Positions 1 through 64,000 of a DNA stretch of 64,000 nt are shown here, piece by piece. The notes beneath the pieces were generated by a model, which searched no databases, was not told the origin of the DNA, and saw nothing but the letters and a program-made list of their open reading frames with translations. Source of the stretch: Hyphomicrobiales bacterium (GTDB lineage Bacteria > Pseudomonadota > Alphaproteobacteria > Rhizobiales > Methyloligellaceae); assembly GCA_021775555.1 (NCBI GenBank), contig JAJFHP010000067.1, forward strand, positions 32,722-96,721, given 5' to 3'. The translations under genes were made by a program, and so were the position numbers. Position 1 is the first letter of the stretch. Each line of letters starts with the position of its first letter.

Positions 1-3000
1 CCTGCAGGGCAACAGCGTGCGATTGGTCAAGCCGTCCAATGTCGCGCCGTTCAGGGCCTATTTCATCGACTTCGACTCCAATCATTCCGATCCGGGTTTC
101 CGCGGCCATATGGGCGATGTGGCGATCTGGTCGCCATGCGCCGGCAAGCCCGCGCCCAAACCCTTTAAAGGCCCAAGGATTCGCATTGCGAAATCCTGCT
201 CGGCAGCCGCATTCGGCATCGATTTGCATTGCCGCGTGACACTGACCAGCACAGGAACAGTCGCGCCGAAGGGCCCGGTTGGCTTTACCGATATCGGTAC
301 CACCCTCAAAGGTCCCTCCTGGGCTGGCAAGAATCCGCTGATCTTCAGCGCGGAGTGGGATGACCCGAACATGACCTGTTCGGACCTGCCCGATACAACT
401 TTCAAATGCTCGATCCCCGGCGCGGTCATGCAGCCCGGACAAAGCCGTTTCGTCGATATCATCGTGGATCTTGCCGAGGTGGTCGATACACCCGACTGGC
501 GCATTCGCAACTGCGCCACCCTGGACGGTACCAAGCAATCCAGTTGCGTGACCCGGGGCGAGGAAGATTCTCTCATTGTCTCGAAATTCGGCCCCAACCA
601 GCAGCCCTGTATTGCCGGGGGCCCATGCGACTTCGAGGTCGAGGTCTTCAATCCCGGCAAGCGGACCTTCGACGGGGAATTGCTGTTCGCGGACAATCTG
701 ACCATTGGCGGGGCCGGGGTAGGCGGCATCACTGTCGACGCGGTTTTCCCGCAAAATGGCTGCGATATCATTGGCCTGACCCTGCCGCTGCAGTGGCAGT
801 GCCATGTCACCATTCCGCCGGGCGGCGCGCGGGTCTTCAATATTCTCACGACAATCCCGGCCGGCGCGGTGCCCGCGGGCGCTACCCAGGGGCGCAACTG
901 CTTCCTGGCGACCAATCCGCAATTGGCGCTGACACCGGGCAATCAATTGCACCCCAATGTGTGGGACCGCCTGCTGGGGCTGGGCTCCGCCGGAACCGCG
1001 GGTGGACTCGGCAGCGACTGCATCGAATTCGATGTTCTGCCGGCCGGGGTGATTTCTATCCGCAAACCCGGTTTGCCGTTGGGCAAACTGCTGGTGGGGG
1101 TCACACCCAAACCATCATTCTTTACCTCTGCCGGCCAGACCATCAATTATAGCTATGTTATCCGCAACACGGGTGTTGAGCCTGTCACCAGCTTCACGCT
1201 CACCGACAACAAGGCCACCGGCATCAAATGCAATCCTCTGAAAGGCGGATCGCTCGCGCCGGGCGCAACAACACTCTGCTCGGGAAGTTACGTGACAAAA
1301 GCGGGTGATGTCGGAAAGGATATCGCCAGCAAGGCGGATATCACCGGCAAGACCGCGACTGGCCCCGTGCCGAAGGCGCCTTCTGCCCATGCGAAGGTGG
1401 TCTTCTTTGGCCCGGCGGCAATGAGCCTGGCGGTTCAGCCTTCGCCGAGCACATTCTCGGCGGCGGGCGAAAAGATCGTCTACCGCTATACCCTCAGAAA
1501 TACCGGCGGCACGCCCATCACCACCGCGACGGTGACCGACAGCAAGGTCACCAATATTACCTGCCGGCCAGCGGCTGGCGGACCGATCGCCGTCGGGGCA
1601 TCGATCGCCTGCACCGGCACCTACACGGCTACAGTGGGCGATGTCGGCAAGGACATAGCAAGCACGGCAAGCGTTACCGGCAAGACCGCCAGCGGTACCG
1701 TGAAATCACCGCAGCCGGTTAAATCGGTGGTGAAATTCGTCAAGCCGCCTGTCGCCGGCAAGCCGAACCTCACTCTTAACGTGACGGCCGTACCCACCAC
1801 CTACAGCGCTGCCAACCAGGCCATCAAATACGCCTTCACGATCAGGAACGCTGGGCCCGGTGCGGCCCCGTTCTTTGTGTTCTCCAACGACAGGGCCACT
1901 GTTACATGTCCAAAACTCGCCGTCCCTGCCATATGCAGCACTAAAGGATTGCCAGACACCTGCGGAGCGCTGGCCGCCGGCGCATCGATAAGTTGCACCG
2001 GCACCTACACATCAACGGCGAGTGATGTCGGAGCCGACATTAACAGCGGCACAACGGTCTTCGGGCTGCCAGAAGTTCCTGCCAATGCTACCGAACTCAC
2101 AAAGAAAATACAGTCTGCCGCCGCATCGGGTAACATTCTCCGTGCGACGACGGTTGTGAAATTCAAATCGGCCGGCACGCCGAAACTCACTGTTGAGATG
2201 ACGGCTTCGCCCAAGACTTTTTCCAAGGCTGGCGAGAAAATCACCTACACCTACAAGGTCACGAACACCGGGAAGGGGCATATTACCGGTTCTCTTGGAC
2301 TCTACAATCTGAAAGGGGCCCGTGTGAGTGATCAATGCAGCCCATGGCCCAATAGGCTCGCACCCGGGAAATCGGCCAGTTGCACGCGCACTTATATGAC
2401 GACCACGGCTGACGTCGGCAAGGATATCACTGCCGGGGTCTCGGCGAGTGGATTTGCCGCGGGCAATACGACAGGGAAACAGGAGAGATCGAACACTGTC
2501 AAAGTGGTGATCAAATACGTCAAGCCCAAACCGGTCGCCAAGCCGTCCATAAGCCTGCTCGTGAAGCCAGCGCAATCAACCTACAAGAATGCGGGTGAGC
2601 GGATCACATACACATACACGGTGAGGAACACCGGGAATGTGGCGGTCAACGCCTTTACGCTTACCGATGACACGGCAACCGGCCTCAAATGCGCACCGGG
2701 CAACACCAGCGCGAATGGCGGACCGCTCGCTTCCAAAGCGAGCGCGATCTGCACGGGCAGCTACACGACAACGGCAAGCGACGTCGGCCGGAATGTCGAA
2801 AGCTCGGCGAGCGTCACCGGTGCGGCAGGTTCAGCCCCGGTGAAAACCCCGGCTGTAAAATCGGTGGTCAGTTGGAATGGCAAATCTGATGTCACACTTA
2901 CAGCTTCCGCATCGCCCGGCACATTTTCCCGGGCGGGGCAGCAGATTGCCACAACTTACAAGGTCACGAACACTGGCGACGTGACACTTGTGAAATTCTC

Positions 3001-3883
3001 AATAAGTCATAACGGATATGGGAAGACTGCTAATCTCGACAATAAAAAATGTCCGCCTGCGAATGCCGACCATAATGGAGGCCGGATCGCCCCCGGGGCA
3101 TCCGTAACCTGTACGGGCCTCTACACGACCAAGCCCAGCGATGTCGGCAAGGACATCACATTCGAGGTGTTCATCCGTGGCTATATCAATCCCAAGTTTT
3201 TGCCTGAAGGAAACCTGAAACCGGTCAAGGTCGTGGTGAAATACGTCAAACCGAAAGTCGTGCCCAAGCCTTCCCTGAGCCTGGCGGTGAAGCCGTCGCC
3301 GGGGACGTTCTCTGCCGCGGGGCAAACCATCACCTACATCTACACGGTCGCAAATACCGGCAATGTGCCGTTCAAGACCTTCGGGCTGGAAGACAAACTG
3401 CCCGGACTGGCTGGTCTGGAATGTCCACCGGGCAAGTCTGCGCAAGGCGGGGCACTTGCGCCCGGTGCATCGGCGACATGCCTCAGCAAATACACCACCC
3501 GGCCGGGTGATCTTGGCAGGGATATCGAATCCAGGCCCACAGCCTTCGCCAAGCCGGCCAAGGGACGGGTGGTCGACTCGCCGTCCGCCAGCGCCGTCGT
3601 CAAGTTTGCCGGAAAGCCGGCCATGTCGCTGACACATACCTGTAACCCGAAGGTCTACACCGCCGCGGGCCAGGCCATAAACTGCAGCTTCACGGTCACC
3701 AATAGCGGCACCATTCCGATCAGGTCTTGCCAGATCACCGGCAGCCGTATCAATGTAAGCTGTCCGGCGGGTGTTATCCCGCCCGGAGCGTCGATACTGG
3801 TCCAGGGGGCCTACTCAACCAATGCTGGCGATATCGGCAAAAATATCGTGATGGACTTCAAACTTGACGGGATAACGCAATGA
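1..3883 (+). CDS. Large exported/surface repeat protein with about 8 DUF11/DUF7507-like Ig-type repeats; 5' end cut by window edge
   Basis: ORF open through the left edge (frame LQGNSVRLVKPS...). Repeats of the type 'SLAVxPSPxTFSAAGxxITYxYTVxNTGNxPxxxFxLTDxxxxxxxCPxGxxxxGGxLAPGASAxCTGxYTTxxxDVGKDI' occur 8 times, each with a Cys pair. Confidence 0.8.
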   Translation, partial: LQGNSVRLVKPSNVAPFRAYFIDFDSNHSDPGFRGHMGDVAIWSPCAGKPAPKPFKGPRIRIAKSCSAAAFGIDLHCRVTLTSTGTVAPKGPVGFTDIGTTLKGPSWAGKNPLIFSAEWDDPNMTCSDLPDTTFKCSIPGAVMQPGQSRFVDIIVDLAEVVDTPDWRIRNCATLDGTKQSSCVTRGEEDSLIVSKFGPNQQPCIAGGPCDFEVEVFNPGKRTFDGELLFADNLTIGGAGVGGITVDAVFPQNGCDIIGLTLPLQWQCHVTIPPGGARVFNILTTIPAGAVPAGATQGRNCFLATNPQLALTPGNQLHPNVWDRLLGLGSAGTAGGLGSDCIEFDVLPAGVISIRKPGLPLGKLLVGVTPKPSFFTSAGQTINYSYVIRNTGVEPVTSFTLTDNKATGIKCNPLKGGSLAPGATTLCSGSYVTKAGDVGKDIASKADITGKTATGPVPKAPSAHAKVVFFGPAAMSLAVQPSPSTFSAAGEKIVYRYTLRNTGGTPITTATVTDSKVTNITCRPAAGGPIAVGASIACTGTYTATVGDVGKDIASTASVTGKTASGTVKSPQPVKSVVKFVKPPVAGKPNLTLNVTAVPTTYSAANQAIKYAFTIRNAGPGAAPFFVFSNDRATVTCPKLAVPAICSTKGLPDTCGALAAGASISCTGTYTSTASDVGADINSGTTVFGLPEVPANATELTKKIQSAAASGNILRATTVVKFKSAGTPKLTVEMTASPKTFSKAGEKITYTYKVTNTGKGHITGSLGLYNLKGARVSDQCSPWPNRLAPGKSASCTRTYMTTTADVGKDITAGVSASGFAAGNTTGKQERSNTVKVVIKYVKPKPVAKPSISLLVKPAQSTYKNAGERITYTYTVRNTGNVAVNAFTLTDDTATGLKCAPGNTSANGGPLASKASAICTGSYTTTASDVGRNVESSASVTGAAGSAPVKTPAVKSVVSWNGKSDVTLTASASPGTFSRAGQQIATTYKVTNTGDVTLVKFSISHNGYGKTANLDNKKCPPANADHNGGRIAPGASVTCTGLYTTKPSDVGKDITFEVFIRGYINPKFLPEGNLKPVKVVVKYVKPKVVPKPSLSLAVKPSPGTFSAAGQTITYIYTVANTGNVPFKTFGLEDKLPGLAGLECPPGKSAQGGALAPGASATCLSKYTTRPGDLGRDIESRPTAFAKPAKGRVVDSPSASAVVKFAGKPAMSLTHTCNPKVYTAAGQAINCSFTVTNSGTIPIRSCQITGSRINVSCPAGVIPPGASILVQGAYSTNAGDIGKNIVMDFKLDGITQ

Positions 3884-3942
3884 AAACGGCATGTCAGATG
3901 ACAGACGCAAATGGTCAGCATATCTTCAAGGAGGCAAGTACC

Positions 3943-4890
3943 ATGATGACACGTATCATTCTTACTGCGGTGCTGCTGCTTGGCACCATTGCGGCGGCAA
4001 CTGCTGCACCGATGGCGGTTCCATCCGTGTCCAGCTCGGAGACGATTGTCTACCAGCAGCCGGAGATTGAAAAGCCGACCTATCCCGTCCAGCCGCCGGT
4101 GACGGACTGCAGTCAATATCCGGGCACCGTGGCTTTGGGTCCGAACTGTATCCCCGACTCGACGAAAATCAACCAACCGGTTATCTGTTACGAACCGGAG
4201 GTGATGCGCAACGGCGTTTGCGTGAACCCGTATGGCGGCACGACGCAACTACCACCACCAACAAATGTCCTTTATCCGAGCGAGGTGCAAGATGCACTGA
4301 ACCTCGTCGGTTGCCTTCCGAAGTATGGAGTTGACGGCAACTGGGGTCCTGGGAGCAGGTCAGCGCTGGCTAACTTCTATCGTCACGCACGCCTTTCCGC
4401 CGCGGGCACCGAACCAACCCAGATCGTTTTGAGCGACGTGCAGTCCCAGCGCGGGAGAATTTGCCCGGTCGTCGTCGCGCCTTCTGGGCCTAACTGCTCG
4501 CGCATCAAATATGCATATAAATCCGGCAATACCTGCAAGTGTGAGGGCACCCGAAAATTCAACGGCAAATATTGCATTCCAACGACGACGACCGCCTCGA
4601 AGGGCGGCAGCAAAAAGAAATGCTCGAAATACAAATATGCCTATACGAAGGGCGGCACTTGCAAATGTTCCGGAGGTCGCACCTGGACCGGCAGTGGATG
4701 CGTGAAGCAGCCCCAGACAACGACGACGCAGGTCCATAGCGACCAGGCCAGTGTGGGAGTCGTGATTGGTATCATCGGTGCGATCGGAGATGCGAGTAAT
4801 AACAAAAACAATAGCGGCGGCGATTACACGCCAAAATGCTACAAGTCATGCGACGATGAAGGCCGCAACTGTGAGACCGTCTGTGAGTAA
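3943..4890 (+). CDS. Secreted Cys-rich protein with a peptidoglycan-binding-like segment and two tandem Cys repeats
   Basis: ATG after 'aaggaggcaagtacc'; signal peptide MMTRIILTAVLLLGTIAAATAAP; 'VGCLPKYGVDGNWGPGSRSALANF'; repeats CSRIKYAYKSGNTCKCEGTRKFNGKYC / CSKYKYAYTKGGTCKCSGGRTWTGSGC. Confidence 0.7.
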   Translation: MMTRIILTAVLLLGTIAAATAAPMAVPSVSSSETIVYQQPEIEKPTYPVQPPVTDCSQYPGTVALGPNCIPDSTKINQPVICYEPEVMRNGVCVNPYGGTTQLPPPTNVLYPSEVQDALNLVGCLPKYGVDGNWGPGSRSALANFYRHARLSAAGTEPTQIVLSDVQSQRGRICPVVVAPSGPNCSRIKYAYKSGNTCKCEGTRKFNGKYCIPTTTTASKGGSKKKCSKYKYAYTKGGTCKCSGGRTWTGSGCVKQPQTTTTQVHSDQASVGVVIGIIGAIGDASNNKNNSGGDYTPKCYKSCDDEGRNCETVCE

Positions 4891-4911
4891 CGCGTAAACC
4901 TGGAGAGTATA

Positions 4912-5661
4912 ATGAGGAAGTTTTTTTGGTGCGCCCTGGCGGGTGTGATCTCCATGGCAGCTGTCCCGGCAAGCCTGTCGGCGCAGGAAGTCTGCACCTA
5001 CTTCCAGGTGAATACCAGCCTGCTTAATATCTCCAAGGAGCCGGGCGGCGGCATCTTTATCGATGTGCTCGAGCAGGGAGAAGTCGCCTGCGTCACCAAG
5101 CAGCAGCAAAAGGGCGGGCGCGTCTGGGGTTTTATTACCCACAAGCTGAAAAACCCCGTTGGGACAACAGCGGTCAATGGCTGGTCAACTTTGCGCTACA
5201 TGAAGAACGTGACCGAGGCTGAAGGCAGGGCCGCCGTGGCGGCGATGACGCCACCAGCACCCGCTGCTCCCGCCGCACCAGCGTCGCCACCTCCTGCCGC
5301 CAAGCCCGACGCACCGAAAGTCGCCGCCGCACCTCCTGCGGTCGCCACGCCCCCGGCAACGGCGCGACCTGAAGACAAGCTGCGCTTCGACCAGCCTGTT
5401 CCTTTCGGGCCATTCCCGGTCAATGGCAACTCGCTCAAGGAACTGGCCCAGAAAATTCCCCTGTTCCCGCCGATCGAGGGGCTTCCAGCTGAGCTTTGGA
5501 AGAAGACCTGCACCACGTGCCACAAGTGGAACCAGGATCGGCTTTGCGCCCAGGGCAAAACCTATGTGAAATCCGCGAGGCACGTATTGCGGCATCAGCA
5601 TCCCTATGGCGGTGCCTACAAGCTGGCATTGATGAAATGGTCCAAGAGCGGCTGTGAATAA
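4912..5661 (+). CDS. Exported SH3-like protein with Pro/Ala linker and C-terminal CxxCH module
   Basis: Signal peptide MRKFFWCALAGVISMAAVPASLSAQ; SH3-like N-half; PAAPAAPASPPPAAKP linker; KTCTTCHKWNQDRLC. Confidence 0.65.
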   Translation: MRKFFWCALAGVISMAAVPASLSAQEVCTYFQVNTSLLNISKEPGGGIFIDVLEQGEVACVTKQQQKGGRVWGFITHKLKNPVGTTAVNGWSTLRYMKNVTEAEGRAAVAAMTPPAPAAPAAPASPPPAAKPDAPKVAAAPPAVATPPATARPEDKLRFDQPVPFGPFPVNGNSLKELAQKIPLFPPIEGLPAELWKKTCTTCHKWNQDRLCAQGKTYVKSARHVLRHQHPYGGAYKLALMKWSKSGCE

Positions 5662-5721
5662 GACCAACGCCAAGCCCTCATGCTCCATTGACCGGGGCCA
5701 GTGCTTGCCAGGAGTTTTGAC

Positions 5722-7077
5722 ATGACCACGATCATGATCCGCTTATTGTTTGTGTTCACGCTCATCGCCACTGCGATGAACTCCGGCAAGGCAATTGCCC
5801 AGAATGTCATGAACCAGGAATGGGTTCTCAATCCGGGCCTTTCGAAAGTAAATTTCCAGAGCGTGAAGAAGAAAACGGTTGTCGAGACGCACCATTTCAA
5901 GGCCATGGAGGGGAGTGTCAGCAAGGATGGAGACGCCAGGGTCACGATCTCGCTCGATTCGATCGAAACCAATCACGATCTGCGAAACACGCGCATGCGT
6001 TTCCTGTTGTTCGAGACCTACAAGTTTCCCAAAGCAGTGATCAGCGCAAAGCTTGAAATGCCAATTTTGCAAGATCTTTTAACCAAAAAGAATATCAGGT
6101 ACCCGCTCATTTTTACGCTCTCCCTGCATGGGATCGAAAAGGAGCTGCAAGCGTATGTTTCGGTGACGCGTGTCTCGGATACGGCCGTCACAGTCGCAAC
6201 GGTGGAACCGATCGAGGTGACCGTGGAGAGTTTCGGGCTTGCCGGAGGCCTCGCCAAGCTGAGAGAAGCGGTTAACGGTATCCCCATCGAACCCTCCTCG
6301 CTGGTTAGTTTCGAGCTGGCCTTCGCAACCACTGAAATCAGGCAGAAGGTTGCGCAACCGGCGATGGTGCCCCTCCAGACTGCCGCCGCGCCAAATATCG
6401 CATCCGTGTCGGCTGAAATTTCCGCCGAGAACGCATACGAGGCAACCGCCGCAATCGGATCGTGCGGTGCTTATATGGTGTTCGAGAAACAGTATCGTGG
6501 CACCTTCTACGGACGTCTTGCTGCACAGCATCTGTCGTCCAATTGCCAGGCGGCAAGCGCCGCACCGCAGGCGCAGCCCTTTGCACCACCCCCGACAGCC
6601 GTTACTCCACCCACCGTGGTTGCATCTGTCGCATCTGGTCCCGCGCCAACGCCTGTTCTGCTGGCTGCGCCTGCGCCAACGCCCGTTCTGCTGCCTGCGC
6701 CAATACCGGTCATTCCACCGGAGCAGCTTGCGCCGGCTTTACAGACAGCGCTGCAATCTATTGGCTGCTACACGGGAGGCATCGACGGCGACTGGGGTTC
6801 AGGCTCGCGGGCGGCGTTGGGTCGTTTTAACGCGTTGGCGGGTAGCAACTTCCAGCCGACACCCCCGACCGGCGAGGCGCTGACCGCCGTGCAGGCATGG
6901 CGTGGTGGAAACTGCGTCGTAATCGCCAAGACGCGCCCAGCCAGGAAAACGGTGAAGCGCAAATCAAAAACCAAGGTCAGCAAAAAGAAGGCGCCTGCCA
7001 CGGCCGCCAAGAAGAAACCGGGTGTTGGGGGCATCGGCATCCTGCTCGGCGGCGGCGGCATTGGTATCGGCTTTTAA
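5722..7077 (+). CDS. YceI-family domain protein with C-terminal peptidoglycan-binding-like domain and Lys-rich tail
   Basis: Signal peptide; 'EWVLNPGLSKVNFQSVKK...NHDLRNTRMRFLLFETYKFPKAVI' YceI-like; 'IGCYTGGIDGDWGSGSRAALGRFN'; SD caggag. Confidence 0.75.
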   Translation: MTTIMIRLLFVFTLIATAMNSGKAIAQNVMNQEWVLNPGLSKVNFQSVKKKTVVETHHFKAMEGSVSKDGDARVTISLDSIETNHDLRNTRMRFLLFETYKFPKAVISAKLEMPILQDLLTKKNIRYPLIFTLSLHGIEKELQAYVSVTRVSDTAVTVATVEPIEVTVESFGLAGGLAKLREAVNGIPIEPSSLVSFELAFATTEIRQKVAQPAMVPLQTAAAPNIASVSAEISAENAYEATAAIGSCGAYMVFEKQYRGTFYGRLAAQHLSSNCQAASAAPQAQPFAPPPTAVTPPTVVASVASGPAPTPVLLAAPAPTPVLLPAPIPVIPPEQLAPALQTALQSIGCYTGGIDGDWGSGSRAALGRFNALAGSNFQPTPPTGEALTAVQAWRGGNCVVIAKTRPARKTVKRKSKTKVSKKKAPATAAKKKPGVGGIGILLGGGGIGIGF

Positions 7078-7187
7078 AATCGGGCCGGGTTTTGATAGAA
7101 ATCACCCATCAAGAGAGACTGTGACCAAGACCAAACCACATCCCCGGACCCAATTGAACAAGACTTGCGCCTGCCAGGAGTTTTGAC

Positions 7188-8246
7188 ATGCATACGACTG
7201 TGATCCGCCTTTTATTCGCCCTCGCATTGATCGCCGGTGTGATGAGACCCGGCAGTACCCAGGCCCAGGATTTCATGAGCCAGGAATGGGTGCTCAATCC
7301 AAGCCTTTCAAACGTCTACATGCAGAGCGTGAAGAAGAATGCGATTTTTGAAACGCATCAGTTCACGGCTGTGGAAGGAACCGTCACCAAGGATGGTGAG
7401 GCGAAGATCAAGATCGAGCTGAATTCGCTCGACACCAACCATGATCTGCGCAACACGCGCATGCGCTTCCTGCTGTTCGAAACTTTCAAATTTCCTTTCG
7501 CCGAGATCAGCGCGAAGCTGGACAAGTCGGCATTGGCCGCGCTCTCGACCAAAACCCGCGTAACTTACCCGCTCAAATTCACGCTCAACATGCATGGAAT
7601 TACCAAAGAGCTGGAAGCCCCGGTCTGGGTGACGCGCATTGGCAGCACCAGCGTTTCGGTCGCGACGGTCAAGCCGATTATCGTGACTGCGAAAAGCTTT
7701 GGTCTTGAAGCTGGCATCGCCAAGCTCCGCGAAGCGGTCAAGGGCATTCCGATTGCCGCCGCCTCGTCGGTGACGTTCGATCTGGTGTTCGGCACGGGTG
7801 AACTCAAGTCAGAGCTCGTGGCGGCGCGTGCGACAAGGGAAAAGGCGAGGGCGCAGCAGGCGACAAGCACTTTCTCGGCGGAGGCCTGCGAGACGCGGTT
7901 TAACGTCATCTCCAAGACCGGCGCCATCTATTTCAAGACCGGAAGTGCTGTACTTGATACGGCCAGCACACCGCTTCTCAACAGTGTTGCAGACATCACC
8001 AATCGCTGCCCCTCAATCAGCATTGATATCACTGGTCATACAGACAATGTCGGCAGCAAAAGCGCCAATCAAAAGCTCTCCGAGAAGCGCGCAAAGGCCG
8101 TGGCCGATTATCTGACCGGCAAGGGCGTGGCAGCAGGCCGCATCCAGTCGGCGGGGTATGGCGACGCACGTCCGGTCGTGCCAAATGACACCAAAGAGAA
8201 CAAGTCGAAAAACCGGCGGATCGAGTTCAAGGTCATCAAGAACTAG
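7188..8246 (+). CDS. YceI-family domain fused to OmpA-like peptidoglycan-binding domain
   Basis: YceI-like N-half paralogous to the previous gene; C-terminal 'IYFKTGSAVLDTAS...IDITGHTDNVGSKSANQKLSEKRAKAVADYL...GYGDARPVVPNDTKENKSKNRRIEFKV'. Confidence 0.85.
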   Translation: MHTTVIRLLFALALIAGVMRPGSTQAQDFMSQEWVLNPSLSNVYMQSVKKNAIFETHQFTAVEGTVTKDGEAKIKIELNSLDTNHDLRNTRMRFLLFETFKFPFAEISAKLDKSALAALSTKTRVTYPLKFTLNMHGITKELEAPVWVTRIGSTSVSVATVKPIIVTAKSFGLEAGIAKLREAVKGIPIAAASSVTFDLVFGTGELKSELVAARATREKARAQQATSTFSAEACETRFNVISKTGAIYFKTGSAVLDTASTPLLNSVADITNRCPSISIDITGHTDNVGSKSANQKLSEKRAKAVADYLTGKGVAAGRIQSAGYGDARPVVPNDTKENKSKNRRIEFKVIKN

Positions 8247-8280
8247 GGCACTGGTACCAGGTGCAACTGACCCGGCCGCC

Positions 8281-9093
8281 TCAGCTGATCCATTTGCGGA
8301 TGGTGGCTGAAATGAATTCGCTGAGGATCACAACCATCAGGATCGAGATCAGCATGATGCCGACCTCGCGCCAGGCGAACTGGTTGATCGAGGAATACAG
8401 AATAATGCCGATGCCGCCGCCGCCGACGAATCCGAGCACCGTGGATTCGCGGATGTTGATGTCCCAGCGATAGACCGTCGTGCCCCAGATCACCGGCAGT
8501 ACCTGTGGCAGCACGCCCAACCACAGCACCTGAAGGCGCGAGGCGCCGGTTGCCTCTATGGCCTCGACGGTACCTTCATCGATTTCCTCAATTGCCTCGG
8601 CGACAAGCTTGCCCAGGAACCCGATAGAGCGCGCGGCGATTGCCCAGATGCCGGCGATCGGTCCGGGTCCGAAAATAGCAACAAACAACAGACCCCATAC
8701 CACCGTGTTGACCGAGCGCGAGGTCACCAGGATAAACCTTCCGATGAACCAGGTCGCGTTGTTGAGTGTCGTGTTGCGCGCCGACAGGAAGGCTAACGGG
8801 AATGCGATTACAAAGGTGACTGCGGTGCCAAGCGTCGCGATATGAATCGTCTCGACAAGTGGGTCTATCACCTCCAGGAAAAACCACCAGTCAGGCGGGA
8901 ACATGCGGACAAGCAGGTCTGCTGTCTGCACATGTGCATCGAGGAAATATATCCAGGGTATCTCAAGCTGGTGGATTGACCAGACTGCAACGAACACGAT
9001 GCCAATGTACCACGCGTAGCGGATCAGTGATTGGCGCGGATTGAACTTTCGCCAGACCTCCGGGTAGCGCTTGGCATGCTCCTCAAGCGTCAT
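8281..9093 (-). CDS. phnE: Phosphonate-type ABC transporter permease (PhnE-like)
   Basis: BPD permease; 'VEAIEATGASRLQVLWLGVLPQVLPVIWGTTVYRWDINIRESTVLGFVGGGGIG'; overlaps the next phnE. Confidence 0.85.
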   Translation of the reverse strand: MTLEEHAKRYPEVWRKFNPRQSLIRYAWYIGIVFVAVWSIHQLEIPWIYFLDAHVQTADLLVRMFPPDWWFFLEVIDPLVETIHIATLGTAVTFVIAFPLAFLSARNTTLNNATWFIGRFILVTSRSVNTVVWGLLFVAIFGPGPIAGIWAIAARSIGFLGKLVAEAIEEIDEGTVEAIEATGASRLQVLWLGVLPQVLPVIWGTTVYRWDINIRESTVLGFVGGGGIGIILYSSINQFAWREVGIMLISILMVVILSEFISATIRKWIS

Positions 9094-9899
9094 CTGAGTT
9101 TGCTCCTGATCCAGGCGCCGAAGAATTCGCCAATGAACACCAGGGCGACGATGGAGATCAGGATCGCCAGAGAAAAATCATAGTCATAGCGATTGAATGA
9201 AGCTTGCAGCACCTGGCCGATGCCGCCAGCGCCGACGATCCCGACCACGGTCGAGTGACGGATATTGGCATCCAGCCGGTAGATCGAAACGCCGAGATAT
9301 CGCGGCAGAATCTGGGGAATGATCGCGTAGACCAGGAATTTGGGGAAACTGGCGCCGGTCGCTCGCACGGCTTCCAACGAGCCCGGCGTCAAGTTTTCGA
9401 TATCCTCTGCCAGCATCTTGGAAATAAAGCTGAGACTCGCCACGACCAGGGTCAGCATACCGGCGAGGGGGCCGAAACCGAATATTTTCACGAAGATGAT
9501 CGCGATGATGACCTCATGGAAGGTTCGGGTGATGACGATAATCCCTCGGGCCACGAGATAGACAGGTTTCGGCGCCAGGTTGCTCGCGGCGCACAGGCCG
9601 ACCGGGACGGCCAGGGCCATGCCGAAAAAGCTCGCGGCAAAGGCCATCTGGATGCTCTCGCTGACACCTTTCAGCAACAGCTCCCAGCGCGAGAAGTCGG
9701 GCGGGAGCATACGACCGAACAAATTGCCCGCCCGCTCAAAGCCTTGGGAAAATCGATGCCAGTCCAAATCCAGAGAGCCGATGGACCAGAAAAAATAGAG
9801 GACAACCAGGGCGACGACGCCGCGCTGGACATGCAGGTTGGTAATCAGGCCGGGGCGTTTCCAGATTTTAGGGTAATCGGTTGTCGCAGGAGCACTCAT
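9090..9899 (-). CDS. phnE: Phosphonate-type ABC transporter permease (PhnE-like)
   Basis: '[57 protein letters not shown]'. Confidence 0.87.
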
Positions 9900-10723
9900 C
9901 CCGCCGCTGCCTCTCTCTCGAGTTTGGTGCGCCGGCGGGGACGCTTCCTGGTCTCATCCTCGTCATGACCGACGGTCGTGCTCCAGTCCTCTTCACCGTA
10001 AATCTGAGTCAAAACTTCTTCAGTCAATTCATCGGGTTTGCCATCGAACACGATGTTGCCGTCGGCGAGGCCAACGACCCGGTCGGCATGCGCCTGCGCC
10101 AGTGGAACATCATGGATGTTCAGGAGCGCCGGCGTACCACTTTCATGCGCCAACTTGACAATGATTCGCATGATCTGACGTGAGGTTTTGGGATCAAGGC
10201 TCGCGGTCGGTTCGTCGATCAGCAGGAGGTCTGGCTGCTGCATCAGCGCGCGGGCAATCCCCACGCGTTGACGCTGCCCACCCGAAAGCGCATCGGCTCG
10301 TGTATTCTCGTAGCCCTCTAACCCGACACGGTCCAGCAGCTGATATGCCGCCTGGACATCATCAGGCGGGTAGTTCCGGCGAAAGGTACGCCAGAAACCG
10401 ACATAGCCAAGACGGCCGGACAGCAGGTTCTCCATCACGGTCAGGCGTTCGACCAGGTTATATTCCTGGAAGATCATGCCCATGCGCCGACGAGCCCGGC
10501 GAAGCTCACGCCGGCCAAGTTTGGTGACGTCTGTCCCATCGAGAATGATTGAGCCGGTCGTCGGTTCAACGAGGCGGTTGATGCAACGGATCAGCGTTGA
10601 TTTACCGGCGCCTGAGGGACCAATAATGGCAACGACCTGCGGTTCGTCGATGCTAAGATTCACACCATGCAGCGCTTTGAGCCCGGTCGGGTATTGTTTA
10701 ACGAGGTCGGTGATTGTCAGCAT
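9896..10723 (-). CDS. phnC: Phosphonate-type ABC transporter ATP-binding protein (PhnC)
   Basis: Walker [10 protein letters not shown], signature [15 protein letters not shown], Walker [13 protein letters not shown]; 4-bp overlap with phnE. Confidence 0.9.
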
Positions 10724-10781
10724 GGCTCACATCTTATGCCGGACCGGAGGCCATATGGCTTCCGGTCCGGTACTCAGGTCT

Positions 10782-11819
10782 CTAATTCTTCTTTTTCTTC
10801 TTCTTCTTGAGCTTCAGGCCAGCCAGTGCGTCATCGGTATATTTCACACCGTTGGTTTCCTGGATTGTCCGGATGTCGGACCAGTGCTCCTTGAAGGTAA
10901 TGGGTATGAATTTGTCCGACTTCTTGCCGAACTCCTTCTTAAGTGCCGTGCCAGTCCAGTCGAACGTCAAAAACGCATCAGTGATCTGTTTTTGCAGTTC
11001 CGGTTTCAGATTGTAGGCATACCCGTAGGACGTGGTCGGGAACAGACGTGACTGCCAGATGACGCGCAGATCGTCCTTGTTCACGACGCCCTTGTCATGC
11101 ATCCGGTCGAGTACAGAGGAGGCCACCGGTGCGGCATCGTAATCCTTGTTGGCAACGCCCATGATCGAATTGTCGTGCTTGCCGGAATAGTTGACCTTGT
11201 AGTCCTTGTCCGGCACCACGCCCATCGACTTGAACAGGGCCCGCGGCGCCTGATTGCCTGAATTGGACGACGGTGTGACATGGGCGATCTTGCGGCCTTT
11301 CATGTCCGACACTTTCTTGATGTCGGTGTCTTTGTGGGTGATGAGTTGCAGGCGATAACCGAACTGACCGTCAGCTTTACCCATGATGGCGATCGGCACA
11401 TAACCAGCCAGATTCACACCAAACACGGTCGGGCCGGTGGAAATGCCCGCAACATGCAGACGTCCTGAGCGCATTGCCTCGACTTGTGCTGCGTAGGATT
11501 CAGCGCCGTACCACTTGACCTTCTTACCGGTTTTCTTGGCCATGTAGTCCATGAACTCGGTGAACACATTCTCATAGACCGAGGGGTCCTCAACGGGCGT
11601 GTAAGAGAATACCAATGTGTCCGGATCGAGCAGCTTTGAGGCATCCGTCGGCGTGTCAGCGACCAGATCGCCATTGTCATCGCAAAAGCGGGTATCGAGA
11701 TTTCCGCGGTTCTTACAGGCAGCGGAAACTGGGGTGGCGGCGGTGATTGCGAATGCTATGGCACCCGTCGCAAAGATACCGGCGCTCAGGAATCGCCGCA
11801 ATTTTACAAACATACTCAT
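10782..11819 (-). CDS. phnD: Phosphonate/phosphate-type ABC substrate-binding protein (PhnD) with poly-Lys C-terminus
   Basis: Signal peptide MSMFVKLRRFLSAGIFATGAIAF; 'FSYTPVEDPSVYENVFTEFMDYMAKKTGKKVKWYGAESYAAQVEAMRSGRLHVAG' PhnD family; ends LKLKKKKKKKN. Confidence 0.87.
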   Translation of the reverse strand: MSMFVKLRRFLSAGIFATGAIAFAITAATPVSAACKNRGNLDTRFCDDNGDLVADTPTDASKLLDPDTLVFSYTPVEDPSVYENVFTEFMDYMAKKTGKKVKWYGAESYAAQVEAMRSGRLHVAGISTGPTVFGVNLAGYVPIAIMGKADGQFGYRLQLITHKDTDIKKVSDMKGRKIAHVTPSSNSGNQAPRALFKSMGVVPDKDYKVNYSGKHDNSIMGVANKDYDAAPVASSVLDRMHDKGVVNKDDLRVIWQSRLFPTTSYGYAYNLKPELQKQITDAFLTFDWTGTALKKEFGKKSDKFIPITFKEHWSDIRTIQETNGVKYTDDALAGLKLKKKKKKKN

Positions 11820-11993
11820 TATTTCCTCCCTGTGATTTTTGTCATCACGACGGTATCTTTCGTTCACAGCACCGCCATTGTTCAGACCTGCACATATTGC
11901 GCATTTTGAGTATTACAAAGCGGCTCACATAATACAAAGAAGAAGTATGGATGCACCTTGCTGGCCGCAACAATTGCGTAATTTTTTCCCTCC

Positions 11994-12827
11994 TCAGCGC
12001 ACCTCGAGCAAGGCACGGGCGAGCTCGGTAAAACCTGAACCTGAAGGTGCGTTTGTGACATATGCGGGCTCGGTATCAAGATGGTCGCGGAATTCCAGGA
12101 GATTGGCGACGCCGATGGCGTTCTGGAAAAAACCGAACATCGGTGCATCGTTTGGCGAGTCGCCGGCAAACACGATCTTCTCATTTTCCTTTTCTGGATC
12201 TATGCCGAATTCCTCGGTCAGAAGACGCGTTGTCATGGTCAGTTTGTCATAGTCGCCAAACCATCCATTGACGTGGATCGAGCTGATCTTGGCATGGGCG
12301 CCTGCCTCCTTGAACAATTCAACGATACGCATCACATCGCTCTCAGCCAGTGCGGGAACATCCTCACAATAATCGATCGTGAGATCGGCTTCGCGGCAGA
12401 ACTGGTCAGTGGATATCGCAGCGCCCGGTATTTCATTCACGATATGCCGGCCCAGTTTTTCCAGCCGCTCGCGGTTCCGGGCCCGCGTCGCTTCATTTTC
12501 AACATAACGGCGGATCATGCGGCGTGCCGAATGGTCGTAGCGGTAGTAGAATGCGCCATTCTCGCCGACCACCCCATCGACAGGCCACATGCGGGCAATA
12601 TGATCGCACCAGCCGGCGGGCCGTCCGGTGATCGCTGCCGTTTTCAGACCCGCGCTCTGCAACTCCTCGAGTGCGCCATAGGCCTGGGAGGTGAGCCGGC
12701 CCCCGGTGGTCAGGGTGTCGTCGATATCGAACAGCACAAACCGGATGTCGCGGCGCTCATCTGCAGGGAACTCCGTCAGGGGTTTTAGCTTGGGGTGCAT
12801 ACAACTCGTAATCCTGGTTTTCTTCAC
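11994..12827 (-). CDS. HAD-superfamily (HAD-IIB-like) phosphatase
   Basis: DIDDTLTTGG motif I, TGRPAGWCD, 'KIVFAGDSPNDAPMFGFFQNAIGVANL'. Confidence 0.8.
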   Translation of the reverse strand: MKKTRITSCMHPKLKPLTEFPADERRDIRFVLFDIDDTLTTGGRLTSQAYGALEELQSAGLKTAAITGRPAGWCDHIARMWPVDGVVGENGAFYYRYDHSARRMIRRYVENEATRARNRERLEKLGRHIVNEIPGAAISTDQFCREADLTIDYCEDVPALAESDVMRIVELFKEAGAHAKISSIHVNGWFGDYDKLTMTTRLLTEEFGIDPEKENEKIVFAGDSPNDAPMFGFFQNAIGVANLLEFRDHLDTEPAYVTNAPSGSGFTELARALLEVR

Positions 12828-13694
12828 TCAATCATAAACATCCGCGAGACGCAGCATCAGGGGTTGATGGTCCGAGGCATTTGTCTGCGTATCGACAATG
12901 ACGTCTTCGGCGTTACGCGCAATGGCATCTGTAATAAAAAAATAATCGCGGCAATGGGGGCCCTTTGGCCACTGGTCATGGTCATGGATCCCACAAGTTG
13001 GATCATGGGGGCAGTCAGAATGGATTACCCGCCAGGCATCCTGGAAGCGAAACATATTGTCGTGGAATGGCGCGAGCATCGCGTCATATTCATTGAAATC
13101 TATCTCCATGTTGAAATCACCGCAGATGACGCAATCCTCTGGCCTGACAAGAGTCTGGTATGGCCCTTCTTCATCAACCAGCGGTGGGGCCTGTATGTTT
13201 GAAACAATCTCGGCATGGAGGGCTCTCAAGTGCTCGATCTGGGCCACACGCTGTTTCGCGGAATGATATTCGAGATGCGTGTTTATCACCCGCAAGGGGC
13301 CATTTGCAGTTGCAACACTTATCTCAGTTGCCTGGCGCGCCATGTGGCGAATGCCACTTTCAGCCGGTTGCGGTAGAGGGTGGTGAAAAACCGAGTGTAT
13401 GGGCAGACGCGTCAAAGTTGCATTGCCGAATTGCCAGCGTGGTTGAGTGTCATCTTTGCCAGCTTCAACAGCGGCACCGAAAACCACCTCATAGTCCGGA
13501 AACAAGGCTGATATCTCTGCAATCTGGTCTGGCGCGGGTCCATCCTCGACAAGCTGGAGATGTGTAGAGAGTTCCTGGAGGCAGATGACATCCGGGTTAC
13601 ACATGTCGTCAATCACTTTGGCAATCCTCTCCAGCGAGACGACCCCGTCGGTGCCCTTGCCGTTCTGAATGTTCCAGCTAAGGAGAATTGTCAT
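12828..13694 (-). CDS. Endonuclease/exonuclease/phosphatase (EEP) family hydrolase
   Basis: 'LLSWNIQNGKG', 'DVICLQELSTH', 'NTHLEYHS', 'VICGDFNMEIDFNEYDAM', 'ASDHQPLMLRL'. Confidence 0.82.
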   Translation of the reverse strand: MTILLSWNIQNGKGTDGVVSLERIAKVIDDMCNPDVICLQELSTHLQLVEDGPAPDQIAEISALFPDYEVVFGAAVEAGKDDTQPRWQFGNATLTRLPIHSVFHHPLPQPAESGIRHMARQATEISVATANGPLRVINTHLEYHSAKQRVAQIEHLRALHAEIVSNIQAPPLVDEEGPYQTLVRPEDCVICGDFNMEIDFNEYDAMLAPFHDNMFRFQDAWRVIHSDCPHDPTCGIHDHDQWPKGPHCRDYFFITDAIARNAEDVIVDTQTNASDHQPLMLRLADVYD

Positions 13695-14521
13695 TTAATT
13701 CCCGCATACATGAAGGATTGGACGAACTGTCGCTGGAATAGCAGGAAGGCGATCAGCAACGGTGCTACCGATAACAAGGTTGCTGCTGAAATAATCGACC
13801 AGTCGATACCTGACTCAGGGGATGCAAAAATGCCAAGTCCCACGGTCAGTGGGCGCGTTTCAACCGAATTGGTGATGATCAGGGGCCACAGGAAATTGTT
13901 CCAGTGGTGTGAGATCGAAACCAGGCCGAAGGCCAGATATGTCGGTCGTGCAAGCGGAACATAGACTTTCATCAAAATGCCGAACATCCCGCAGCCCTCC
14001 AGCCGGGCTGCTTCCTCAAGTTCCTTGGGTGTTGACTTGAAGGCCTGCCGCAGCAGGAAGATGCCGAAGGCGCTGGCCATGTAGGGCAGGCCAATGCCGA
14101 CAATGGTATCGACAAGGTTCAGGCTGGCCAGGGTGCCGTAATTTTCGACAATCAGAATTTCCGGCGTGATCATCAACTGCATCAGCACCAGGGCGAAGGC
14201 GACATTGCTGCCGAAAAAGCGGTATCGGGCAAAGGCATAGGCTGCCAGCGTTCCAACGACCAGCTGGGCACTCAGCAGCATGGTGACCAGGATAAAGGTG
14301 TTGAGTCCATAGCGAAGGAACGGCGCCTGAGACAAAGCCTCCCGGAAATTCTCCAGGGTCAGGGGCGCAAAAATATCGAAGTGGATGGCATATTCGCCAG
14401 AATGAAATGCGGCCCAGAAGGCATATAACAACGGCGAGATCCACAACAAAGCAAGCACCCAGGCCGCCACGGTTTCCAGCGTGTCGTAAAAGTTCCAGCC
14501 CTTTGATGTGGTCACGCTCAT
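13691..14521 (-). CDS. Sugar/glycerol-phosphate-type ABC transporter permease (UgpE-like)
   Basis: MalG/UgpE-type permease, EAAxxG loop 'EEAARLEGCGMFGILMKVYVPLARP'. Confidence 0.83.
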   Translation of the reverse strand: MSVTTSKGWNFYDTLETVAAWVLALLWISPLLYAFWAAFHSGEYAIHFDIFAPLTLENFREALSQAPFLRYGLNTFILVTMLLSAQLVVGTLAAYAFARYRFFGSNVAFALVLMQLMITPEILIVENYGTLASLNLVDTIVGIGLPYMASAFGIFLLRQAFKSTPKELEEAARLEGCGMFGILMKVYVPLARPTYLAFGLVSISHHWNNFLWPLIITNSVETRPLTVGLGIFASPESGIDWSIISAATLLSVAPLLIAFLLFQRQFVQSFMYAGIK

Positions 14522-15402
14522 CGGTAGTGAATCCTCCGGTCGAGTAGGAAGAATTGCACCAGGGCCATGATCGCCAACAGGGCGAGAAGCACCACCGTCA
14601 GCGTGGCTGCATAGTTGGTATCGAAGTAGGAAAAGGCGCTTTCAAAAATATAATAGAGCAGCAGGTTGCTGGCATTGTCTGGTCCGCCCTTGGTCAGCAC
14701 GAACAGATGGTCAACCAGCTTGAAGGAGTTCAGCACGGCGTTTATCAGCACGAACAACGTGGTCGGCATGAGCAGCGGGAACAGGACACGACGGAAGAAA
14801 TACCAGCGCGACGCTCCTTCGAGCCTTGCTGCCTCGCGCAACTCAGGCGGCACATGCTGCAGGGCGGCAAGATAAAAGATCATGAAAAACCCGGCTTCCT
14901 TCCACACCGTCATGATGATGATGGCTGGAAGCACTGTTTTGGGATCGCCCAGCCAGTTATGTCCGGAGATACCAAACCAGCTCGATATCTGGTCGATCAG
15001 GCCAATATCGGGCGAATAGAAAAACAGCCAGATATTGGCTACCGCGATCATGGGCAGAATGGTCGGTGTGAAATAGGCCATGCGCACAAATGAGCGCCCG
15101 GGCATTGCGCGGTTGACGAGCAGCGCCATTGAAATTGCCAGGATAATGGAAGTGGGAATGGTCCCGAGAGCGAACCACAGATTATTGTACAGGACTTTCC
15201 AGAAAATCGGGTCCGCGTACATCGACTCGTAGTTTGCCAACCCGACAAAACGTGAAGGCCGGATCACCGTGCCCTTGGAAAAAAGACTGTCGATGATGGT
15301 CTTTATAGTCGGGTAATGCGTAAAGGCAACGAGCAGGATGGCTGCCGGGGTTAGCAGCAGCCAGCCATGTACATGCCTCATGAGATTTCGCGATGGATGC
15401 AT
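14518..15402 (-). CDS. Sugar/glycerol-phosphate-type ABC transporter permease (UgpA-like)
   Basis: EAA loop 'REAARLEGASRWYFFRRVLFPLLMPTT'. Confidence 0.83.
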   Translation of the reverse strand: MHPSRNLMRHVHGWLLLTPAAILLVAFTHYPTIKTIIDSLFSKGTVIRPSRFVGLANYESMYADPIFWKVLYNNLWFALGTIPTSIILAISMALLVNRAMPGRSFVRMAYFTPTILPMIAVANIWLFFYSPDIGLIDQISSWFGISGHNWLGDPKTVLPAIIIMTVWKEAGFFMIFYLAALQHVPPELREAARLEGASRWYFFRRVLFPLLMPTTLFVLINAVLNSFKLVDHLFVLTKGGPDNASNLLLYYIFESAFSYFDTNYAATLTVVLLALLAIMALVQFFLLDRRIHYR

Positions 15403-15479
15403 TTTTTTCTCAATCGCGGTGGTTCTTTTAAAGAATTTGGGGGAACGGGGCGGGAGGTCTGCCCCGCTCCCCTCTCATG

Positions 15480-16772
15480 CTAGCGGTAGGCCTTCAGCAG
15501 CCGGTCGGCGGTTGCCTGAGCTTCTTTCATTGCCGCTTCCGGTGTCTTGGTTCCGGTCAGGGCTGACTGGATTGCGTCATCCAGCGCCTTGCGCACCCTG
15601 CCGGTCTGGAAGGTCGACAACTCTGCCGTTGCATATTTCAGCTGGTCGCGGGCCACTGCTGCATATGGGAAGCCTTTGACATATTCCTTCAGCTTGGCGT
15701 TGTCATAGGCTGACTGGCTGACACCCATATAGCCGGTCTTCATGGACCATGCAGCGGAGCGCGCCGGGTTGGTCATATACTTGATCAACTTCATTGAAGC
15801 GGTGCGTTCCTCAGGCGTGGTCTTCTTGAAAATGTAGAAGTTGCCACCGCCTGTCGGCGTGCCACGGCGTTTGTTGGCGGGCAGCATCGCGACGCCAAAG
15901 TCGAACTTGGCCTTTTTCTTGACGACAGTCAGGTTGCCCGTCGAATGCCACATGATGGCGGTTTTGCCTTCAAGGAAGTTCTTGCGCAGGGTGCCCCATT
16001 CAATGGTGCCCGATGGCATGACCTTGTACTTGGATCCCAGGTCTTTCCAGAACTGCAGCGCCTCGACCGTGGCCGGTGCACTGAAGTTGGTTTTGTTGCC
16101 GGCGCCATTCATCAGCACCTGGTCATTCTGCATGCTGAGCGCTCCGAACATCCAGTAGGGATAGCCCGTTGACGGGATCATCATGCCCCACTGGGAACCG
16201 TCACTCTTGGTGAGTTTCTTGCCTGCTGAAACCAGTTCATCCCAAGACGCGGGGGCCTTTTCCGGGTCCAGTCCTGCAGCCCTGAACGCATCCTTGTTGT
16301 AATACATCACAATGGTTGAACGCTGGAACGGAATGCCCCAGGTCTTTCCCCTGGTGACGCCATTTTGCATCAATGTCGGGTAGAAGGATTTCAGCCAGGC
16401 CTTGTCTTCAGCAGTCTTGACCACATCATCGAAGGGGATGATGGCGTCCTGTTCGATCAGTTCGTAAAGATCAATGGAGAACATCACTGAGAGCTGTGCC
16501 GGCTTGCCGCTCTTCAGGGCTGCCAGGGCCTTGATGCGCGCATCATTATAGTTGCCTGCATAAATGGCTTTGACGTTGATGCTGGGATTCTCTTTCATGA
16601 AACCCGCAACCATGCCGTCGACAATCTTGGTCAATGGACCACCAACCGCGACCGGGTAATACATGGTCAGATTGGTATCGGCCCGGGCAGTGGCCGGGGT
16701 GCCGGCGACTGCAATGGACAGGCAGGCTGCCATTGTCGTGCCGGTGAGTGTCTTCTTGAGTATATTGAGCAT
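15480..16772 (-). CDS. Extracellular solute-binding protein, family 1 (UgpB-like)
   Basis: Signal peptide MLNILKKTLTGTTMAACLSIAVAGTPATARA; 'GVTRGKTWGIPFQRSTIVMYYNKDAFRAAGLDPEKAPASWDELVSAGKKL'. Confidence 0.85.
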   Translation of the reverse strand: MLNILKKTLTGTTMAACLSIAVAGTPATARADTNLTMYYPVAVGGPLTKIVDGMVAGFMKENPSINVKAIYAGNYNDARIKALAALKSGKPAQLSVMFSIDLYELIEQDAIIPFDDVVKTAEDKAWLKSFYPTLMQNGVTRGKTWGIPFQRSTIVMYYNKDAFRAAGLDPEKAPASWDELVSAGKKLTKSDGSQWGMMIPSTGYPYWMFGALSMQNDQVLMNGAGNKTNFSAPATVEALQFWKDLGSKYKVMPSGTIEWGTLRKNFLEGKTAIMWHSTGNLTVVKKKAKFDFGVAMLPANKRRGTPTGGGNFYIFKKTTPEERTASMKLIKYMTNPARSAAWSMKTGYMGVSQSAYDNAKLKEYVKGFPYAAVARDQLKYATAELSTFQTGRVRKALDDAIQSALTGTKTPEAAMKEAQATADRLLKAYR

Positions 16773-16858
16773 CAGATAAAACTCCTCCCTTACTGCTGGT
16801 TTCAACTTCCAAGGATCGATTTTTCGATCCCGTTCGCTGCGTCGGCATTTCCTGAATG

Positions 16859-17914
16859 TCATGCCGACGCTGACGGTTTGGCATCTATGCCACCCCGCCT
16901 TATTCCTTCCTCGTCAAACAGATGAATGTCGTCGGCGTTCCAGGTGATGTGAAGCGTCTCACCGGGTACGGCGTTTGTCCTTCCGTCAATCCGCGCCATC
17001 AGGTTTTGCTTTCCATGGCGCAACCGTAGGACGGTTTCGGCCCCCATATAGTCGACAGCGCTGATTTTTACGGACAAACCCTTGTCCGCGATGCTGATAT
17101 TCTCCGGGCGCACACCCAGCTGCCAGCCTGGTGACCCGGACGGGATAGCGCCGTTCAATGCGCCGCGATCCTTGATCTGGTCGATGCGCAATACATTCAT
17201 TGGCGGCATGCCGAGGAAGCGGGCAGAGAATGTCGTAGACGGTGTCTCGTAAAGCTCGGAAGGTTTGCCGATCTGCTCAACCCGCCCGTCTTTCAGCAGC
17301 ACAACCTGGTCAGCCAGGGACATGGCTTCGGTCTGGTCATGGGTCACATAGACCATGGTCAATTTCAGTTTTCTCTGAAGGATGTGGATCTCGTCGCGCA
17401 TTTCGGCGCGCAATTTGGCGTCGAGGTTCGACAAGGGCTCGTCCATCAGGCAGACCGGCTGATCAGCAACGATGGTCCGTGCAAGCGCCACTCGCTGGCG
17501 CTGCCCTCCGGACAGGTTGGCGGGCTTGCGATCCAGTAACTCCTCCAGGCCAACCATGCGCGCTGCCTCTTGCAGCCGCTTGTCCCTCACAGCCTGTTCC
17601 ACTTTGCGGACCTTCAGGCCAAAAAGGATATTCTCCCTCACATTCAAATGAGGAAACAGCGCGTATGACTGAAACACCATCGAGACACCGCGTTTGGCCG
17701 CATCCTTGTGCGTGACATCCTGCCCGTTGATATGCACCTGGCCCGAACTGACATCTTCCAGGCCGGCAATCATGCGCAGAAGAGTGGACTTGCCACATCC
17801 AGATGGCCCCAGGAGCACCGTCAAGCTTCCCTGCGGCACGTCGAACGAAACGTCGTCGACGGCACGAATGTCTCCCCAGTGCTTGGCAAGATTGCGGATT
17901 TCGATACCCGTCAT
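16859..17914 (-). CDS. ABC transporter ATP-binding protein (UgpC/MalK type)
   Basis: [44 protein letters not shown]-terminal TOBE-like region. Confidence 0.87.
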   Translation of the reverse strand: MTGIEIRNLAKHWGDIRAVDDVSFDVPQGSLTVLLGPSGCGKSTLLRMIAGLEDVSSGQVHINGQDVTHKDAAKRGVSMVFQSYALFPHLNVRENILFGLKVRKVEQAVRDKRLQEAARMVGLEELLDRKPANLSGGQRQRVALARTIVADQPVCLMDEPLSNLDAKLRAEMRDEIHILQRKLKLTMVYVTHDQTEAMSLADQVVLLKDGRVEQIGKPSELYETPSTTFSARFLGMPPMNVLRIDQIKDRGALNGAIPSGSPGWQLGVRPENISIADKGLSVKISAVDYMGAETVLRLRHGKQNLMARIDGRTNAVPGETLHITWNADDIHLFDEEGIRRGGIDAKPSASA

Positions 17915-18687
17915 TGGGATGGGTCTCCTCCGCAAATCACCAGCTCGGTATCCGACTTGGCCAGGACTTCGAGAATGCTTTCGGGTGGATTGGTGTTGCA
18001 GAACACCTTCGTCGCCTCGCCAATCTGGCCGCCTCGCACATGGGCAGCGCGTCCGAATTTGGTATGGTCGAGAACCAGGAAAGTTATCCTGCTGTTCTCA
18101 TGAATGAGTTTCCGAGCCCGCACTTCCTCATCTGTAAAATCAAGCAGGGTTCCGTGTTCACCAACACCGGCGACGCCATAGATGCCTATGTCAAACATGT
18201 AGGATGACAGGAAGTCCTCCATACCTGCGCCGAGAATGTCGCGGTCTGTGTTGCGCAAACGACCACCCGCAATATTCACCTCGAACGTAGGATTGGCGCA
18301 GGACAGCATGGCGATATTGAGATTGTTGGTGAACACACGCAACCGTTCGTGCTGCAGTAGAGCCTCGGCGACAACTTGAGGTGTAGTGCCGATGCTGAAG
18401 GCCAGAGATGAGGCGTTTGGAACATGGCGTGAAACCTCGCGGGCAATGGCCTGCTTGGCGCCACGGGCCAGGATCTGCCGCGACCCGTATGCCAGGTTTC
18501 CTGTATCGCTGGGGCGTTCAATGCCACCGTGCCGCCTCCGGGCCATCCCGTGATCGCACAAGGTATTCAGATCGCGCCGGATGGTCTGTGTGGTGACGTC
18601 GAAACGCTCGGAAAGCACGTCCACGGTCAAAAAGCCGTTTTCGCGTACCAGTTCAGCAATTTCCGCCTGCCGTTCCGACAGATCCAT
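17911..18687 (-). CDS. glpR: DeoR/GlpR-family transcriptional regulator
   Basis: N-terminal HTH 'ERQAEIAELVRENGFLTVDVLSERFDVTTQTIRRDLNTLCDHGMARRRHGG'; sits next to glpD and the ugp-like genes. Confidence 0.83.
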   Translation of the reverse strand: MDLSERQAEIAELVRENGFLTVDVLSERFDVTTQTIRRDLNTLCDHGMARRRHGGIERPSDTGNLAYGSRQILARGAKQAIAREVSRHVPNASSLAFSIGTTPQVVAEALLQHERLRVFTNNLNIAMLSCANPTFEVNIAGGRLRNTDRDILGAGMEDFLSSYMFDIGIYGVAGVGEHGTLLDFTDEEVRARKLIHENSRITFLVLDHTKFGRAAHVRGGQIGEATKVFCNTNPPESILEVLAKSDTELVICGGDPSQ

Positions 18688-18736
18688 CGCCTTATCTCCT
18701 GCAGGCACTCATAAGTCTGTGAACTGTGCCATATAA

Positions 18737-18801
18737 TTTTCAAATGCGCATCAAAAATTTTCATATGAATTCATATATGTAGAATAATATTTTCATTTGA
18801 A
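18737..18801. promoter_or_regulatory. Three copies of a TTTTCAwwTGaa motif between glpR and glpD (candidate GlpR operators)
   Basis: TTTTCAAATGCG 18737, TTTTCATATGAA 18758, TTTTCATTTGAA 18790, read directly; start spacings 21 and 32 bp. Confidence 0.5.
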
Positions 18802-18929
18802 CTTTATGTGACAGTATGAGAAGTTTTTTTTACACCCGGAACAGGTCATAAAACTCTGCTCAAGCACCACATTTACGATCCGGTTCCCAGCAGCAAGAGT
18901 TTGGTCGGGGTCATGGCAATGAGGATGAA

Positions 18930-20420
18930 GTGAAGGACCGGGTCTACGATATTCTCGTCATCGGTGGCGGCATCAACGGCACGATGGTGGCTCGTGACGC
19001 TGCCGGACGGGGTCTTTCGGTGCTGCTGGTCGAGCAAGACGATCTCGCCAACGGGACATCCTCGACCTCGAGCAAGATGATCCATGGGGGGTTACGCTAT
19101 CTGGAGCACTACGATTTTTCTCTGGTGCGGGAATCATTGCGCGAGCGGGAAATCATGTTGCGCACCGCACGCCATATCGTCCAGCCATTACGGCTGATAC
19201 TGCCAAAGATCAGCGGCAGCCGGCCGGCCTGGCTGGTCCTGATCGGCCTGTGGTTTTACGACCATCTTATCGGCCATATCTCCCTGCCGCGTTCCTCACG
19301 CGCTGATTTGAAATCCGGACCTTTTGCTCAAGGTCTGAAAACGCATGTCGATCAGGGCTTCGCCTATTCCGATTGCTGGACTGACGATGCCCGCCTCGTG
19401 GTTCTCGCAGCACTTGATGCGGCTCGGCGCGGTGCAACGGTCATGACCCGGACCAGATGCATCAGGGCGCGCAGAGAAAAGCAATTCTGGCGCGCAGGAT
19501 TCACCCAGCAAGATGGCAGCGAGTTCGAAATCAGGGCGCGGGCGATTATCAATGCCGCCGGACCTTGGGCGCATGACGTGCTGACGGGTGTTACGGGCGG
19601 GGCAACCAAAATGCATCTGCGCCTGATAAAGGGCAGTCACATCGTTGTCCCCCGCCTTTATGAGGGCGATCATGCGTTCCTGCTCCAGAACGATGATGGG
19701 CGCATCATTTTCGTCATACCCTTTGAGGGGCGCTATTCCCTGATAGGCACGACCGAGGTGGTGCATGAAGATGCACCGGGCCCGGTCGAAATCGATAAGA
19801 AAGAACTCGAGTATCTCTGCGCCGCTGTGAACCGGTATTTCGTGCAGCAGGTAAAATCCGGTGACGTGGTATGGAGCTTTGCCGGACTGAGGCCGCTTCT
19901 GGATGATGGCAATGCCGATCTAGCTTCCATCACCCGAGACTATATGCTGGTCGAGGACCGGCCAGAGGAGATGGCGCCGCTGATCTCGATCTTCGGTGGC
20001 AAGCTGACCACGGCGCGCCAACTGGCGGAAAGCGTCGTTAATGCCCTTGATCCACCATTTTCGGATCTCAAGAAACCGTGGACGGGGGAGGGCGTGCTGC
20101 CGGGTGGCGAGATGGAGAATTTCAATATTTTCGCAAACAGGCTGGTAAGCGACCATCCGGGTTTCGCAATGGCGTTCCTTACCGCACTGTCCCGCCGCCA
20201 CGGCACAAACACGGCTAGAATACTCGGCGAGGCGGCCTCAGAGGCGGATCTCGGGCAGCATTTCGGGGGTACCCTCTATGCCGCTGAGGTCGACTGGCTG
20301 ATGCATGAGGAATGGGCCACAACGGCGGAAGACGTACTCTGGCGGCGCACCAAGTGCGGCCTCGATGTCCGTGAGGCAGGCGTGAAAGCTCTTAAAACCT
20401 ACATGAAATCAAGAAACTAA
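18930..20420 (+). CDS. glpD: Glycerol-3-phosphate dehydrogenase, FAD-dependent
   Basis: 'DILVIGGGINGTMVARDAAGRGLSVLLVEQDDLANGTSSTSSKMIHGGLRYLEHYDFSLVRESLRERE'. Confidence 0.93.
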   Translation: MKDRVYDILVIGGGINGTMVARDAAGRGLSVLLVEQDDLANGTSSTSSKMIHGGLRYLEHYDFSLVRESLREREIMLRTARHIVQPLRLILPKISGSRPAWLVLIGLWFYDHLIGHISLPRSSRADLKSGPFAQGLKTHVDQGFAYSDCWTDDARLVVLAALDAARRGATVMTRTRCIRARREKQFWRAGFTQQDGSEFEIRARAIINAAGPWAHDVLTGVTGGATKMHLRLIKGSHIVVPRLYEGDHAFLLQNDDGRIIFVIPFEGRYSLIGTTEVVHEDAPGPVEIDKKELEYLCAAVNRYFVQQVKSGDVVWSFAGLRPLLDDGNADLASITRDYMLVEDRPEEMAPLISIFGGKLTTARQLAESVVNALDPPFSDLKKPWTGEGVLPGGEMENFNIFANRLVSDHPGFAMAFLTALSRRHGTNTARILGEAASEADLGQHFGGTLYAAEVDWLMHEEWATTAEDVLWRRTKCGLDVREAGVKALKTYMKSRN

Positions 20421-20431
20421 GCTCCCTACCC

Positions 20432-21925
20432 CTAAGATGTGATCGTGCGCCGGATTGCATCCTTCCAGCCGGCATATTTAGCTTCCCGATCGGTTTCGCT
20501 CATATCAGGTTCGAAGCGCCGCTCCAGTCGCCATGCGGCGGAAAATTCCTCAAGGCCCGGATAGAAGCCAGACTTCATGCCGGCCAGATAGGCGGCGCCA
20601 AGCGCAGTCGTCTCAAGAATTTGGGGGCGGTCAATGGGAGCAGCCAGAAAGTCTGCCAGGCACTGCATGGTCCAGTCGCTGGCGACCATGCCGCCATCGA
20701 CACGCAGGACCGTTTCCCGGGAGGCGCCGTCCTGCCAATCGTTCTGCATGGCGTCCAGAAGGTCCCGGGTCTGGAAGCAGACGGCCTCAAGCGCTGCCCG
20801 GGCCAACTCGTTTGGTCCGGTGGCGCGGGTTACTCCGGTCAGGATACCGCGGGCATCTGCATCCCAATGAGGCGCGCCGAGGCCAACAAATGCGGGAACC
20901 AGGTAAACATCCTGCTCTTCATCAGCATTAGCCGCCATTTCACCTGTTTGAGAAGCCTGTTCGATGATGCCCAACCCGTCGCGCAGCCATTGCACGGCCG
21001 CGCCTGCGATGAAAATGGAGCCTTCCAGGGCGTAGGTGGGTTTACCGTCCAGTTGATAAGCAAGGGTGGTGAGCATTCGGTTTTCAGATGCCACGGCCTC
21101 CAGGCCGGTGTTCAGCATTGCGAAACATCCTGTGCCATATGTCGATTTCATCATGCCGGGCTGGAAGCAGGCCTGGCCGACCATCGCCGCCTGCTGATCT
21201 CCGGCCACACCGCGAATGGGTATAGGACTACCGAAAATATCGGCGCTTGCATCACCGAACTCGGCGGCACAGTCCAGCACGTCCGGGAGTACCGCCCGGG
21301 GCACCCGGAACAGCTCAAGAAGCTCGTTGTCCCAGCTTCCAGAGTGGATATCGTAGAGCAGAGTCCTGGAGGCGTTGGTTGCGTCAGTGGCATGAACGCG
21401 TCCACCCGTAAGCCGCCAAATCAAAAAACTATCGATAGTCCCGAATGCAAGTTTGCCTTGTTCAGCTCGAGTGCGTGCACACTCCACATTGTCCAGCAGC
21501 CAGGCCAGCTTGGTGCCTGAGAAATAAGGGTCTAGCAGCAGGCCGGTTTTCGCGGTGATGTCCCGCTCTACATGTTTCTCTTTCAACGCAGCGCAGATTT
21601 GCGCGGTGCGGCGATCCTGCCAGACAATAGCTGGGTAGATGGGCTTACCGGTTTCCCGGTCCCATACCACCACCGTCTCGCGCTGGTTGGTGATGCCGAT
21701 AGCAGCGATATTGGCCGCGGTAGCGTCAAGCTCGGCCATCGCCTCACGACAGGTTGCAATGACCGTTTCCCAGATTTCTTCCGCATCATGCTCAACCCAG
21801 CCCGATCGGGGAAAATGCTGGGTGAATTCTTTTTGTGAAACCGATCGAACCGAAAAATTTTTGTCGAACAGGATGGCACGGGACGAGGTCGTCCCCTGGT
21901 CAATGGCGAGAATATATTCTGGCAT
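20432..21925 (-). CDS. glpK: Glycerol kinase
   Basis: '[21 protein letters not shown]...[31 protein letters not shown]...[14 protein letters not shown]'. Confidence 0.93.
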
Positions 21926-21976
21926 CGGCGCTCCCCCGGTGTGCAGGTCTAAGCGACGGTCATTCAATACACCGAC

Positions 21977-24568
21977 TTATTTTTTACGGGGCTGCGTGGG
22001 CTTGGCTTTCGAGCGCGCACCACTTTTCCGAGACACCCCGCGCTTGGTTGATGTCGATTTTTTTGCCGGCACAAGCATGGCCGTCTTGGCCACATCGCCT
22101 GAGTCCATAATATGTATATCCCTTTGCGGAAAGGGAATGGAAATACCGGCCTGACGGAATGCCTCGTCGATTGCAAAGCGCAAGTCGCTGGCAATACGAA
22201 TGCGGCGTTCAACATTGCCAATATAACAGCGTAGTTCGAACAGCAGTGCGCTGTCTGCGAAATCTCGGAACAGGACGAACGGTTCGGGGTTACGAAGAAT
22301 GCCTTCATGTTCAGATGCACATTGCAGGAGCGTGTCATGAACCAGCCTCACATCCGAGCCATAAGCAACGCCCACCGGTATCTCGACCCGGCCTGTTCTG
22401 TCCTTGTGCAACCAGTTGACGACCGAAGAGGAAATGAGTTCCGAATTCGGCACTATGACCGAGGCACGCGAAAACGTCTTGATCTCCGTGCTGCGCACAC
22501 TGATGTGTTTGACAATGCCTTCATGGGGTCCGACTTCGACCCAGTCGCCCACTTTTATGGGCCGCTCCGCCAGCAAAATAAGACCTGAAACGAAGTTGTT
22601 GACGACGCCTTGCAGGCCAAAACCGACACCTACTGAAAGCGCTCCGGCAATGATCGCCAATCCGGACAGATCAATGCCTGTCATGTTGATGGCTAATAGC
22701 GCTGCGAGGACCAGGCCCACATAACCGATGCCGGTCTTCAGCGCATTGCGCACGCCGGCATCCATGCGGGTGTGCTGAAGGATGCGTGTATCGACAAATC
22801 GTTGGAAAGTGCGCAGGAGTACAATCAGAATAATGAATGTGACCATACCCGCCAGCACGTCCGTGATAGAGAATACGTGCGTGCCGATCTTGAAGCCTGT
22901 CAGGCTCCAGCCGATCCGATCAAGAAGGCTGTCCCAATGTCCACCCCATAGTGGGAGCAGGACGAACGCCATGCTGATAACGAGGCCGATATCGAGCAGA
23001 AGCACCGACCACACATAGATGAGATTGGCCGGTTCACCGGCAGCCGGCGGCTGTTCGGTGTCACGCGTGAATACGGCTATGAGATCACGCGCCAGACCGT
23101 GCAGCACAAGAATAGTGAGGAACACGGCAGTGGTTGCCAGCAAACGCCGCGCGATAAAATTGGAAAGCACGCCATAGCCAGCGAGAGCCGCTATCGGAAT
23201 TGCGAGCGCTAGCAGGACGACAATTGCACGGGCAAGACCCCACCAGATTCTTCTTGAGGAGGTTTTGCCTGCTGACTTGATCTGTTGACCGCCGGCACGA
23301 TCCTCCTCTGGCCTGAGCCAAAGACGCTTGTCGCTCGCCATGAGGAAGAACAAGACTGAATAGGCGGAGCCAACGATAAAGCTGTAGGTGGTTGTCAGTG
23401 TCGGTGATGGCTGAAGTTCGACCGTTGGAATGATCAGCAGCAGGTCGAGTCCAACAATAATGGCAAGGGTAAGAGCGTATCGGGACCAAAGCCTTGCAGT
23501 GTTTTCGCCCATATTGGCCAGTCGCCACTGCGGCATGGATGGTGAAAGCATTGCGCGCGGCAGGCCGTACAGAATGCTGACCATCACGACTGATACGGCG
23601 AACCCGAGAATGACGTACTGAAACAGACCGGTCAGAAGCCCCCCGTTTTTGAGCGCGGCATAAGTCACCACGACAATCAGGATGGGGATGACCGTGCGGG
23701 CGACGCCTTCCGCCAGTGTCGCCAGAACGCGCATGCGGAATGTGGGGTTTTCTATGTCGGGATCACGGCCGAAACGGCGGACCAGCCAGCGCCGGAGCAG
23801 CCAGCCCAGCCCAGCAGCCACGATGATGGCAATCAGGATGAAAGCAAAATATCCGCTCTCTATGGCGTTGCGGACTTGTGGCGACGCAACCCATTTCAGC
23901 GGCGACATGATTGATCTGCTGAGCAGTCTGACAAACTCTTCACCAGCCTTCGACCATGTATCAATGGAAATCAGGGATGGGGTGCGCACGAGCAGCTTGT
24001 CGCCGAAGGCTTTGCGGTTGGCATCGATGATTTCAGTCAGCAGCGTGCGTGTTCGCTCAAGTAGCAGGTCCAGCTTCTTAAGCCGGCCCTCAGCTGTCGC
24101 CAGCTTTACATTGAGATCTTCTCGCTGAGCTGCGATTTCCGGCGCCTCAAGTGGTTCGCCTTTCTTAGGCGGCGGTCCCAGAGCATCAACTAGTTTTTTG
24201 AACCGGCCGGTCTCGACCGAAAGCGGCTTACGTACACCGTTGAGTTTGCGCTGCGCTTCGTTGACCTCCTTCTTGAGATCCCCTAGGGAGGAAAGTGTTT
24301 GAGCCTCACCCTTGATCTGTTTGTCGATACGCTTGAGCAGCCGGTCCCATTGAACAAGATCTTCGCCAATGCGCTCCTGGGCGGTTTCCTTCGGTGCTGC
24401 CTGATCAGGTTCCTTTGGCGCGACCTGGGTCGTCTCCTTCGGGGCGGCCTGGGTTGCATCCTGTGAAACAGCCGGATGTGCCGGCAGAAGCAGTGCAACA
24501 AGTGCAAAAAGGATCAGCAGGATATGACGCACTGTATTGTTTTCCTGAGACAAAATGGTTGCAGGCAA
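21977..24568 (-). CDS. Large mechanosensitive channel, MscS family, with N-terminal periplasmic region (DUF3772-like)
   Basis: 'SGLAIIAGALSVGVGFGLQGVVNNFVSGLILLAERPIKVGDWVEVG' MscS core; N-terminal signal peptide and coiled region. Confidence 0.85.
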   Translation of the reverse strand: MPATILSQENNTVRHILLILFALVALLLPAHPAVSQDATQAAPKETTQVAPKEPDQAAPKETAQERIGEDLVQWDRLLKRIDKQIKGEAQTLSSLGDLKKEVNEAQRKLNGVRKPLSVETGRFKKLVDALGPPPKKGEPLEAPEIAAQREDLNVKLATAEGRLKKLDLLLERTRTLLTEIIDANRKAFGDKLLVRTPSLISIDTWSKAGEEFVRLLSRSIMSPLKWVASPQVRNAIESGYFAFILIAIIVAAGLGWLLRRWLVRRFGRDPDIENPTFRMRVLATLAEGVARTVIPILIVVVTYAALKNGGLLTGLFQYVILGFAVSVVMVSILYGLPRAMLSPSMPQWRLANMGENTARLWSRYALTLAIIVGLDLLLIIPTVELQPSPTLTTTYSFIVGSAYSVLFFLMASDKRLWLRPEEDRAGGQQIKSAGKTSSRRIWWGLARAIVVLLALAIPIAALAGYGVLSNFIARRLLATTAVFLTILVLHGLARDLIAVFTRDTEQPPAAGEPANLIYVWSVLLLDIGLVISMAFVLLPLWGGHWDSLLDRIGWSLTGFKIGTHVFSITDVLAGMVTFIILIVLLRTFQRFVDTRILQHTRMDAGVRNALKTGIGYVGLVLAALLAINMTGIDLSGLAIIAGALSVGVGFGLQGVVNNFVSGLILLAERPIKVGDWVEVGPHEGIVKHISVRSTEIKTFSRASVIVPNSELISSSVVNWLHKDRTGRVEIPVGVAYGSDVRLVHDTLLQCASEHEGILRNPEPFVLFRDFADSALLFELRCYIGNVERRIRIASDLRFAIDEAFRQAGISIPFPQRDIHIMDSGDVAKTAMLVPAKKSTSTKRGVSRKSGARSKAKPTQPRKK

Positions 24569-24689
24569 AGTTTGAGGTTTACCAGCACAGAAGTTTAGAC
24601 CGCGAGCCGGAAATCAAGGCTCAAGCGGGCAATGAAGGGCTGCGGGTAGCATATGCATGAAATTCGGGCAACCAGACATGAAATGTTAT

Positions 24690-24884
24690 GTGGCCTGAGA
24701 ACGGGTGCGTCAGCGAGGCGAGGCAGGGGTCAGCTGTTCGCTTCTGGCCCGGTCTTCGCGGTGATGTTTTTTCTACATGCTCGTCTTTCAGCACCGCACA
24801 AATCTGCGCAGTGCGGCGATCATGCCAGGCGATAGCCAGAGATGATGTTATCCCGTCGTCAATGGCAAGAATATATTCTGGCAC
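24690..24884 (-). pseudogene. Internally deleted, frameshifted glpK 5' remnant
   Basis: [18 protein letters not shown] joined to [20 protein letters not shown] (glpK has 82 codons between these), then nucleotide similarity 'cggtcttcgcggtgatg' continues out of frame. Confidence 0.85.
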
Positions 24885-24922
24885 AAATCCTGCCCCATGG
24901 CCTGAAAGAATTCAAAAAGACC

Positions 24923-26707
24923 CTAGGAGGCCTTTTGCATCTCGGCCTGCTTGCGGGGATCCGTTATCCGGTGCGCATGCTCTTGCATCATCTCAAGCTG
25001 TGCTTCCTCGTCTTCATGGACGGGTTCGATTGCGAGATCGGTGTAGTGCATTTTATCAGGATCTGCCTCGATTGACCTGGCTGCCCTGTAATGTTTCCAG
25101 AAAACACGGGTCCAACGCGCATGATGGGTGAAAAAATCCCAAACGCGCCTGGTGTAGAAAATGAGCGGGTTCTCAATTGGCAGCGTAGGCCGGCGATCCT
25201 TTCGCACCTTGTGGCGCAGCCAGCCAAGTTCGAGCGGGTGGATGCCCTCGATCGGTACCGATCCGCGGAACCATGTCAGCGGAAGAATCAGCTTTTCCGC
25301 CTTCAGCCCGCAAGCCACTGCGCGGCGCATGATCGTCTCGGCATGTTCGTCGGTGTAATATTGTTTCCAGGCATCCTGGTAGGCCTGCCAGAGTTCGTCA
25401 TCGCTCATGGTGTCGTGGTGAGCGGTGATGTGGTTGAGGTCGTACTTGTTCATGTCCGGGTCCATCCAGACGCCCTTCTCATGGAGCACCTTGTGGTCTT
25501 CTGAACCGGGTAATGGCGTGAGAATAAAAAATTCAACCAGATCGAGCGGCAACTCCTTCTTGATGATTTCGATATCCCGCCTGATGGATTCAGGGGTGTC
25601 TCCGGGGAATCCCAGAATATATCCCGCATACGTCATCGCGCCGCGCTCTTTCCACATCTGCAGCATCTTGCGGTATTCCCAGATTTTGTTCTGCCGCTTC
25701 TTTGCTCCCATCAGCGAATCCGGGTTGATGTTTTCAAGGCCGATGAAAATCCGGTGGGCGCCGGCACGAACCGCCTTTTCGATAAAGTTCGGGGTGCGGT
25801 GGCACAGCGTATCGACCTGAATGACGAATTTGAATTTGAGACCTTCATTCTCTTTCAGGTGGATCATGCGGTCGAGGACGGATTCCCAGTCCTTGTTGCG
25901 TGCAAAATTGTCATCGGTCACGAAATAGCGTCGGATACCCTGGGCTTCGTTGGCGCGGATAATCTTCTCGATCGAGTCCGGCGAGCGCCGCCGCGAGATG
26001 CGGCCCTGCACGTTGATAATGGTGCAGAAGGAACATTGGAACGGGCATCCGCGCCCGGAATCGAAACTGGTATAGTGACCTGCCGTGCGCCGTATCTCCC
26101 GTTCGGTGAGGAGAGGGATGCTGGTATCCGTCATGTCCGGCAGGGCGTGCATGTAGTTGTAGAGGGGTTTCATCTTGCCATTCCAGGCGTCGCTTAAAAA
26201 CTCCTCGATCCGGTGTTCGCTTTCACCGGCATACATTGAAATGCCGAGATCCATGGCCTCCTGTATATCTGCTGGAATATCTTCAAGCATCGAGATGCAG
26301 CCCGATACATGGAACCCGCCCATGGCCACCTGGATGTCTTTTAAACGAAAGCGCCGGGCAACATCCACCGCGCGGGGGAACTGGTTGGTCTGAACACCGA
26401 CGAGACCAACCACGCTTTGATCGGCTTCTTCGACGTCACGGATGATCTGGTCGATCGGTAAAATCGTGTTGGTTTCGTCATAGGCGTCGATAGTGATGTC
26501 GATATCAGGACCCAAGGCATGGGCATCGGCTGCGACTTTTATCAGCCCGTACAGGGAAGCCAGCGTATTGGAGGGAATTGCCGATCGGTACCACTGGATC
26601 ACATAGCCATCATCGTCATAATGAGACGGCTTGATCAGCACGATGCGGAAGCTCTTGCGCGCCCGCGTCTTGCCGTTCATGGCTTGCATAGGGTTCGGCA
26701 CTGACAA
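24923..26707 (-). CDS. B12-binding-type radical SAM protein
   Basis: CPFQCSFC (CxxxCxxC) in 'SGRGCPFQCSFCTIINVQG'; N-terminal Rossmann-like B12-binding region; 'YILGFPGDTPESI'. Confidence 0.83.
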   Translation of the reverse strand: MSVPNPMQAMNGKTRARKSFRIVLIKPSHYDDDGYVIQWYRSAIPSNTLASLYGLIKVAADAHALGPDIDITIDAYDETNTILPIDQIIRDVEEADQSVVGLVGVQTNQFPRAVDVARRFRLKDIQVAMGGFHVSGCISMLEDIPADIQEAMDLGISMYAGESEHRIEEFLSDAWNGKMKPLYNYMHALPDMTDTSIPLLTEREIRRTAGHYTSFDSGRGCPFQCSFCTIINVQGRISRRRSPDSIEKIIRANEAQGIRRYFVTDDNFARNKDWESVLDRMIHLKENEGLKFKFVIQVDTLCHRTPNFIEKAVRAGAHRIFIGLENINPDSLMGAKKRQNKIWEYRKMLQMWKERGAMTYAGYILGFPGDTPESIRRDIEIIKKELPLDLVEFFILTPLPGSEDHKVLHEKGVWMDPDMNKYDLNHITAHHDTMSDDELWQAYQDAWKQYYTDEHAETIMRRAVACGLKAEKLILPLTWFRGSVPIEGIHPLELGWLRHKVRKDRRPTLPIENPLIFYTRRVWDFFTHHARWTRVFWKHYRAARSIEADPDKMHYTDLAIEPVHEDEEAQLEMMQEHAHRITDPRKQAEMQKAS

Positions 26708-26817
26708 CCTACTTTCTGAAGTCTCTCAGAAAATCATCAAGTCGAGCTCACAATAGCTCATTAATGTGGCGATTTCGAAACGGTCTGCCCTGAGACATCA
26801 ATGCGCTGCCGCAAGCG

Positions 26818-26846
26818 AGGATATTATGTTGTTAAAACAATATCCT
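26818..26846. terminator. Inverted repeat AGGATATT-N13-AATATCCT; possible terminator/operator
   Basis: Perfect 8-bp arms read directly, in the gap between the S41 peptidase 3' end and the radical SAM 5' end. Confidence 0.4.
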
Positions 26847-26890
26847 AGTTGCTGCTTTAGCCCTGAACATACTGTGAGTTCTTGATCCGG

Positions 26891-28339
26891 TTATTGCAGT
26901 TGCGCAACCGGTGCCAGCTGTTTGTCCAATGCCAACTTAATAACGGCCTCGATAGCCTTGAGAGGACCGGCGGTAATATCGCTGGTGGAAAAGACATCCA
27001 TTGGTACTTGGGGGGGTATGCCAGCTCCCTCCCAGGATTTGCGCCTGGCATCAAGATAGACTTCGTTCGACAGGCTCAAATTCCAGCCATTGGGCAGCGG
27101 CTTCCAGAGCATGTCCGATAAAGAGCCACGCGTCGTATCACCCACATGGGTCACGTTCGGCAGAGCGCGCATGGACATAGTGAAAATTTCTGCGGCGCTG
27201 ACGGTTATGTCGCTGGTAATCATGTAGACAGGCCCGGTGAAGCGATTCTTGCCCGTTGGCTCGATATAAATGGCCTGGGGCTCGTCTGCCTCACTGTCAC
27301 CAGCATATTTGTAGTAGCCGAGCGTGCGTTGTGCTGCGAAGCGTCCGGCAATTGTCCTCGCAACCTTGTCGAAACCACCATCATTGAGAGTGACATCCAC
27401 GATTACGGCGCGGGATCCTTTGAAAAGTGCCAGGGCCTTGTCCAGGGCCTTGTTTGTTACCTTGATATCCTCGTCTTCGACGTTATCGTCGTTGGCGAGA
27501 CCTATCATCGACTGGATGGCGATATATCCGATATCGCCGTCAACAATCCCGTATCTGATGGAACCGTTTGCTGTTTCACGTCCCTTGCCGCGCAACAATG
27601 CCTTGCCGATGTCCTTGTTCCAGACACGCGCGAGCCAGTCATCCACGAATTTTTCCGCATTCTTGCCCTTGCGCTCGGCCAGAGCGGTGAGGGCACCAAC
27701 CGTCTTTCCGGGGCGTGAATTGAGGACGACTTTCTGATCCTCGATTTTCGCCTCGATGCTGACATGGTCGTCGTCAATTTCTGAGATGATCCCCTTGATG
27801 ACATCCAGCAGCTCGGTGCTGGACATGTTTGCCTCGGCGCGCTTGGTGGCTGAATCGGCCATCGCCGGCCAGTTTATGTTGCGAGTATTGAAGAAGGCGT
27901 AGTGAGTGGAAAATATCTCAATGAAGCTGTCGAGCACCGATTTAGGTGTCGTATCCAGCTTCTCGTGACAGCTATCAGGCAGGCGATTCAGTCTGTCGAA
28001 TGTGAAAAAATAGGTGTCGTCTCCGAGCGGCATACGCATGGCTCGGCCATCGTCACTGATCTGGTGGTGCTGGGCCAGCTCTTTCAGATCCTCGGTTTCC
28101 TCATCATCCCTGATGCAGTGTCGGGTGCTTTCGTTATAAAAATAAACCTTGCCGTTCTTGATCTCTAGCAGCCAACCATAGCCTCTTGAGCGCCAGTAGC
28201 CGTTCAACTTGCCTGGTTCGCTACCATCCCTGAATGTCATGATGGGGCTGTTGGTCATGGCGATTGATGTATTTGCGGAGGCTAGGAGGCACATAAATGC
28301 GGCCGCTGAAAAGAACGTGCGAAACAATGCCCGTTTCAT
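26891..28339 (-). CDS. Exported S41-family peptidase
   Basis: Signal peptide MKRALFRTFFSAAAFMCLLASANTSIA; 'RAVIVDVTLNDGGFDKVARTIAGRF', 'GPVYMITSDITVSAAEIFTMSMRALPNVTHVGDTTRGSLSD' (Ser-Ala-Ala-Glu active-site region). Confidence 0.8.
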   Translation of the reverse strand: MKRALFRTFFSAAAFMCLLASANTSIAMTNSPIMTFRDGSEPGKLNGYWRSRGYGWLLEIKNGKVYFYNESTRHCIRDDEETEDLKELAQHHQISDDGRAMRMPLGDDTYFFTFDRLNRLPDSCHEKLDTTPKSVLDSFIEIFSTHYAFFNTRNINWPAMADSATKRAEANMSSTELLDVIKGIISEIDDDHVSIEAKIEDQKVVLNSRPGKTVGALTALAERKGKNAEKFVDDWLARVWNKDIGKALLRGKGRETANGSIRYGIVDGDIGYIAIQSMIGLANDDNVEDEDIKVTNKALDKALALFKGSRAVIVDVTLNDGGFDKVARTIAGRFAAQRTLGYYKYAGDSEADEPQAIYIEPTGKNRFTGPVYMITSDITVSAAEIFTMSMRALPNVTHVGDTTRGSLSDMLWKPLPNGWNLSLSNEVYLDARRKSWEGAGIPPQVPMDVFSTSDITAGPLKAIEAVIKLALDKQLAPVAQLQ

Positions 28340-28470
28340 GAATGTCTCCTCAACCGACACAAGGGGTCACTTTCCGACCAACCTTAACCCCCCATGGTCA
28401 GAATCGGCGAATTAGATGAATATCCCCCTGCCAAGATGTTGGCAAGTATCAAACACCTTTAGCTGGCGGC

Positions 28471-29169
28471 TCACAGCTCTGTAAATTTCCGTAATTTCTC
28501 AGCATCTTCAAGGCAGTAGTAGCTGCTGATCCGGCTGACAAGGCCCTCTCTCGTCCACTCCTTGATCTGCCGGTTCACATTCTCCCTGGCCGAACCCGTC
28601 ATTCGGGCCAGCTCCGCCTGTGTAAATTTCTGCCGGATGAGAATGCGCCCGCCCTCAAGCGGTTCTCCAAAGCCTTCCGCGAGACGAAGAAAAACCCGCG
28701 CCAGGCGGCCGCGCAGGGGCAGGAGCTGTTGCATGGTGGCAGCCTCGTTGGAGGCTCGCAGCCTGTCGCTGAGAATCTCCAGCATATGCAGGTAGATCAA
28801 CGGATTTGCATTTGCCACTTTTTTGAAATCCCGCGATGCGAGAAATGCAAGCGAGCAGGGTTTGAGCGCGGTGGCACTAGCGGATCTCGGCTGGGCATCG
28901 ATGAGCCCCATATCGCCAATCACGTCACCGGTGCCCAGCATGGCAAGGAGCGCTTCCTGGCCGTCCGGGGCGGTCACGCAAACCTTCAAGACGCCTTCCA
29001 TTATTGCGTAGCACCCGTCTGAAGCATCACCCTGCTTAAACAGGCTTGCGTTTGTTTCGAGCGAAATGTGATGGGAATAGCGCGCAAGTCCATCAAGCGC
29101 TTCGCGCTCCAAACCCGCAAATAGGGCGGAGCTTGCCAATATTGATCCATCAAATTTCCTGCTGCTCAT
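28471..29169 (-). CDS. Crp/Fnr-family transcriptional regulator
   Basis: cNMP-binding-like N-domain 'LFKQGDASDGCYAIMEGVLKV', C-terminal HTH 'FTQAELARMTGSARENVNRQIKEW'; lacks the FNR N-terminal Cys cluster. Confidence 0.87.
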   Translation of the reverse strand: MSSRKFDGSILASSALFAGLEREALDGLARYSHHISLETNASLFKQGDASDGCYAIMEGVLKVCVTAPDGQEALLAMLGTGDVIGDMGLIDAQPRSASATALKPCSLAFLASRDFKKVANANPLIYLHMLEILSDRLRASNEAATMQQLLPLRGRLARVFLRLAEGFGEPLEGGRILIRQKFTQAELARMTGSARENVNRQIKEWTREGLVSRISSYYCLEDAEKLRKFTEL

Positions 29170-29316
29170 AGGTGGTAGAATACCAAGTCCTCGAAGGAAG
29201 TTCGACCCTCATAACCCAAGCCAAAAAAAGTGATGACCGACCACATACCGAATGCCCCCGAATTCTAAACGGTCCATACATGGAACCTGTTTTGCTGAAC
29301 TGCGTAGCAGTGTGTA

Positions 29317-29336
29317 TATAATCGCCTGTAACAGGC
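29317..29336 (+). promoter_or_regulatory. Putative -10 (TATAAT) followed by palindrome GCCTGT-A-ACAGGC upstream of the LRR gene
   Basis: TATAAT 29317-29322; 13-bp palindrome 29324-29336, about 38 bp before the start codon. Confidence 0.4.
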
Positions 29337-29373
29337 TACTCAGTGCCTCGGGGAGGAATAAGAGGAGGGTCCC

Positions 29374-30594
29374 TTGGACGGATTGACCATCGCCCAGGAA
29401 CGAATCGCCAGCGAAGCACAGGAAAACACCGGACTTCTCGATCTGAGTTCGCTCGGCCTTGAAGTATTGCCGGAAGAGTTGTTTTCACTGAAGAATTTGC
29501 ATGCGCTGAATCTCGACGGGGCTTTCCGGAATGAAAATGTACAGCAGGGCAAGAGCGCCTCATCAGCCGCACAACATCCCGTAGAGGCACAAATTGAGCG
29601 CCTCGCCGCATTGCCGGAACTCCAGACATTGTCGGTGAGTGGTACGGGTCTGGTTGACTTGACCCCGCTCCAGGAGCTGCCAGCTCTGCAATCGCTGGAC
29701 TGCAAGCTTAACCCGGTAATCGATCTCACCCCGATCAAGGGTATGAAAAAGTTGCGATCGTTTTCCTGCGCGGCAACCGGTGTCATCGATCTCGCCCCGC
29801 TTCAGGATTTATCTTCTCTGCAGTTCTTAGCCTGCTCGGACACGGAGGTGAGAGATCTTGCACCGTTGAAGAAACTGGCGTCTCTGAAATCGCTGTTCTG
29901 TTCACATGCACCGGTAAACGATCTCGACCCGCTCAAGGGATTGGCAAAACTGCAATTGCTCTACTGCAACTTGAGCAATGTGCAGGACCTTTCCCCCCTT
30001 GAGAACCTGGCGGCGTTGCAGTCACTCCACTGCTCGCACACAATGATAAGCGACCTCACTCCGCTCAAGGACCTGTCAGCCTTGCAACAGCTTGACTGCT
30101 CACACACGCTGGTGAGTGATCTCACCCCGCTCAAAGGCCTGTCGGCCCTGCAAAAGCTTGAATGCATGCATACCCAGGTAAGCGACCTTTCCCCTCTCAA
30201 AGGTTTGACAGCCCTGCAAGTGCTTAAATTCGCGGAAACGGCGGTTAGGGATCTCACTCCGCTCAAGGGCCTGTCATCTCTGCAAGAGCTAAAATGCTCA
30301 CGTACCCCGGTGAGTGATCTCACCCCGCTCAAGGGGCTTTCATCCCTGAAAAAACTCAATTGCTCACGAGCGCCTGTGAACGACCTAACCCCGATCAAGG
30401 ACCTGCCGGCCCTGCAATCGCTTGACTGTTCAGGATGCCTGCTGGTGCCACCACCAGAAAATTTCTGGCTCATGCCAACCTTGTCGGAATTGATCCTCCA
30501 TAAAACCCAGATTTCAGGCATTCCCGCCTGGGTGCTTTCACAAAACGACGGCGACGATTGCCTGGAATCCCTTCGCGCGCATGTTCGTGTTTAA
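29374..30594 (+). CDS. Cytosolic-type leucine-rich repeat protein with 12 x 22-aa repeats, one Cys per repeat
   Basis: TTG start after gaggagg; repeats DLTPLKGLSALQKLECSHTxVS. Confidence 0.82.
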   Translation: MDGLTIAQERIASEAQENTGLLDLSSLGLEVLPEELFSLKNLHALNLDGAFRNENVQQGKSASSAAQHPVEAQIERLAALPELQTLSVSGTGLVDLTPLQELPALQSLDCKLNPVIDLTPIKGMKKLRSFSCAATGVIDLAPLQDLSSLQFLACSDTEVRDLAPLKKLASLKSLFCSHAPVNDLDPLKGLAKLQLLYCNLSNVQDLSPLENLAALQSLHCSHTMISDLTPLKDLSALQQLDCSHTLVSDLTPLKGLSALQKLECMHTQVSDLSPLKGLTALQVLKFAETAVRDLTPLKGLSSLQELKCSRTPVSDLTPLKGLSSLKKLNCSRAPVNDLTPIKDLPALQSLDCSGCLLVPPPENFWLMPTLSELILHKTQISGIPAWVLSQNDGDDCLESLRAHVRV

Positions 30595-30678
30595 AATACG
30601 CTCGGGGAAGATGGGAGAAATTTAAGGCACTGAAAGATATAATGAAATTACAAGAACAAAACCGCTGAAGACAAAATG

Positions 30679-30694
30679 TGTGATATACGTCACT
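30679..30694. promoter_or_regulatory. CRP-like site TGTGATATACGTCACT upstream of the aminotransferase
   Basis: TGTGA-N6-TCACt read directly, 65-80 bp before the ATG at 30759. Confidence 0.5.
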
Positions 30695-30758
30695 TCTCGT
30701 CAGATGAGGCATACTTATCTTCAGGGTGTCTCATCAAATTGAAATTGAAAGCGCAACA

Positions 30759-32708
30759 ATGACCGATAAAGCCGCCCCGATTGTAAATTTGCAGCAAGAC
30801 CAGCCCGCCGCATTCGCGCATGTCTATGAAGGTCCTTCCGGCACATGGATTGTTCAGGACGACATGGATAGCCGTGGTGGAATGTTCACCAACCGCAAAG
30901 CTGCAATGAAGTTTGTGGACGGTGAATTTGGTCCTGAGACGAAAATCATTTCCTCAGCGCCGGCAACGGACGCGATTGACACGGATTCACCTATCCCAAG
31001 CAACCAGCAGATCGTACCGCACACCCGGCATCGTTATGAAGTTCATGACGGGCAGGTTACGTGGTCAAAAATTGCAGATGGTTCAGCCCAGGGTGATGTT
31101 TTCGATGGTGAAATCAGCAGTAAAGGATGGGACGAGGCCGCCCATGCCGTAGCAGACGCGGCGAATATGGAAGGAAGCTGGGCGGCAGCTGCGAAGCTTC
31201 TGATCGAGCAGTCCGGACAGGATGCTGGCAAAAGCTCGAAGACGAAGTCCAAAGGCTCCAACGGGAAAGATCAGAAAGACAACACTTTCTCCCTGGCAAG
31301 TGAGGGTGAAGGCCAGCCCCAAAACGAAGTGTTTGAGCATCTTGAATCCAACGTTCAATCCTATGCCCGTGCCTTTCCGCGCATTTTCAACAAGGCAGTG
31401 GGGACGACGATCTGGGACAAGGATGGCCGGCCCTATATCGATTTTCTCGCCGGGGCCGGGTCGCTAAATTTCGGACATAACAATCCCGCAATAAAATCCT
31501 CGCTCATTGAATATATGCAGAGTGACGGCATCACTCATGGACTCGATTTCCACACTGTGGCCAAGGAGAAATTCCTGACGGCCATGGACGAGATCATTCT
31601 CAAGCCACGCGGTCTCGATTATGTCATTCAGTTTACCGGCCCGACTGGCACCAATGCAGTCGAAGCCGCTTTGAAGATCGCCCGCAAAGTTACCGGCAAC
31701 ACCAACATCATCAGTTTCACCAACGGGTTCCACGGCGTTTCCATGGGGGCCTTGTCCATTACTGGAAATGAAACGCTCCGCGCCGCAGCCGGTGTGCCGC
31801 TGGGTGGCGCCACCTCGATGCCTTATGACCGGTACATGGGAGAAGATGTTGACACGATCTCCTATCTCGAACGCGTGCTTGATGACCCTTCCAGCGGTAT
31901 CGACGCCCCTGCTGCAATTATTCTTGAGATCATCCAGGGCGAAGGCGGGCTGAATATGGCCCGCGTCGAATGGCTCCAAAGCCTGCAGGCCTTGTGCAAC
32001 AAGAGAGAAATTCCGCTCATCGTAGATGACATCCAGGCCGGGTGCGGGCGCTCTGGAACATTCTTCAGCTTCGAAGAAGCCGGCCTCAAACCCGATATCG
32101 TGACTTTGTCCAAATCCTTGTCCGGATACGGACTGCCATTCTCTGTAGTGCTCATCAGGCGCGATCTGGACCAGTGGAGTCCCGGCGAGCATAACGGCAC
32201 GTTCCGGGGAAACAACCCGGCGTTTATCACTTCAGCCAGGATGCTTGAGCTCTACTGGAAAGATGGCAAGTTCGAGAATGAACTGAAGAAGAAGAGCGCG
32301 CATCTGCGCAAGCGGCTGCTGGCCATGGTCGAACAGCATCCCGATGATCTGATTGACGTCAAGGGGCGCGGCTTCATGATCGGTGTGCGCTGCGTCGACC
32401 CGGACCAGGCGGCAAAGGTGACAAGGAATGCGTTTACCGAAGGCCTGATCATCGAGCGCTGCGGTCCCAGGGACGAAGTCGTCAAATGCATGATGCCGCT
32501 GACGACCACGATGGAAGAAATGGACCAGGGTCTGGATATTCTCGAGCGCGTGTTCGAGGGCATGTTCAGCCGGGAAGCATGGGACAAGAATGTCCATGAT
32601 ATCTCCGACTCTGAAAGCCTTAGTGGGTGCTGGGAGGTTGCAGCCCAGCTTCTTATCACGCATGCCGACCAGACACCCGAGAGCGGGACCAAGGGCAAGA
32701 CAGGCTGA
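30759..32708 (+). CDS. Diaminobutyrate--2-oxoglutarate transaminase (EctB/Dat type, class III) with about 190-aa N-terminal extension and extra C-terminal module
   Basis: 'FLAGAGSLNFGHNNPAIKSSLIEYMQSDGITHGLDFHTVAKEKFL...FTGPTGTNAVEAALKIARKVTG...IVDDIQAGCGRSGTFFSFEEAGLKPDIVTLSKSLSGYGLP...GEHNGTFRGNNPAF'. Confidence 0.88.
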   Translation: MTDKAAPIVNLQQDQPAAFAHVYEGPSGTWIVQDDMDSRGGMFTNRKAAMKFVDGEFGPETKIISSAPATDAIDTDSPIPSNQQIVPHTRHRYEVHDGQVTWSKIADGSAQGDVFDGEISSKGWDEAAHAVADAANMEGSWAAAAKLLIEQSGQDAGKSSKTKSKGSNGKDQKDNTFSLASEGEGQPQNEVFEHLESNVQSYARAFPRIFNKAVGTTIWDKDGRPYIDFLAGAGSLNFGHNNPAIKSSLIEYMQSDGITHGLDFHTVAKEKFLTAMDEIILKPRGLDYVIQFTGPTGTNAVEAALKIARKVTGNTNIISFTNGFHGVSMGALSITGNETLRAAAGVPLGGATSMPYDRYMGEDVDTISYLERVLDDPSSGIDAPAAIILEIIQGEGGLNMARVEWLQSLQALCNKREIPLIVDDIQAGCGRSGTFFSFEEAGLKPDIVTLSKSLSGYGLPFSVVLIRRDLDQWSPGEHNGTFRGNNPAFITSARMLELYWKDGKFENELKKKSAHLRKRLLAMVEQHPDDLIDVKGRGFMIGVRCVDPDQAAKVTRNAFTEGLIIERCGPRDEVVKCMMPLTTTMEEMDQGLDILERVFEGMFSREAWDKNVHDISDSESLSGCWEVAAQLLITHADQTPESGTKGKTG

Positions 32709-32732
32709 AGATAATGCTCGGCAAAACTTGAT

Positions 32733-32773
32733 GAACCGGGTGCCAGACGGATAGTCTCGTGGCCATCCGGTTC
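32733..32773 (+). promoter_or_regulatory. Stem-loop in the aminotransferase-synthetase gap (possible attenuator/terminator)
   Basis: GAACCGG-gt-GCC-AGAC-ggata-GTCT-cgt-GGC-cat-CCGGTTC followed by tttcgtt; 14 complementary bp read directly. Confidence 0.55.
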
Positions 32774-32854
32774 TTTCGTTGAATTCCATACTTTACCGGT
32801 TAGCAACAGCGTTGTGTACGGGCAGCCGTGTGCAGGCAAATTGGGTGAGGGCAC

Positions 32855-35800
32855 ATGCTTATCTGCAAGGGGGCCGATAATTCCATTCGCTGGAAAGAAG
32901 GCGAACGGCTCGACCATCTGTTCGAAGCCCGGTGTGATGAGCTGGATAGTGCCAGCGGCGGCACACATCCAGCGGTAATCACCGATGAGAAAGTTTACAC
33001 CTTCCGTGATCTGGACAACCGCGCCAACCAGGCGGCGCGATACCTGATCGCGCAGGGCGTCAAGTCCGGTGACAAGGTTGGCCTGCTGTTCGACAAGGGC
33101 GTTGAGACCTACATCGCGTTGCTGGCGGTGCTGAAGGTCAATGCCGCCTATGTGCCTTTCGACGGCGGTTTTCCGAACGACCGGATTGCCTTCATCATGG
33201 AAGACGCCGGCGTGAAGGTGATGCTCACCCAGTCCGGCTACAAGGACAAGGTTTCTGAATTCGATGTGCTGACGGTTTATCTCGACAGTGCTTCGGACGA
33301 ACTCGACAAGCTGGACACTGCCCGCCTGAGTGAAAAAGAGAAAGGCAAACCGAAAGACGAAATCGCCTATCTCATCTACACCTCAGGTACCACGGGCCAG
33401 CCCAAGGGTGTTGTCATCGAACATGCCAGCATCTGCAATTTCGTGCGCGTGGCGGCGGAGATTTACGGCTACGGCCCCGATGACCGCGTTTACCAGGGAA
33501 TGACCATTGCGTTTGATTTCTCGGTCGAGGAATTGTGGGTGCCTCTGCTCGCTGGTTCAGCGCTGGTTCCGGCGAAAGCTGGCGCCAGCCTCGTGGGCGA
33601 TGACCTGGCTGACTACCTGCTGGAGCATAAAGTGACCGGGTGGGCCTGTGTCCCCACATTGCTGGGGACAATCGAGAAAGATCTGCCGGACCTGCGCCTC
33701 CTGATTGTCTCAGGCGAGGCCTGCCCGCAAAACCTGGTGACACGCTGGGCGCTCGACGGGCGCGTGATCCTGAATGCCTACGGACCAACTGAAGCGACCG
33801 TCACCTGCACGCTCACGGAATTATTGCCTGACAAGCCCGTCACCATCGGCGGACCGCTGCCGACATACACCATCGTCATTCTTGACCCCGACAAGCCTGA
33901 AGAAGTGCCCGAAGGCGGGATGGGCGAGATTGGAATCGCCGGCATTGGGTTGGCCCAGGGCTATCTGAAACGCCCTGAACTCACAGAAGAAAAGTTCATC
34001 TCCGATTTTCTCGATATCCCCAATAATCCATCGAAACGAATTTACCGGTCAGGCGACCTGGGGTGCATCAACAAGGATGACGAGGTTGAGTTTCATGGCC
34101 GCATCGACACCCAGGTCAAGATCCGCGGTTACCGTATTGAGTTGACCGAGATCGAGTCGGTGCTGATGGAGTTTCCGCATATCTCAATGGCGGTCGTGGA
34201 TACCTATGAAGCAGAGCCCGGCGCTGTTGAACTCGTCGCCTATTACGCCCTGAACAAGGGTCATGACGCTATCGAACATTCGGAAATTGCCGAAACGCTT
34301 CGTGGCCGCATGCCCGGTTACATGGTGCCGGCCTACATTGAGCAGCTGGACGTCATCCCGATGACGCCGAGTAATAAGGCCGACCGCAAGGCCCTGCCGG
34401 AACCAAAAGGTCCGCGAGTTGGTGCCGGTGGCGGCGAATATGTGGCCCCGGCGAATGAAACCGAAGAGACGCTCGCCAAAACCCTTGCCGGTGTCATGAA
34501 GGTGGATGAGATTTCTGCCGTGGCAAACTTTTTCCAGGAACTGGGTGCGCACTCGCTGCTCATGGCGCGTTACTGCGCCGAGATCAGGAAGATAGAGGGC
34601 ATGCCGGATGTTGCCATGCGCGACGTCTATCTCAACCCGACCATCGTGGAACTGGCCAATTTTGTCAGCTCCTCTGGTGAGGTGACACCTCTTGCCAAGA
34701 GGGAGGAGCAATACCGGATTCCCTCCAATCTGGAATATTATGGATGTGGCGCGCTTCAGCTCCTGTTCTATTTCGCTTACGGATTGCTGACATTCTGGGT
34801 CCTCGTTACCGGGTTCCATTGGACATACTCAGCTATCAACGAACCGCTTGAACTTTACGTCCGAATTGTCACCTTCCTGATTGCCAGCTATTTGGGATTC
34901 AGCATTTTTCCAATCGCCATGAAGTGGCTTCTGGTAGGCAAATGGAAGCAGGAGAAGTTTCCAATCTGGAGCTTGCGTTACTTCCGCTTCTGGATGGTCA
35001 AATCTCTTGTCTCAACTTCGCCAATGGCCATTTTCCCAGGCGGCCCGGTCTACAATGTTTACTTGCGGCTGCTCGGAGCGAAAATCGGACGAAATGTGAT
35101 ACTAGGCTCCAGTGCGCCCATCTGTTCTGACCTGTTTGTCATAGGTGACAACACGATCATTCGGCACAAGTCCCTGCTTTCGGGATACAAGGCCGAGTCC
35201 AATTATATCCACACCGGTCCGATCCATATCGGAGCCCAATCCTTCGTTGGTTCTGGAAGCGTGCTGGAAATTGACACCGTGATGGAGGATGACACCCAGC
35301 TTGGTCACGCATCTGCGCTTCATCGCGGTCAGCGCATCACGCAAGGTAAGCATTATCACGGCACGCCGGCAGAGGAGACAAAAGCAGACTATTGCTCGGT
35401 CGAGCCCATGTCCTGCACCGCGCTGCGCAGATGGCTTTACACTATCGCGCTGGCGATCCCGCTCTTTGCCGTCATGGCTCCACTCACAATCATGGCGCTG
35501 TTTTACCTTTTCCCCTATGTGCTCGTCTTCGCGTCGGTGGGTTCTCTGAATTATGAGTCGCCGCTTTCGGTTTTTCTCGCGCTCGCCCCGGGGGTTTTAC
35601 TCGTTTGCATAATTCTCTTCGTTACGATGTTTGTGCTCGGCACATTGATGGTCAGTCTTATCCCCAGACTGCTCAATCTCTTCCTCACAGAGGGGAAAAC
35701 CTATGTGCTGTTCGGATTCCACTATTATATCCAGAGCATCATTTCTGCGTTTAGTAATATTCCTGCCTACAACATCCTGTTTGGCGACAGCTCCTATATC

Positions 35801-36898
35801 GTCCACTATCTGAAATGGGTTGGATACAAACTGAACCGAGTCGAACAGACAGGCTCGAATTTCGGATTCGACCAGAAACACGACAATCCCTTCATGTGTG
35901 ACATCGGCAGCAGCACTATGGTTTCCGACGGGCTGATGATGATCAATGCACAAGCCTCAAGCACCTCTTTCAGACTTGAACATGTGAAGATTGGCGACCA
36001 CAATTATCTGGGAAATGACATCCTCTATCCTGCCAATGGCAAGACCGGTGTGAATGTTCTCCTGGGCACCAAGGTCATGATCCCCATCGACGGGCCAGTC
36101 CGGGAAAATGTTGGCCTGCTGGGGTCACCCCCTTTTGAAATCCCACGTGTGGTTAGCAGGGACAAAGAACTGAGTGAATTCATTGATCCGAAATCGAAAC
36201 AGGATCTTATTGCGCGGAAAAATCGGACCAACCTGGCGACAATGGTCATGTACCTGTCAATCAATTTTCTGATGTTCTTTTTTGCCATGCTGACCGGCTA
36301 TACCGCAGTTCTGTACTATCCGGTCTATGGCATTGGGCTATTTCTGGCCTATGGCGCCTTCGTCACCATATTCACGATCCTGTATTACGCCTTTATTGAA
36401 AAGGCGAGCATGTACTTTGGACATCTCAAACCGTTGGAGGTGTCTATGTATGATCCTGATTTCTGGTTCCATGAGCGTCACTGGAAATTGAGCGAACATG
36501 GATTGATGAGATTGTTTGCAGGAACGCCATTCAAGAACATCATCACCCGCTTGCTTGGCGTTAAACTGGGCAGAAAAGTTTTCGATGACGGTGCTGCAAT
36601 CGTTGACAGGACGCTGATCGAGGTCGGTGACTACTGCAACCTGAACGTTAAGTGCCTGATCCAGGGCCACTCTCTTGAAGAAGGAGCGTTCAAGTCAGGT
36701 CGCATCAAGATCGGTAAGGGCTGCACCCTGTCATGCAACTCACTGGTTCATTATGGCGTGACCATGGGAGACAATGCTCTGCTAGGGCCGAACGCCTTTC
36801 TGATGAAGGGCGAAACGCTTGCACCCAATACCATCTGGGAAGGAAATCCGGCCCAGGCTGTCCGTGGGACTGAAGTTCGACAAGAGGCGGCGGAATAG
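32855..36898 (+). CDS. Single-module membrane NRPS of Pls (poly-epsilon-lysine synthetase-like) architecture: A-PCP-TM/hexapeptide (TIGR02353-like) terminal region
   Basis: A motifs LIYTSGTTGQPKG, NAYGPTEATV, YRSGDLG, GRIDTQVKIRGYRIE, NKADRKALP; PCP 'ELGAHSLLMAR'; about 5-6 hydrophobic segments interleaved with hexapeptide-like blocks; no canonical HHxxxDG condensation domain or thioesterase seen. Confidence 0.87.
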   Translation: MLICKGADNSIRWKEGERLDHLFEARCDELDSASGGTHPAVITDEKVYTFRDLDNRANQAARYLIAQGVKSGDKVGLLFDKGVETYIALLAVLKVNAAYVPFDGGFPNDRIAFIMEDAGVKVMLTQSGYKDKVSEFDVLTVYLDSASDELDKLDTARLSEKEKGKPKDEIAYLIYTSGTTGQPKGVVIEHASICNFVRVAAEIYGYGPDDRVYQGMTIAFDFSVEELWVPLLAGSALVPAKAGASLVGDDLADYLLEHKVTGWACVPTLLGTIEKDLPDLRLLIVSGEACPQNLVTRWALDGRVILNAYGPTEATVTCTLTELLPDKPVTIGGPLPTYTIVILDPDKPEEVPEGGMGEIGIAGIGLAQGYLKRPELTEEKFISDFLDIPNNPSKRIYRSGDLGCINKDDEVEFHGRIDTQVKIRGYRIELTEIESVLMEFPHISMAVVDTYEAEPGAVELVAYYALNKGHDAIEHSEIAETLRGRMPGYMVPAYIEQLDVIPMTPSNKADRKALPEPKGPRVGAGGGEYVAPANETEETLAKTLAGVMKVDEISAVANFFQELGAHSLLMARYCAEIRKIEGMPDVAMRDVYLNPTIVELANFVSSSGEVTPLAKREEQYRIPSNLEYYGCGALQLLFYFAYGLLTFWVLVTGFHWTYSAINEPLELYVRIVTFLIASYLGFSIFPIAMKWLLVGKWKQEKFPIWSLRYFRFWMVKSLVSTSPMAIFPGGPVYNVYLRLLGAKIGRNVILGSSAPICSDLFVIGDNTIIRHKSLLSGYKAESNYIHTGPIHIGAQSFVGSGSVLEIDTVMEDDTQLGHASALHRGQRITQGKHYHGTPAEETKADYCSVEPMSCTALRRWLYTIALAIPLFAVMAPLTIMALFYLFPYVLVFASVGSLNYESPLSVFLALAPGVLLVCIILFVTMFVLGTLMVSLIPRLLNLFLTEGKTYVLFGFHYYIQSIISAFSNIPAYNILFGDSSYIVHYLKWVGYKLNRVEQTGSNFGFDQKHDNPFMCDIGSSTMVSDGLMMINAQASSTSFRLEHVKIGDHNYLGNDILYPANGKTGVNVLLGTKVMIPIDGPVRENVGLLGSPPFEIPRVVSRDKELSEFIDPKSKQDLIARKNRTNLATMVMYLSINFLMFFFAMLTGYTAVLYYPVYGIGLFLAYGAFVTIFTILYYAFIEKASMYFGHLKPLEVSMYDPDFWFHERHWKLSEHGLMRLFAGTPFKNIITRLLGVKLGRKVFDDGAAIVDRTLIEVGDYCNLNVKCLIQGHSLEEGAFKSGRIKIGKGCTLSCNSLVHYGVTMGDNALLGPNAFLMKGETLAPNTIWEGNPAQAVRGTEVRQEAAE

Positions 36899-36913
36899 GC
36901 AGGTTTGCCTGAG

Positions 36914-37615
36914 ATGCAAAACGACCCCGCCAGTATCGTCACACTCCGGATCGCGACCACGGGGAAGCTCCTGGGACCGTCAGGCATTATCTGTCTCTCA
37001 GATGAAGAGAAAACCCATTCACACCGGTTGAGACAGGCGGGTGACCGGGAAAGGTTTCTGGCGGCGCGTACGCTCTTGCGCCATGCCCTGTCAGAAGAGA
37101 TGGACGGCAAAATACAACCAGAGCAATGGCGTTTCAGGGATAACCCAAATGGCAAGCCGGTGATGGCGCCTGGTTTTCCTCAACTGGAGTTCAATCTATC
37201 CCATACAGGTGACTGCGTTGCCGTTGCCATCAGTGCATCGGGACCGGTTGGTATCGATGTCGAGAGCGTCTCCAAAGACGCGGACCTTGAAATCGTTAGC
37301 GATGTGCTGAGCATGCGCGAACGCGAATATCTGTCACGGATGCAGGAACAGCAGAAATGGGAATCATTCCTGCAATTCTGGACCCTCAAGGAAGCCTGTG
37401 CAAAAGCGATGGGGCTCGGTGCATCGATCGATTTTCGTAGATTGGAGGTCAATCTTGGTCCTCTCAGCGTCAACGCACCAGAGGGCCTTCTCGGCACAGG
37501 TGAAACCTTCGATATTGAGAGTAGGGTGGTGGAACTGGATCATCATCCCTATCGTCTCGGTGTTGCGAAAATCACCTCAAATGCAGGAGAGACCTCCTTT
37601 TGCTTAAAGCCGTAA
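36914..37615 (+). CDS. 4'-phosphopantetheinyl transferase (Sfp type)
   Basis: 'VGIDVESVSKDADLE...FLQFWTLKEACAKAMGLG'. Confidence 0.9.
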   Translation: MQNDPASIVTLRIATTGKLLGPSGIICLSDEEKTHSHRLRQAGDRERFLAARTLLRHALSEEMDGKIQPEQWRFRDNPNGKPVMAPGFPQLEFNLSHTGDCVAVAISASGPVGIDVESVSKDADLEIVSDVLSMREREYLSRMQEQQKWESFLQFWTLKEACAKAMGLGASIDFRRLEVNLGPLSVNAPEGLLGTGETFDIESRVVELDHHPYRLGVAKITSNAGETSFCLKP

Positions 37616-37676
37616 GTGCCTTATTGAAGATGACCATTGTAACTGCAGATAACCAAAATATTTTGGAGCGTCTCTC

Positions 37677-38417
37677 ATGAGCGTCTCAGTTACATTCGCC
37701 GGTTCCGGTGATGCCTTTGGTTCAGGTGGCAGGCTTAATACCTGCATTCTGGTCGAAGCTCCGCAGATCACATTTGCGATCGACTTCGGCGCATCAAGCC
37801 TGGTTGCCCTCAATGCGCTTGGTATTCCCCACAACAGGATCGATCTCATTCTGCTGACGCATTTTCATGGTGATCATTGCGGTGGTGTATCTGCCCTGCT
37901 CATTGACGCCATGCTGGGCGCAAATCGTGAAACGCCTCTGACCATCGCCGGTCCCAAAAATACGGCTGAACATCTGCCGCGAGTTCAGGAAGCACTTTTC
38001 CCGGGGTCACAGGTCATGACACCGAAATTTGCGGTTGAGACCATCGACATGGAGACAATGGCATCCCATGAGATCAACGGACTGAAGGTTACGACCTATC
38101 CTGCTGTCCACACTGAGGCAACCAACCCAACATCTATGCGGGTTGAGGTCGCCGGCAAAGTTATTGCCTATACCGGTGACAGCTCCTGGACAGAACATAT
38201 GCCTGAGCTGGCGCGGGGTGCTGATCTGTTCATCAGCGAATGTTATTTTTTCTCCAAGAGCGTGCTCTTTCACATGAACTATCCTGATCTGGTGGAACAC
38301 AGGCATGAGCTTGATGCGAAACGCATTGTGCTAACCCATCTCGGCCCGGAAATGCTCAGGCATATGGATGATGTCCAGGAAGACTGTGCCTATGACGGGC
38401 TGGTGATCGAGCTTTGA
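37677..38417 (+). CDS. MBL-fold metallo-hydrolase
   Basis: 'LTHFHGDHCGG' HxHxDH-type motif; 'YTGDSSWTEHMPELARGADLFISECYF'; 'RIVLTHLGPEM'. Confidence 0.87.
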   Translation: MSVSVTFAGSGDAFGSGGRLNTCILVEAPQITFAIDFGASSLVALNALGIPHNRIDLILLTHFHGDHCGGVSALLIDAMLGANRETPLTIAGPKNTAEHLPRVQEALFPGSQVMTPKFAVETIDMETMASHEINGLKVTTYPAVHTEATNPTSMRVEVAGKVIAYTGDSSWTEHMPELARGADLFISECYFFSKSVLFHMNYPDLVEHRHELDAKRIVLTHLGPEMLRHMDDVQEDCAYDGLVIEL

Positions 38418-38568
38418 TTTTCCGGTTTTGCTGACTTTGCGTCAGTTTGCCACAGAACCAGTTTTAACAATGCTTCCGTGAAGGAAGGTGTGGTCCATAG
38501 AGCGTTTGTCACGCGGGAACTAACTCGTTGAGACTCCGCCAAAAACAAACCCAGCGCGGCGCTACATT

Positions 38569-38591
38569 CAGTTTAGACTAAATCTAAGCTG
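38569..38591. promoter_or_regulatory. Irr/ICE-like inverted repeat upstream of the imelysin operon
   Basis: CAGTTTAGA-CTAAA-TCTAAGCTG, 9-bp arms with one mismatch; resembles the ICE consensus TTTAGAA-N3-TTCTAAA. Confidence 0.6.
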
Positions 38592-38754
38592 TTGAACTTG
38601 CTCACCTATTCTTATGAACGCGGCGCCATCCTGCACGCCTTGATTGATTGACAGAATGTTTGTCATGGCATCAATTGGCGTTGCTATTCATTCGCAAAGA
38701 CGTTTCACAGCAATCCGATGCCGGGGCTTTGAACCCCGATTATTGGGGGATAAA

Positions 38755-40050
38755 ATGCACAGCTCACCAATCGGGTATGGCGTTCGCTATACCGTTCTTT
38801 CGATATTTATTCTTGCTCTGTCGTTCGTCGCACCCTCCGCGGCAAAGGCTCAAACGCAGGTCAAAGACGTTCTGAAAACCTATTCCGGCATTGCCCATGC
38901 CGGATATGAGGATGCACTCATAACCGCTCGCACACTCCGCGCTGCGATCAAGGATTTTCTGGAAAATCCTAATGCGCAAACACAAAGAGCAGCCAAGGCA
39001 GCCTGGCTGTCCGCTCGCAACCCCTATCAGCAGACCGAAGCGTATCGTTTTGGTAACGCGGTGGTGGACGACTGGGAAGGCAAGGTGAATGCCTGGCCCC
39101 TGGATGAGGGCCTGATTGACTATGTGGCAGGTGAATACGGCACGCAGTCAGATGAAAACAAACTCTATGCAGCCAATGTGATCGCCAGGAAACGCATTAA
39201 TATTGGCGGCAGGTCAGTGGATACGCGCAAAATCACCAAGGCGCTGATCTCGAAGGTTCTGCATGAAGCAGGCGAGATCGAGGCGAATGTCGCCACCGGC
39301 TACCACGCGATTGAATTTCTGCTCTGGGGGCAGGATCTGAATGTGACGGGGCCAGGCGCCGGGAACCGTCCTCCAAACGATTTTAATCTGAAAAAATGCA
39401 CCAACGGCAATTGTGCCCGCCGCGCTGCATATCTGCGCGTCGCTACGGATCTTCTGATCGATGACCTGACATGGATGACCATGCAATGGGCGCCCAAAGG
39501 CGACGCTCGCAGGGAGCTTTTGAAGGCAGGTGATACGACCGGACTGACCAGAATTTTCACAGGTCTGGGTTCATTGTCCTATGGCGAGCTGGCGGGAGAA
39601 CGCATGCAGCTTGGCCTCATGGTGCATGACCCGGAGGAAGAACATGATTGTTTTTCCGACAACACCCACAATTCGCACTTCTTCGATGCTCTCGGCATTC
39701 GCAATGTCTATCTGGGGCGATACCGCCGGATCGACGGCAGCATTGTTTCCGGCCCCAGCGTGTCTGACCTGGTGCGTGAAAAGGATGTCGAAACCGACGC
39801 TGCCTTGCAGGCGCGTCTGAATGAAACCATTACGGTGATGCAGGTCATCGTGCACCGCGCCGAAACGCTTGAGGCGTATGACCAGATGATCAGCGAAGGA
39901 AATGATGCCGGGAACAAGGTCGTGCAGAATGCGATTGATGCATTGTTGAAGCAGACCCGCGCGATCGAGCGGGCAGTTTCCGTGCTTGACCTGCAGTCGA
40001 TAGCCTTTGAAGGTTCCGACAGTCTGGATGCCCCGGAAAGGGAAAAATAG
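38755..40050 (+). CDS. Imelysin-family (IrpA-like) periplasmic protein
   Basis: Signal peptide; 'GYHAIEFLLWGQDLN' GxHxxE motif; 'DCFSDNTHNSHFFDALGIRNVYLG'. Confidence 0.87.
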   Translation: MHSSPIGYGVRYTVLSIFILALSFVAPSAAKAQTQVKDVLKTYSGIAHAGYEDALITARTLRAAIKDFLENPNAQTQRAAKAAWLSARNPYQQTEAYRFGNAVVDDWEGKVNAWPLDEGLIDYVAGEYGTQSDENKLYAANVIARKRINIGGRSVDTRKITKALISKVLHEAGEIEANVATGYHAIEFLLWGQDLNVTGPGAGNRPPNDFNLKKCTNGNCARRAAYLRVATDLLIDDLTWMTMQWAPKGDARRELLKAGDTTGLTRIFTGLGSLSYGELAGERMQLGLMVHDPEEEHDCFSDNTHNSHFFDALGIRNVYLGRYRRIDGSIVSGPSVSDLVREKDVETDAALQARLNETITVMQVIVHRAETLEAYDQMISEGNDAGNKVVQNAIDALLKQTRAIERAVSVLDLQSIAFEGSDSLDAPEREK

Positions 40051-41553
40051 GTGATCCGTACCAGTTTCGTCTTCGCGGCTTTTGTTGCGGCCGTCGCGAT
40101 TCCCAATCTCGAGGCAAGGTCGGCTGACAACAGAGCTGGCGTGACGACTGAACTGCGCCCGACAAATGACTTCAGCAAGCTGGAGAAGGGGGAAGCGTAC
40201 CCTGGAGGAGATGCGACATCGCGCAAGAGCGTGGATAATGCAAACGCCTTTTCCCATTCCTCCGGAAATTTGCCGTTTCGCAAGGAACTCGATTTCAAGG
40301 TCGGCAACGGTATCTTCCGCAAGCTTTGGGTATCCGCGCCGTCATCCACCAAATCATCGGACGGGCTTGGGCCTCTCTACAATGCGCGATCGTGCCAGCG
40401 CTGCCATTTGAAGGATGGTCGTGGCCACACGCCGCAAGCCAATTTCCCGGACGATGACGCCACGTCGATGTTCCTGCGCCTGTCCATACCACCCGAGACG
40501 GAGGAACAGAAAAAGCTCCTCGCCGAACGAAAGATCTCCGTCGTGCCTGAGCCAACCTATGGCGGGCAATTGCAAGACTTCGCCATTCAGGGACATGACG
40601 CGGAAGGCAAGATGCATATCGATTATGCCGATGTGCAATTCCAGTTTCCTGATGGCAGCAAGGTGACGCTTCGCAAGCCCTCATATTCAATCGACAGGCT
40701 GGCCTATGGCCCGCTTCACTCAAAAGTCATGCTCTCACCGCGTGTCTCTCCACAGATGATCGGGTTGGGTTTACTCGAAGCGATACCTGAAATGCTCATC
40801 CGGGGGCTTGCAGACATGGACGACACGGATCGCAATGGTATTTCAGGGCGGCCCAATGAAGTGTGGTCGGCAGAGCATAAAAACATCATCGTCGGACGCT
40901 TTGGCTGGAAAGCGGGCAATCCCACCGTCAAGGCGCAGTCAGCCGGTGCATTTGAAGGCGATATCGGAATATCGACTCCCATGGCGCGCAATGCCTGGGG
41001 GGATTGCACGGACAAGCAATCCCACTGCCGTAAGGCGCCAAACGGAGCCTCACCTAAGATCGGGAATGTTGAGGCGGGAGAAAAATTCCTCGACCTCGTC
41101 GCCTTCTACTCCAGGAATCTCGCCGTACCCCGGCGGCGCACTCCGGACAGTCGAGAAGTCCTGGCCGGCAAAAAGCTGTTTTACGAGACGGGATGCGTGC
41201 AATGCCATCAACCGAAATTCAGGACAAGCACCCTGGAAGGCCAGCCGCATCTTTCGAACCAGTTGATCTGGCCCTATACCGATATGCTGTTGCATGACAT
41301 GGGCGAGGGGTTGGCGGACAATCGCCCCGAAGGCGTTGCCACGGGGCGCGAGTGGCGCACAGCGCCGCTATGGGGCATCGGGCTGACACCCATCGTCAAC
41401 GGCCACACTCAGTATCTGCATGATGGCCGCGCGCGTTCCCTGCTCGAGGCCATATTGTGGCATGATGGTGAGGCCGGACCTGCCCGGGACGCTTTTGCTG
41501 CCCTGGACAAGAAGGACCGTGACCGACTGATAGCCTTTGTGAATTCATTGTGA
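40051..41553 (+). CDS. Di-heme c-type cytochrome/thiol oxidoreductase-like (DUF1111)
   Basis: Two CxxCH (ARSCQRCHLKDGRG, GCVQCHQPKF); 'LLEAIPEMLIRGLADMDDTDRNGISGRPN'. Confidence 0.87.
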   Translation: MIRTSFVFAAFVAAVAIPNLEARSADNRAGVTTELRPTNDFSKLEKGEAYPGGDATSRKSVDNANAFSHSSGNLPFRKELDFKVGNGIFRKLWVSAPSSTKSSDGLGPLYNARSCQRCHLKDGRGHTPQANFPDDDATSMFLRLSIPPETEEQKKLLAERKISVVPEPTYGGQLQDFAIQGHDAEGKMHIDYADVQFQFPDGSKVTLRKPSYSIDRLAYGPLHSKVMLSPRVSPQMIGLGLLEAIPEMLIRGLADMDDTDRNGISGRPNEVWSAEHKNIIVGRFGWKAGNPTVKAQSAGAFEGDIGISTPMARNAWGDCTDKQSHCRKAPNGASPKIGNVEAGEKFLDLVAFYSRNLAVPRRRTPDSREVLAGKKLFYETGCVQCHQPKFRTSTLEGQPHLSNQLIWPYTDMLLHDMGEGLADNRPEGVATGREWRTAPLWGIGLTPIVNGHTQYLHDGRARSLLEAILWHDGEAGPARDAFAALDKKDRDRLIAFVNSL

Positions 41554-42629
41554 GATATATTCCTGTATTCATTGTGATAATCAGCCTTTTACCGGGCTTG
41601 GCGAGGGCCACGGAGTTTGATCATTCTGCCCTTGCACACCAGACGCTGGAGCAACATATCCGGCCCGGATATACGCAATTGCTAGCTGCCGCTAGGGGCC
41701 TTGAAAAGAACATTGGTACCCATTGCAGCGCTGCGCCCGGCAACACTCTTTCATCGGTAAAAAAAGCTTTCGGGTCGGCCGTGCTGGCATGGTCACGCAT
41801 CGAGCATCTGCGCTTTGGCCCCATCATGAAGAAGGCGCGCCATGCACGGATGGTCTACTGGCCGGATCGCAAGGGGCTGGGGCGTAAGCAGGTGGCGCGG
41901 GCGCTTGGCAAGCGCGATGCAAGTGTAACTGCACGCGAGAGTCTGGAAGGCAAAAGCGTGGCCCTGCAGGGCCTTGGTGCGCTTGAATATATTTTGGTCG
42001 CGAAGGGTAGCGAAAAGCTGTCCATTCCCGGTCCCGCCAGAACCCACCGCTGCTTGTTCATGAAGGCGATTGCCGCGAATATCGTGCTTATCTCGAAGGA
42101 GGTCCTGGACCAGTGGTCGGGAAGGCAAGGGTATGCGGCGACATTTATGCAGCCCGGTGCGAACAACCCAGCCTATCTTGAGCCAAAAGAAGTCACGCTG
42201 GAGATTGCCAAATCCTATCTCGTTGCTCTGGAAAGGGTAAGGGATATCCGGATTGCCGGGCCGCTGGGCTTGCAGCGCAAGAGCACCCGGCGCAAACCGG
42301 CGGTGTTTGAACGCAGCGGACTTTCAACGCGCGCCATTACCGCCAATCTTGAGGGCATACTCCACCTTTATGAGAAGGGCGGATTGATGGAACATATTGA
42401 GCGCCATGAAGCCGGGATGGGGAAAGGGATACAATACGACCTCAACTTATCCCTGAAGCAGCTGAAATCCATTTCTTTGCCCATGAAAGCCGCGGTCGAA
42501 GATCCGGATGCAGAAGACAAGTTGATGGCGATAGGCTTTCCACTCAAATCTGCACGCAAAGAAGCCGCCCGCGTTCTGACGCAAGCAGCGGGCCTGGCCC
42601 TGGGGTTTAATGCACTCGATGGAGATTGA
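41550..42629 (+). CDS. Second imelysin-family protein
   Basis: GTG start overlapping the previous stop; 'ALQGLGALEYILVAKGSE', 'RTHRCLFMKAIAANI'; context. Confidence 0.8.
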   Translation: MRYIPVFIVIISLLPGLARATEFDHSALAHQTLEQHIRPGYTQLLAAARGLEKNIGTHCSAAPGNTLSSVKKAFGSAVLAWSRIEHLRFGPIMKKARHARMVYWPDRKGLGRKQVARALGKRDASVTARESLEGKSVALQGLGALEYILVAKGSEKLSIPGPARTHRCLFMKAIAANIVLISKEVLDQWSGRQGYAATFMQPGANNPAYLEPKEVTLEIAKSYLVALERVRDIRIAGPLGLQRKSTRRKPAVFERSGLSTRAITANLEGILHLYEKGGLMEHIERHEAGMGKGIQYDLNLSLKQLKSISLPMKAAVEDPDAEDKLMAIGFPLKSARKEAARVLTQAAGLALGFNALDGD

Positions 42630-43713
42630 TCGCAGAACATTTCTGTTGAGTGGTGCAGGCTTGGCCGCCTGGCCGCTGTTACCTACCTACGCGCATGGGG
42701 AACCCCGGGAAATGTTCGCCGCGGCTCTTCGTGATCCAGATGGTGGTTACACCGCCTCGATATTCAGTGTTGAGGACGGTGAGGTTTCACGGGTCGCCCT
42801 GCCCGCGCGGGGGCATTCCTTTGCCATGCGTCCCGGCGCAGGCGAGTGCATTGCTTTTGCCCGCCGACCGGGAACATTTGCTGTCGTATTTGGTCCCGGA
42901 ATGGACCGCCCGCCTTTATGGTTTGCCGCGAACGCCGACCGGCATTTTTATGGCCATGGCGTGTTCTCCCGGGACGGGCGTTTGCTGTATTCCACCGAAA
43001 ATGATTTTGAGACCAGGCGCGGCATCATCGGGGTGCGTGATGCAACAAACGGGTATCGCCAGATCGATGAATTTGCATCGGGCGGAGTTGGTCCCCATGA
43101 CATTGCGCTGCTGGGGGATGGGCGTGTCCTCGTGGTGGCCAATGGTGGCATCCAGACCCACCCAGACAGGGGTCGGGAAATATTAAACCTCGAAACCATG
43201 GCTCCAAATCTTGTCTATATCGATACGCAAACTGGCGAAGTGCTGGAACGCCAGGAGTTGCCTAAAGGCCTGCATCAATTGTCGATACGCCACCTCACTG
43301 TGGCCAGGGGAGACAGGGTTGTGTTTGGCTGTCAGTACAAGGGACCGAGAAACGAGCAGCCCAACCTCATCGGATTTCACAAACGCGGAGAGGCGTTGAA
43401 ACTTGCTGAAATTCCCCATTCCGCAAATGTGCGGTTGAATGGATATGTTGGCTCGATTTGCGCAGACCGCTTTGGTGGGATTGTTGCCGCGACCTCGCCC
43501 AAGGGCGGCGTTGCGATCTATTTCGATGTTTCTAGTGAAAGCTTTTTGGGACTTGCGTCCTTTGCTGATGCGAGCGGTGCGGCAAGACGCAAGGCTGGCG
43601 GATTTCTGCTGACCAGCGGTTCGGGCAGGCTGGCTTGGGGACGCTCCGACAGAACGCAGCCTTTGGCGAGTGCGCTGGCTGGCGCGTGGGACAATCATGT
43701 GACGCGGCTGTAA
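42610..43713 (+). CDS. DUF1513-family protein with Tat-type signal
   Basis: 'IDRRTFLLSGAGLAAWPLLPTYA' twin-Arg; beta-propeller-like 'FGPGMDRPPLWF...RHFYGHGVFSRDGRLLYSTENDF'. Confidence 0.83.
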   Translation: MHSMEIDRRTFLLSGAGLAAWPLLPTYAHGEPREMFAAALRDPDGGYTASIFSVEDGEVSRVALPARGHSFAMRPGAGECIAFARRPGTFAVVFGPGMDRPPLWFAANADRHFYGHGVFSRDGRLLYSTENDFETRRGIIGVRDATNGYRQIDEFASGGVGPHDIALLGDGRVLVVANGGIQTHPDRGREILNLETMAPNLVYIDTQTGEVLERQELPKGLHQLSIRHLTVARGDRVVFGCQYKGPRNEQPNLIGFHKRGEALKLAEIPHSANVRLNGYVGSICADRFGGIVAATSPKGGVAIYFDVSSESFLGLASFADASGAARRKAGGFLLTSGSGRLAWGRSDRTQPLASALAGAWDNHVTRL

Positions 43714-43716
43714 TTC

Positions 43717-44166
43717 TCAAACCGCGAGTACGCTGCCCACTTGTGCCAGGATTTCCTTATCGCCGGCGTGGGTTAGATCTTTAGCAATCTCGCCATGAAT
43801 ATTGTCGCTTGATTGCTTTGAGAGATGTTGGCGCAGATCACCCAGCGTGGCGGGAGCTGCGATCAGCACAAGGCGGTCGAATTCGCCAGCGATCATTGCA
43901 GCGTTGATTTTTTCCGCCAGTCCACGCGCAAATTCATTTTTTGCATGGCGTTGTGAGTCGGTCGGGCTTTCCATGGCATGACGGCCTTGTCCGCCGGAGT
44001 CGAATGTCCGGCCTGGCTTGTCGGCATCAATATCGCGGCTTGCCTTGAGGTCCATGTCACGGGCGTATGAGGGGAGTTCAGATATCCCGTGGCCCGGACC
44101 GTCATTGAGATAGGCCCGCGCATGCGCGCCATCGGCCACGACGATGAAGGTTTTGACTGGTTTCAT
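43717..44166 (-). CDS. Host attachment protein family (pfam10116-like)
   Basis: 'TFIVVADGAHARAYLNDGPG...FARGLAEKINAAMIAGEFDRLVLIAAPATLGDLRQHL'. Confidence 0.8.
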   Translation of the reverse strand: MKPVKTFIVVADGAHARAYLNDGPGHGISELPSYARDMDLKASRDIDADKPGRTFDSGGQGRHAMESPTDSQRHAKNEFARGLAEKINAAMIAGEFDRLVLIAAPATLGDLRQHLSKQSSDNIHGEIAKDLTHAGDKEILAQVGSVLAV

Positions 44167-44254
44167 GATCTGATGTCCTCTTCACGCCCCATGATGGAGT
44201 TTCAGTAAGAGGTTGGCAATTGAGAGGACGGGCCGCCTTGATCCCTATCAAGCT

Positions 44255-45250
44255 CTAAAGAAGGGCTTTCAGTTCATCGCGGCCCCATTTGCTCTTGGTG
44301 CCCGAGAACCCGCGCGCTTCAACGAACTCTGCTGCTATCTCTGCATAAATGACGCCAAGGGGAACGGGAAATCCGGGTTGTTCCAGTTCGGCCAGCGCTT
44401 GTGCTCGAACCAGGTTTGTTTCGTCATGGATAGCGAGGACATCCTTGCTGGCAAGGTCAGAGAGATTAACCACTTCAAAAGCGCCTGTCTCCTTGTCGAA
44501 TACCAGCCCCTTGTCTTCTTCCTTTCCGAAGACCATCGGTTGCCCATGTTCGAGACGCACGGTTGCCTCGTGAGATTGCGACCGATCGTTTATGGCTCCA
44601 AATGCCCCGTCATTATAGACGAGGCAGTTTTGCAGAATTTCCACGAAGGATGCGCCCTTGTTGGCATGGGCGCGCTTCAGCACACCGGGCAAGTGGGTTT
44701 GCAGCGTATCGGCGGCGCGCGCGACGAATTTCGCGCCCGCACCGAGCGCAAAGCGGACGGGGTTCACGGGTTGCTCAATCGAGCCTCCCGGTGTGCTGGG
44801 CGAGCGAGTGCCGACAGGCGAGGTGGGGGAATATTGCCCCTTGGTCAGCCCGTAAATCGCATTGTTAAAAAGCAGCAGGTTGAGATCTACATTGCGCCTG
44901 AGTGCATGCAGTGTGTGGTTGCCACCGATGGACATAAAATCTCCATCGCCGCCTACGACCCACACGTCAAGCTCCGGGTTGGCTAGCTTCACGCCTGTTG
45001 CCACTGCCGCCGCCCGGCCGTGAATGGTGTGGAAGCCGTAGGTCGATAAATAATAGGGAAAGCGCGCGGCGCAGCCGATGCCGGCGACGAACACGATGTC
45101 ATCAGGCGTGCGTCCGATATCAGCGAGCACAGTTTTCATGGCTTTCAGGATGGCGTAGTCGCCGCAGCCCGGGCACCAGCGCACTTCCTGGTCCGAGCCG
45201 AAATCATTGGCGGTAAAAGCTTTCACGTCTTTAACTGGCATCTCGTTCAT
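44255..45250 (-). CDS. 2-oxoacid:ferredoxin oxidoreductase, beta subunit
   Basis: 'RWCPGCGDYAILKAM', 'WVVGGDGDFMSIGGNHTLHALRRNVDLNLLLFNNAIYGLTKGQYSPTS' (TPP domain). Confidence 0.9.
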   Translation of the reverse strand: MNEMPVKDVKAFTANDFGSDQEVRWCPGCGDYAILKAMKTVLADIGRTPDDIVFVAGIGCAARFPYYLSTYGFHTIHGRAAAVATGVKLANPELDVWVVGGDGDFMSIGGNHTLHALRRNVDLNLLLFNNAIYGLTKGQYSPTSPVGTRSPSTPGGSIEQPVNPVRFALGAGAKFVARAADTLQTHLPGVLKRAHANKGASFVEILQNCLVYNDGAFGAINDRSQSHEATVRLEHGQPMVFGKEEDKGLVFDKETGAFEVVNLSDLASKDVLAIHDETNLVRAQALAELEQPGFPVPLGVIYAEIAAEFVEARGFSGTKSKWGRDELKALL

Positions 45251-47121
45251 GACACCGGCGCCTCCAGGCGCTTCGTGATCTCGGATTTAAGATCGGAAAC
45301 ATGAAATGGCTGACCGTTGACCTGAGAGATGCATGTTACGGGCGCCAGATATTCGCTGCGCAGGATGGAGCACAACTGGCCGGTGTTCAGCTCAGCCGTG
45401 ACCGCGCGCGGGAAGCGCTTGATGAGCTCATCCAGTCCGCGCGGCAGAGGCCACAAGTGGCGCAGATGCACATGGGCGACGCGCTTGCCTTGCGCATTCA
45501 ACTCCTTCGCGGCTTGGGCAATCGATCCATGGGTGGAGCCCCAGCCGATGACGAGAATATCGCCGTCCTGCGCGCCGTCTTCCAGTTCGACCGGGGGCAG
45601 GCGATCCGCGACTTTTGAGACTTTCTCAGCCCTTGCCTTAGTCATTTCCTGATGGTTCGCCGGATCATAGGAAATATGCCCGCTGCCTTGTGCCTTCTCG
45701 ATGCCTCCGATGCGGTGCGCATGCTGCGGCGTGCCTGGTGCGACCCATGGCCGCGCGAGTGTTTCAGGATCACGGGTGAAGGGCTGGAACTCTTCGCCGC
45801 TTGAGGTCACCGCCGGCCAGTCAATGTCCGGCACGCTATCCACATCCGGCAATTCCCAGTCAGACGCGGCGTTCGCCAAATAGGCATCCGTCAGGATGAT
45901 GACGGGGCTCATGGTTTCAATCGCAATGCGCGCCGCCTCGATCATGATCCAGAAGCAGTCATCCGGAGTGGCAGGCGCAAGTACGGGAAGGGGCGCTTCG
46001 CCGTGGCGGCCATGTATGGCCATGGTCAGATCGGATTGCTCTGGTTTTGTCGGCATGCCCGTCGATGGCCCGCCACGTTGGACATCGATCACCAGCAGGG
46101 GCAACTCCACCGAGATACCCAGACCCATGGCTTCAGTCTTGAGCGATAGTCCCGGACCGGAACTGGCAGTAACTCCAAGTGAACCAGCAAATGATGCGCC
46201 GAGTGCCGCCGAGATGGCCGCGATCTCATCTTCAGCCTGAAAAGTACGTACCCCGCCTTCAAAGCGTGCCAGCGCGTGCAGCAGGGTTGAAGCCGGCGTG
46301 ATCGGATAGGAGCAATAGACAATATCGCGTTTTCCCAGGGCCGCGACGGCGGCGAGCCCAAGGGCCATGGCCTGCGCGCCCGAAATGATGCGGGATTTGC
46401 CCTTGTGACGTTTGGCGATACGCGGCGCGCTCAGGGTTGGAAACGCAGAAAATTCAAGGGTCTCACCGTAGGCGTGCCCGGCCTTGAGCGCCGTGATATT
46501 GGCTTGCGCCACCTCGGGCGTCTTTTTGAATTTCGAGGTAAGCCAATCTTGTGTTGTGTCCAGTGGCCGGCCGAACATCCAGTAGACGAGGCCCAGCACC
46601 CAGAGGTTCTTTGCACGCGTTGCCGGCTTGCGTCCAAGACCAAGATGGTCGAGTGCTTCCAGCGTGCGTTTGACCACATCGACGGTGATGAGTTGGAAGC
46701 CATCCAGCGTTCCATCTTCGAGCGGGTTGGTCTCCAGTTTGGCTTTCTTGAGACCACGGGCGTCAAAACTGGAATCGTCCACGATCAGAACGCCGCCGGA
46801 TTTGAGGTTTTGCAGATTAGTCACCAGCGCTGCCGGGTTGAACGCAACCAGCACATCCGCCCTGTCGCCCGGCGTGAGCACTTCATCCGCGCCAAACTGA
46901 ATCTGGAACGCGGAGACACCGAACAGCGTGCCAATCGGCGCACGGATTTCCGCCGGAAAATCGGGAAACGTCATGAAGTCGGATTTGGCATCCGCTGTCG
47001 ACTTGGCGAATTCATAACCCGCAAGCTGAATCCCGTCTCCGGAATCGCCTGCAAAACGCACCACCAGGGGAGGCACTTTGGCCGCTCCAGCTGCGTCGGG
47101 ATCTGTTGCTGTATCACTCAT
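45247..47121 (-). CDS. 2-oxoacid:ferredoxin oxidoreductase, gamma-alpha fused subunit
   Basis: 'VRFAGDSGDGIQLAGYEFAKS' gamma-like; 'YCSYPITPASTLLHALARF...VQRGGPSTGMPTKPEQSDL' alpha-like. Confidence 0.9.
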   Translation of the reverse strand: MSDTATDPDAAGAAKVPPLVVRFAGDSGDGIQLAGYEFAKSTADAKSDFMTFPDFPAEIRAPIGTLFGVSAFQIQFGADEVLTPGDRADVLVAFNPAALVTNLQNLKSGGVLIVDDSSFDARGLKKAKLETNPLEDGTLDGFQLITVDVVKRTLEALDHLGLGRKPATRAKNLWVLGLVYWMFGRPLDTTQDWLTSKFKKTPEVAQANITALKAGHAYGETLEFSAFPTLSAPRIAKRHKGKSRIISGAQAMALGLAAVAALGKRDIVYCSYPITPASTLLHALARFEGGVRTFQAEDEIAAISAALGASFAGSLGVTASSGPGLSLKTEAMGLGISVELPLLVIDVQRGGPSTGMPTKPEQSDLTMAIHGRHGEAPLPVLAPATPDDCFWIMIEAARIAIETMSPVIILTDAYLANAASDWELPDVDSVPDIDWPAVTSSGEEFQPFTRDPETLARPWVAPGTPQHAHRIGGIEKAQGSGHISYDPANHQEMTKARAEKVSKVADRLPPVELEDGAQDGDILVIGWGSTHGSIAQAAKELNAQGKRVAHVHLRHLWPLPRGLDELIKRFPRAVTAELNTGQLCSILRSEYLAPVTCISQVNGQPFHVSDLKSEITKRLEAPVS

Positions 47122-47153
47122 GTCTTTGCTTTAGTGCTGTGCGCAGATGAAGT

Positions 47154-47486
47154 CTAGGCGGAAGCGGGCGCGGGCGAAATATAATCCATTTTACCAGGCT
47201 TGCCTGACCATTCCTCGGCATCCGTTGGCGGATCCTTGCGCTCGGTGATATTGGGCCAGATTTCAGAATATTTCTGGTTCAGCGCCACCCATTTTTCCGT
47301 GCCAGGTTCAGTATCGGGCACGATAGCCTCTTCGGGACATTCAGGTTCGCACACCCCGCAATCAATGCATTCGTCCGGGTGAATGACGAGCATGTTTTCG
47401 CCCTCGTAAAAGCAGTCGACGGGGCAGACTTCCACGCAGTCAGTGAATTTGCAGCGGATGCAAGCCTCGGTCACGGCGTAGGTCAT
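47154..47486 (-). CDS. fdxA: 7Fe-type ferredoxin FdxA
   Basis: '[47 protein letters not shown]'. Confidence 0.9.
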
Positions 47487-47557
47487 TGGACAATCTCTCG
47501 CACGGGTTTATCGCTGGAGGCGCAAAATGACGCCATGGTGCTGAATCAATGCAGGTT

Positions 47558-48076
47558 TCAGGCCAGAGTGGGTTGCGCCTTGCCTTGCGAAGAGGGGTTA
47601 GAATCGCGCGTTGCCTGTTCGCCGTCATATCCGCGCTGATAGGCGACCGACATGGAGCGAAGAGCCTTGTTCCAGACATCGATCGACTGGCCATTGTCCA
47701 CCTCGAAACTGTCAAAGCCGACGCGGCATAAAAATGTGGCCTGATCGGCAAGCACATTACCGGTGGCGCGCAATTCGCCTTTAAATCCCAGTTTTGTGCG
47801 CAACTGGCGGGCCTGTGAATAGGCACGGCCATCGGTAAAGGCAGGGAAGGTGAGGGCGACCAGGTCGATCTGCGGCAAATAAGCCGCGAGGTCTTCCTCA
47901 TCCACATCGTTTTCCAATATCACGCCTGTACGCCCGCCGCGGGTCTGAATCGTGTCAGCATCTTTTTTAAGCCGATTCAGTGACAGGATTACGTCACCCT
48001 TAGCTGGAAGCTCTGCCTCGTCATCAAGCAAAACCCAGCTATCCTCGACAATCTTTCCATCCCTAATGAGTGGCAT
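47558..48076 (-). CDS. DUF934-family protein (sulfur assimilation-associated)
   Basis: 'MPLIRDGKIVEDSWVLLDDEAELP...FPAFTDGRAYSQARQLRTKLGFKGELRATGNVLADQATFLCRVGFDSFEV'. Confidence 0.83.
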   Translation of the reverse strand: MPLIRDGKIVEDSWVLLDDEAELPAKGDVILSLNRLKKDADTIQTRGGRTGVILENDVDEEDLAAYLPQIDLVALTFPAFTDGRAYSQARQLRTKLGFKGELRATGNVLADQATFLCRVGFDSFEVDNGQSIDVWNKALRSMSVAYQRGYDGEQATRDSNPSSQGKAQPTLA

Positions 48077-49718
48077 AGACCGCCTCCTTGAAGGGTTCCG
48101 CGCCAACCCGGCGATAGGCTTCCAGGAAGGTTTCGCCGTTTTGTCTCAGGTCCACATATGTATCGACGATCGTCTCCACCGCGTCCGTTACGGTTTCACT
48201 GGAGAAACCGGGACCAATTATCTGGCCAACCGCCGCGTTCTCGTCGCCGCTGCCGCCGAGCGTGATCTGGTAATATTCCACGCCTCGTTTCTCCAGGCCG
48301 AGAATGCCGATATGACCGGCATGGTGATGGCCGCAGGCATTGATGCAGCCAGATATCTTGATCTTGAGATCGCCGATATCACGCTGACGCTTGATGTCGC
48401 CAAGACGGTTTGAAATATCCTGTGAAATGGGAATAGAGCGCGCGGTCGCCAGCCCACAATAATCAAGACCGGGGCAGGAGATAATGTCGGTGGCCAGACC
48501 GAGATTGGCATCGGCCAGCTTGTGCTCTTTCAGCTCCTGCCAGACTGCGAACAGGTCATGCTTGCGCACATTCGGCAGAACAAGGTTCTGCTCGTGGGTG
48601 ACGCGTATCTCATCAAGCGACATTTTTTGCGCCAGGTCGGCGATGGCGCGCATCTGGCCGGACGTGGCATCGCCGGGGACGCCGCCAACAGGTTTGAGTG
48701 AAATATTAACGATCGCGTAGCCTGTGACTTTGTGCGGCGCAACGTTGCGCTCCACCCATTCGGCAAACTCCTTGTTGTCCACAAGGTGCTGGGTGTGGTC
48801 CGCGTCATTCTCAGCCAAGTCCTCATAGGCTGGCGGTGCGAAATAGGCGGCGATACGCTCCAGTTCCTGATCCGAAGGGAGCCCCTGAGGTACATCGAGG
48901 CGTGCATATTCTTCCTCGACCTGGCGTGTGAATTCTTCCGCGCCAAGTTCATGCACGAGGATTTTGATGCGTGCCTTGTACTTGTTGTCGCGCCGGCCAT
49001 TGAGATTGTAAACGCGCATGACCGCTTCCAGGTAGCCAAGCAATTCGCTTTTGGGGAGCCATTCGCGCACGCGTGCGGCAATCATCGGTGTGCGGCCCAT
49101 GCCGCCGCCAACAAAAATTTCAAAGCCGATATCGCCAGCGGAGTTCTTTTTCAGCCGCAGGCCGATGTCGTGGTAGGCGATGACCGCGCGGTCTGCCTCA
49201 TCTCCCGTGACGGCGATCTTGAACTTGCGCGGCAGGAACGAGAATTCCGGATGCAGGCTGGACCATTGCCGCATCAATTCGGCGTAAGGGCGCGGGTCCT
49301 CGACCTCATCAGCCGCAACGCCGGACCATTGGTCAGCGGTGACATTGCGGATGCAATTGCCGCTGGTCTGGATGGCATGCATCTCGACCTCGGCCAGATT
49401 GTCGAGAATGGCCGGTACATCCGGCAGTTTCGGCCAGTTATACTGGATATTCTGGCGCGTGGTGAAATGGCCATAGCCGCGGTCAAACTTGTCGGCAATG
49501 AAAGCCAGCTTATGCATCTGCCTGGAGTTGAGCGTGCCATAGGGCACGGCGACCCGCAGCATATAGGCATGAAGCTGCAGATAGAGGCCGTTCATCAGCC
49601 TCAAGGGGCGGAACTGCTCTTCGCTCAGCTCGCCCTTGACGCGGCGCTCAACCTGGTCGCGAAACTGGACGACACGTTCAGAGACGAACGTGGCGTCAAA
49701 CTCGTCATATCTGTACAT
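48063..49718 (-). CDS. cysI: Nitrite/sulfite reductase (CysI-like, siroheme/4Fe-4S)
   Basis: 'FTTRQNIQYNWPKL', 'QTSGNCIRNVTADQWSG', 'KIKISGCINACGHHHAGHIGILG' siroheme-cluster Cys motif. Confidence 0.9.
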   Translation of the reverse strand: MYRYDEFDATFVSERVVQFRDQVERRVKGELSEEQFRPLRLMNGLYLQLHAYMLRVAVPYGTLNSRQMHKLAFIADKFDRGYGHFTTRQNIQYNWPKLPDVPAILDNLAEVEMHAIQTSGNCIRNVTADQWSGVAADEVEDPRPYAELMRQWSSLHPEFSFLPRKFKIAVTGDEADRAVIAYHDIGLRLKKNSAGDIGFEIFVGGGMGRTPMIAARVREWLPKSELLGYLEAVMRVYNLNGRRDNKYKARIKILVHELGAEEFTRQVEEEYARLDVPQGLPSDQELERIAAYFAPPAYEDLAENDADHTQHLVDNKEFAEWVERNVAPHKVTGYAIVNISLKPVGGVPGDATSGQMRAIADLAQKMSLDEIRVTHEQNLVLPNVRKHDLFAVWQELKEHKLADANLGLATDIISCPGLDYCGLATARSIPISQDISNRLGDIKRQRDIGDLKIKISGCINACGHHHAGHIGILGLEKRGVEYYQITLGGSGDENAAVGQIIGPGFSSETVTDAVETIVDTYVDLRQNGETFLEAYRRVGAEPFKEAVYATH

Positions 49719-49730
49719 GGGAAAGGGCCT

Positions 49731-50075
49731 TTAGCCGGCAACCGCCTGGTCGGCTACCAAAGCATGTCCGTTGGATCTGGAATTAAACTCTAGATTGACG
49801 CTCGGCCCTCTAGCACGCATGCGCTCGCGCATTTCTATCGGCAGAAGAGATGAGCCTGTATCCTCGACCTCGATGAGATACGGATCGACGATGTGATTGG
49901 CCCGTGCCGCTTCACCGCCTACGGCTTCAAGCTGCGCGACATCGTCATTCGAGTGGGCCAGCCTTGCGCTCTCAAGGCCGGGGGCCCATGAGCCGTCCGT
50001 ACCGAGAAAAACAACCAAGCCATCACCGAGAAGGTTGGCTGTGAGTATACGAGGACCTGAGATTTTCTTTGCCAT
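49731..50075 (-). CDS. DUF2849-family protein
   Basis: 'MAKKISGPRILTANLLGDGLVVFLGTDGSWAP'; adjacent to cysI as in other proteobacterial sulfur operons. Confidence 0.78.
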   Translation of the reverse strand: MAKKISGPRILTANLLGDGLVVFLGTDGSWAPGLESARLAHSNDDVAQLEAVGGEAARANHIVDPYLIEVEDTGSSLLPIEMRERMRARGPSVNLEFNSRSNGHALVADQAVAG

Positions 50076-50349
50076 GCTGCTGTCACCCGGCGCCAATTTG
50101 CGCCTCTTGAAATGATTTGCTCCGTGTTCTGTGAAATAGAATATTATTCTTTTGAAAAGGAATACAAGTCAGATATAAAGAAAATAATGCTAATAAAAAT
50201 ATTATATAGAAATAATATACCCACTGAGGGCTTGCTGGAGTGATTGCGTTACGACGCCATGCCCGGGGAGGGAATGACAGACCAAATTGATATATTTTGG
50301 GGCACGTTTTGGTGATGTCGGGAACCAGGGTAGTGGATGGTTTCAATCC

Positions 50350-51579
50350 TCACCCCGATAGACCCTCATTGAGGCGTTCCTCAACCTTGCTTCCGCTGCT
50401 TACACGGTCCGAGGGGTGCAGGATAACGCGTGCGCCGGCTTCTAAACCTTCAATGATTTCAGCCACCTGCGAATTTCTCTGGCCTATTTTTACTGGTGTG
50501 AGTTTTGCTGTTCCATCCACCACCTTGAACACTGCCCATTCATTTCCCTGCCGGAAAAGCGCACCAAGCGGTACTTTGAGGGCATTCTCGGAAGACCACA
50601 CGGTGATGCGGACAAACACCCGAAAATCATGCCCGAGTGTCGGCAACTCCTCCCTGGGGCTGGTCAGGTCTAGGATCGTGTTGACCCGTTGCTCCTCGAT
50701 GCCAAGCGCTGACACCTTGGTGTAACCCGCCGGATCGATGCGCCTCACTCTGGCTTGGAGCGACCTGGGTCCGCCCCAGCCTTCAATGCGCGCGTCTGCA
50801 CCTGCCCGGACTTTCACTGCGTCGGTGGAGAGCAGGTCTACGACGATTTCCAGATCCTTCGGGTCGCCGATCCTCAGCAGGGGTTCACCCGCCTTTACGA
50901 TCTGCTCGCTTTCCTTATCGATCCGCAACACCTTGCCATCGACCGGCGCGTGAACTTCCACGCAGCATGAGTCATCTGTTGACCTTGCTTTTTTCTGCTC
51001 GGGGCCAATCAGCCTGGCCTTGGCGCTGTCCAGTTGACGGTGGCGCAGGATCAGGTTGGCGCGCGCCTGCGCCAGGCCAGCCTGACGGGTCTGTACATCC
51101 AGAGCCGCCTTTTCCAGGGTTCGTTCAGAAATCGTGCCGCGTTGTGCAAGAGACTTGGCCCTCTTCAAATCGCTCTGGGCGAATTCAAGCTCAGACTCCG
51201 CCCGGTCGATCTCGGATTCGGTGAGACTGACGGAAGCCTCGGCGGCAGCAACCGTGGCCTCCAGTTCCCTGCGGGTTCTGATATCGAGGAAGGACGGATC
51301 ACCAGGCTCGATGACGGCAAGCAGTGTCTTGTCCTTGCTGACCGCATCACCCACCTCGCGCGGTGATCTCAGAACTCTCCCGTCGAGGGGTGAGGAGACC
51401 ACGTAGATTTCGCGAATACGCGTCTCGCCTTCCTCATCGACGGTGACCTTCAAGGGACCACGGCTGATGATGGTGGTGTCGACCAGTACAGGCTTGGGGC
51501 TGAGCGCATAGACAAATGCTCCGATGACGGCCAATGCGATGGCGCCGAGTATGGTGCGCTTAATCCAGGTTCCATTCAT
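50350..51579 (-). CDS. HlyD/MFP-type periplasmic adaptor
   Basis: N-terminal TM, long coiled coil, 'CCVEVHAPVDGKVLRIDKESEQIVKAGEPLLRIGDP' lipoyl-like segment. Confidence 0.85.
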   Translation of the reverse strand: MNGTWIKRTILGAIALAVIGAFVYALSPKPVLVDTTIISRGPLKVTVDEEGETRIREIYVVSSPLDGRVLRSPREVGDAVSKDKTLLAVIEPGDPSFLDIRTRRELEATVAAAEASVSLTESEIDRAESELEFAQSDLKRAKSLAQRGTISERTLEKAALDVQTRQAGLAQARANLILRHRQLDSAKARLIGPEQKKARSTDDSCCVEVHAPVDGKVLRIDKESEQIVKAGEPLLRIGDPKDLEIVVDLLSTDAVKVRAGADARIEGWGGPRSLQARVRRIDPAGYTKVSALGIEEQRVNTILDLTSPREELPTLGHDFRVFVRITVWSSENALKVPLGALFRQGNEWAVFKVVDGTAKLTPVKIGQRNSQVAEIIEGLEAGARVILHPSDRVSSGSKVEERLNEGLSG

Positions 51580-51583
51580 TTAT

Positions 51584-53992
51584 CTATTCCCTGGTCTTGA
51601 GGGCCTTGATCATGTCGAGTCGGTCAATTCTGCGCCGGACGATGAGCGCTGAGGTCATAGCAGCCCCCAACACGACGAGCGCGGAAATAGCATAAGTATC
51701 GGTCTTGATTATGAAGGGCAGAGAGTAAAGATCGCTTTCAAATCCCTGAACCGTGGCCCAGGCAAATCCGTATCCGATGATCCACGCCAGCGGTATGGCG
51801 GCGATTACCAGCATCGCCAGTTCCAACAGCAACACGTGGGAGACTTCCGCCTTGGTGAAACCCAGCACGCGCAGGCTGGCAAATTCTCGGACGCGTTCCG
51901 ACAACTGGATGCGCGCGGAATTATACACCACGCCGAATGCAATGATAACGCTTAACACAACGTAGACCGTTGTCATGATGGTGAGGTTGGTCGCCAGTGT
52001 TTCGTGGAACTTGGCAAGGGAGGCTCCTTGCAAGGCAATTGCCGAGACGGCGGGCAGCCCCTTGATGGCGGCGAACAATTTGTCCGTTTGGCTGTCGTCG
52101 ATAGCCATATGCACGCCCGAGACAACGGGAGCTTCATCCAGCATTTCGTTCAGGGCGCGCAAGTCCATGTAAACGGCAAGCCCGAGATAAGACTGGATGA
52201 TGCCGGCAACGGGCAATCGCCGCGTCGAGCGCCGGGTGCCGATGGAGGTCGCGTCGAGCGAGCCCTGGCCGCGGCTGTCATCCAGAATTTCCACATCAAC
52301 CATATCGCCGCGTGTGACATGGAGCAGCTTGGCCACCCGCTCGCTCATCAGCAGTCCTGATTGCGGCAGTTCAACAGGACGGTTTTCACGATCAAGAATC
52401 CGGCTGAGGTCAGCGCCCGGCGGTTTGCCGGTGATGGCGAGCTTGCGGTGATAGTGCCCGTGGCGCAGCCTCACCGCGACAGCCCTGTATGGCTCCACCG
52501 CCAGAACGCCGGGCAGGTGTTCCACTTCCTGCAGCACTTTGACAGGGCGCTCCTGGGTGAAGTTCAGCGTCGCATCCTGACGGTCAGCCTGGAAATAGAT
52601 CGTATCAATCATGAACTCGATGGAATCGAGGGAGAACAGTGCTGTAATCAGCAAGGCACCACTCATGGCAATACCAAGGATGGTCAGCCCGGATCTCACT
52701 GGCCAGCGGATGATATGGCGGATCGCCATGATGGTGAGCTGGCTGAGATGTTTGACCACTTGAAGCTTCTCAATCCCCAGATGAGCGTAATGGGTGGGGA
52801 GTGGCGGTGACATGGCGACGGCCGGCGGCAGCGTCAGCGCGGTATAGATGCTCCGCATACCGCCCGCGAGTGCTGTTGCGATGGAAATACTCGCGGCAAT
52901 TGCATAGATGTCCATGCCTCGCTGGAAAATAAGAAACGGGAAATGGAAGAAGTCGGCATAAAGCCGGGTCAGTCCTTGCCCGAGCCATGTGCCGGCGACT
53001 GCGCCGATGAGGATGCCCACGAAGGCAATGCAGACGATCAGCTTCATATAATGTGTGGCAATGGTGAAGCGCCGGTATCCAAGAGCTTTCAACAAACCGA
53101 TCTGCTCGCGCTCCAGCGCGATGAGCCGGGTCAGCGTGATATTGATGAGGAAGGCAGAAACCAGCAGGAAGATGGGCGGGATTACCTGCGCCATGGATTT
53201 TAGCTGATTGAGTTCCGCATCAAGAAAGGCGTGAGACTGCTGGTCCTTCCGGCCATAGGCACCAGTGCCGCCATAGCGTTCAAGAACATCATCCAGCTGC
53301 TTGATGACCTCGGCTTCTCTGGCGCCTCGTAAAAGTTTGAGGGAAATAGAATTGAAAGCGCCATCAAGATCGAACATGGCGGCCATTGCTTTTTCCGACA
53401 TCCAGAGATCAGCGAAGCGGCGGTCATCGGGGATCAGGTCACCGGGGCCGATCGCATAGATGAATTCCGGGGACAGCGCGATGCCAACCACGGTGAGTGG
53501 ACGTTTGTAGCCGTTGAGGATTGCATGGAATTTAGCGCCAAGTTTGAAACTATGCGCCACGGCAAAGGCTTCATTAATGGTGACCTCATCAACCCGGCCC
53601 GGTTCGGGAAGGCGGCCCTCGCGCAGATAAATCCGGTTGAGTCGCTGTTCGCGATGATCGGGCAGTGACATTGCCAGGCCCGTTGCCGGTTGCTCCATTC
53701 CCTCGATATCGAGCAGGGCAAATTCCTGGATTCGTGTTTCTGCCGCGGCGACGCCGGAGATTTCAAGAATCTGCCGTTCGACAAATTCCGGGGCGCGCTT
53801 GGCCGTAGCAAAGACGTCGGCGAAGCGGTAGCGCTCGTAATAGGCCGAACGGGTTTCTTCGAGTGAACGGTAGGCGCCGACAGCGAGAATGAGCGTGCTA
53901 ACGCCTGATGCCATCACGAGGGCAATCGCCAGGGCCTGCGCCCAGAGGCGAACCATGTCGCGCAGCAGTTTTTTGTCGAGCACGCTCACCAT
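51584..53992 (-). CDS. FtsX-like ABC transporter permease
   Basis: '[49 protein letters not shown]'; two FtsX-like halves. Confidence 0.87.
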
Positions 53993-54729
53993 TGAACCTT
54001 GTCCGGAGCAACGCGCCGCTTATTGGTATAGGTTTTCGTGATTTTGCCATCGCCAAAATGAAATACGCGGTGGGCAATATCCGCGATAGCCATATTGTGG
54101 GTGATGACGGCAGTTGTCGTTCCCAGTTCCTCATTGACCGAGGTGAGGGCTTTAAGCACATGCACGCCGGTCTTGGAATCGAGCGCGCCCGTTGGCTCAT
54201 CGCACAGCAGGACTTCGGGACGTTTGGCGATGGCGCGGGCGATGGCCACGCGTTGTTGTTCGCCGCCAGACAACTGTGCCGGGAAATGGTCGAGCCGGTG
54301 GTCGAGACCGACCAGCCCGAGTGCTTCTTCCGGCTTCATCGGGTATTTTGAGATCTCGGTCACAAGCGCCACATTCTCTCGCGCACTCAGGGAAGGGATA
54401 AGATTGTAAAACTGGAAAACGAACCCAACATGGTCGCGCCGGTACCGGGTGAGTTCGCGCTCGCCGAGCTGTGTGATTTCATCCTTGCGAAACCAAGCAT
54501 GGCCGCCACTCGCGACATCCAGCCCGCCAAGGATATTGAGCAGGGTGGATTTGCCACTGCCCGAGGGGCCAAGCAGCACCGCCAGCTCGCCCTCATAAAG
54601 CGTGAGATCAACACCCGACAGCGCGTGAATATCGAGTTCACCCGTGTGGTAAACTTTGGTCAGGCCCTCCACCTTGAACATGATGTCCGGTTTGGCCTTC
54701 GATTTGCTTTTTGTTTTTCTGGCAGCCAT
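53986..54729 (-). CDS. ABC transporter ATP-binding protein (LolD/MacB type)
   Basis: [48 protein letters not shown]. Confidence 0.9.
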
Positions 54730-54897
54730 GCGCTTCCCTATAGATCATATGGGGATTGGAATCTTGAATATGAAGCGGTTTGGGTGGCCTGTTTTTGTGT
54801 GGCAGGGGGGCCACGTTAGACGAATTGGTATTCATCAATACTATATTTGTTTCTTGCGTCCAGAGTGAGGCTCTGATCCGATGGTGTTGTGAAGCGA

Positions 54898-54920
54898 TGA
54901 CGGGATTCGATTGCCCGTCA
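54898..54920. promoter_or_regulatory. Perfect inverted repeat TGACGGG-N9-CCCGTCA upstream of the KorCAB-like operon
   Basis: Read directly; about 105 bp upstream of the ATG at 55025, in the divergent intergenic region. Confidence 0.45.
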
Positions 54921-55024
54921 GAGGAGAGAATTAAACCCGGGTGAGGGGCAAAAAGTCACTGTTTCCCAGGGTTTATTGTGTAAAGGCCGCAAAGCATGTC
55001 TGCTTGGCCTGAGGTTGTGAGCCT

Positions 55025-56869
55025 ATGAGCTCAGTGGATGTTGCCGTCAAGACCCGCAACTCTATGCGTGCGACGGACATCACTGACCCGAACTATTTCC
55101 ACAAGGTTGTGGATTGCCAATGGGCATGTCCGACCCATACTCCCGTACCTGAATATATTCGCCTGGTTGCGCAGGGCCGGTATACCGATGCCTATATGCT
55201 CAACTGGGAGTCGAATGTCTTTCCCGGCATCCTCGGGCGCACCTGCGACCGGCCCTGTGAGCCGGCCTGCCGGCGTGGCCGGCTTGAAGATAAACCGGTT
55301 GCCATCTGCCGGCTGAAACGCGTGGCAGCAGATTATCGCGGCGATGTTTCAGGACTGCTGCCAAAAATTCCCAAAAAGAAGAACGGCAAACGCATCGCAT
55401 TGCTGGGGGCCGGACCAGCCTCGTTAACGGTCGCACGTGATCTGATGCCGTTGGGATATAGCTGTGTCCTGTTCGAAAAAGATCCGCGCGGCGGCGGGCT
55501 GATGCGCACTAATATTCCGTCCTTCCGCCTACCTGAAAAGGTCATCAACGAAGAAGTCGATATGATCCTCGACATGGGCGTTGAGGCCCGTTTCGGCCAC
55601 GAGGTCACGAGTCTGAAGAGCATCCTTGATGAAGGTTTTGATGGGGTGTTTGTCGGCACCGGGGCACCGCGCGGCAAGGATTTGAACATCCCGGGCCGCG
55701 AGGAGGCAGCCAAAAATATCCATATCGGCATCGACTGGCTCACCTCCGTCGCTTTTGAGCATGTGAAGAAAATAGGCAAGCGCGTCGTCGTGATCGGCGG
55801 TGGCAACACCGCGATGGATTGCTGCCGCTCAGCTATTCGTCTGGGCGGTAAGGACGTGCGCGTCACTGTCCGCTCTCCCCGCGCCGACATGAAAGCGTCC
55901 GACTGGGAAATAGAAGATGCGGAGCGCGAAGGCATCCCGATTTTTGACAATCATCAACCTTCTGAATTCATTGTTGAAAATGGTAAACTGGCGGGTGTTA
56001 AATTTGCCCGTATGAGTGCTGAATATGACAAGGATGGCCGCCGTAAGCTGATCCCCACGGGCGAAGAGTTAATCTTCGAATGTGATGACGTGCTGATGGC
56101 CATCGGCCAGGACAACGCATTCCCCTGGATTGAGCGTGACATTGGTCTTGAGTTTGGCGAGTGGGACATGCCCGTCGTTGACAAGACCACGATGATGTCA
56201 ACGCGCGCGGGCGTGTTCTTTGGAGGTGACGCGGGCTGGGGTCCGGAAAATATCATCTGGGCCGTGGCCCATGGCCACCAGGCGGCCATTTCCATTGACC
56301 TGTATTGTTCCGGACAAAGCCTGACGGCATCGCGTCCCGCTCCAGGCATCAGCCTCGTCAGCCAGAAAATGGGGCTGCATGAATGGTCATACGCCAATGA
56401 CTATTCCGAAGACAGCCGCGTGGCCGTGCCCCATGTTGCCACGAAAAAATCTTTGAAAAATCTCAAGGTCGAGGTTGAACTCGGCTATGACGTGAAACTC
56501 GCTCTGGAAGAGGCAGAGCGCTGTCTGAATTGCGATGTTCAGACCGTGTTTGTCCGCAATCTGTGCATTGAGTGCGATGCCTGCGTTGATATCTGCCCGG
56601 TCGATTGCATCAATTTCACAGCAAATGGCGAAGAGCAGGACCTGCGCCAGTCTTTACGCGTTCCAGCGGTCAATGAGGAGCAGGATCTCTATATCTCTGA
56701 TCAGCTCAAAACCGGCCGCATCATGGCCAAGGATGAGGATCTGTGTCTGCATTGCGGGCTGTGTGCCGAACGCTGCCCGACAGGCGCGTGGGACATGCAG
56801 AAATTCACCTATGTGGAGCGGCAAGCCAATCCGGCGGGCCAGGTCAATTGTATGGCGTATATCTCATGA
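55025..56869 (+). CDS. GltD-like FAD/NAD(P) oxidoreductase with C-terminal 2x[4Fe-4S] ferredoxin domain (KorC-like)
   Basis: 'RTCDRPCEPACRRG', 'IALLGAGPASLTVARDLMPLGYSCVLFEK', 'CIECDACVDICPVDCINF', 'CLHCGLCAERCPTGAW'. Confidence 0.87.
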   Translation: MSSVDVAVKTRNSMRATDITDPNYFHKVVDCQWACPTHTPVPEYIRLVAQGRYTDAYMLNWESNVFPGILGRTCDRPCEPACRRGRLEDKPVAICRLKRVAADYRGDVSGLLPKIPKKKNGKRIALLGAGPASLTVARDLMPLGYSCVLFEKDPRGGGLMRTNIPSFRLPEKVINEEVDMILDMGVEARFGHEVTSLKSILDEGFDGVFVGTGAPRGKDLNIPGREEAAKNIHIGIDWLTSVAFEHVKKIGKRVVVIGGGNTAMDCCRSAIRLGGKDVRVTVRSPRADMKASDWEIEDAEREGIPIFDNHQPSEFIVENGKLAGVKFARMSAEYDKDGRRKLIPTGEELIFECDDVLMAIGQDNAFPWIERDIGLEFGEWDMPVVDKTTMMSTRAGVFFGGDAGWGPENIIWAVAHGHQAAISIDLYCSGQSLTASRPAPGISLVSQKMGLHEWSYANDYSEDSRVAVPHVATKKSLKNLKVEVELGYDVKLALEEAERCLNCDVQTVFVRNLCIECDACVDICPVDCINFTANGEEQDLRQSLRVPAVNEEQDLYISDQLKTGRIMAKDEDLCLHCGLCAERCPTGAWDMQKFTYVERQANPAGQVNCMAYIS

Positions 56870-58698
56870 AGAAGATCAACGATTTCGTCGTCAAATTTGC
56901 CAATGTGAATGGCTCCGGCTCCGCCAGCGCCAACTTGCTGTTCGCCAAGGCGCTGTTCCGCATGGGACTCTCGGTGGTGCCCAAAAACGTCTTCCCCTCG
57001 AACATTCAGGGACTGCCCACCTGGTACGAAGTGCGTGTTTCGCAGTCCGGGCGTGGTGCGAGGCGCGGCGGTGTCGATGTCATGGTGGCCATGAATCCGC
57101 AAACCTATGCGCAGGACCTGGCCGATATCGTTCCCGGCGGTTACATGATTTACGATTCCAGTCTGCCGCGACCCTTCCCGCGCGAGGACGTCAACGTGCT
57201 CGGTATCCCCATTGCGCGAATGTGTGCCGATGCCTATGTCAGCCCTCGCGAACGCCAGCTGTTCAAGAATGTGGTCTATGTGGGCGCGCTGACAGCGTTG
57301 CTGGACATGGACTTTAAAGTGGTCAAGCAGACAGTGCGCGACCGCTTTAAAGGCAATGCGAAGCTGGTCGATCCCAATGTCGAAGCCCTCAAGATGGGCC
57401 GTGAATTTGCCCGCCGGAATTTTACCTGTCCGTTGCCAATCAAGGTGAAGAAGGTCAAGGCTGCCAAGGACCGCATCATGATAACCGGCAATGAAGCGGC
57501 CGGGCTTGGATGCCTTTATGCCGGTGCGTCTGTTGCTGCCTGGTACCCGATCACGCCCTCCACGTCATTGGTGGAGGCCTTTGAACGACATGCCAAGAAG
57601 TTCCGGTTGCGGGAAGACGGCACCAGTAATGTGGCAATTGTTCAGGCTGAAGATGAACTGGCTGCAATCGGTATTGTGATTGGTGCGGCTTGGAACGGCG
57701 CCCGGTCTTTTACCTCCACATCGGGTCCAGGCATTTCGCTGATGGGAGAATTTCTCGGGCTTGCTTACTTCGCAGAAGTGCCTTTCGTACTGTTTGACGT
57801 ACAGCGCGGCGGGCCATCCACCGGCATGCCGACGCGAACCCAGCAGTCCGATATAACGACCTGTGCCTACGCATCTCACGGCGATACCAAGCAGGTGCTG
57901 CTGTTCCCCGGCGATCCCAAGGAATGTTTTGACCTGACGGTGGATGCGTTCGATCTGGCAGAGCGTTTGCAAACACCTGTTATTGTCATGAGCGATCTCG
58001 ATATCGGCATGAATGAGTGGGTATGCGATCCACTCGAATGGGACGATAACCGCAAGCATGACCGCGGCAAGGTGATGGATGCGGACATGCTGGATCGGGT
58101 CAAAAATTTCGGCCGCTACTGGGATGTTGATGGTGACGGCATCACTTACCGGACACTGCCAGGCACTCATCCGACCAAGGGCGCTTTTTTCACGCGCGGC
58201 TCATCCCATGATGCCTTTGCTGCTTACACCGAGGATGGTCAGGTGAACGCTGAAAATATGGACCGTCTCACGCGCAAGTTCGAGATGGCCGCAAACCGCT
58301 TGCCCAAGCCCGTCATTCGCAAGACAAGCCGGACAAGCAAGCTCGGCATCATCAATTTCGGCTCCACCGAACCGGCCGTGCGCGAGGCCTGCGATCTGCT
58401 GTCACGCGAGGGCTACAAGCTCAACACCATGCGCCTTCGGGCCTTCCCGTTTGGCAAGGAAGTCGCGAAGTTCGCGAGCCAACATGAACGGATTTTCGTG
58501 GTGGAGCAGAATCGCGATGCGCAGATGCGCTCCCTGCTCATCAACGAGGCTGGAATTTCACCTGAGAAGCTGGTGTCGGTGCTCGACTATGAGGGCATGC
58601 CTCTGACGGCAGGATGGGTGAAGCGTAAAATCGAGGCGGTCATCGAGAGCGATAAATCGGTGGCGCAAGCCATGCAGTTATCCGCCCAGGCGATGTGA
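56866..58698 (+). CDS. 2-oxoacid:acceptor oxidoreductase gamma-alpha subunit (KorA-like)
   Basis: ATGA overlap with upstream gene; 'KFANVNGSGSASANLLFAKALFRMG'; 'AAWYPITPSTSLVEAFE...VQRGGPSTGMPTRTQQSDI'. Confidence 0.88.
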   Translation: MKKINDFVVKFANVNGSGSASANLLFAKALFRMGLSVVPKNVFPSNIQGLPTWYEVRVSQSGRGARRGGVDVMVAMNPQTYAQDLADIVPGGYMIYDSSLPRPFPREDVNVLGIPIARMCADAYVSPRERQLFKNVVYVGALTALLDMDFKVVKQTVRDRFKGNAKLVDPNVEALKMGREFARRNFTCPLPIKVKKVKAAKDRIMITGNEAAGLGCLYAGASVAAWYPITPSTSLVEAFERHAKKFRLREDGTSNVAIVQAEDELAAIGIVIGAAWNGARSFTSTSGPGISLMGEFLGLAYFAEVPFVLFDVQRGGPSTGMPTRTQQSDITTCAYASHGDTKQVLLFPGDPKECFDLTVDAFDLAERLQTPVIVMSDLDIGMNEWVCDPLEWDDNRKHDRGKVMDADMLDRVKNFGRYWDVDGDGITYRTLPGTHPTKGAFFTRGSSHDAFAAYTEDGQVNAENMDRLTRKFEMAANRLPKPVIRKTSRTSKLGIINFGSTEPAVREACDLLSREGYKLNTMRLRAFPFGKEVAKFASQHERIFVVEQNRDAQMRSLLINEAGISPEKLVSVLDYEGMPLTAGWVKRKIEAVIESDKSVAQAMQLSAQAM

Positions 58699-58709
58699 GG
58701 GTTTAAAGC

Positions 58710-59765
58710 ATGACCTACATGAAGAAGCCGAATGTCCGCCATCCGGGCCTGCGCAAGAATGAGTTGGGTCTCACGCGGCGCGACTACGAGGGCCTTGTCT
58801 CAACGCTGTGTGCGGGGTGTGGTCACGACTCGATTTCGGCCGCCATCATTGAAGCCTGCTTTGAGCTTGATCTGCCCGCACACCGGTTGGCGAAACTTTC
58901 CGGTATTGGCTGTTCTTCCAAGACACCGACTTATTTTCTCAACCGCAGCCATGGCTTCAACTCGGTGCATGGCCGGATGCCCTCGATTGCGACCGGTGCC
59001 AACCTGGCAAACCGCGACTTGATTTATCTCGGTGTTTCGGGCGATGGCGATACGGCATCTATTGGCTTGGGGCAATTCTGTCACGCCATGCGACGTCGTG
59101 TAAACATGATCTATATTGTTGAAAACAATGGCACTTATGGACTGACCAAGGGTCAATTCTCGGCCACGAGCGACCGTGTGTCCAAGTCCAAGAAGGGGGA
59201 AGCTAACCTGTTTGAGGCGATAGACCTCTGCACGCTGGCCATTCATCTGGGTGCTGGTTTCGTGGCACGGGGTTTTTCCGGCGACAAGAACCACTTGGTA
59301 CCGCTCATCAAGGCGGCATTCCGTTATAACGGGTTCGCTTTTATCGACATCGTTTCACCCTGCGTCACTTTCAATGACCACGAGGATTCAACCAAGTCTT
59401 ATGACTATGTGCGCGCGCATAACGAGGCCATGGACCGGCTCGACCTGGTGCCGGAGCGCGAGGAAATTACCGCGCAGGCAGAAGAAGGCCAGACCACGAC
59501 AGTACGCATGCATGACGGCTCACTGATGCGTCTTCACAAGCTGGACGACAGCTATGATCCGCGCGATTCCGAAAGTGCACTGACCACCCTGCGCAAGCGC
59601 TACGCCAAGGGGCAGGTGGTCACGGGGCTGCTCCATATCGATGACCAGGACACCGATTTACACAAGTTGCTGGGCACTACAAGTCAGCCCCTGAACGCGG
59701 TGCCGATGAGCGAGCTGTGCCCTGGCAATGCGGAGCTGGCGAAGATCAACAAGGGCTTTCGGTAA
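58710..59765 (+). CDS. 2-oxoacid:acceptor oxidoreductase beta subunit (KorB-like)
   Basis: 'STLCAGCGHDSISAAIIEACF', 'GVSGDGDTASIGLGQFCHAMRRRVNMIYIVENNGTYGLTKGQFSATS'. Confidence 0.9.
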   Translation: MTYMKKPNVRHPGLRKNELGLTRRDYEGLVSTLCAGCGHDSISAAIIEACFELDLPAHRLAKLSGIGCSSKTPTYFLNRSHGFNSVHGRMPSIATGANLANRDLIYLGVSGDGDTASIGLGQFCHAMRRRVNMIYIVENNGTYGLTKGQFSATSDRVSKSKKGEANLFEAIDLCTLAIHLGAGFVARGFSGDKNHLVPLIKAAFRYNGFAFIDIVSPCVTFNDHEDSTKSYDYVRAHNEAMDRLDLVPEREEITAQAEEGQTTTVRMHDGSLMRLHKLDDSYDPRDSESALTTLRKRYAKGQVVTGLLHIDDQDTDLHKLLGTTSQPLNAVPMSELCPGNAELAKINKGFR

Positions 59766-59785
59766 TACCCGGAACAACCTGACGA

Positions 59786-60994
59786 TCAGGGCTTAGCAAT
59801 CACTCTCGCTGCGACTAGTGACAGGAATGCAAGGATCGTCATGGCGAATGCAAACTCGATAACCCGGTCATAGCCTCCAATTTCCCAGACGAAAGATCCG
59901 ACCGTCGGGGCAAATGCGTAACCGACCAGATATACGGCAGCCAGAATTCCGGCAACGAGACCAAAATCCTGCCGCCCGAGATATTCGGCAATGATGACTG
60001 GTCGTAAAATGCTGACCACGCCGTGTCCCGCTCCCTGAAAGAGAACGAAACCAACGAGTAGGGCAGGGACTGCAGCCGCGCCGTAGAGGAAAAGGGCAGC
60101 AGTTGAGGCGGCAAGAGTGCAGACGATAAACATGGCGCTGGTTGAAACGTGACGCTCGGCAGTCATCATGGCGAGGCGTCCAGACACCTGCATCGGACCG
60201 ATCATCGAAATGGCAAGGATTGCAGTTTCTTTATGAACTCCACGCTCGTCCAGCAAGGGCAGCAGATGGTTGATGAGAATTCCATGATTGAACGCCATAC
60301 CGATGAAGCAAATGACGAGGCACCAGAACAGCGGAGAGCGAAAGAGACGCAGGGCTGCTTCTGTCTTGCGCCCTGGCGGTAGCAATGTTTCACGAGGTTG
60401 GTCATCAGCCTTGCCGCAGGCATGCCAGAATAAGGGTGCTGCAATGAATATGATGACTGCGGCGAATACCAGAAGTGTCCCGCGCCAGCCTATGGTAGCG
60501 GACAGAGCGTTCGCGCTTGGAAATGAGACCGTGCCCGCAAGCCCGGCAACCAGGGTCACCAATGTGATTGCGCGTTTGGCCTGGTCACCCATGGTACGGG
60601 TGAGAACTGCAAAGCAGGCATCATAAAGACTGCCCGCCATGGCAAAACCGATCAGTATCCACACAGCATAGAATTGCCAGAGTTGCGTCACCTGTGAGAG
60701 CAAAACAAGCAGGAACGCGCCAAACAGCGCACTTCCGGTGAGTTGGATACGACCTTTGCCTCGATCAATGATGCGACCGGCAATAGGCGCTGAAGCTGCT
60801 GAAACAAGCAATGAGATCGTTAGTGCGCCGGTGAGTTCCGTTTTTGACCAGCCAAAGTCCTTCTCCCATTCGAGCAGAAGGGCCGGGAAGGAATAGTAGA
60901 GTGCTGCCCAAACGATAGTTTCCGCAACAGCGAGGGGCCATACGATGCGGCGGAATGCATGGGGCGAAGTTTTAGGGTTCATACGTGTAGGCAA
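59786..60994 (-). CDS. MFS transporter
   Basis: About 12 hydrophobic segments; 'GWSKTELTGALTISLLVSAASAPIAGRIIDRGKGR'. Confidence 0.87.
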   Translation of the reverse strand: MPTRMNPKTSPHAFRRIVWPLAVAETIVWAALYYSFPALLLEWEKDFGWSKTELTGALTISLLVSAASAPIAGRIIDRGKGRIQLTGSALFGAFLLVLLSQVTQLWQFYAVWILIGFAMAGSLYDACFAVLTRTMGDQAKRAITLVTLVAGLAGTVSFPSANALSATIGWRGTLLVFAAVIIFIAAPLFWHACGKADDQPRETLLPPGRKTEAALRLFRSPLFWCLVICFIGMAFNHGILINHLLPLLDERGVHKETAILAISMIGPMQVSGRLAMMTAERHVSTSAMFIVCTLAASTAALFLYGAAAVPALLVGFVLFQGAGHGVVSILRPVIIAEYLGRQDFGLVAGILAAVYLVGYAFAPTVGSFVWEIGGYDRVIEFAFAMTILAFLSLVAARVIAKP

Positions 60995-61027
60995 GATCGT
61001 AAATCGAATCCCAATCAGAATGCTCTA

Positions 61028-63103
61028 CTATGCCACCTTTGTTTGCACTAATCCTGTTTGTGCTTCCAGTTTTTCTTCTGGCCCTGCAATCGGCAGGCAT
61101 ATGGTGAATGTGCTGCCTTCGCCCTTCTTGCTCTTAGCATTAAACGAACCGCCATGCATCTCAACCAGCGTTTTCACCAGATTGAGACCGATACCAGTAC
61201 CGCTCGTTCCTGTAGAGGTCCTGGCCCGGAAGAACCGCTCCCCGATTTGGCCTATTTCATCCTCGTCAATACCAATGCCATTATCACGTACTGAGAAAAC
61301 CACTTGTTGAGAGTCCGTTTGCCCTTTTACCTCGATATCGGGTGCATCTGGTGAATACTTCAACGCATTGGACAGGAGATTGGTGAATACCTGTTCCAGG
61401 GCGTGGGAATCGGCCTGTATGGTGTCAGGTATATCAGCCAGATCGCATGAGATGATATGGGCATTAGCGAGATCCTGCTGACGCATGCATACCTCGTGAA
61501 TGACCTGCTTGATATTGCAAGGTTCAATCACAATATCGATCTTTCCTTCTTCCATGCGCGCTGCAGTGAGGGTGCTTTCCATCAGCCGTGTCATACGCTG
61601 GACGGCACTCCTGATCTTCTGGACCCTCTCAACAGCATCGTCTGGAGTGAGCTTGTTTTTGTCGGCCCGGCTCTTCATGCGCTGTGCGGTTGCGTCGATA
61701 ATGGCCAAAGGGGTGCGGAACTCATGACTGGCCATGGAAACAAACTCGCGCTGCAGTTTATTAAGTTTCTGCTCCTTGGCTAAAGCTTCTTCCAATTCTT
61801 TGGCCTGGCCTTTTAATTCCTGCGTAGCAGTATCGACCAGTTCTTGAAGATGGTCGCGATGGTTTACAAGTTCAGCCTGATCGCGAACCTCCTGCGTCTT
61901 GTCAGAACCTGTACCGTGATAGCCCTTGAATTTACCGTTTTCATCAAATACCGGCCGCCCACTGATCGTCCAGTGCCGTGTCTCTCCGTTTTCGTTTTTC
62001 AAGGTGTAGTTGAAGTCACGGAAAGGAAGTTCATCCCTTAGGTTGGCCAAATGGGTATCCCAGTCAGCTATGGCATCCTTGCTGATCTGATCATGTGTTT
62101 TCCCAAGAAGTTGTTTCTTGGGAAACCCTGAGGCTTGCTGGAAGCGGTCTGAGAGGTAGGTGAAGCGTAAGTTTTCATCGCATTCCCATATCCAGTCAGA
62201 GGATACCTCCACAATGTTACGGAAACGCTGCTCACTATGATGTAGCTGATGTTCTCTTTGCTTAAGCTTCATCAGGCTGTGTTTGAAAATGACGTAGGAT
62301 CTGGCAACAGCGCCGATCTCATCTTTGTTATGCACTTTGACATCGACGGACATATCGTCTGCACTGAGTGCATCAAGGCCGGTAACGATCTCACCAAGCG
62401 GGCGTATAATACTGCGACTAACCAGGAAGACGGCAACAACAGTGCCGATGACAATGGCAACGCCTGTTAACGTCGTCAGCAGTATAAAGGCGAAGCTTTC
62501 TCTCTCTTCAGCCTCTCTAGCTGCGCTCTTGGTTAAACCTCCTACGTTGGCAACCAGTTGTTCCAAGTGGCTGGTGAGGCTTTCTTCCTCGACCTCAATT
62601 ATGGGTAACTGTGTGAAAGCCTGTTCGATCTTACCTTCATCAACCAACGTGAGTGTCTGCGTGGTAAGCCGGTCATACTCCATGTGCTTCGTGCTGAGCC
62701 AGCCAAGCATGGTCACTACTCTCTGATATTCCTGTCGCTCTTTTACCGATGTGGAAGTATCAACTGAGCTTTGTGCAATAAACTTCACCTGGTCGAATTC
62801 CTGATCGACCTTGGTGATCAATTTCTTAAATTCCTGGACTGTTTCATCAAACTCGTTGGAGGCTGCTCCGGAATGCCCCTTCACCTTTTCACCGGCACGG
62901 AAGGCACGCTCGAAGGTGATCACTTGTTTGATCTGGTGGATGGTAATCTTGGTCAGGGCATCAGCCAACGGAATGTTGCGTTGTGCGATTCCTTCGATCT
63001 CAACGCTGATTTTGCTCATCTGCCAAATGCCAATGCCAGCCACCATAGTGAGCAGCCCAAGGCAGAACGCCACGAGAGTAAAAATTCTGGTTTTGATTTT
63101 CAT
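61028..63103 (-). CDS. Membrane sensor histidine kinase (MCP-like sensor region, HAMP, PAS, HisKA, HATPase)
   Basis: 'FVSMASHEFRTPLAIIDATAQRMKS' H-box, 'NLLSNALKYSPDAPDIEV' N-box, 'GTGIGLNLVKTLVEMHGGSF' G-box; PAS/PAC 'WIWECDENLRFTYLSDRFQQASGFPKKQLLGKT'. Confidence 0.9.
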   Translation of the reverse strand: MKIKTRIFTLVAFCLGLLTMVAGIGIWQMSKISVEIEGIAQRNIPLADALTKITIHQIKQVITFERAFRAGEKVKGHSGAASNEFDETVQEFKKLITKVDQEFDQVKFIAQSSVDTSTSVKERQEYQRVVTMLGWLSTKHMEYDRLTTQTLTLVDEGKIEQAFTQLPIIEVEEESLTSHLEQLVANVGGLTKSAAREAEERESFAFILLTTLTGVAIVIGTVVAVFLVSRSIIRPLGEIVTGLDALSADDMSVDVKVHNKDEIGAVARSYVIFKHSLMKLKQREHQLHHSEQRFRNIVEVSSDWIWECDENLRFTYLSDRFQQASGFPKKQLLGKTHDQISKDAIADWDTHLANLRDELPFRDFNYTLKNENGETRHWTISGRPVFDENGKFKGYHGTGSDKTQEVRDQAELVNHRDHLQELVDTATQELKGQAKELEEALAKEQKLNKLQREFVSMASHEFRTPLAIIDATAQRMKSRADKNKLTPDDAVERVQKIRSAVQRMTRLMESTLTAARMEEGKIDIVIEPCNIKQVIHEVCMRQQDLANAHIISCDLADIPDTIQADSHALEQVFTNLLSNALKYSPDAPDIEVKGQTDSQQVVFSVRDNGIGIDEDEIGQIGERFFRARTSTGTSGTGIGLNLVKTLVEMHGGSFNAKSKKGEGSTFTICLPIAGPEEKLEAQTGLVQTKVA

Positions 63104-63173
63104 AGAGCTGCCGGTGGGCGTAGGGACTAGCAGCTCGTATTTTTTTTCCATTTGATTTTCACTGAAAAATATT

Positions 63174-63196
63174 TTCCCAAATTCAAAGTTTGGGAA
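63174..63196. promoter_or_regulatory. Perfect inverted repeat TTCCCAAA-N7-TTTGGGAA upstream of the histidine kinase
   Basis: Read directly; 70-90 bp upstream of the likely start at 63103. Confidence 0.45.
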
Positions 63197-63441
63197 TATC
63201 CCAGTAGAAAAAACCAGAAATTTGTAAATTAATTCTTATGTAAAAGCAGAATTAGTTTGCCAAGGACTTGGTGCCTTCCCCCCGCAACAGCTTCATATGA
63301 GCATAAATTCTGGTACAGCAGTTGCCGAGCACCAGTAATCGCAAGTTGGGTAACTTACTGAGTGTGATCAGTGAGAGCATGTTAATGCATGCCACCAACG
63401 GCGACGCGGGAGAGCAGCTATCGCCGCCGGCTAGCTGCTTG

Positions 63442-63800
63442 TTAGACGCGTCCCTTCCAGGGAACGACTTTGCGCTCGATCCACCGCATTAGTAAATCGA
63501 ATGAGTAGGCAATGATGCCGATCACCACGATTCCCATGACGACAACAGATGTCACCAGGAATTCCGAGGCGCTCATGATCATGGCGCCTAAACCTTTCTG
63601 GGTGGCGACCACTTCAGCTGCAACCAGCGTCGTCCAGCCAAAACCGACGCCGATGCGCGTACCGGTCAGGATTTCCGGCATCGCGCCCTTGAGGATAACA
63701 TGCCACAGCACCTGTGCTCGGCTGGCGGACAACTGAAACAGCAACTCACGCATCGTCTGGTCCCACCGAAACCTGACAATTGGCTCTAGGATGAGTCCAA
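63442..63800 (-). pseudogene. Truncated, internally deleted TauC/SsuC-type ABC permease remnant
   Basis: C-terminal 'ILKGAMPEILTGTRIGVGFGWTTLVAAEVVATQKGLGAMIMSASEFL...' intact; 'LILEPIVRF' joined directly to 'WDQTMRELLFQLSASRAQV'; N-terminal half missing. Confidence 0.7.
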
Positions 63801-63971
63801 AATAGAAAGGTAGCTTGAGAGCAGACTTTGAACAAGTCGGCAGATTCTTGCGTGTCGGGCCGGTGGATAGGCATTTTGCCGAGATAACCCGCTTATCCGA
63901 CAGGCAGATGAGCGGGTGAGCGCATTTAGAGAAACCATTACACAAGAACCATCATAAAGGGAGGATAGACC

Positions 63972-64000
63972 ATGAAATCTAACCATCTAATTCGCACGAC
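63972..64000 (+). CDS. Start of a gene truncated by the right window edge (MKSNHLIRT...)
   Basis: ATG preceded by 'aaagggagga'; open to the window end. Confidence 0.4.

Follow-up and report, generated by a model that had tools for sequence, protein, structure and literature searches.

A transaminase of the ectoine type beside a Pls/PosA-family synthetase in an alphaproteobacterium: a candidate locus for a cationic diaminobutyrate homopolymer

What does an alphaproteobacterium make with an EctB-type transaminase, an enzyme that forms L-2,4-diaminobutyrate (Dab), when the neighboring gene (pls) encodes a synthetase of the poly-lysine type? Such a pair was found in a Hyphomicrobiales bacterium (Methyloligellaceae; GCA_021775555.1, contig JAJFHP010000067.1), of which a stretch of 64,000 nucleotides (32,722-96,721, forward strand), referred to here as the window, was analysed. 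Cationic homopolymers, poly-lysine among them, serve as food preservatives; their proven producers are nearly all actinobacteria, joined by some fungi and one Acinetobacter enzyme, and to our knowledge poly-Dab has been proven in actinobacteria only. The initial annotation proposed that a Pls-like enzyme makes poly- or oligo-Dab from Dab provided by the transaminase. The proposal is supported by the TIGR family matches, the lack of ectA, the pocket code of the synthetase and the persistence of the gene pair across phyla, and further by a Dat-type transaminase that takes the place of EctB in some actinobacterial members. Judged on this sequence evidence, the locus quite probably makes a cationic Dab homopolymer or oligomer.

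Four genes, encoding the EctB-type transaminase, the synthetase, an Sfp-type phosphopantetheinyl transferase (PPTase) and an MBL-fold hydrolase, lie on the + strand (Table 1), and profile matches recovered all four with the identities and at the positions first assigned to them. The families TIGR02353 and TIGR00709, suggested at that stage, both matched over their cut-offs, as did TIGR02407. Chance is not at issue, given TIGR scores above the curated thresholds and an ectB-pls pair found again in many genomes. The gap between ectB and pls is 146 bp, so a single transcript is not assured; promoter and terminator scans gave only chance-level results.

Table 1. Coordinates of the features in the window, with the evidence for each
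Feature	Position	Strand	Evidence
EctB-type L-2,4-diaminobutyrate:2-oxoglutarate transaminase, ~190-aa N-terminal extension	30759..32708	+	TIGR02407; start supported by relative L066; tree placement
Adenylation domain of synthetase	32855..34390	+	TIGR01733, 400.7 bits (over curated cut-off); pocket code DFEAISAVTK
Peptidyl carrier domain	34469..34666	+	PF00550, 24.9 bits, residues 539-604; phosphopantetheine site in LGAHSL, from residue 563
C-terminal polymerising domain (TIGR02353), predicted	34745..36853	+	Profile match, AlphaFold2 model, Foldseek, conservation
Sfp-type 4'-phosphopantetheinyl transferase	36905..37615	+	PF01648, 59.9 bits; PF22624, 41.0 bits; TTG start, ATG 36914 also possible
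MBL-fold metallo-hydrolase, adjacent, membership in system putative	37677..38417	+	PF12706, 80.4 bits

The transaminase scores 634.9 bits against TIGR02407 (cut-off 552.2) and 459.9 bits against TIGR00709 (cut-off 401.6). Its frame covers 30726-32708 if read from a GTG at 30726; a start at the ATG at 30759 is preferable, the nearest relative, L066, beginning at the same residue. The core occupies residues 201-610 and is preceded by the unusual extension. Naming the extension was given up: it has no Pfam match even at E 10 and no second copy in the genome, and its AlphaFold2 model is fairly confident for a small part only.

An ectoine function was rejected because ectA is absent: no match was found in the genome at E 0.001 (the assembly is 97.5% complete). 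The early observation of a transaminase without ectA thus holds genome-wide and not just at the locus, and the case in which ectA and ectC lie elsewhere, with this EctB as the sole ectoine transaminase, fails for ectA. The genome has one ectB in all, with no second gene of that grade. Likeness to the ectABC pathway lies in the TIGR02407 match at this locus; the differences are the host's lack of ectA and the tree position of the window EctB, which groups with pls-linked EctBs (14 members, support 100/99) and apart from the sampled ectoine EctBs.

The synthetase (1347 aa, 32855-36898, +) contains AMP-binding, AMP-binding_C and PP-binding domains followed by TIGR02353, which spans residues 631-1333 with 687.3 bits (cut-off 423.1). 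An adenylation domain, one carrier domain and this terminal domain, with no C or TE domain, constitute the architecture of the Pls/PosA family; the first description, a one-module A-PCP NRPS whose terminal part is not a canonical C or TE domain, agrees with the Pfam and TIGR02353 matches. Hydropathy analysis reveals six hydrophobic segments in three pairs in the C-terminal part, where three pairs of TM helices are predicted to alternate with three left-handed beta-helix segments, again as in the Pls/PosA family. The AlphaFold2 model (pLDDT 85, pTM 0.86) recovers the left-handed beta-helix fold, and Foldseek matches it to hexapeptide acetyltransferases (maltose O-acetyltransferases, E 3e-5). 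The TM segments interleaved with hexapeptide-like blocks, noticed at the outset from the letters, are therefore confirmed by hydropathy and, for the blocks, by Pfam, the AlphaFold2 model and Foldseek. Invariant residues H1272, E1275 and K1280 occur in the third beta-helix segment only.

The substrate pocket was mapped by motif on GrsA/PosA numbering and interpreted with reference to PosA, in which Asp at position 1 and Glu at position 3 bind the alpha-amine and the side-chain amine, and to the PDAP/PDAB synthetases, for which Phe at position 2 is reported (PMC10522769). The pocket residues are D221, F222, E225, A264, I284, S286, A308, V316, T317 and K508, and thus include both the Asp/Glu pair of the family (D221, E225) and the Phe of poly-Dab synthetases (F222). 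By these features the enzyme is classed as a member of the Pls/PosA family of cationic homo-poly(amino acid) synthetases, and the code predicts a short diamino acid as substrate; as a sequence signature the A-domain code alone cannot separate Dab from Dap, Phe at position 2 being common to both.

The PPTase begins 6 bp after the synthetase, and the PF01648 and PF22624 matches uphold its designation as an Sfp-type enzyme. It is the only Sfp-type PPTase of the genome, the sole other ACPS-family gene lying in a 148-aa frame of AcpS size. The MBL gene is conserved at this place in L066 only, where a whole 17-kb block, from an S41 peptidase through DUF1513, is syntenic with the window; its inclusion in the system was rejected as unsupported. 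Co-conservation of the four genes, as first envisaged, thus stands for the ectB-pls pair, which is kept across phyla, and in part for the PPTase, which adjoins pls in seven relatives, but not for the MBL gene.

EctB directly adjoins pls in relatives from several phyla, the synthetases being only ~50% identical. In two actinobacterial members Dat, a different Dab transaminase, stands in its place: the neighbor of pls is Dat-type in Blastococcus (L119), and for Phytohabitans (L142) the tree places it as Dat-like. The latter was accordingly rejected as a strictly EctB-linked locus; the Phytohabitans EctB adjoins a second pls (L170). In two Rhizobium loci (L137, L138) class-III aminotransferases lie beside pls, and the one scanned, that of L138, is not Dab-type. 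Six genomes of the same family as the window have no such locus.

Position 6 of the pocket varies together with this neighborhood. Where it is Ser, a Dab transaminase adjoins pls in 25 of 27 loci (the exceptions, L015 and L182, have none nearby); where it is Gly, in none of 18. The raw Fisher p value of this table (25/2/0/18), 1e-10, is inflated by kinship and was set aside as statistical proof; the tree gives only two independent changes (sign test p 0.5), and for this reason the link of Ser/Gly to the Dab transaminase is suggestive. In whole genomes, ectB over the cut-off was found in 15/17 genomes or records with a Ser-type code and a Dab-transaminase neighbor, the remainder being L070, a copy truncated at the end of its contig, and the Dat-type case L119, and in 2/17 Gly-type genomes. 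Only one of the 17 Ser-type genomes or records, that of Leisingera daeponensis (L075), has ectA, and a second, separate ectB adjoins it. The code DFECLSAVTK, the most frequent one in the ectB-linked set, also occurs in a distant synthetase from an actinobacterium (33% identity) that is coupled to a dat-like gene.

Dab-transaminase-linked poly-Dab clusters are already known. Streptomyces celluloflavus makes gamma-poly-L-Dab from pldA-dat-ask (PMC8117764) and Streptoalloteichus hindustanus gamma-poly-D-Dab from pddA-pddB-pddC-pddD (PMC8225329), so the initial statement that the gene set is uncharacterised in such bacteria stands in that no alphaproteobacterial or EctB-linked case was found, but has these actinobacterial precedents. 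The window locus shares with them a single-module A-PCP-membrane synthetase, a dedicated Dab transaminase, here immediately upstream and kept in relatives, and poly-Dab as the predicted product. It differs in that the transaminase is EctB-type rather than Dat, a PPTase follows the synthetase, the host is an alphaproteobacterium, and neither an aspartate kinase (in the Pfam scan of surrounding genes) nor a Dab racemase gene was seen nearby. PosA, the delta-poly-L-ornithine synthetase of Acinetobacter baumannii, is similar in its Gram-negative host, domain order and pocket Asp and Glu, but its gene forms an operon alone and its pocket position 2 is Met (PMC10522769); in the window enzyme that residue is Phe, and a Dab transaminase and a PPTase are linked to the gene. 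Pls, the epsilon-poly-L-lysine synthetase of Streptomyces albulus, likewise has an A-PCP unit and a membrane domain whose six TM helices form three pairs; its lysine pocket carries Ala at position 2 (PMC10522769), and its cluster partner is a degrading peptidase rather than a transaminase (PMC8117764). What is new is an EctB-fed, mostly non-actinobacterial and deeply separate synthetase clade; a long branch of 1.82 changes per column lies between it and the sampled actinobacterial Phe-type lineage in a tree that left out PldA and PddA. No description of EctB with poly-lysine-type synthetases, or of such synthetases in alphaproteobacteria, was found in the open-access literature.

These comparisons lead to a model for substrate, chemistry, linkage, stereochemistry and role. 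The EctB-type enzyme, as its family suggests, would transaminate aspartate-4-semialdehyde to L-Dab, which, since EctA is absent, would not be acetylated towards ectoine. The neighboring PPTase would load the carrier domain, and the adenylation domain would activate Dab and load it on the carrier. The membrane-anchored C-terminal domain, a predicted pseudo-trimer of left-handed beta-helices resembling hexapeptide acyltransferases, would then pass thioester-bound Dab repeatedly to the gamma-amine of another Dab or of the growing chain, giving gamma-linked poly-Dab. The L configuration is most likely, as the surroundings of the locus showed no gene for a Dab racemase. Antimicrobial, antiviral, and surface or biofilm functions are candidate roles; antifungal and antiviral activities of poly-Dab have been reported (PMC8117764).

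The enzyme might instead polymerise Dap or another diamino acid, the Dab from EctB having another use or serving as a minor comonomer. The shared Phe at position 2 leaves room for this, and the adenylation domain of the Streptomyces PDAP synthetase also activates Dab weakly, so the pockets overlap. This is nevertheless unlikely: nearly all Ser-type synthetases, but no examined Gly-type ones, have a Dab transaminase next to them (EctB or, in actinobacteria, Dat), and PDAP production involves homologues of cysteine synthase and ornithine cyclodeaminase (PMC4668381), neither of which was identified next to the locus. We consider it similarly improbable that the C-terminal domain moves one Dab or a short chain onto a membrane or surface acceptor, with no free polymer formed. 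Its resemblance to acyl transfer enzymes of the hexapeptide class and its predicted membrane embedding agree with such a transfer, which the invariant residues would also fit; yet a free homopolymer is the product of the characterised enzymes built this way (Pls, PosA, PDAPs, PddA), as shown in vitro for detergent-solubilised PosA with ornithine, and no conserved candidate gene for an acceptor pathway stood out beside the pair. That the two genes are neighbors by accident, EctB working in some other Dab pathway with no relation to the synthetase, is very improbable. Orphan EctBs do have other uses, as seen in G428, G503, G533 and G553, genomes of the order in which EctB occurs with neither ectA nor a pls linked to it, but the adjacency is kept across phyla among synthetases of such low identity, and the pls-linked EctBs form a clade of their own.

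With a Dab polymer as the preferred product, a broader and more tentative proposal, a little short of an even call, is that EctB was taken from the ectoine pathway into a new role in several phyla, supplying a distinct clade of poly-Dab synthetases found mostly outside the actinobacteria, and that Ser or Gly at position 6 separates Dab-using from other short-diamino-acid synthetases. This second use of EctB is a caution against labelling orphan ectB genes as ectoine genes. If the proposal is true, a single residue could tell which class of product to expect from many loci not yet studied, among them a large rhizobial Gly-type clade. The locus and its counterparts in other phyla offer a route to poly-Dab in Gram-negative bacteria that can be tested, and the substrate-prediction rule comes with built-in controls, namely Ser-type versus Gly-type pockets and EctB versus Dat as supplier.

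The four genes of the candidate locus lie where the initial annotation had placed them, with profile matches to TIGR02407, TIGR02353 and Pfam families, and the two profiles it had named for a check, TIGR02353 and TIGR00709, both score above cut-off. The transaminase reaches 634.9 bits against the TIGR02407 EctB model (cut-off 552.2) and likewise passes TIGR00709; ATG 30759 is the better start of its gene, since the nearest relative, L066, starts there too. The TIGR02353 domain, typical of cationic homo-poly(amino acid) synthetases, spans residues 631-1333 of the synthetase with 687.3 bits (cut-off 423.1). A genome search found this single EctB-grade gene and no EctA. The only other ACPS-family gene of the genome sits in a 148-aa frame, the size of AcpS, so the PPTase of the locus is the only Sfp-type enzyme found there.

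Features of the locus and its surroundings in the window
Feature	Position	Strand	Match or arrangement
S41-family peptidase	26891-28360	-	
Leucine-rich-repeat protein	29374-30594	+	Directly upstream of ectB; L066 counterpart 78%
EctB-type transaminase	ORF 30726-32708	+	TIGR02407 (EctB)
N-terminal extension of EctB, ~190 aa	30759-31330		No Pfam match
Synthetase, 1347 aa	32855-36898	+	AMP-binding, AMP-binding_C, PP-binding (Pfam); TIGR02353
PPTase	36905-37615	+	Pfam
MBL hydrolase	37677-38417	+	Pfam
Imelysin, di-haem oxidoreductase, second imelysin, DUF1513	38644-43713	+	In a row; syntenic in L066

This is very probably a locus for a cationic homo-poly(amino acid), diaminobutyrate (Dab) being the most likely monomer; the proposal that the transaminase feeds Dab to the synthetase is supported by the adenylation pocket, the EctB or Dat neighbours and the absence of EctA. 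The product, linkage, stereochemistry and role assigned to the locus are putative. The pocket code, mapped on motifs, is DFEAISAVTK. In the poly-ornithine synthetase PosA, the substrate's two amines are held by positions 1 and 3; position 2 was proposed to set chain length, Phe going with 2,3-diaminopropionate (Dap) or Dab, Met with ornithine and Ala with lysine (PMC10522769). Code and rule together predict a short diamino acid, the rule being unable to split Dab from Dap.

Position 6 and the gene neighbours point to Dab. Ser occupies this position in all synthetases found with EctB directly beside the synthetase gene (pls); Gly takes its place, and EctB neighbours are missing, in a large rhizobial set (Mesorhizobium, Rhizobium, Brucella, Rhodoplanes and others). 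Across 45 loci, Ser occurs with a Dab transaminase in 25 and without one in 2, Gly with one in 0 and without one in 18. The tree holds only two independent Ser/Gly changes, both in the expected direction, so the link is suggestive, not proof. EctB scores above cut-off in 15 of 17 Ser-type genomes or records, a set picked for its Dab-transaminase neighbours; of the two exceptions, one has a copy truncated by a contig end and the other relies on Dat. Of 17 Gly-type genomes just 2 have EctB, and the 17-kb surroundings examined contain no synthetase in either. A single record among the 17 of Ser type has EctA, adjoining an additional EctB that is not the pls-linked copy. A sample of 199 genomes from the window's order contained 13 with EctB above cut-off and 4 with EctA; EctA and an EctB-linked pls never occurred together.

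Independent support for Dab may come from other transaminases. In place of EctB, Blastococcus (L119) has a Dat-type Dab transaminase adjoining pls, and a Phytohabitans copy (L142) groups with it; the second pls of Phytohabitans (L170) has EctB upstream. The gene that overlaps a distant actinobacterial synthetase (L189, 33% identity) most resembles Dab transaminases, with scores just or well below cut-off (465.6 bits to PRK06938, 397.8 to TIGR00709). The code of this synthetase, DFECLSAVTK, is the commonest of the EctB-linked set; the closest relatives of L189 carry DFEY[LIV]GTVTK and lack a Dab transaminase. A small gene (L185:12893-13573, neighbours in L183-L188; LALVYRGPAS.PGC.EAVA near its start), without an NCBIfam match at E 1e-5, adjoins several actinobacterial DFEY-type synthetases.

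Scanning genome contigs yielded 80 relatives, 49-69% identical. EctB lies directly beside pls in Alphaproteobacteria loci, a Skermanella plasmid and Thiotrichaceae, deltaproteobacterial (Myxococcota), Planctomycetota, Verrucomicrobiota and Actinomycetota MAGs, phylum names being those of record titles and open to binning errors. None of the six other genomes sampled from the window's family has the locus. Of the four-gene set first proposed, the ectB-pls pair is the part kept across phyla; the MBL gene is kept in L066 alone, within a 17-kb block that is syntenic throughout, and the PPTase, directly adjoining pls in seven relatives, is an optional part. Fourteen pls-linked EctBs form one clade (support 100/99) that excludes the sampled ectoine EctBs; the other pls-linked EctBs fall elsewhere on the tree, so EctB was likely recruited more than once. 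A Mesorhizobium EctB (L167:8044-10135), overlapping a downstream 299-aa gene, belongs to a separate clade and is linked to neither ectoine genes nor pls.

Poly-Dab clusters with a Dab transaminase have been characterised, pddABCD (PMC8225329) and pldA-dat-ask (PMC8117764), so the mechanism proposed here would be the same in kind. The window locus differs in its Dab supplier (EctB), its PPTase, its host range and in having no aspartate kinase nearby among the genes scanned. In a tree built without PldA and PddA, a long branch (1.82) separates its synthetase clade from the actinobacterial Phe-type lineage as sampled. Such enzymes beyond actinobacteria are not in themselves new, because a published survey saw widespread homologues with PDAP/PDAB-like pockets (PMC10522769); the EctB link appears undescribed in the searchable literature.

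The synthetase has six hydrophobic segments grouped as three pairs. An AlphaFold2 model of its C-terminal 733 residues (17 sequences; pLDDT 85, pTM 0.86) shows long paired helices and beta segments, agrees with the AlphaFold model published for PosA (PMC10522769) and matches maltose O-acetyltransferases and other hexapeptide acyltransferases in Foldseek (best E 3.2e-5). The third repeat resembles galactoside O-acetyltransferase by sequence (E 4e-7). It alone carries H1272, E1275 and K1280, invariant in 52/52 alignment rows having a letter there, the matching stretches of repeats 1 and 2 being without His; H1272 may mark the sole condensation site of a pseudo-trimer.

The N-terminal extension of EctB is real and partly common to Anderseniella EctBs; in Yoonia the counterpart is a small ORF of its own, upstream of ectB (L083:6130-6513). 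All share the motif W-x-V-x-D-[DE]...GG-x-F...F-V. A GSW/GCW-x-x-AA-x-LLI motif occurs twice in the window EctB, within the extension and near the C-terminus. Homologues of the S41-family peptidase lie near EctB-linked pls (L066 72%, L070 43%, Skermanella L014 29%) and, in L081, at the edge of a contig, with none near the Gly-type loci searched; a polymer-processing or self-protection enzyme is possible. The imelysin row looks like an iron-uptake cluster. Many Gly-type rhizobial loci have, directly downstream of pls, a GNAT-type acetyltransferase-like gene (e.g. L129:11984-13117; annotated GNAT in L012 and L016) whose cluster spans 35 of 64 loci and which possibly confers self-resistance by acetylation.
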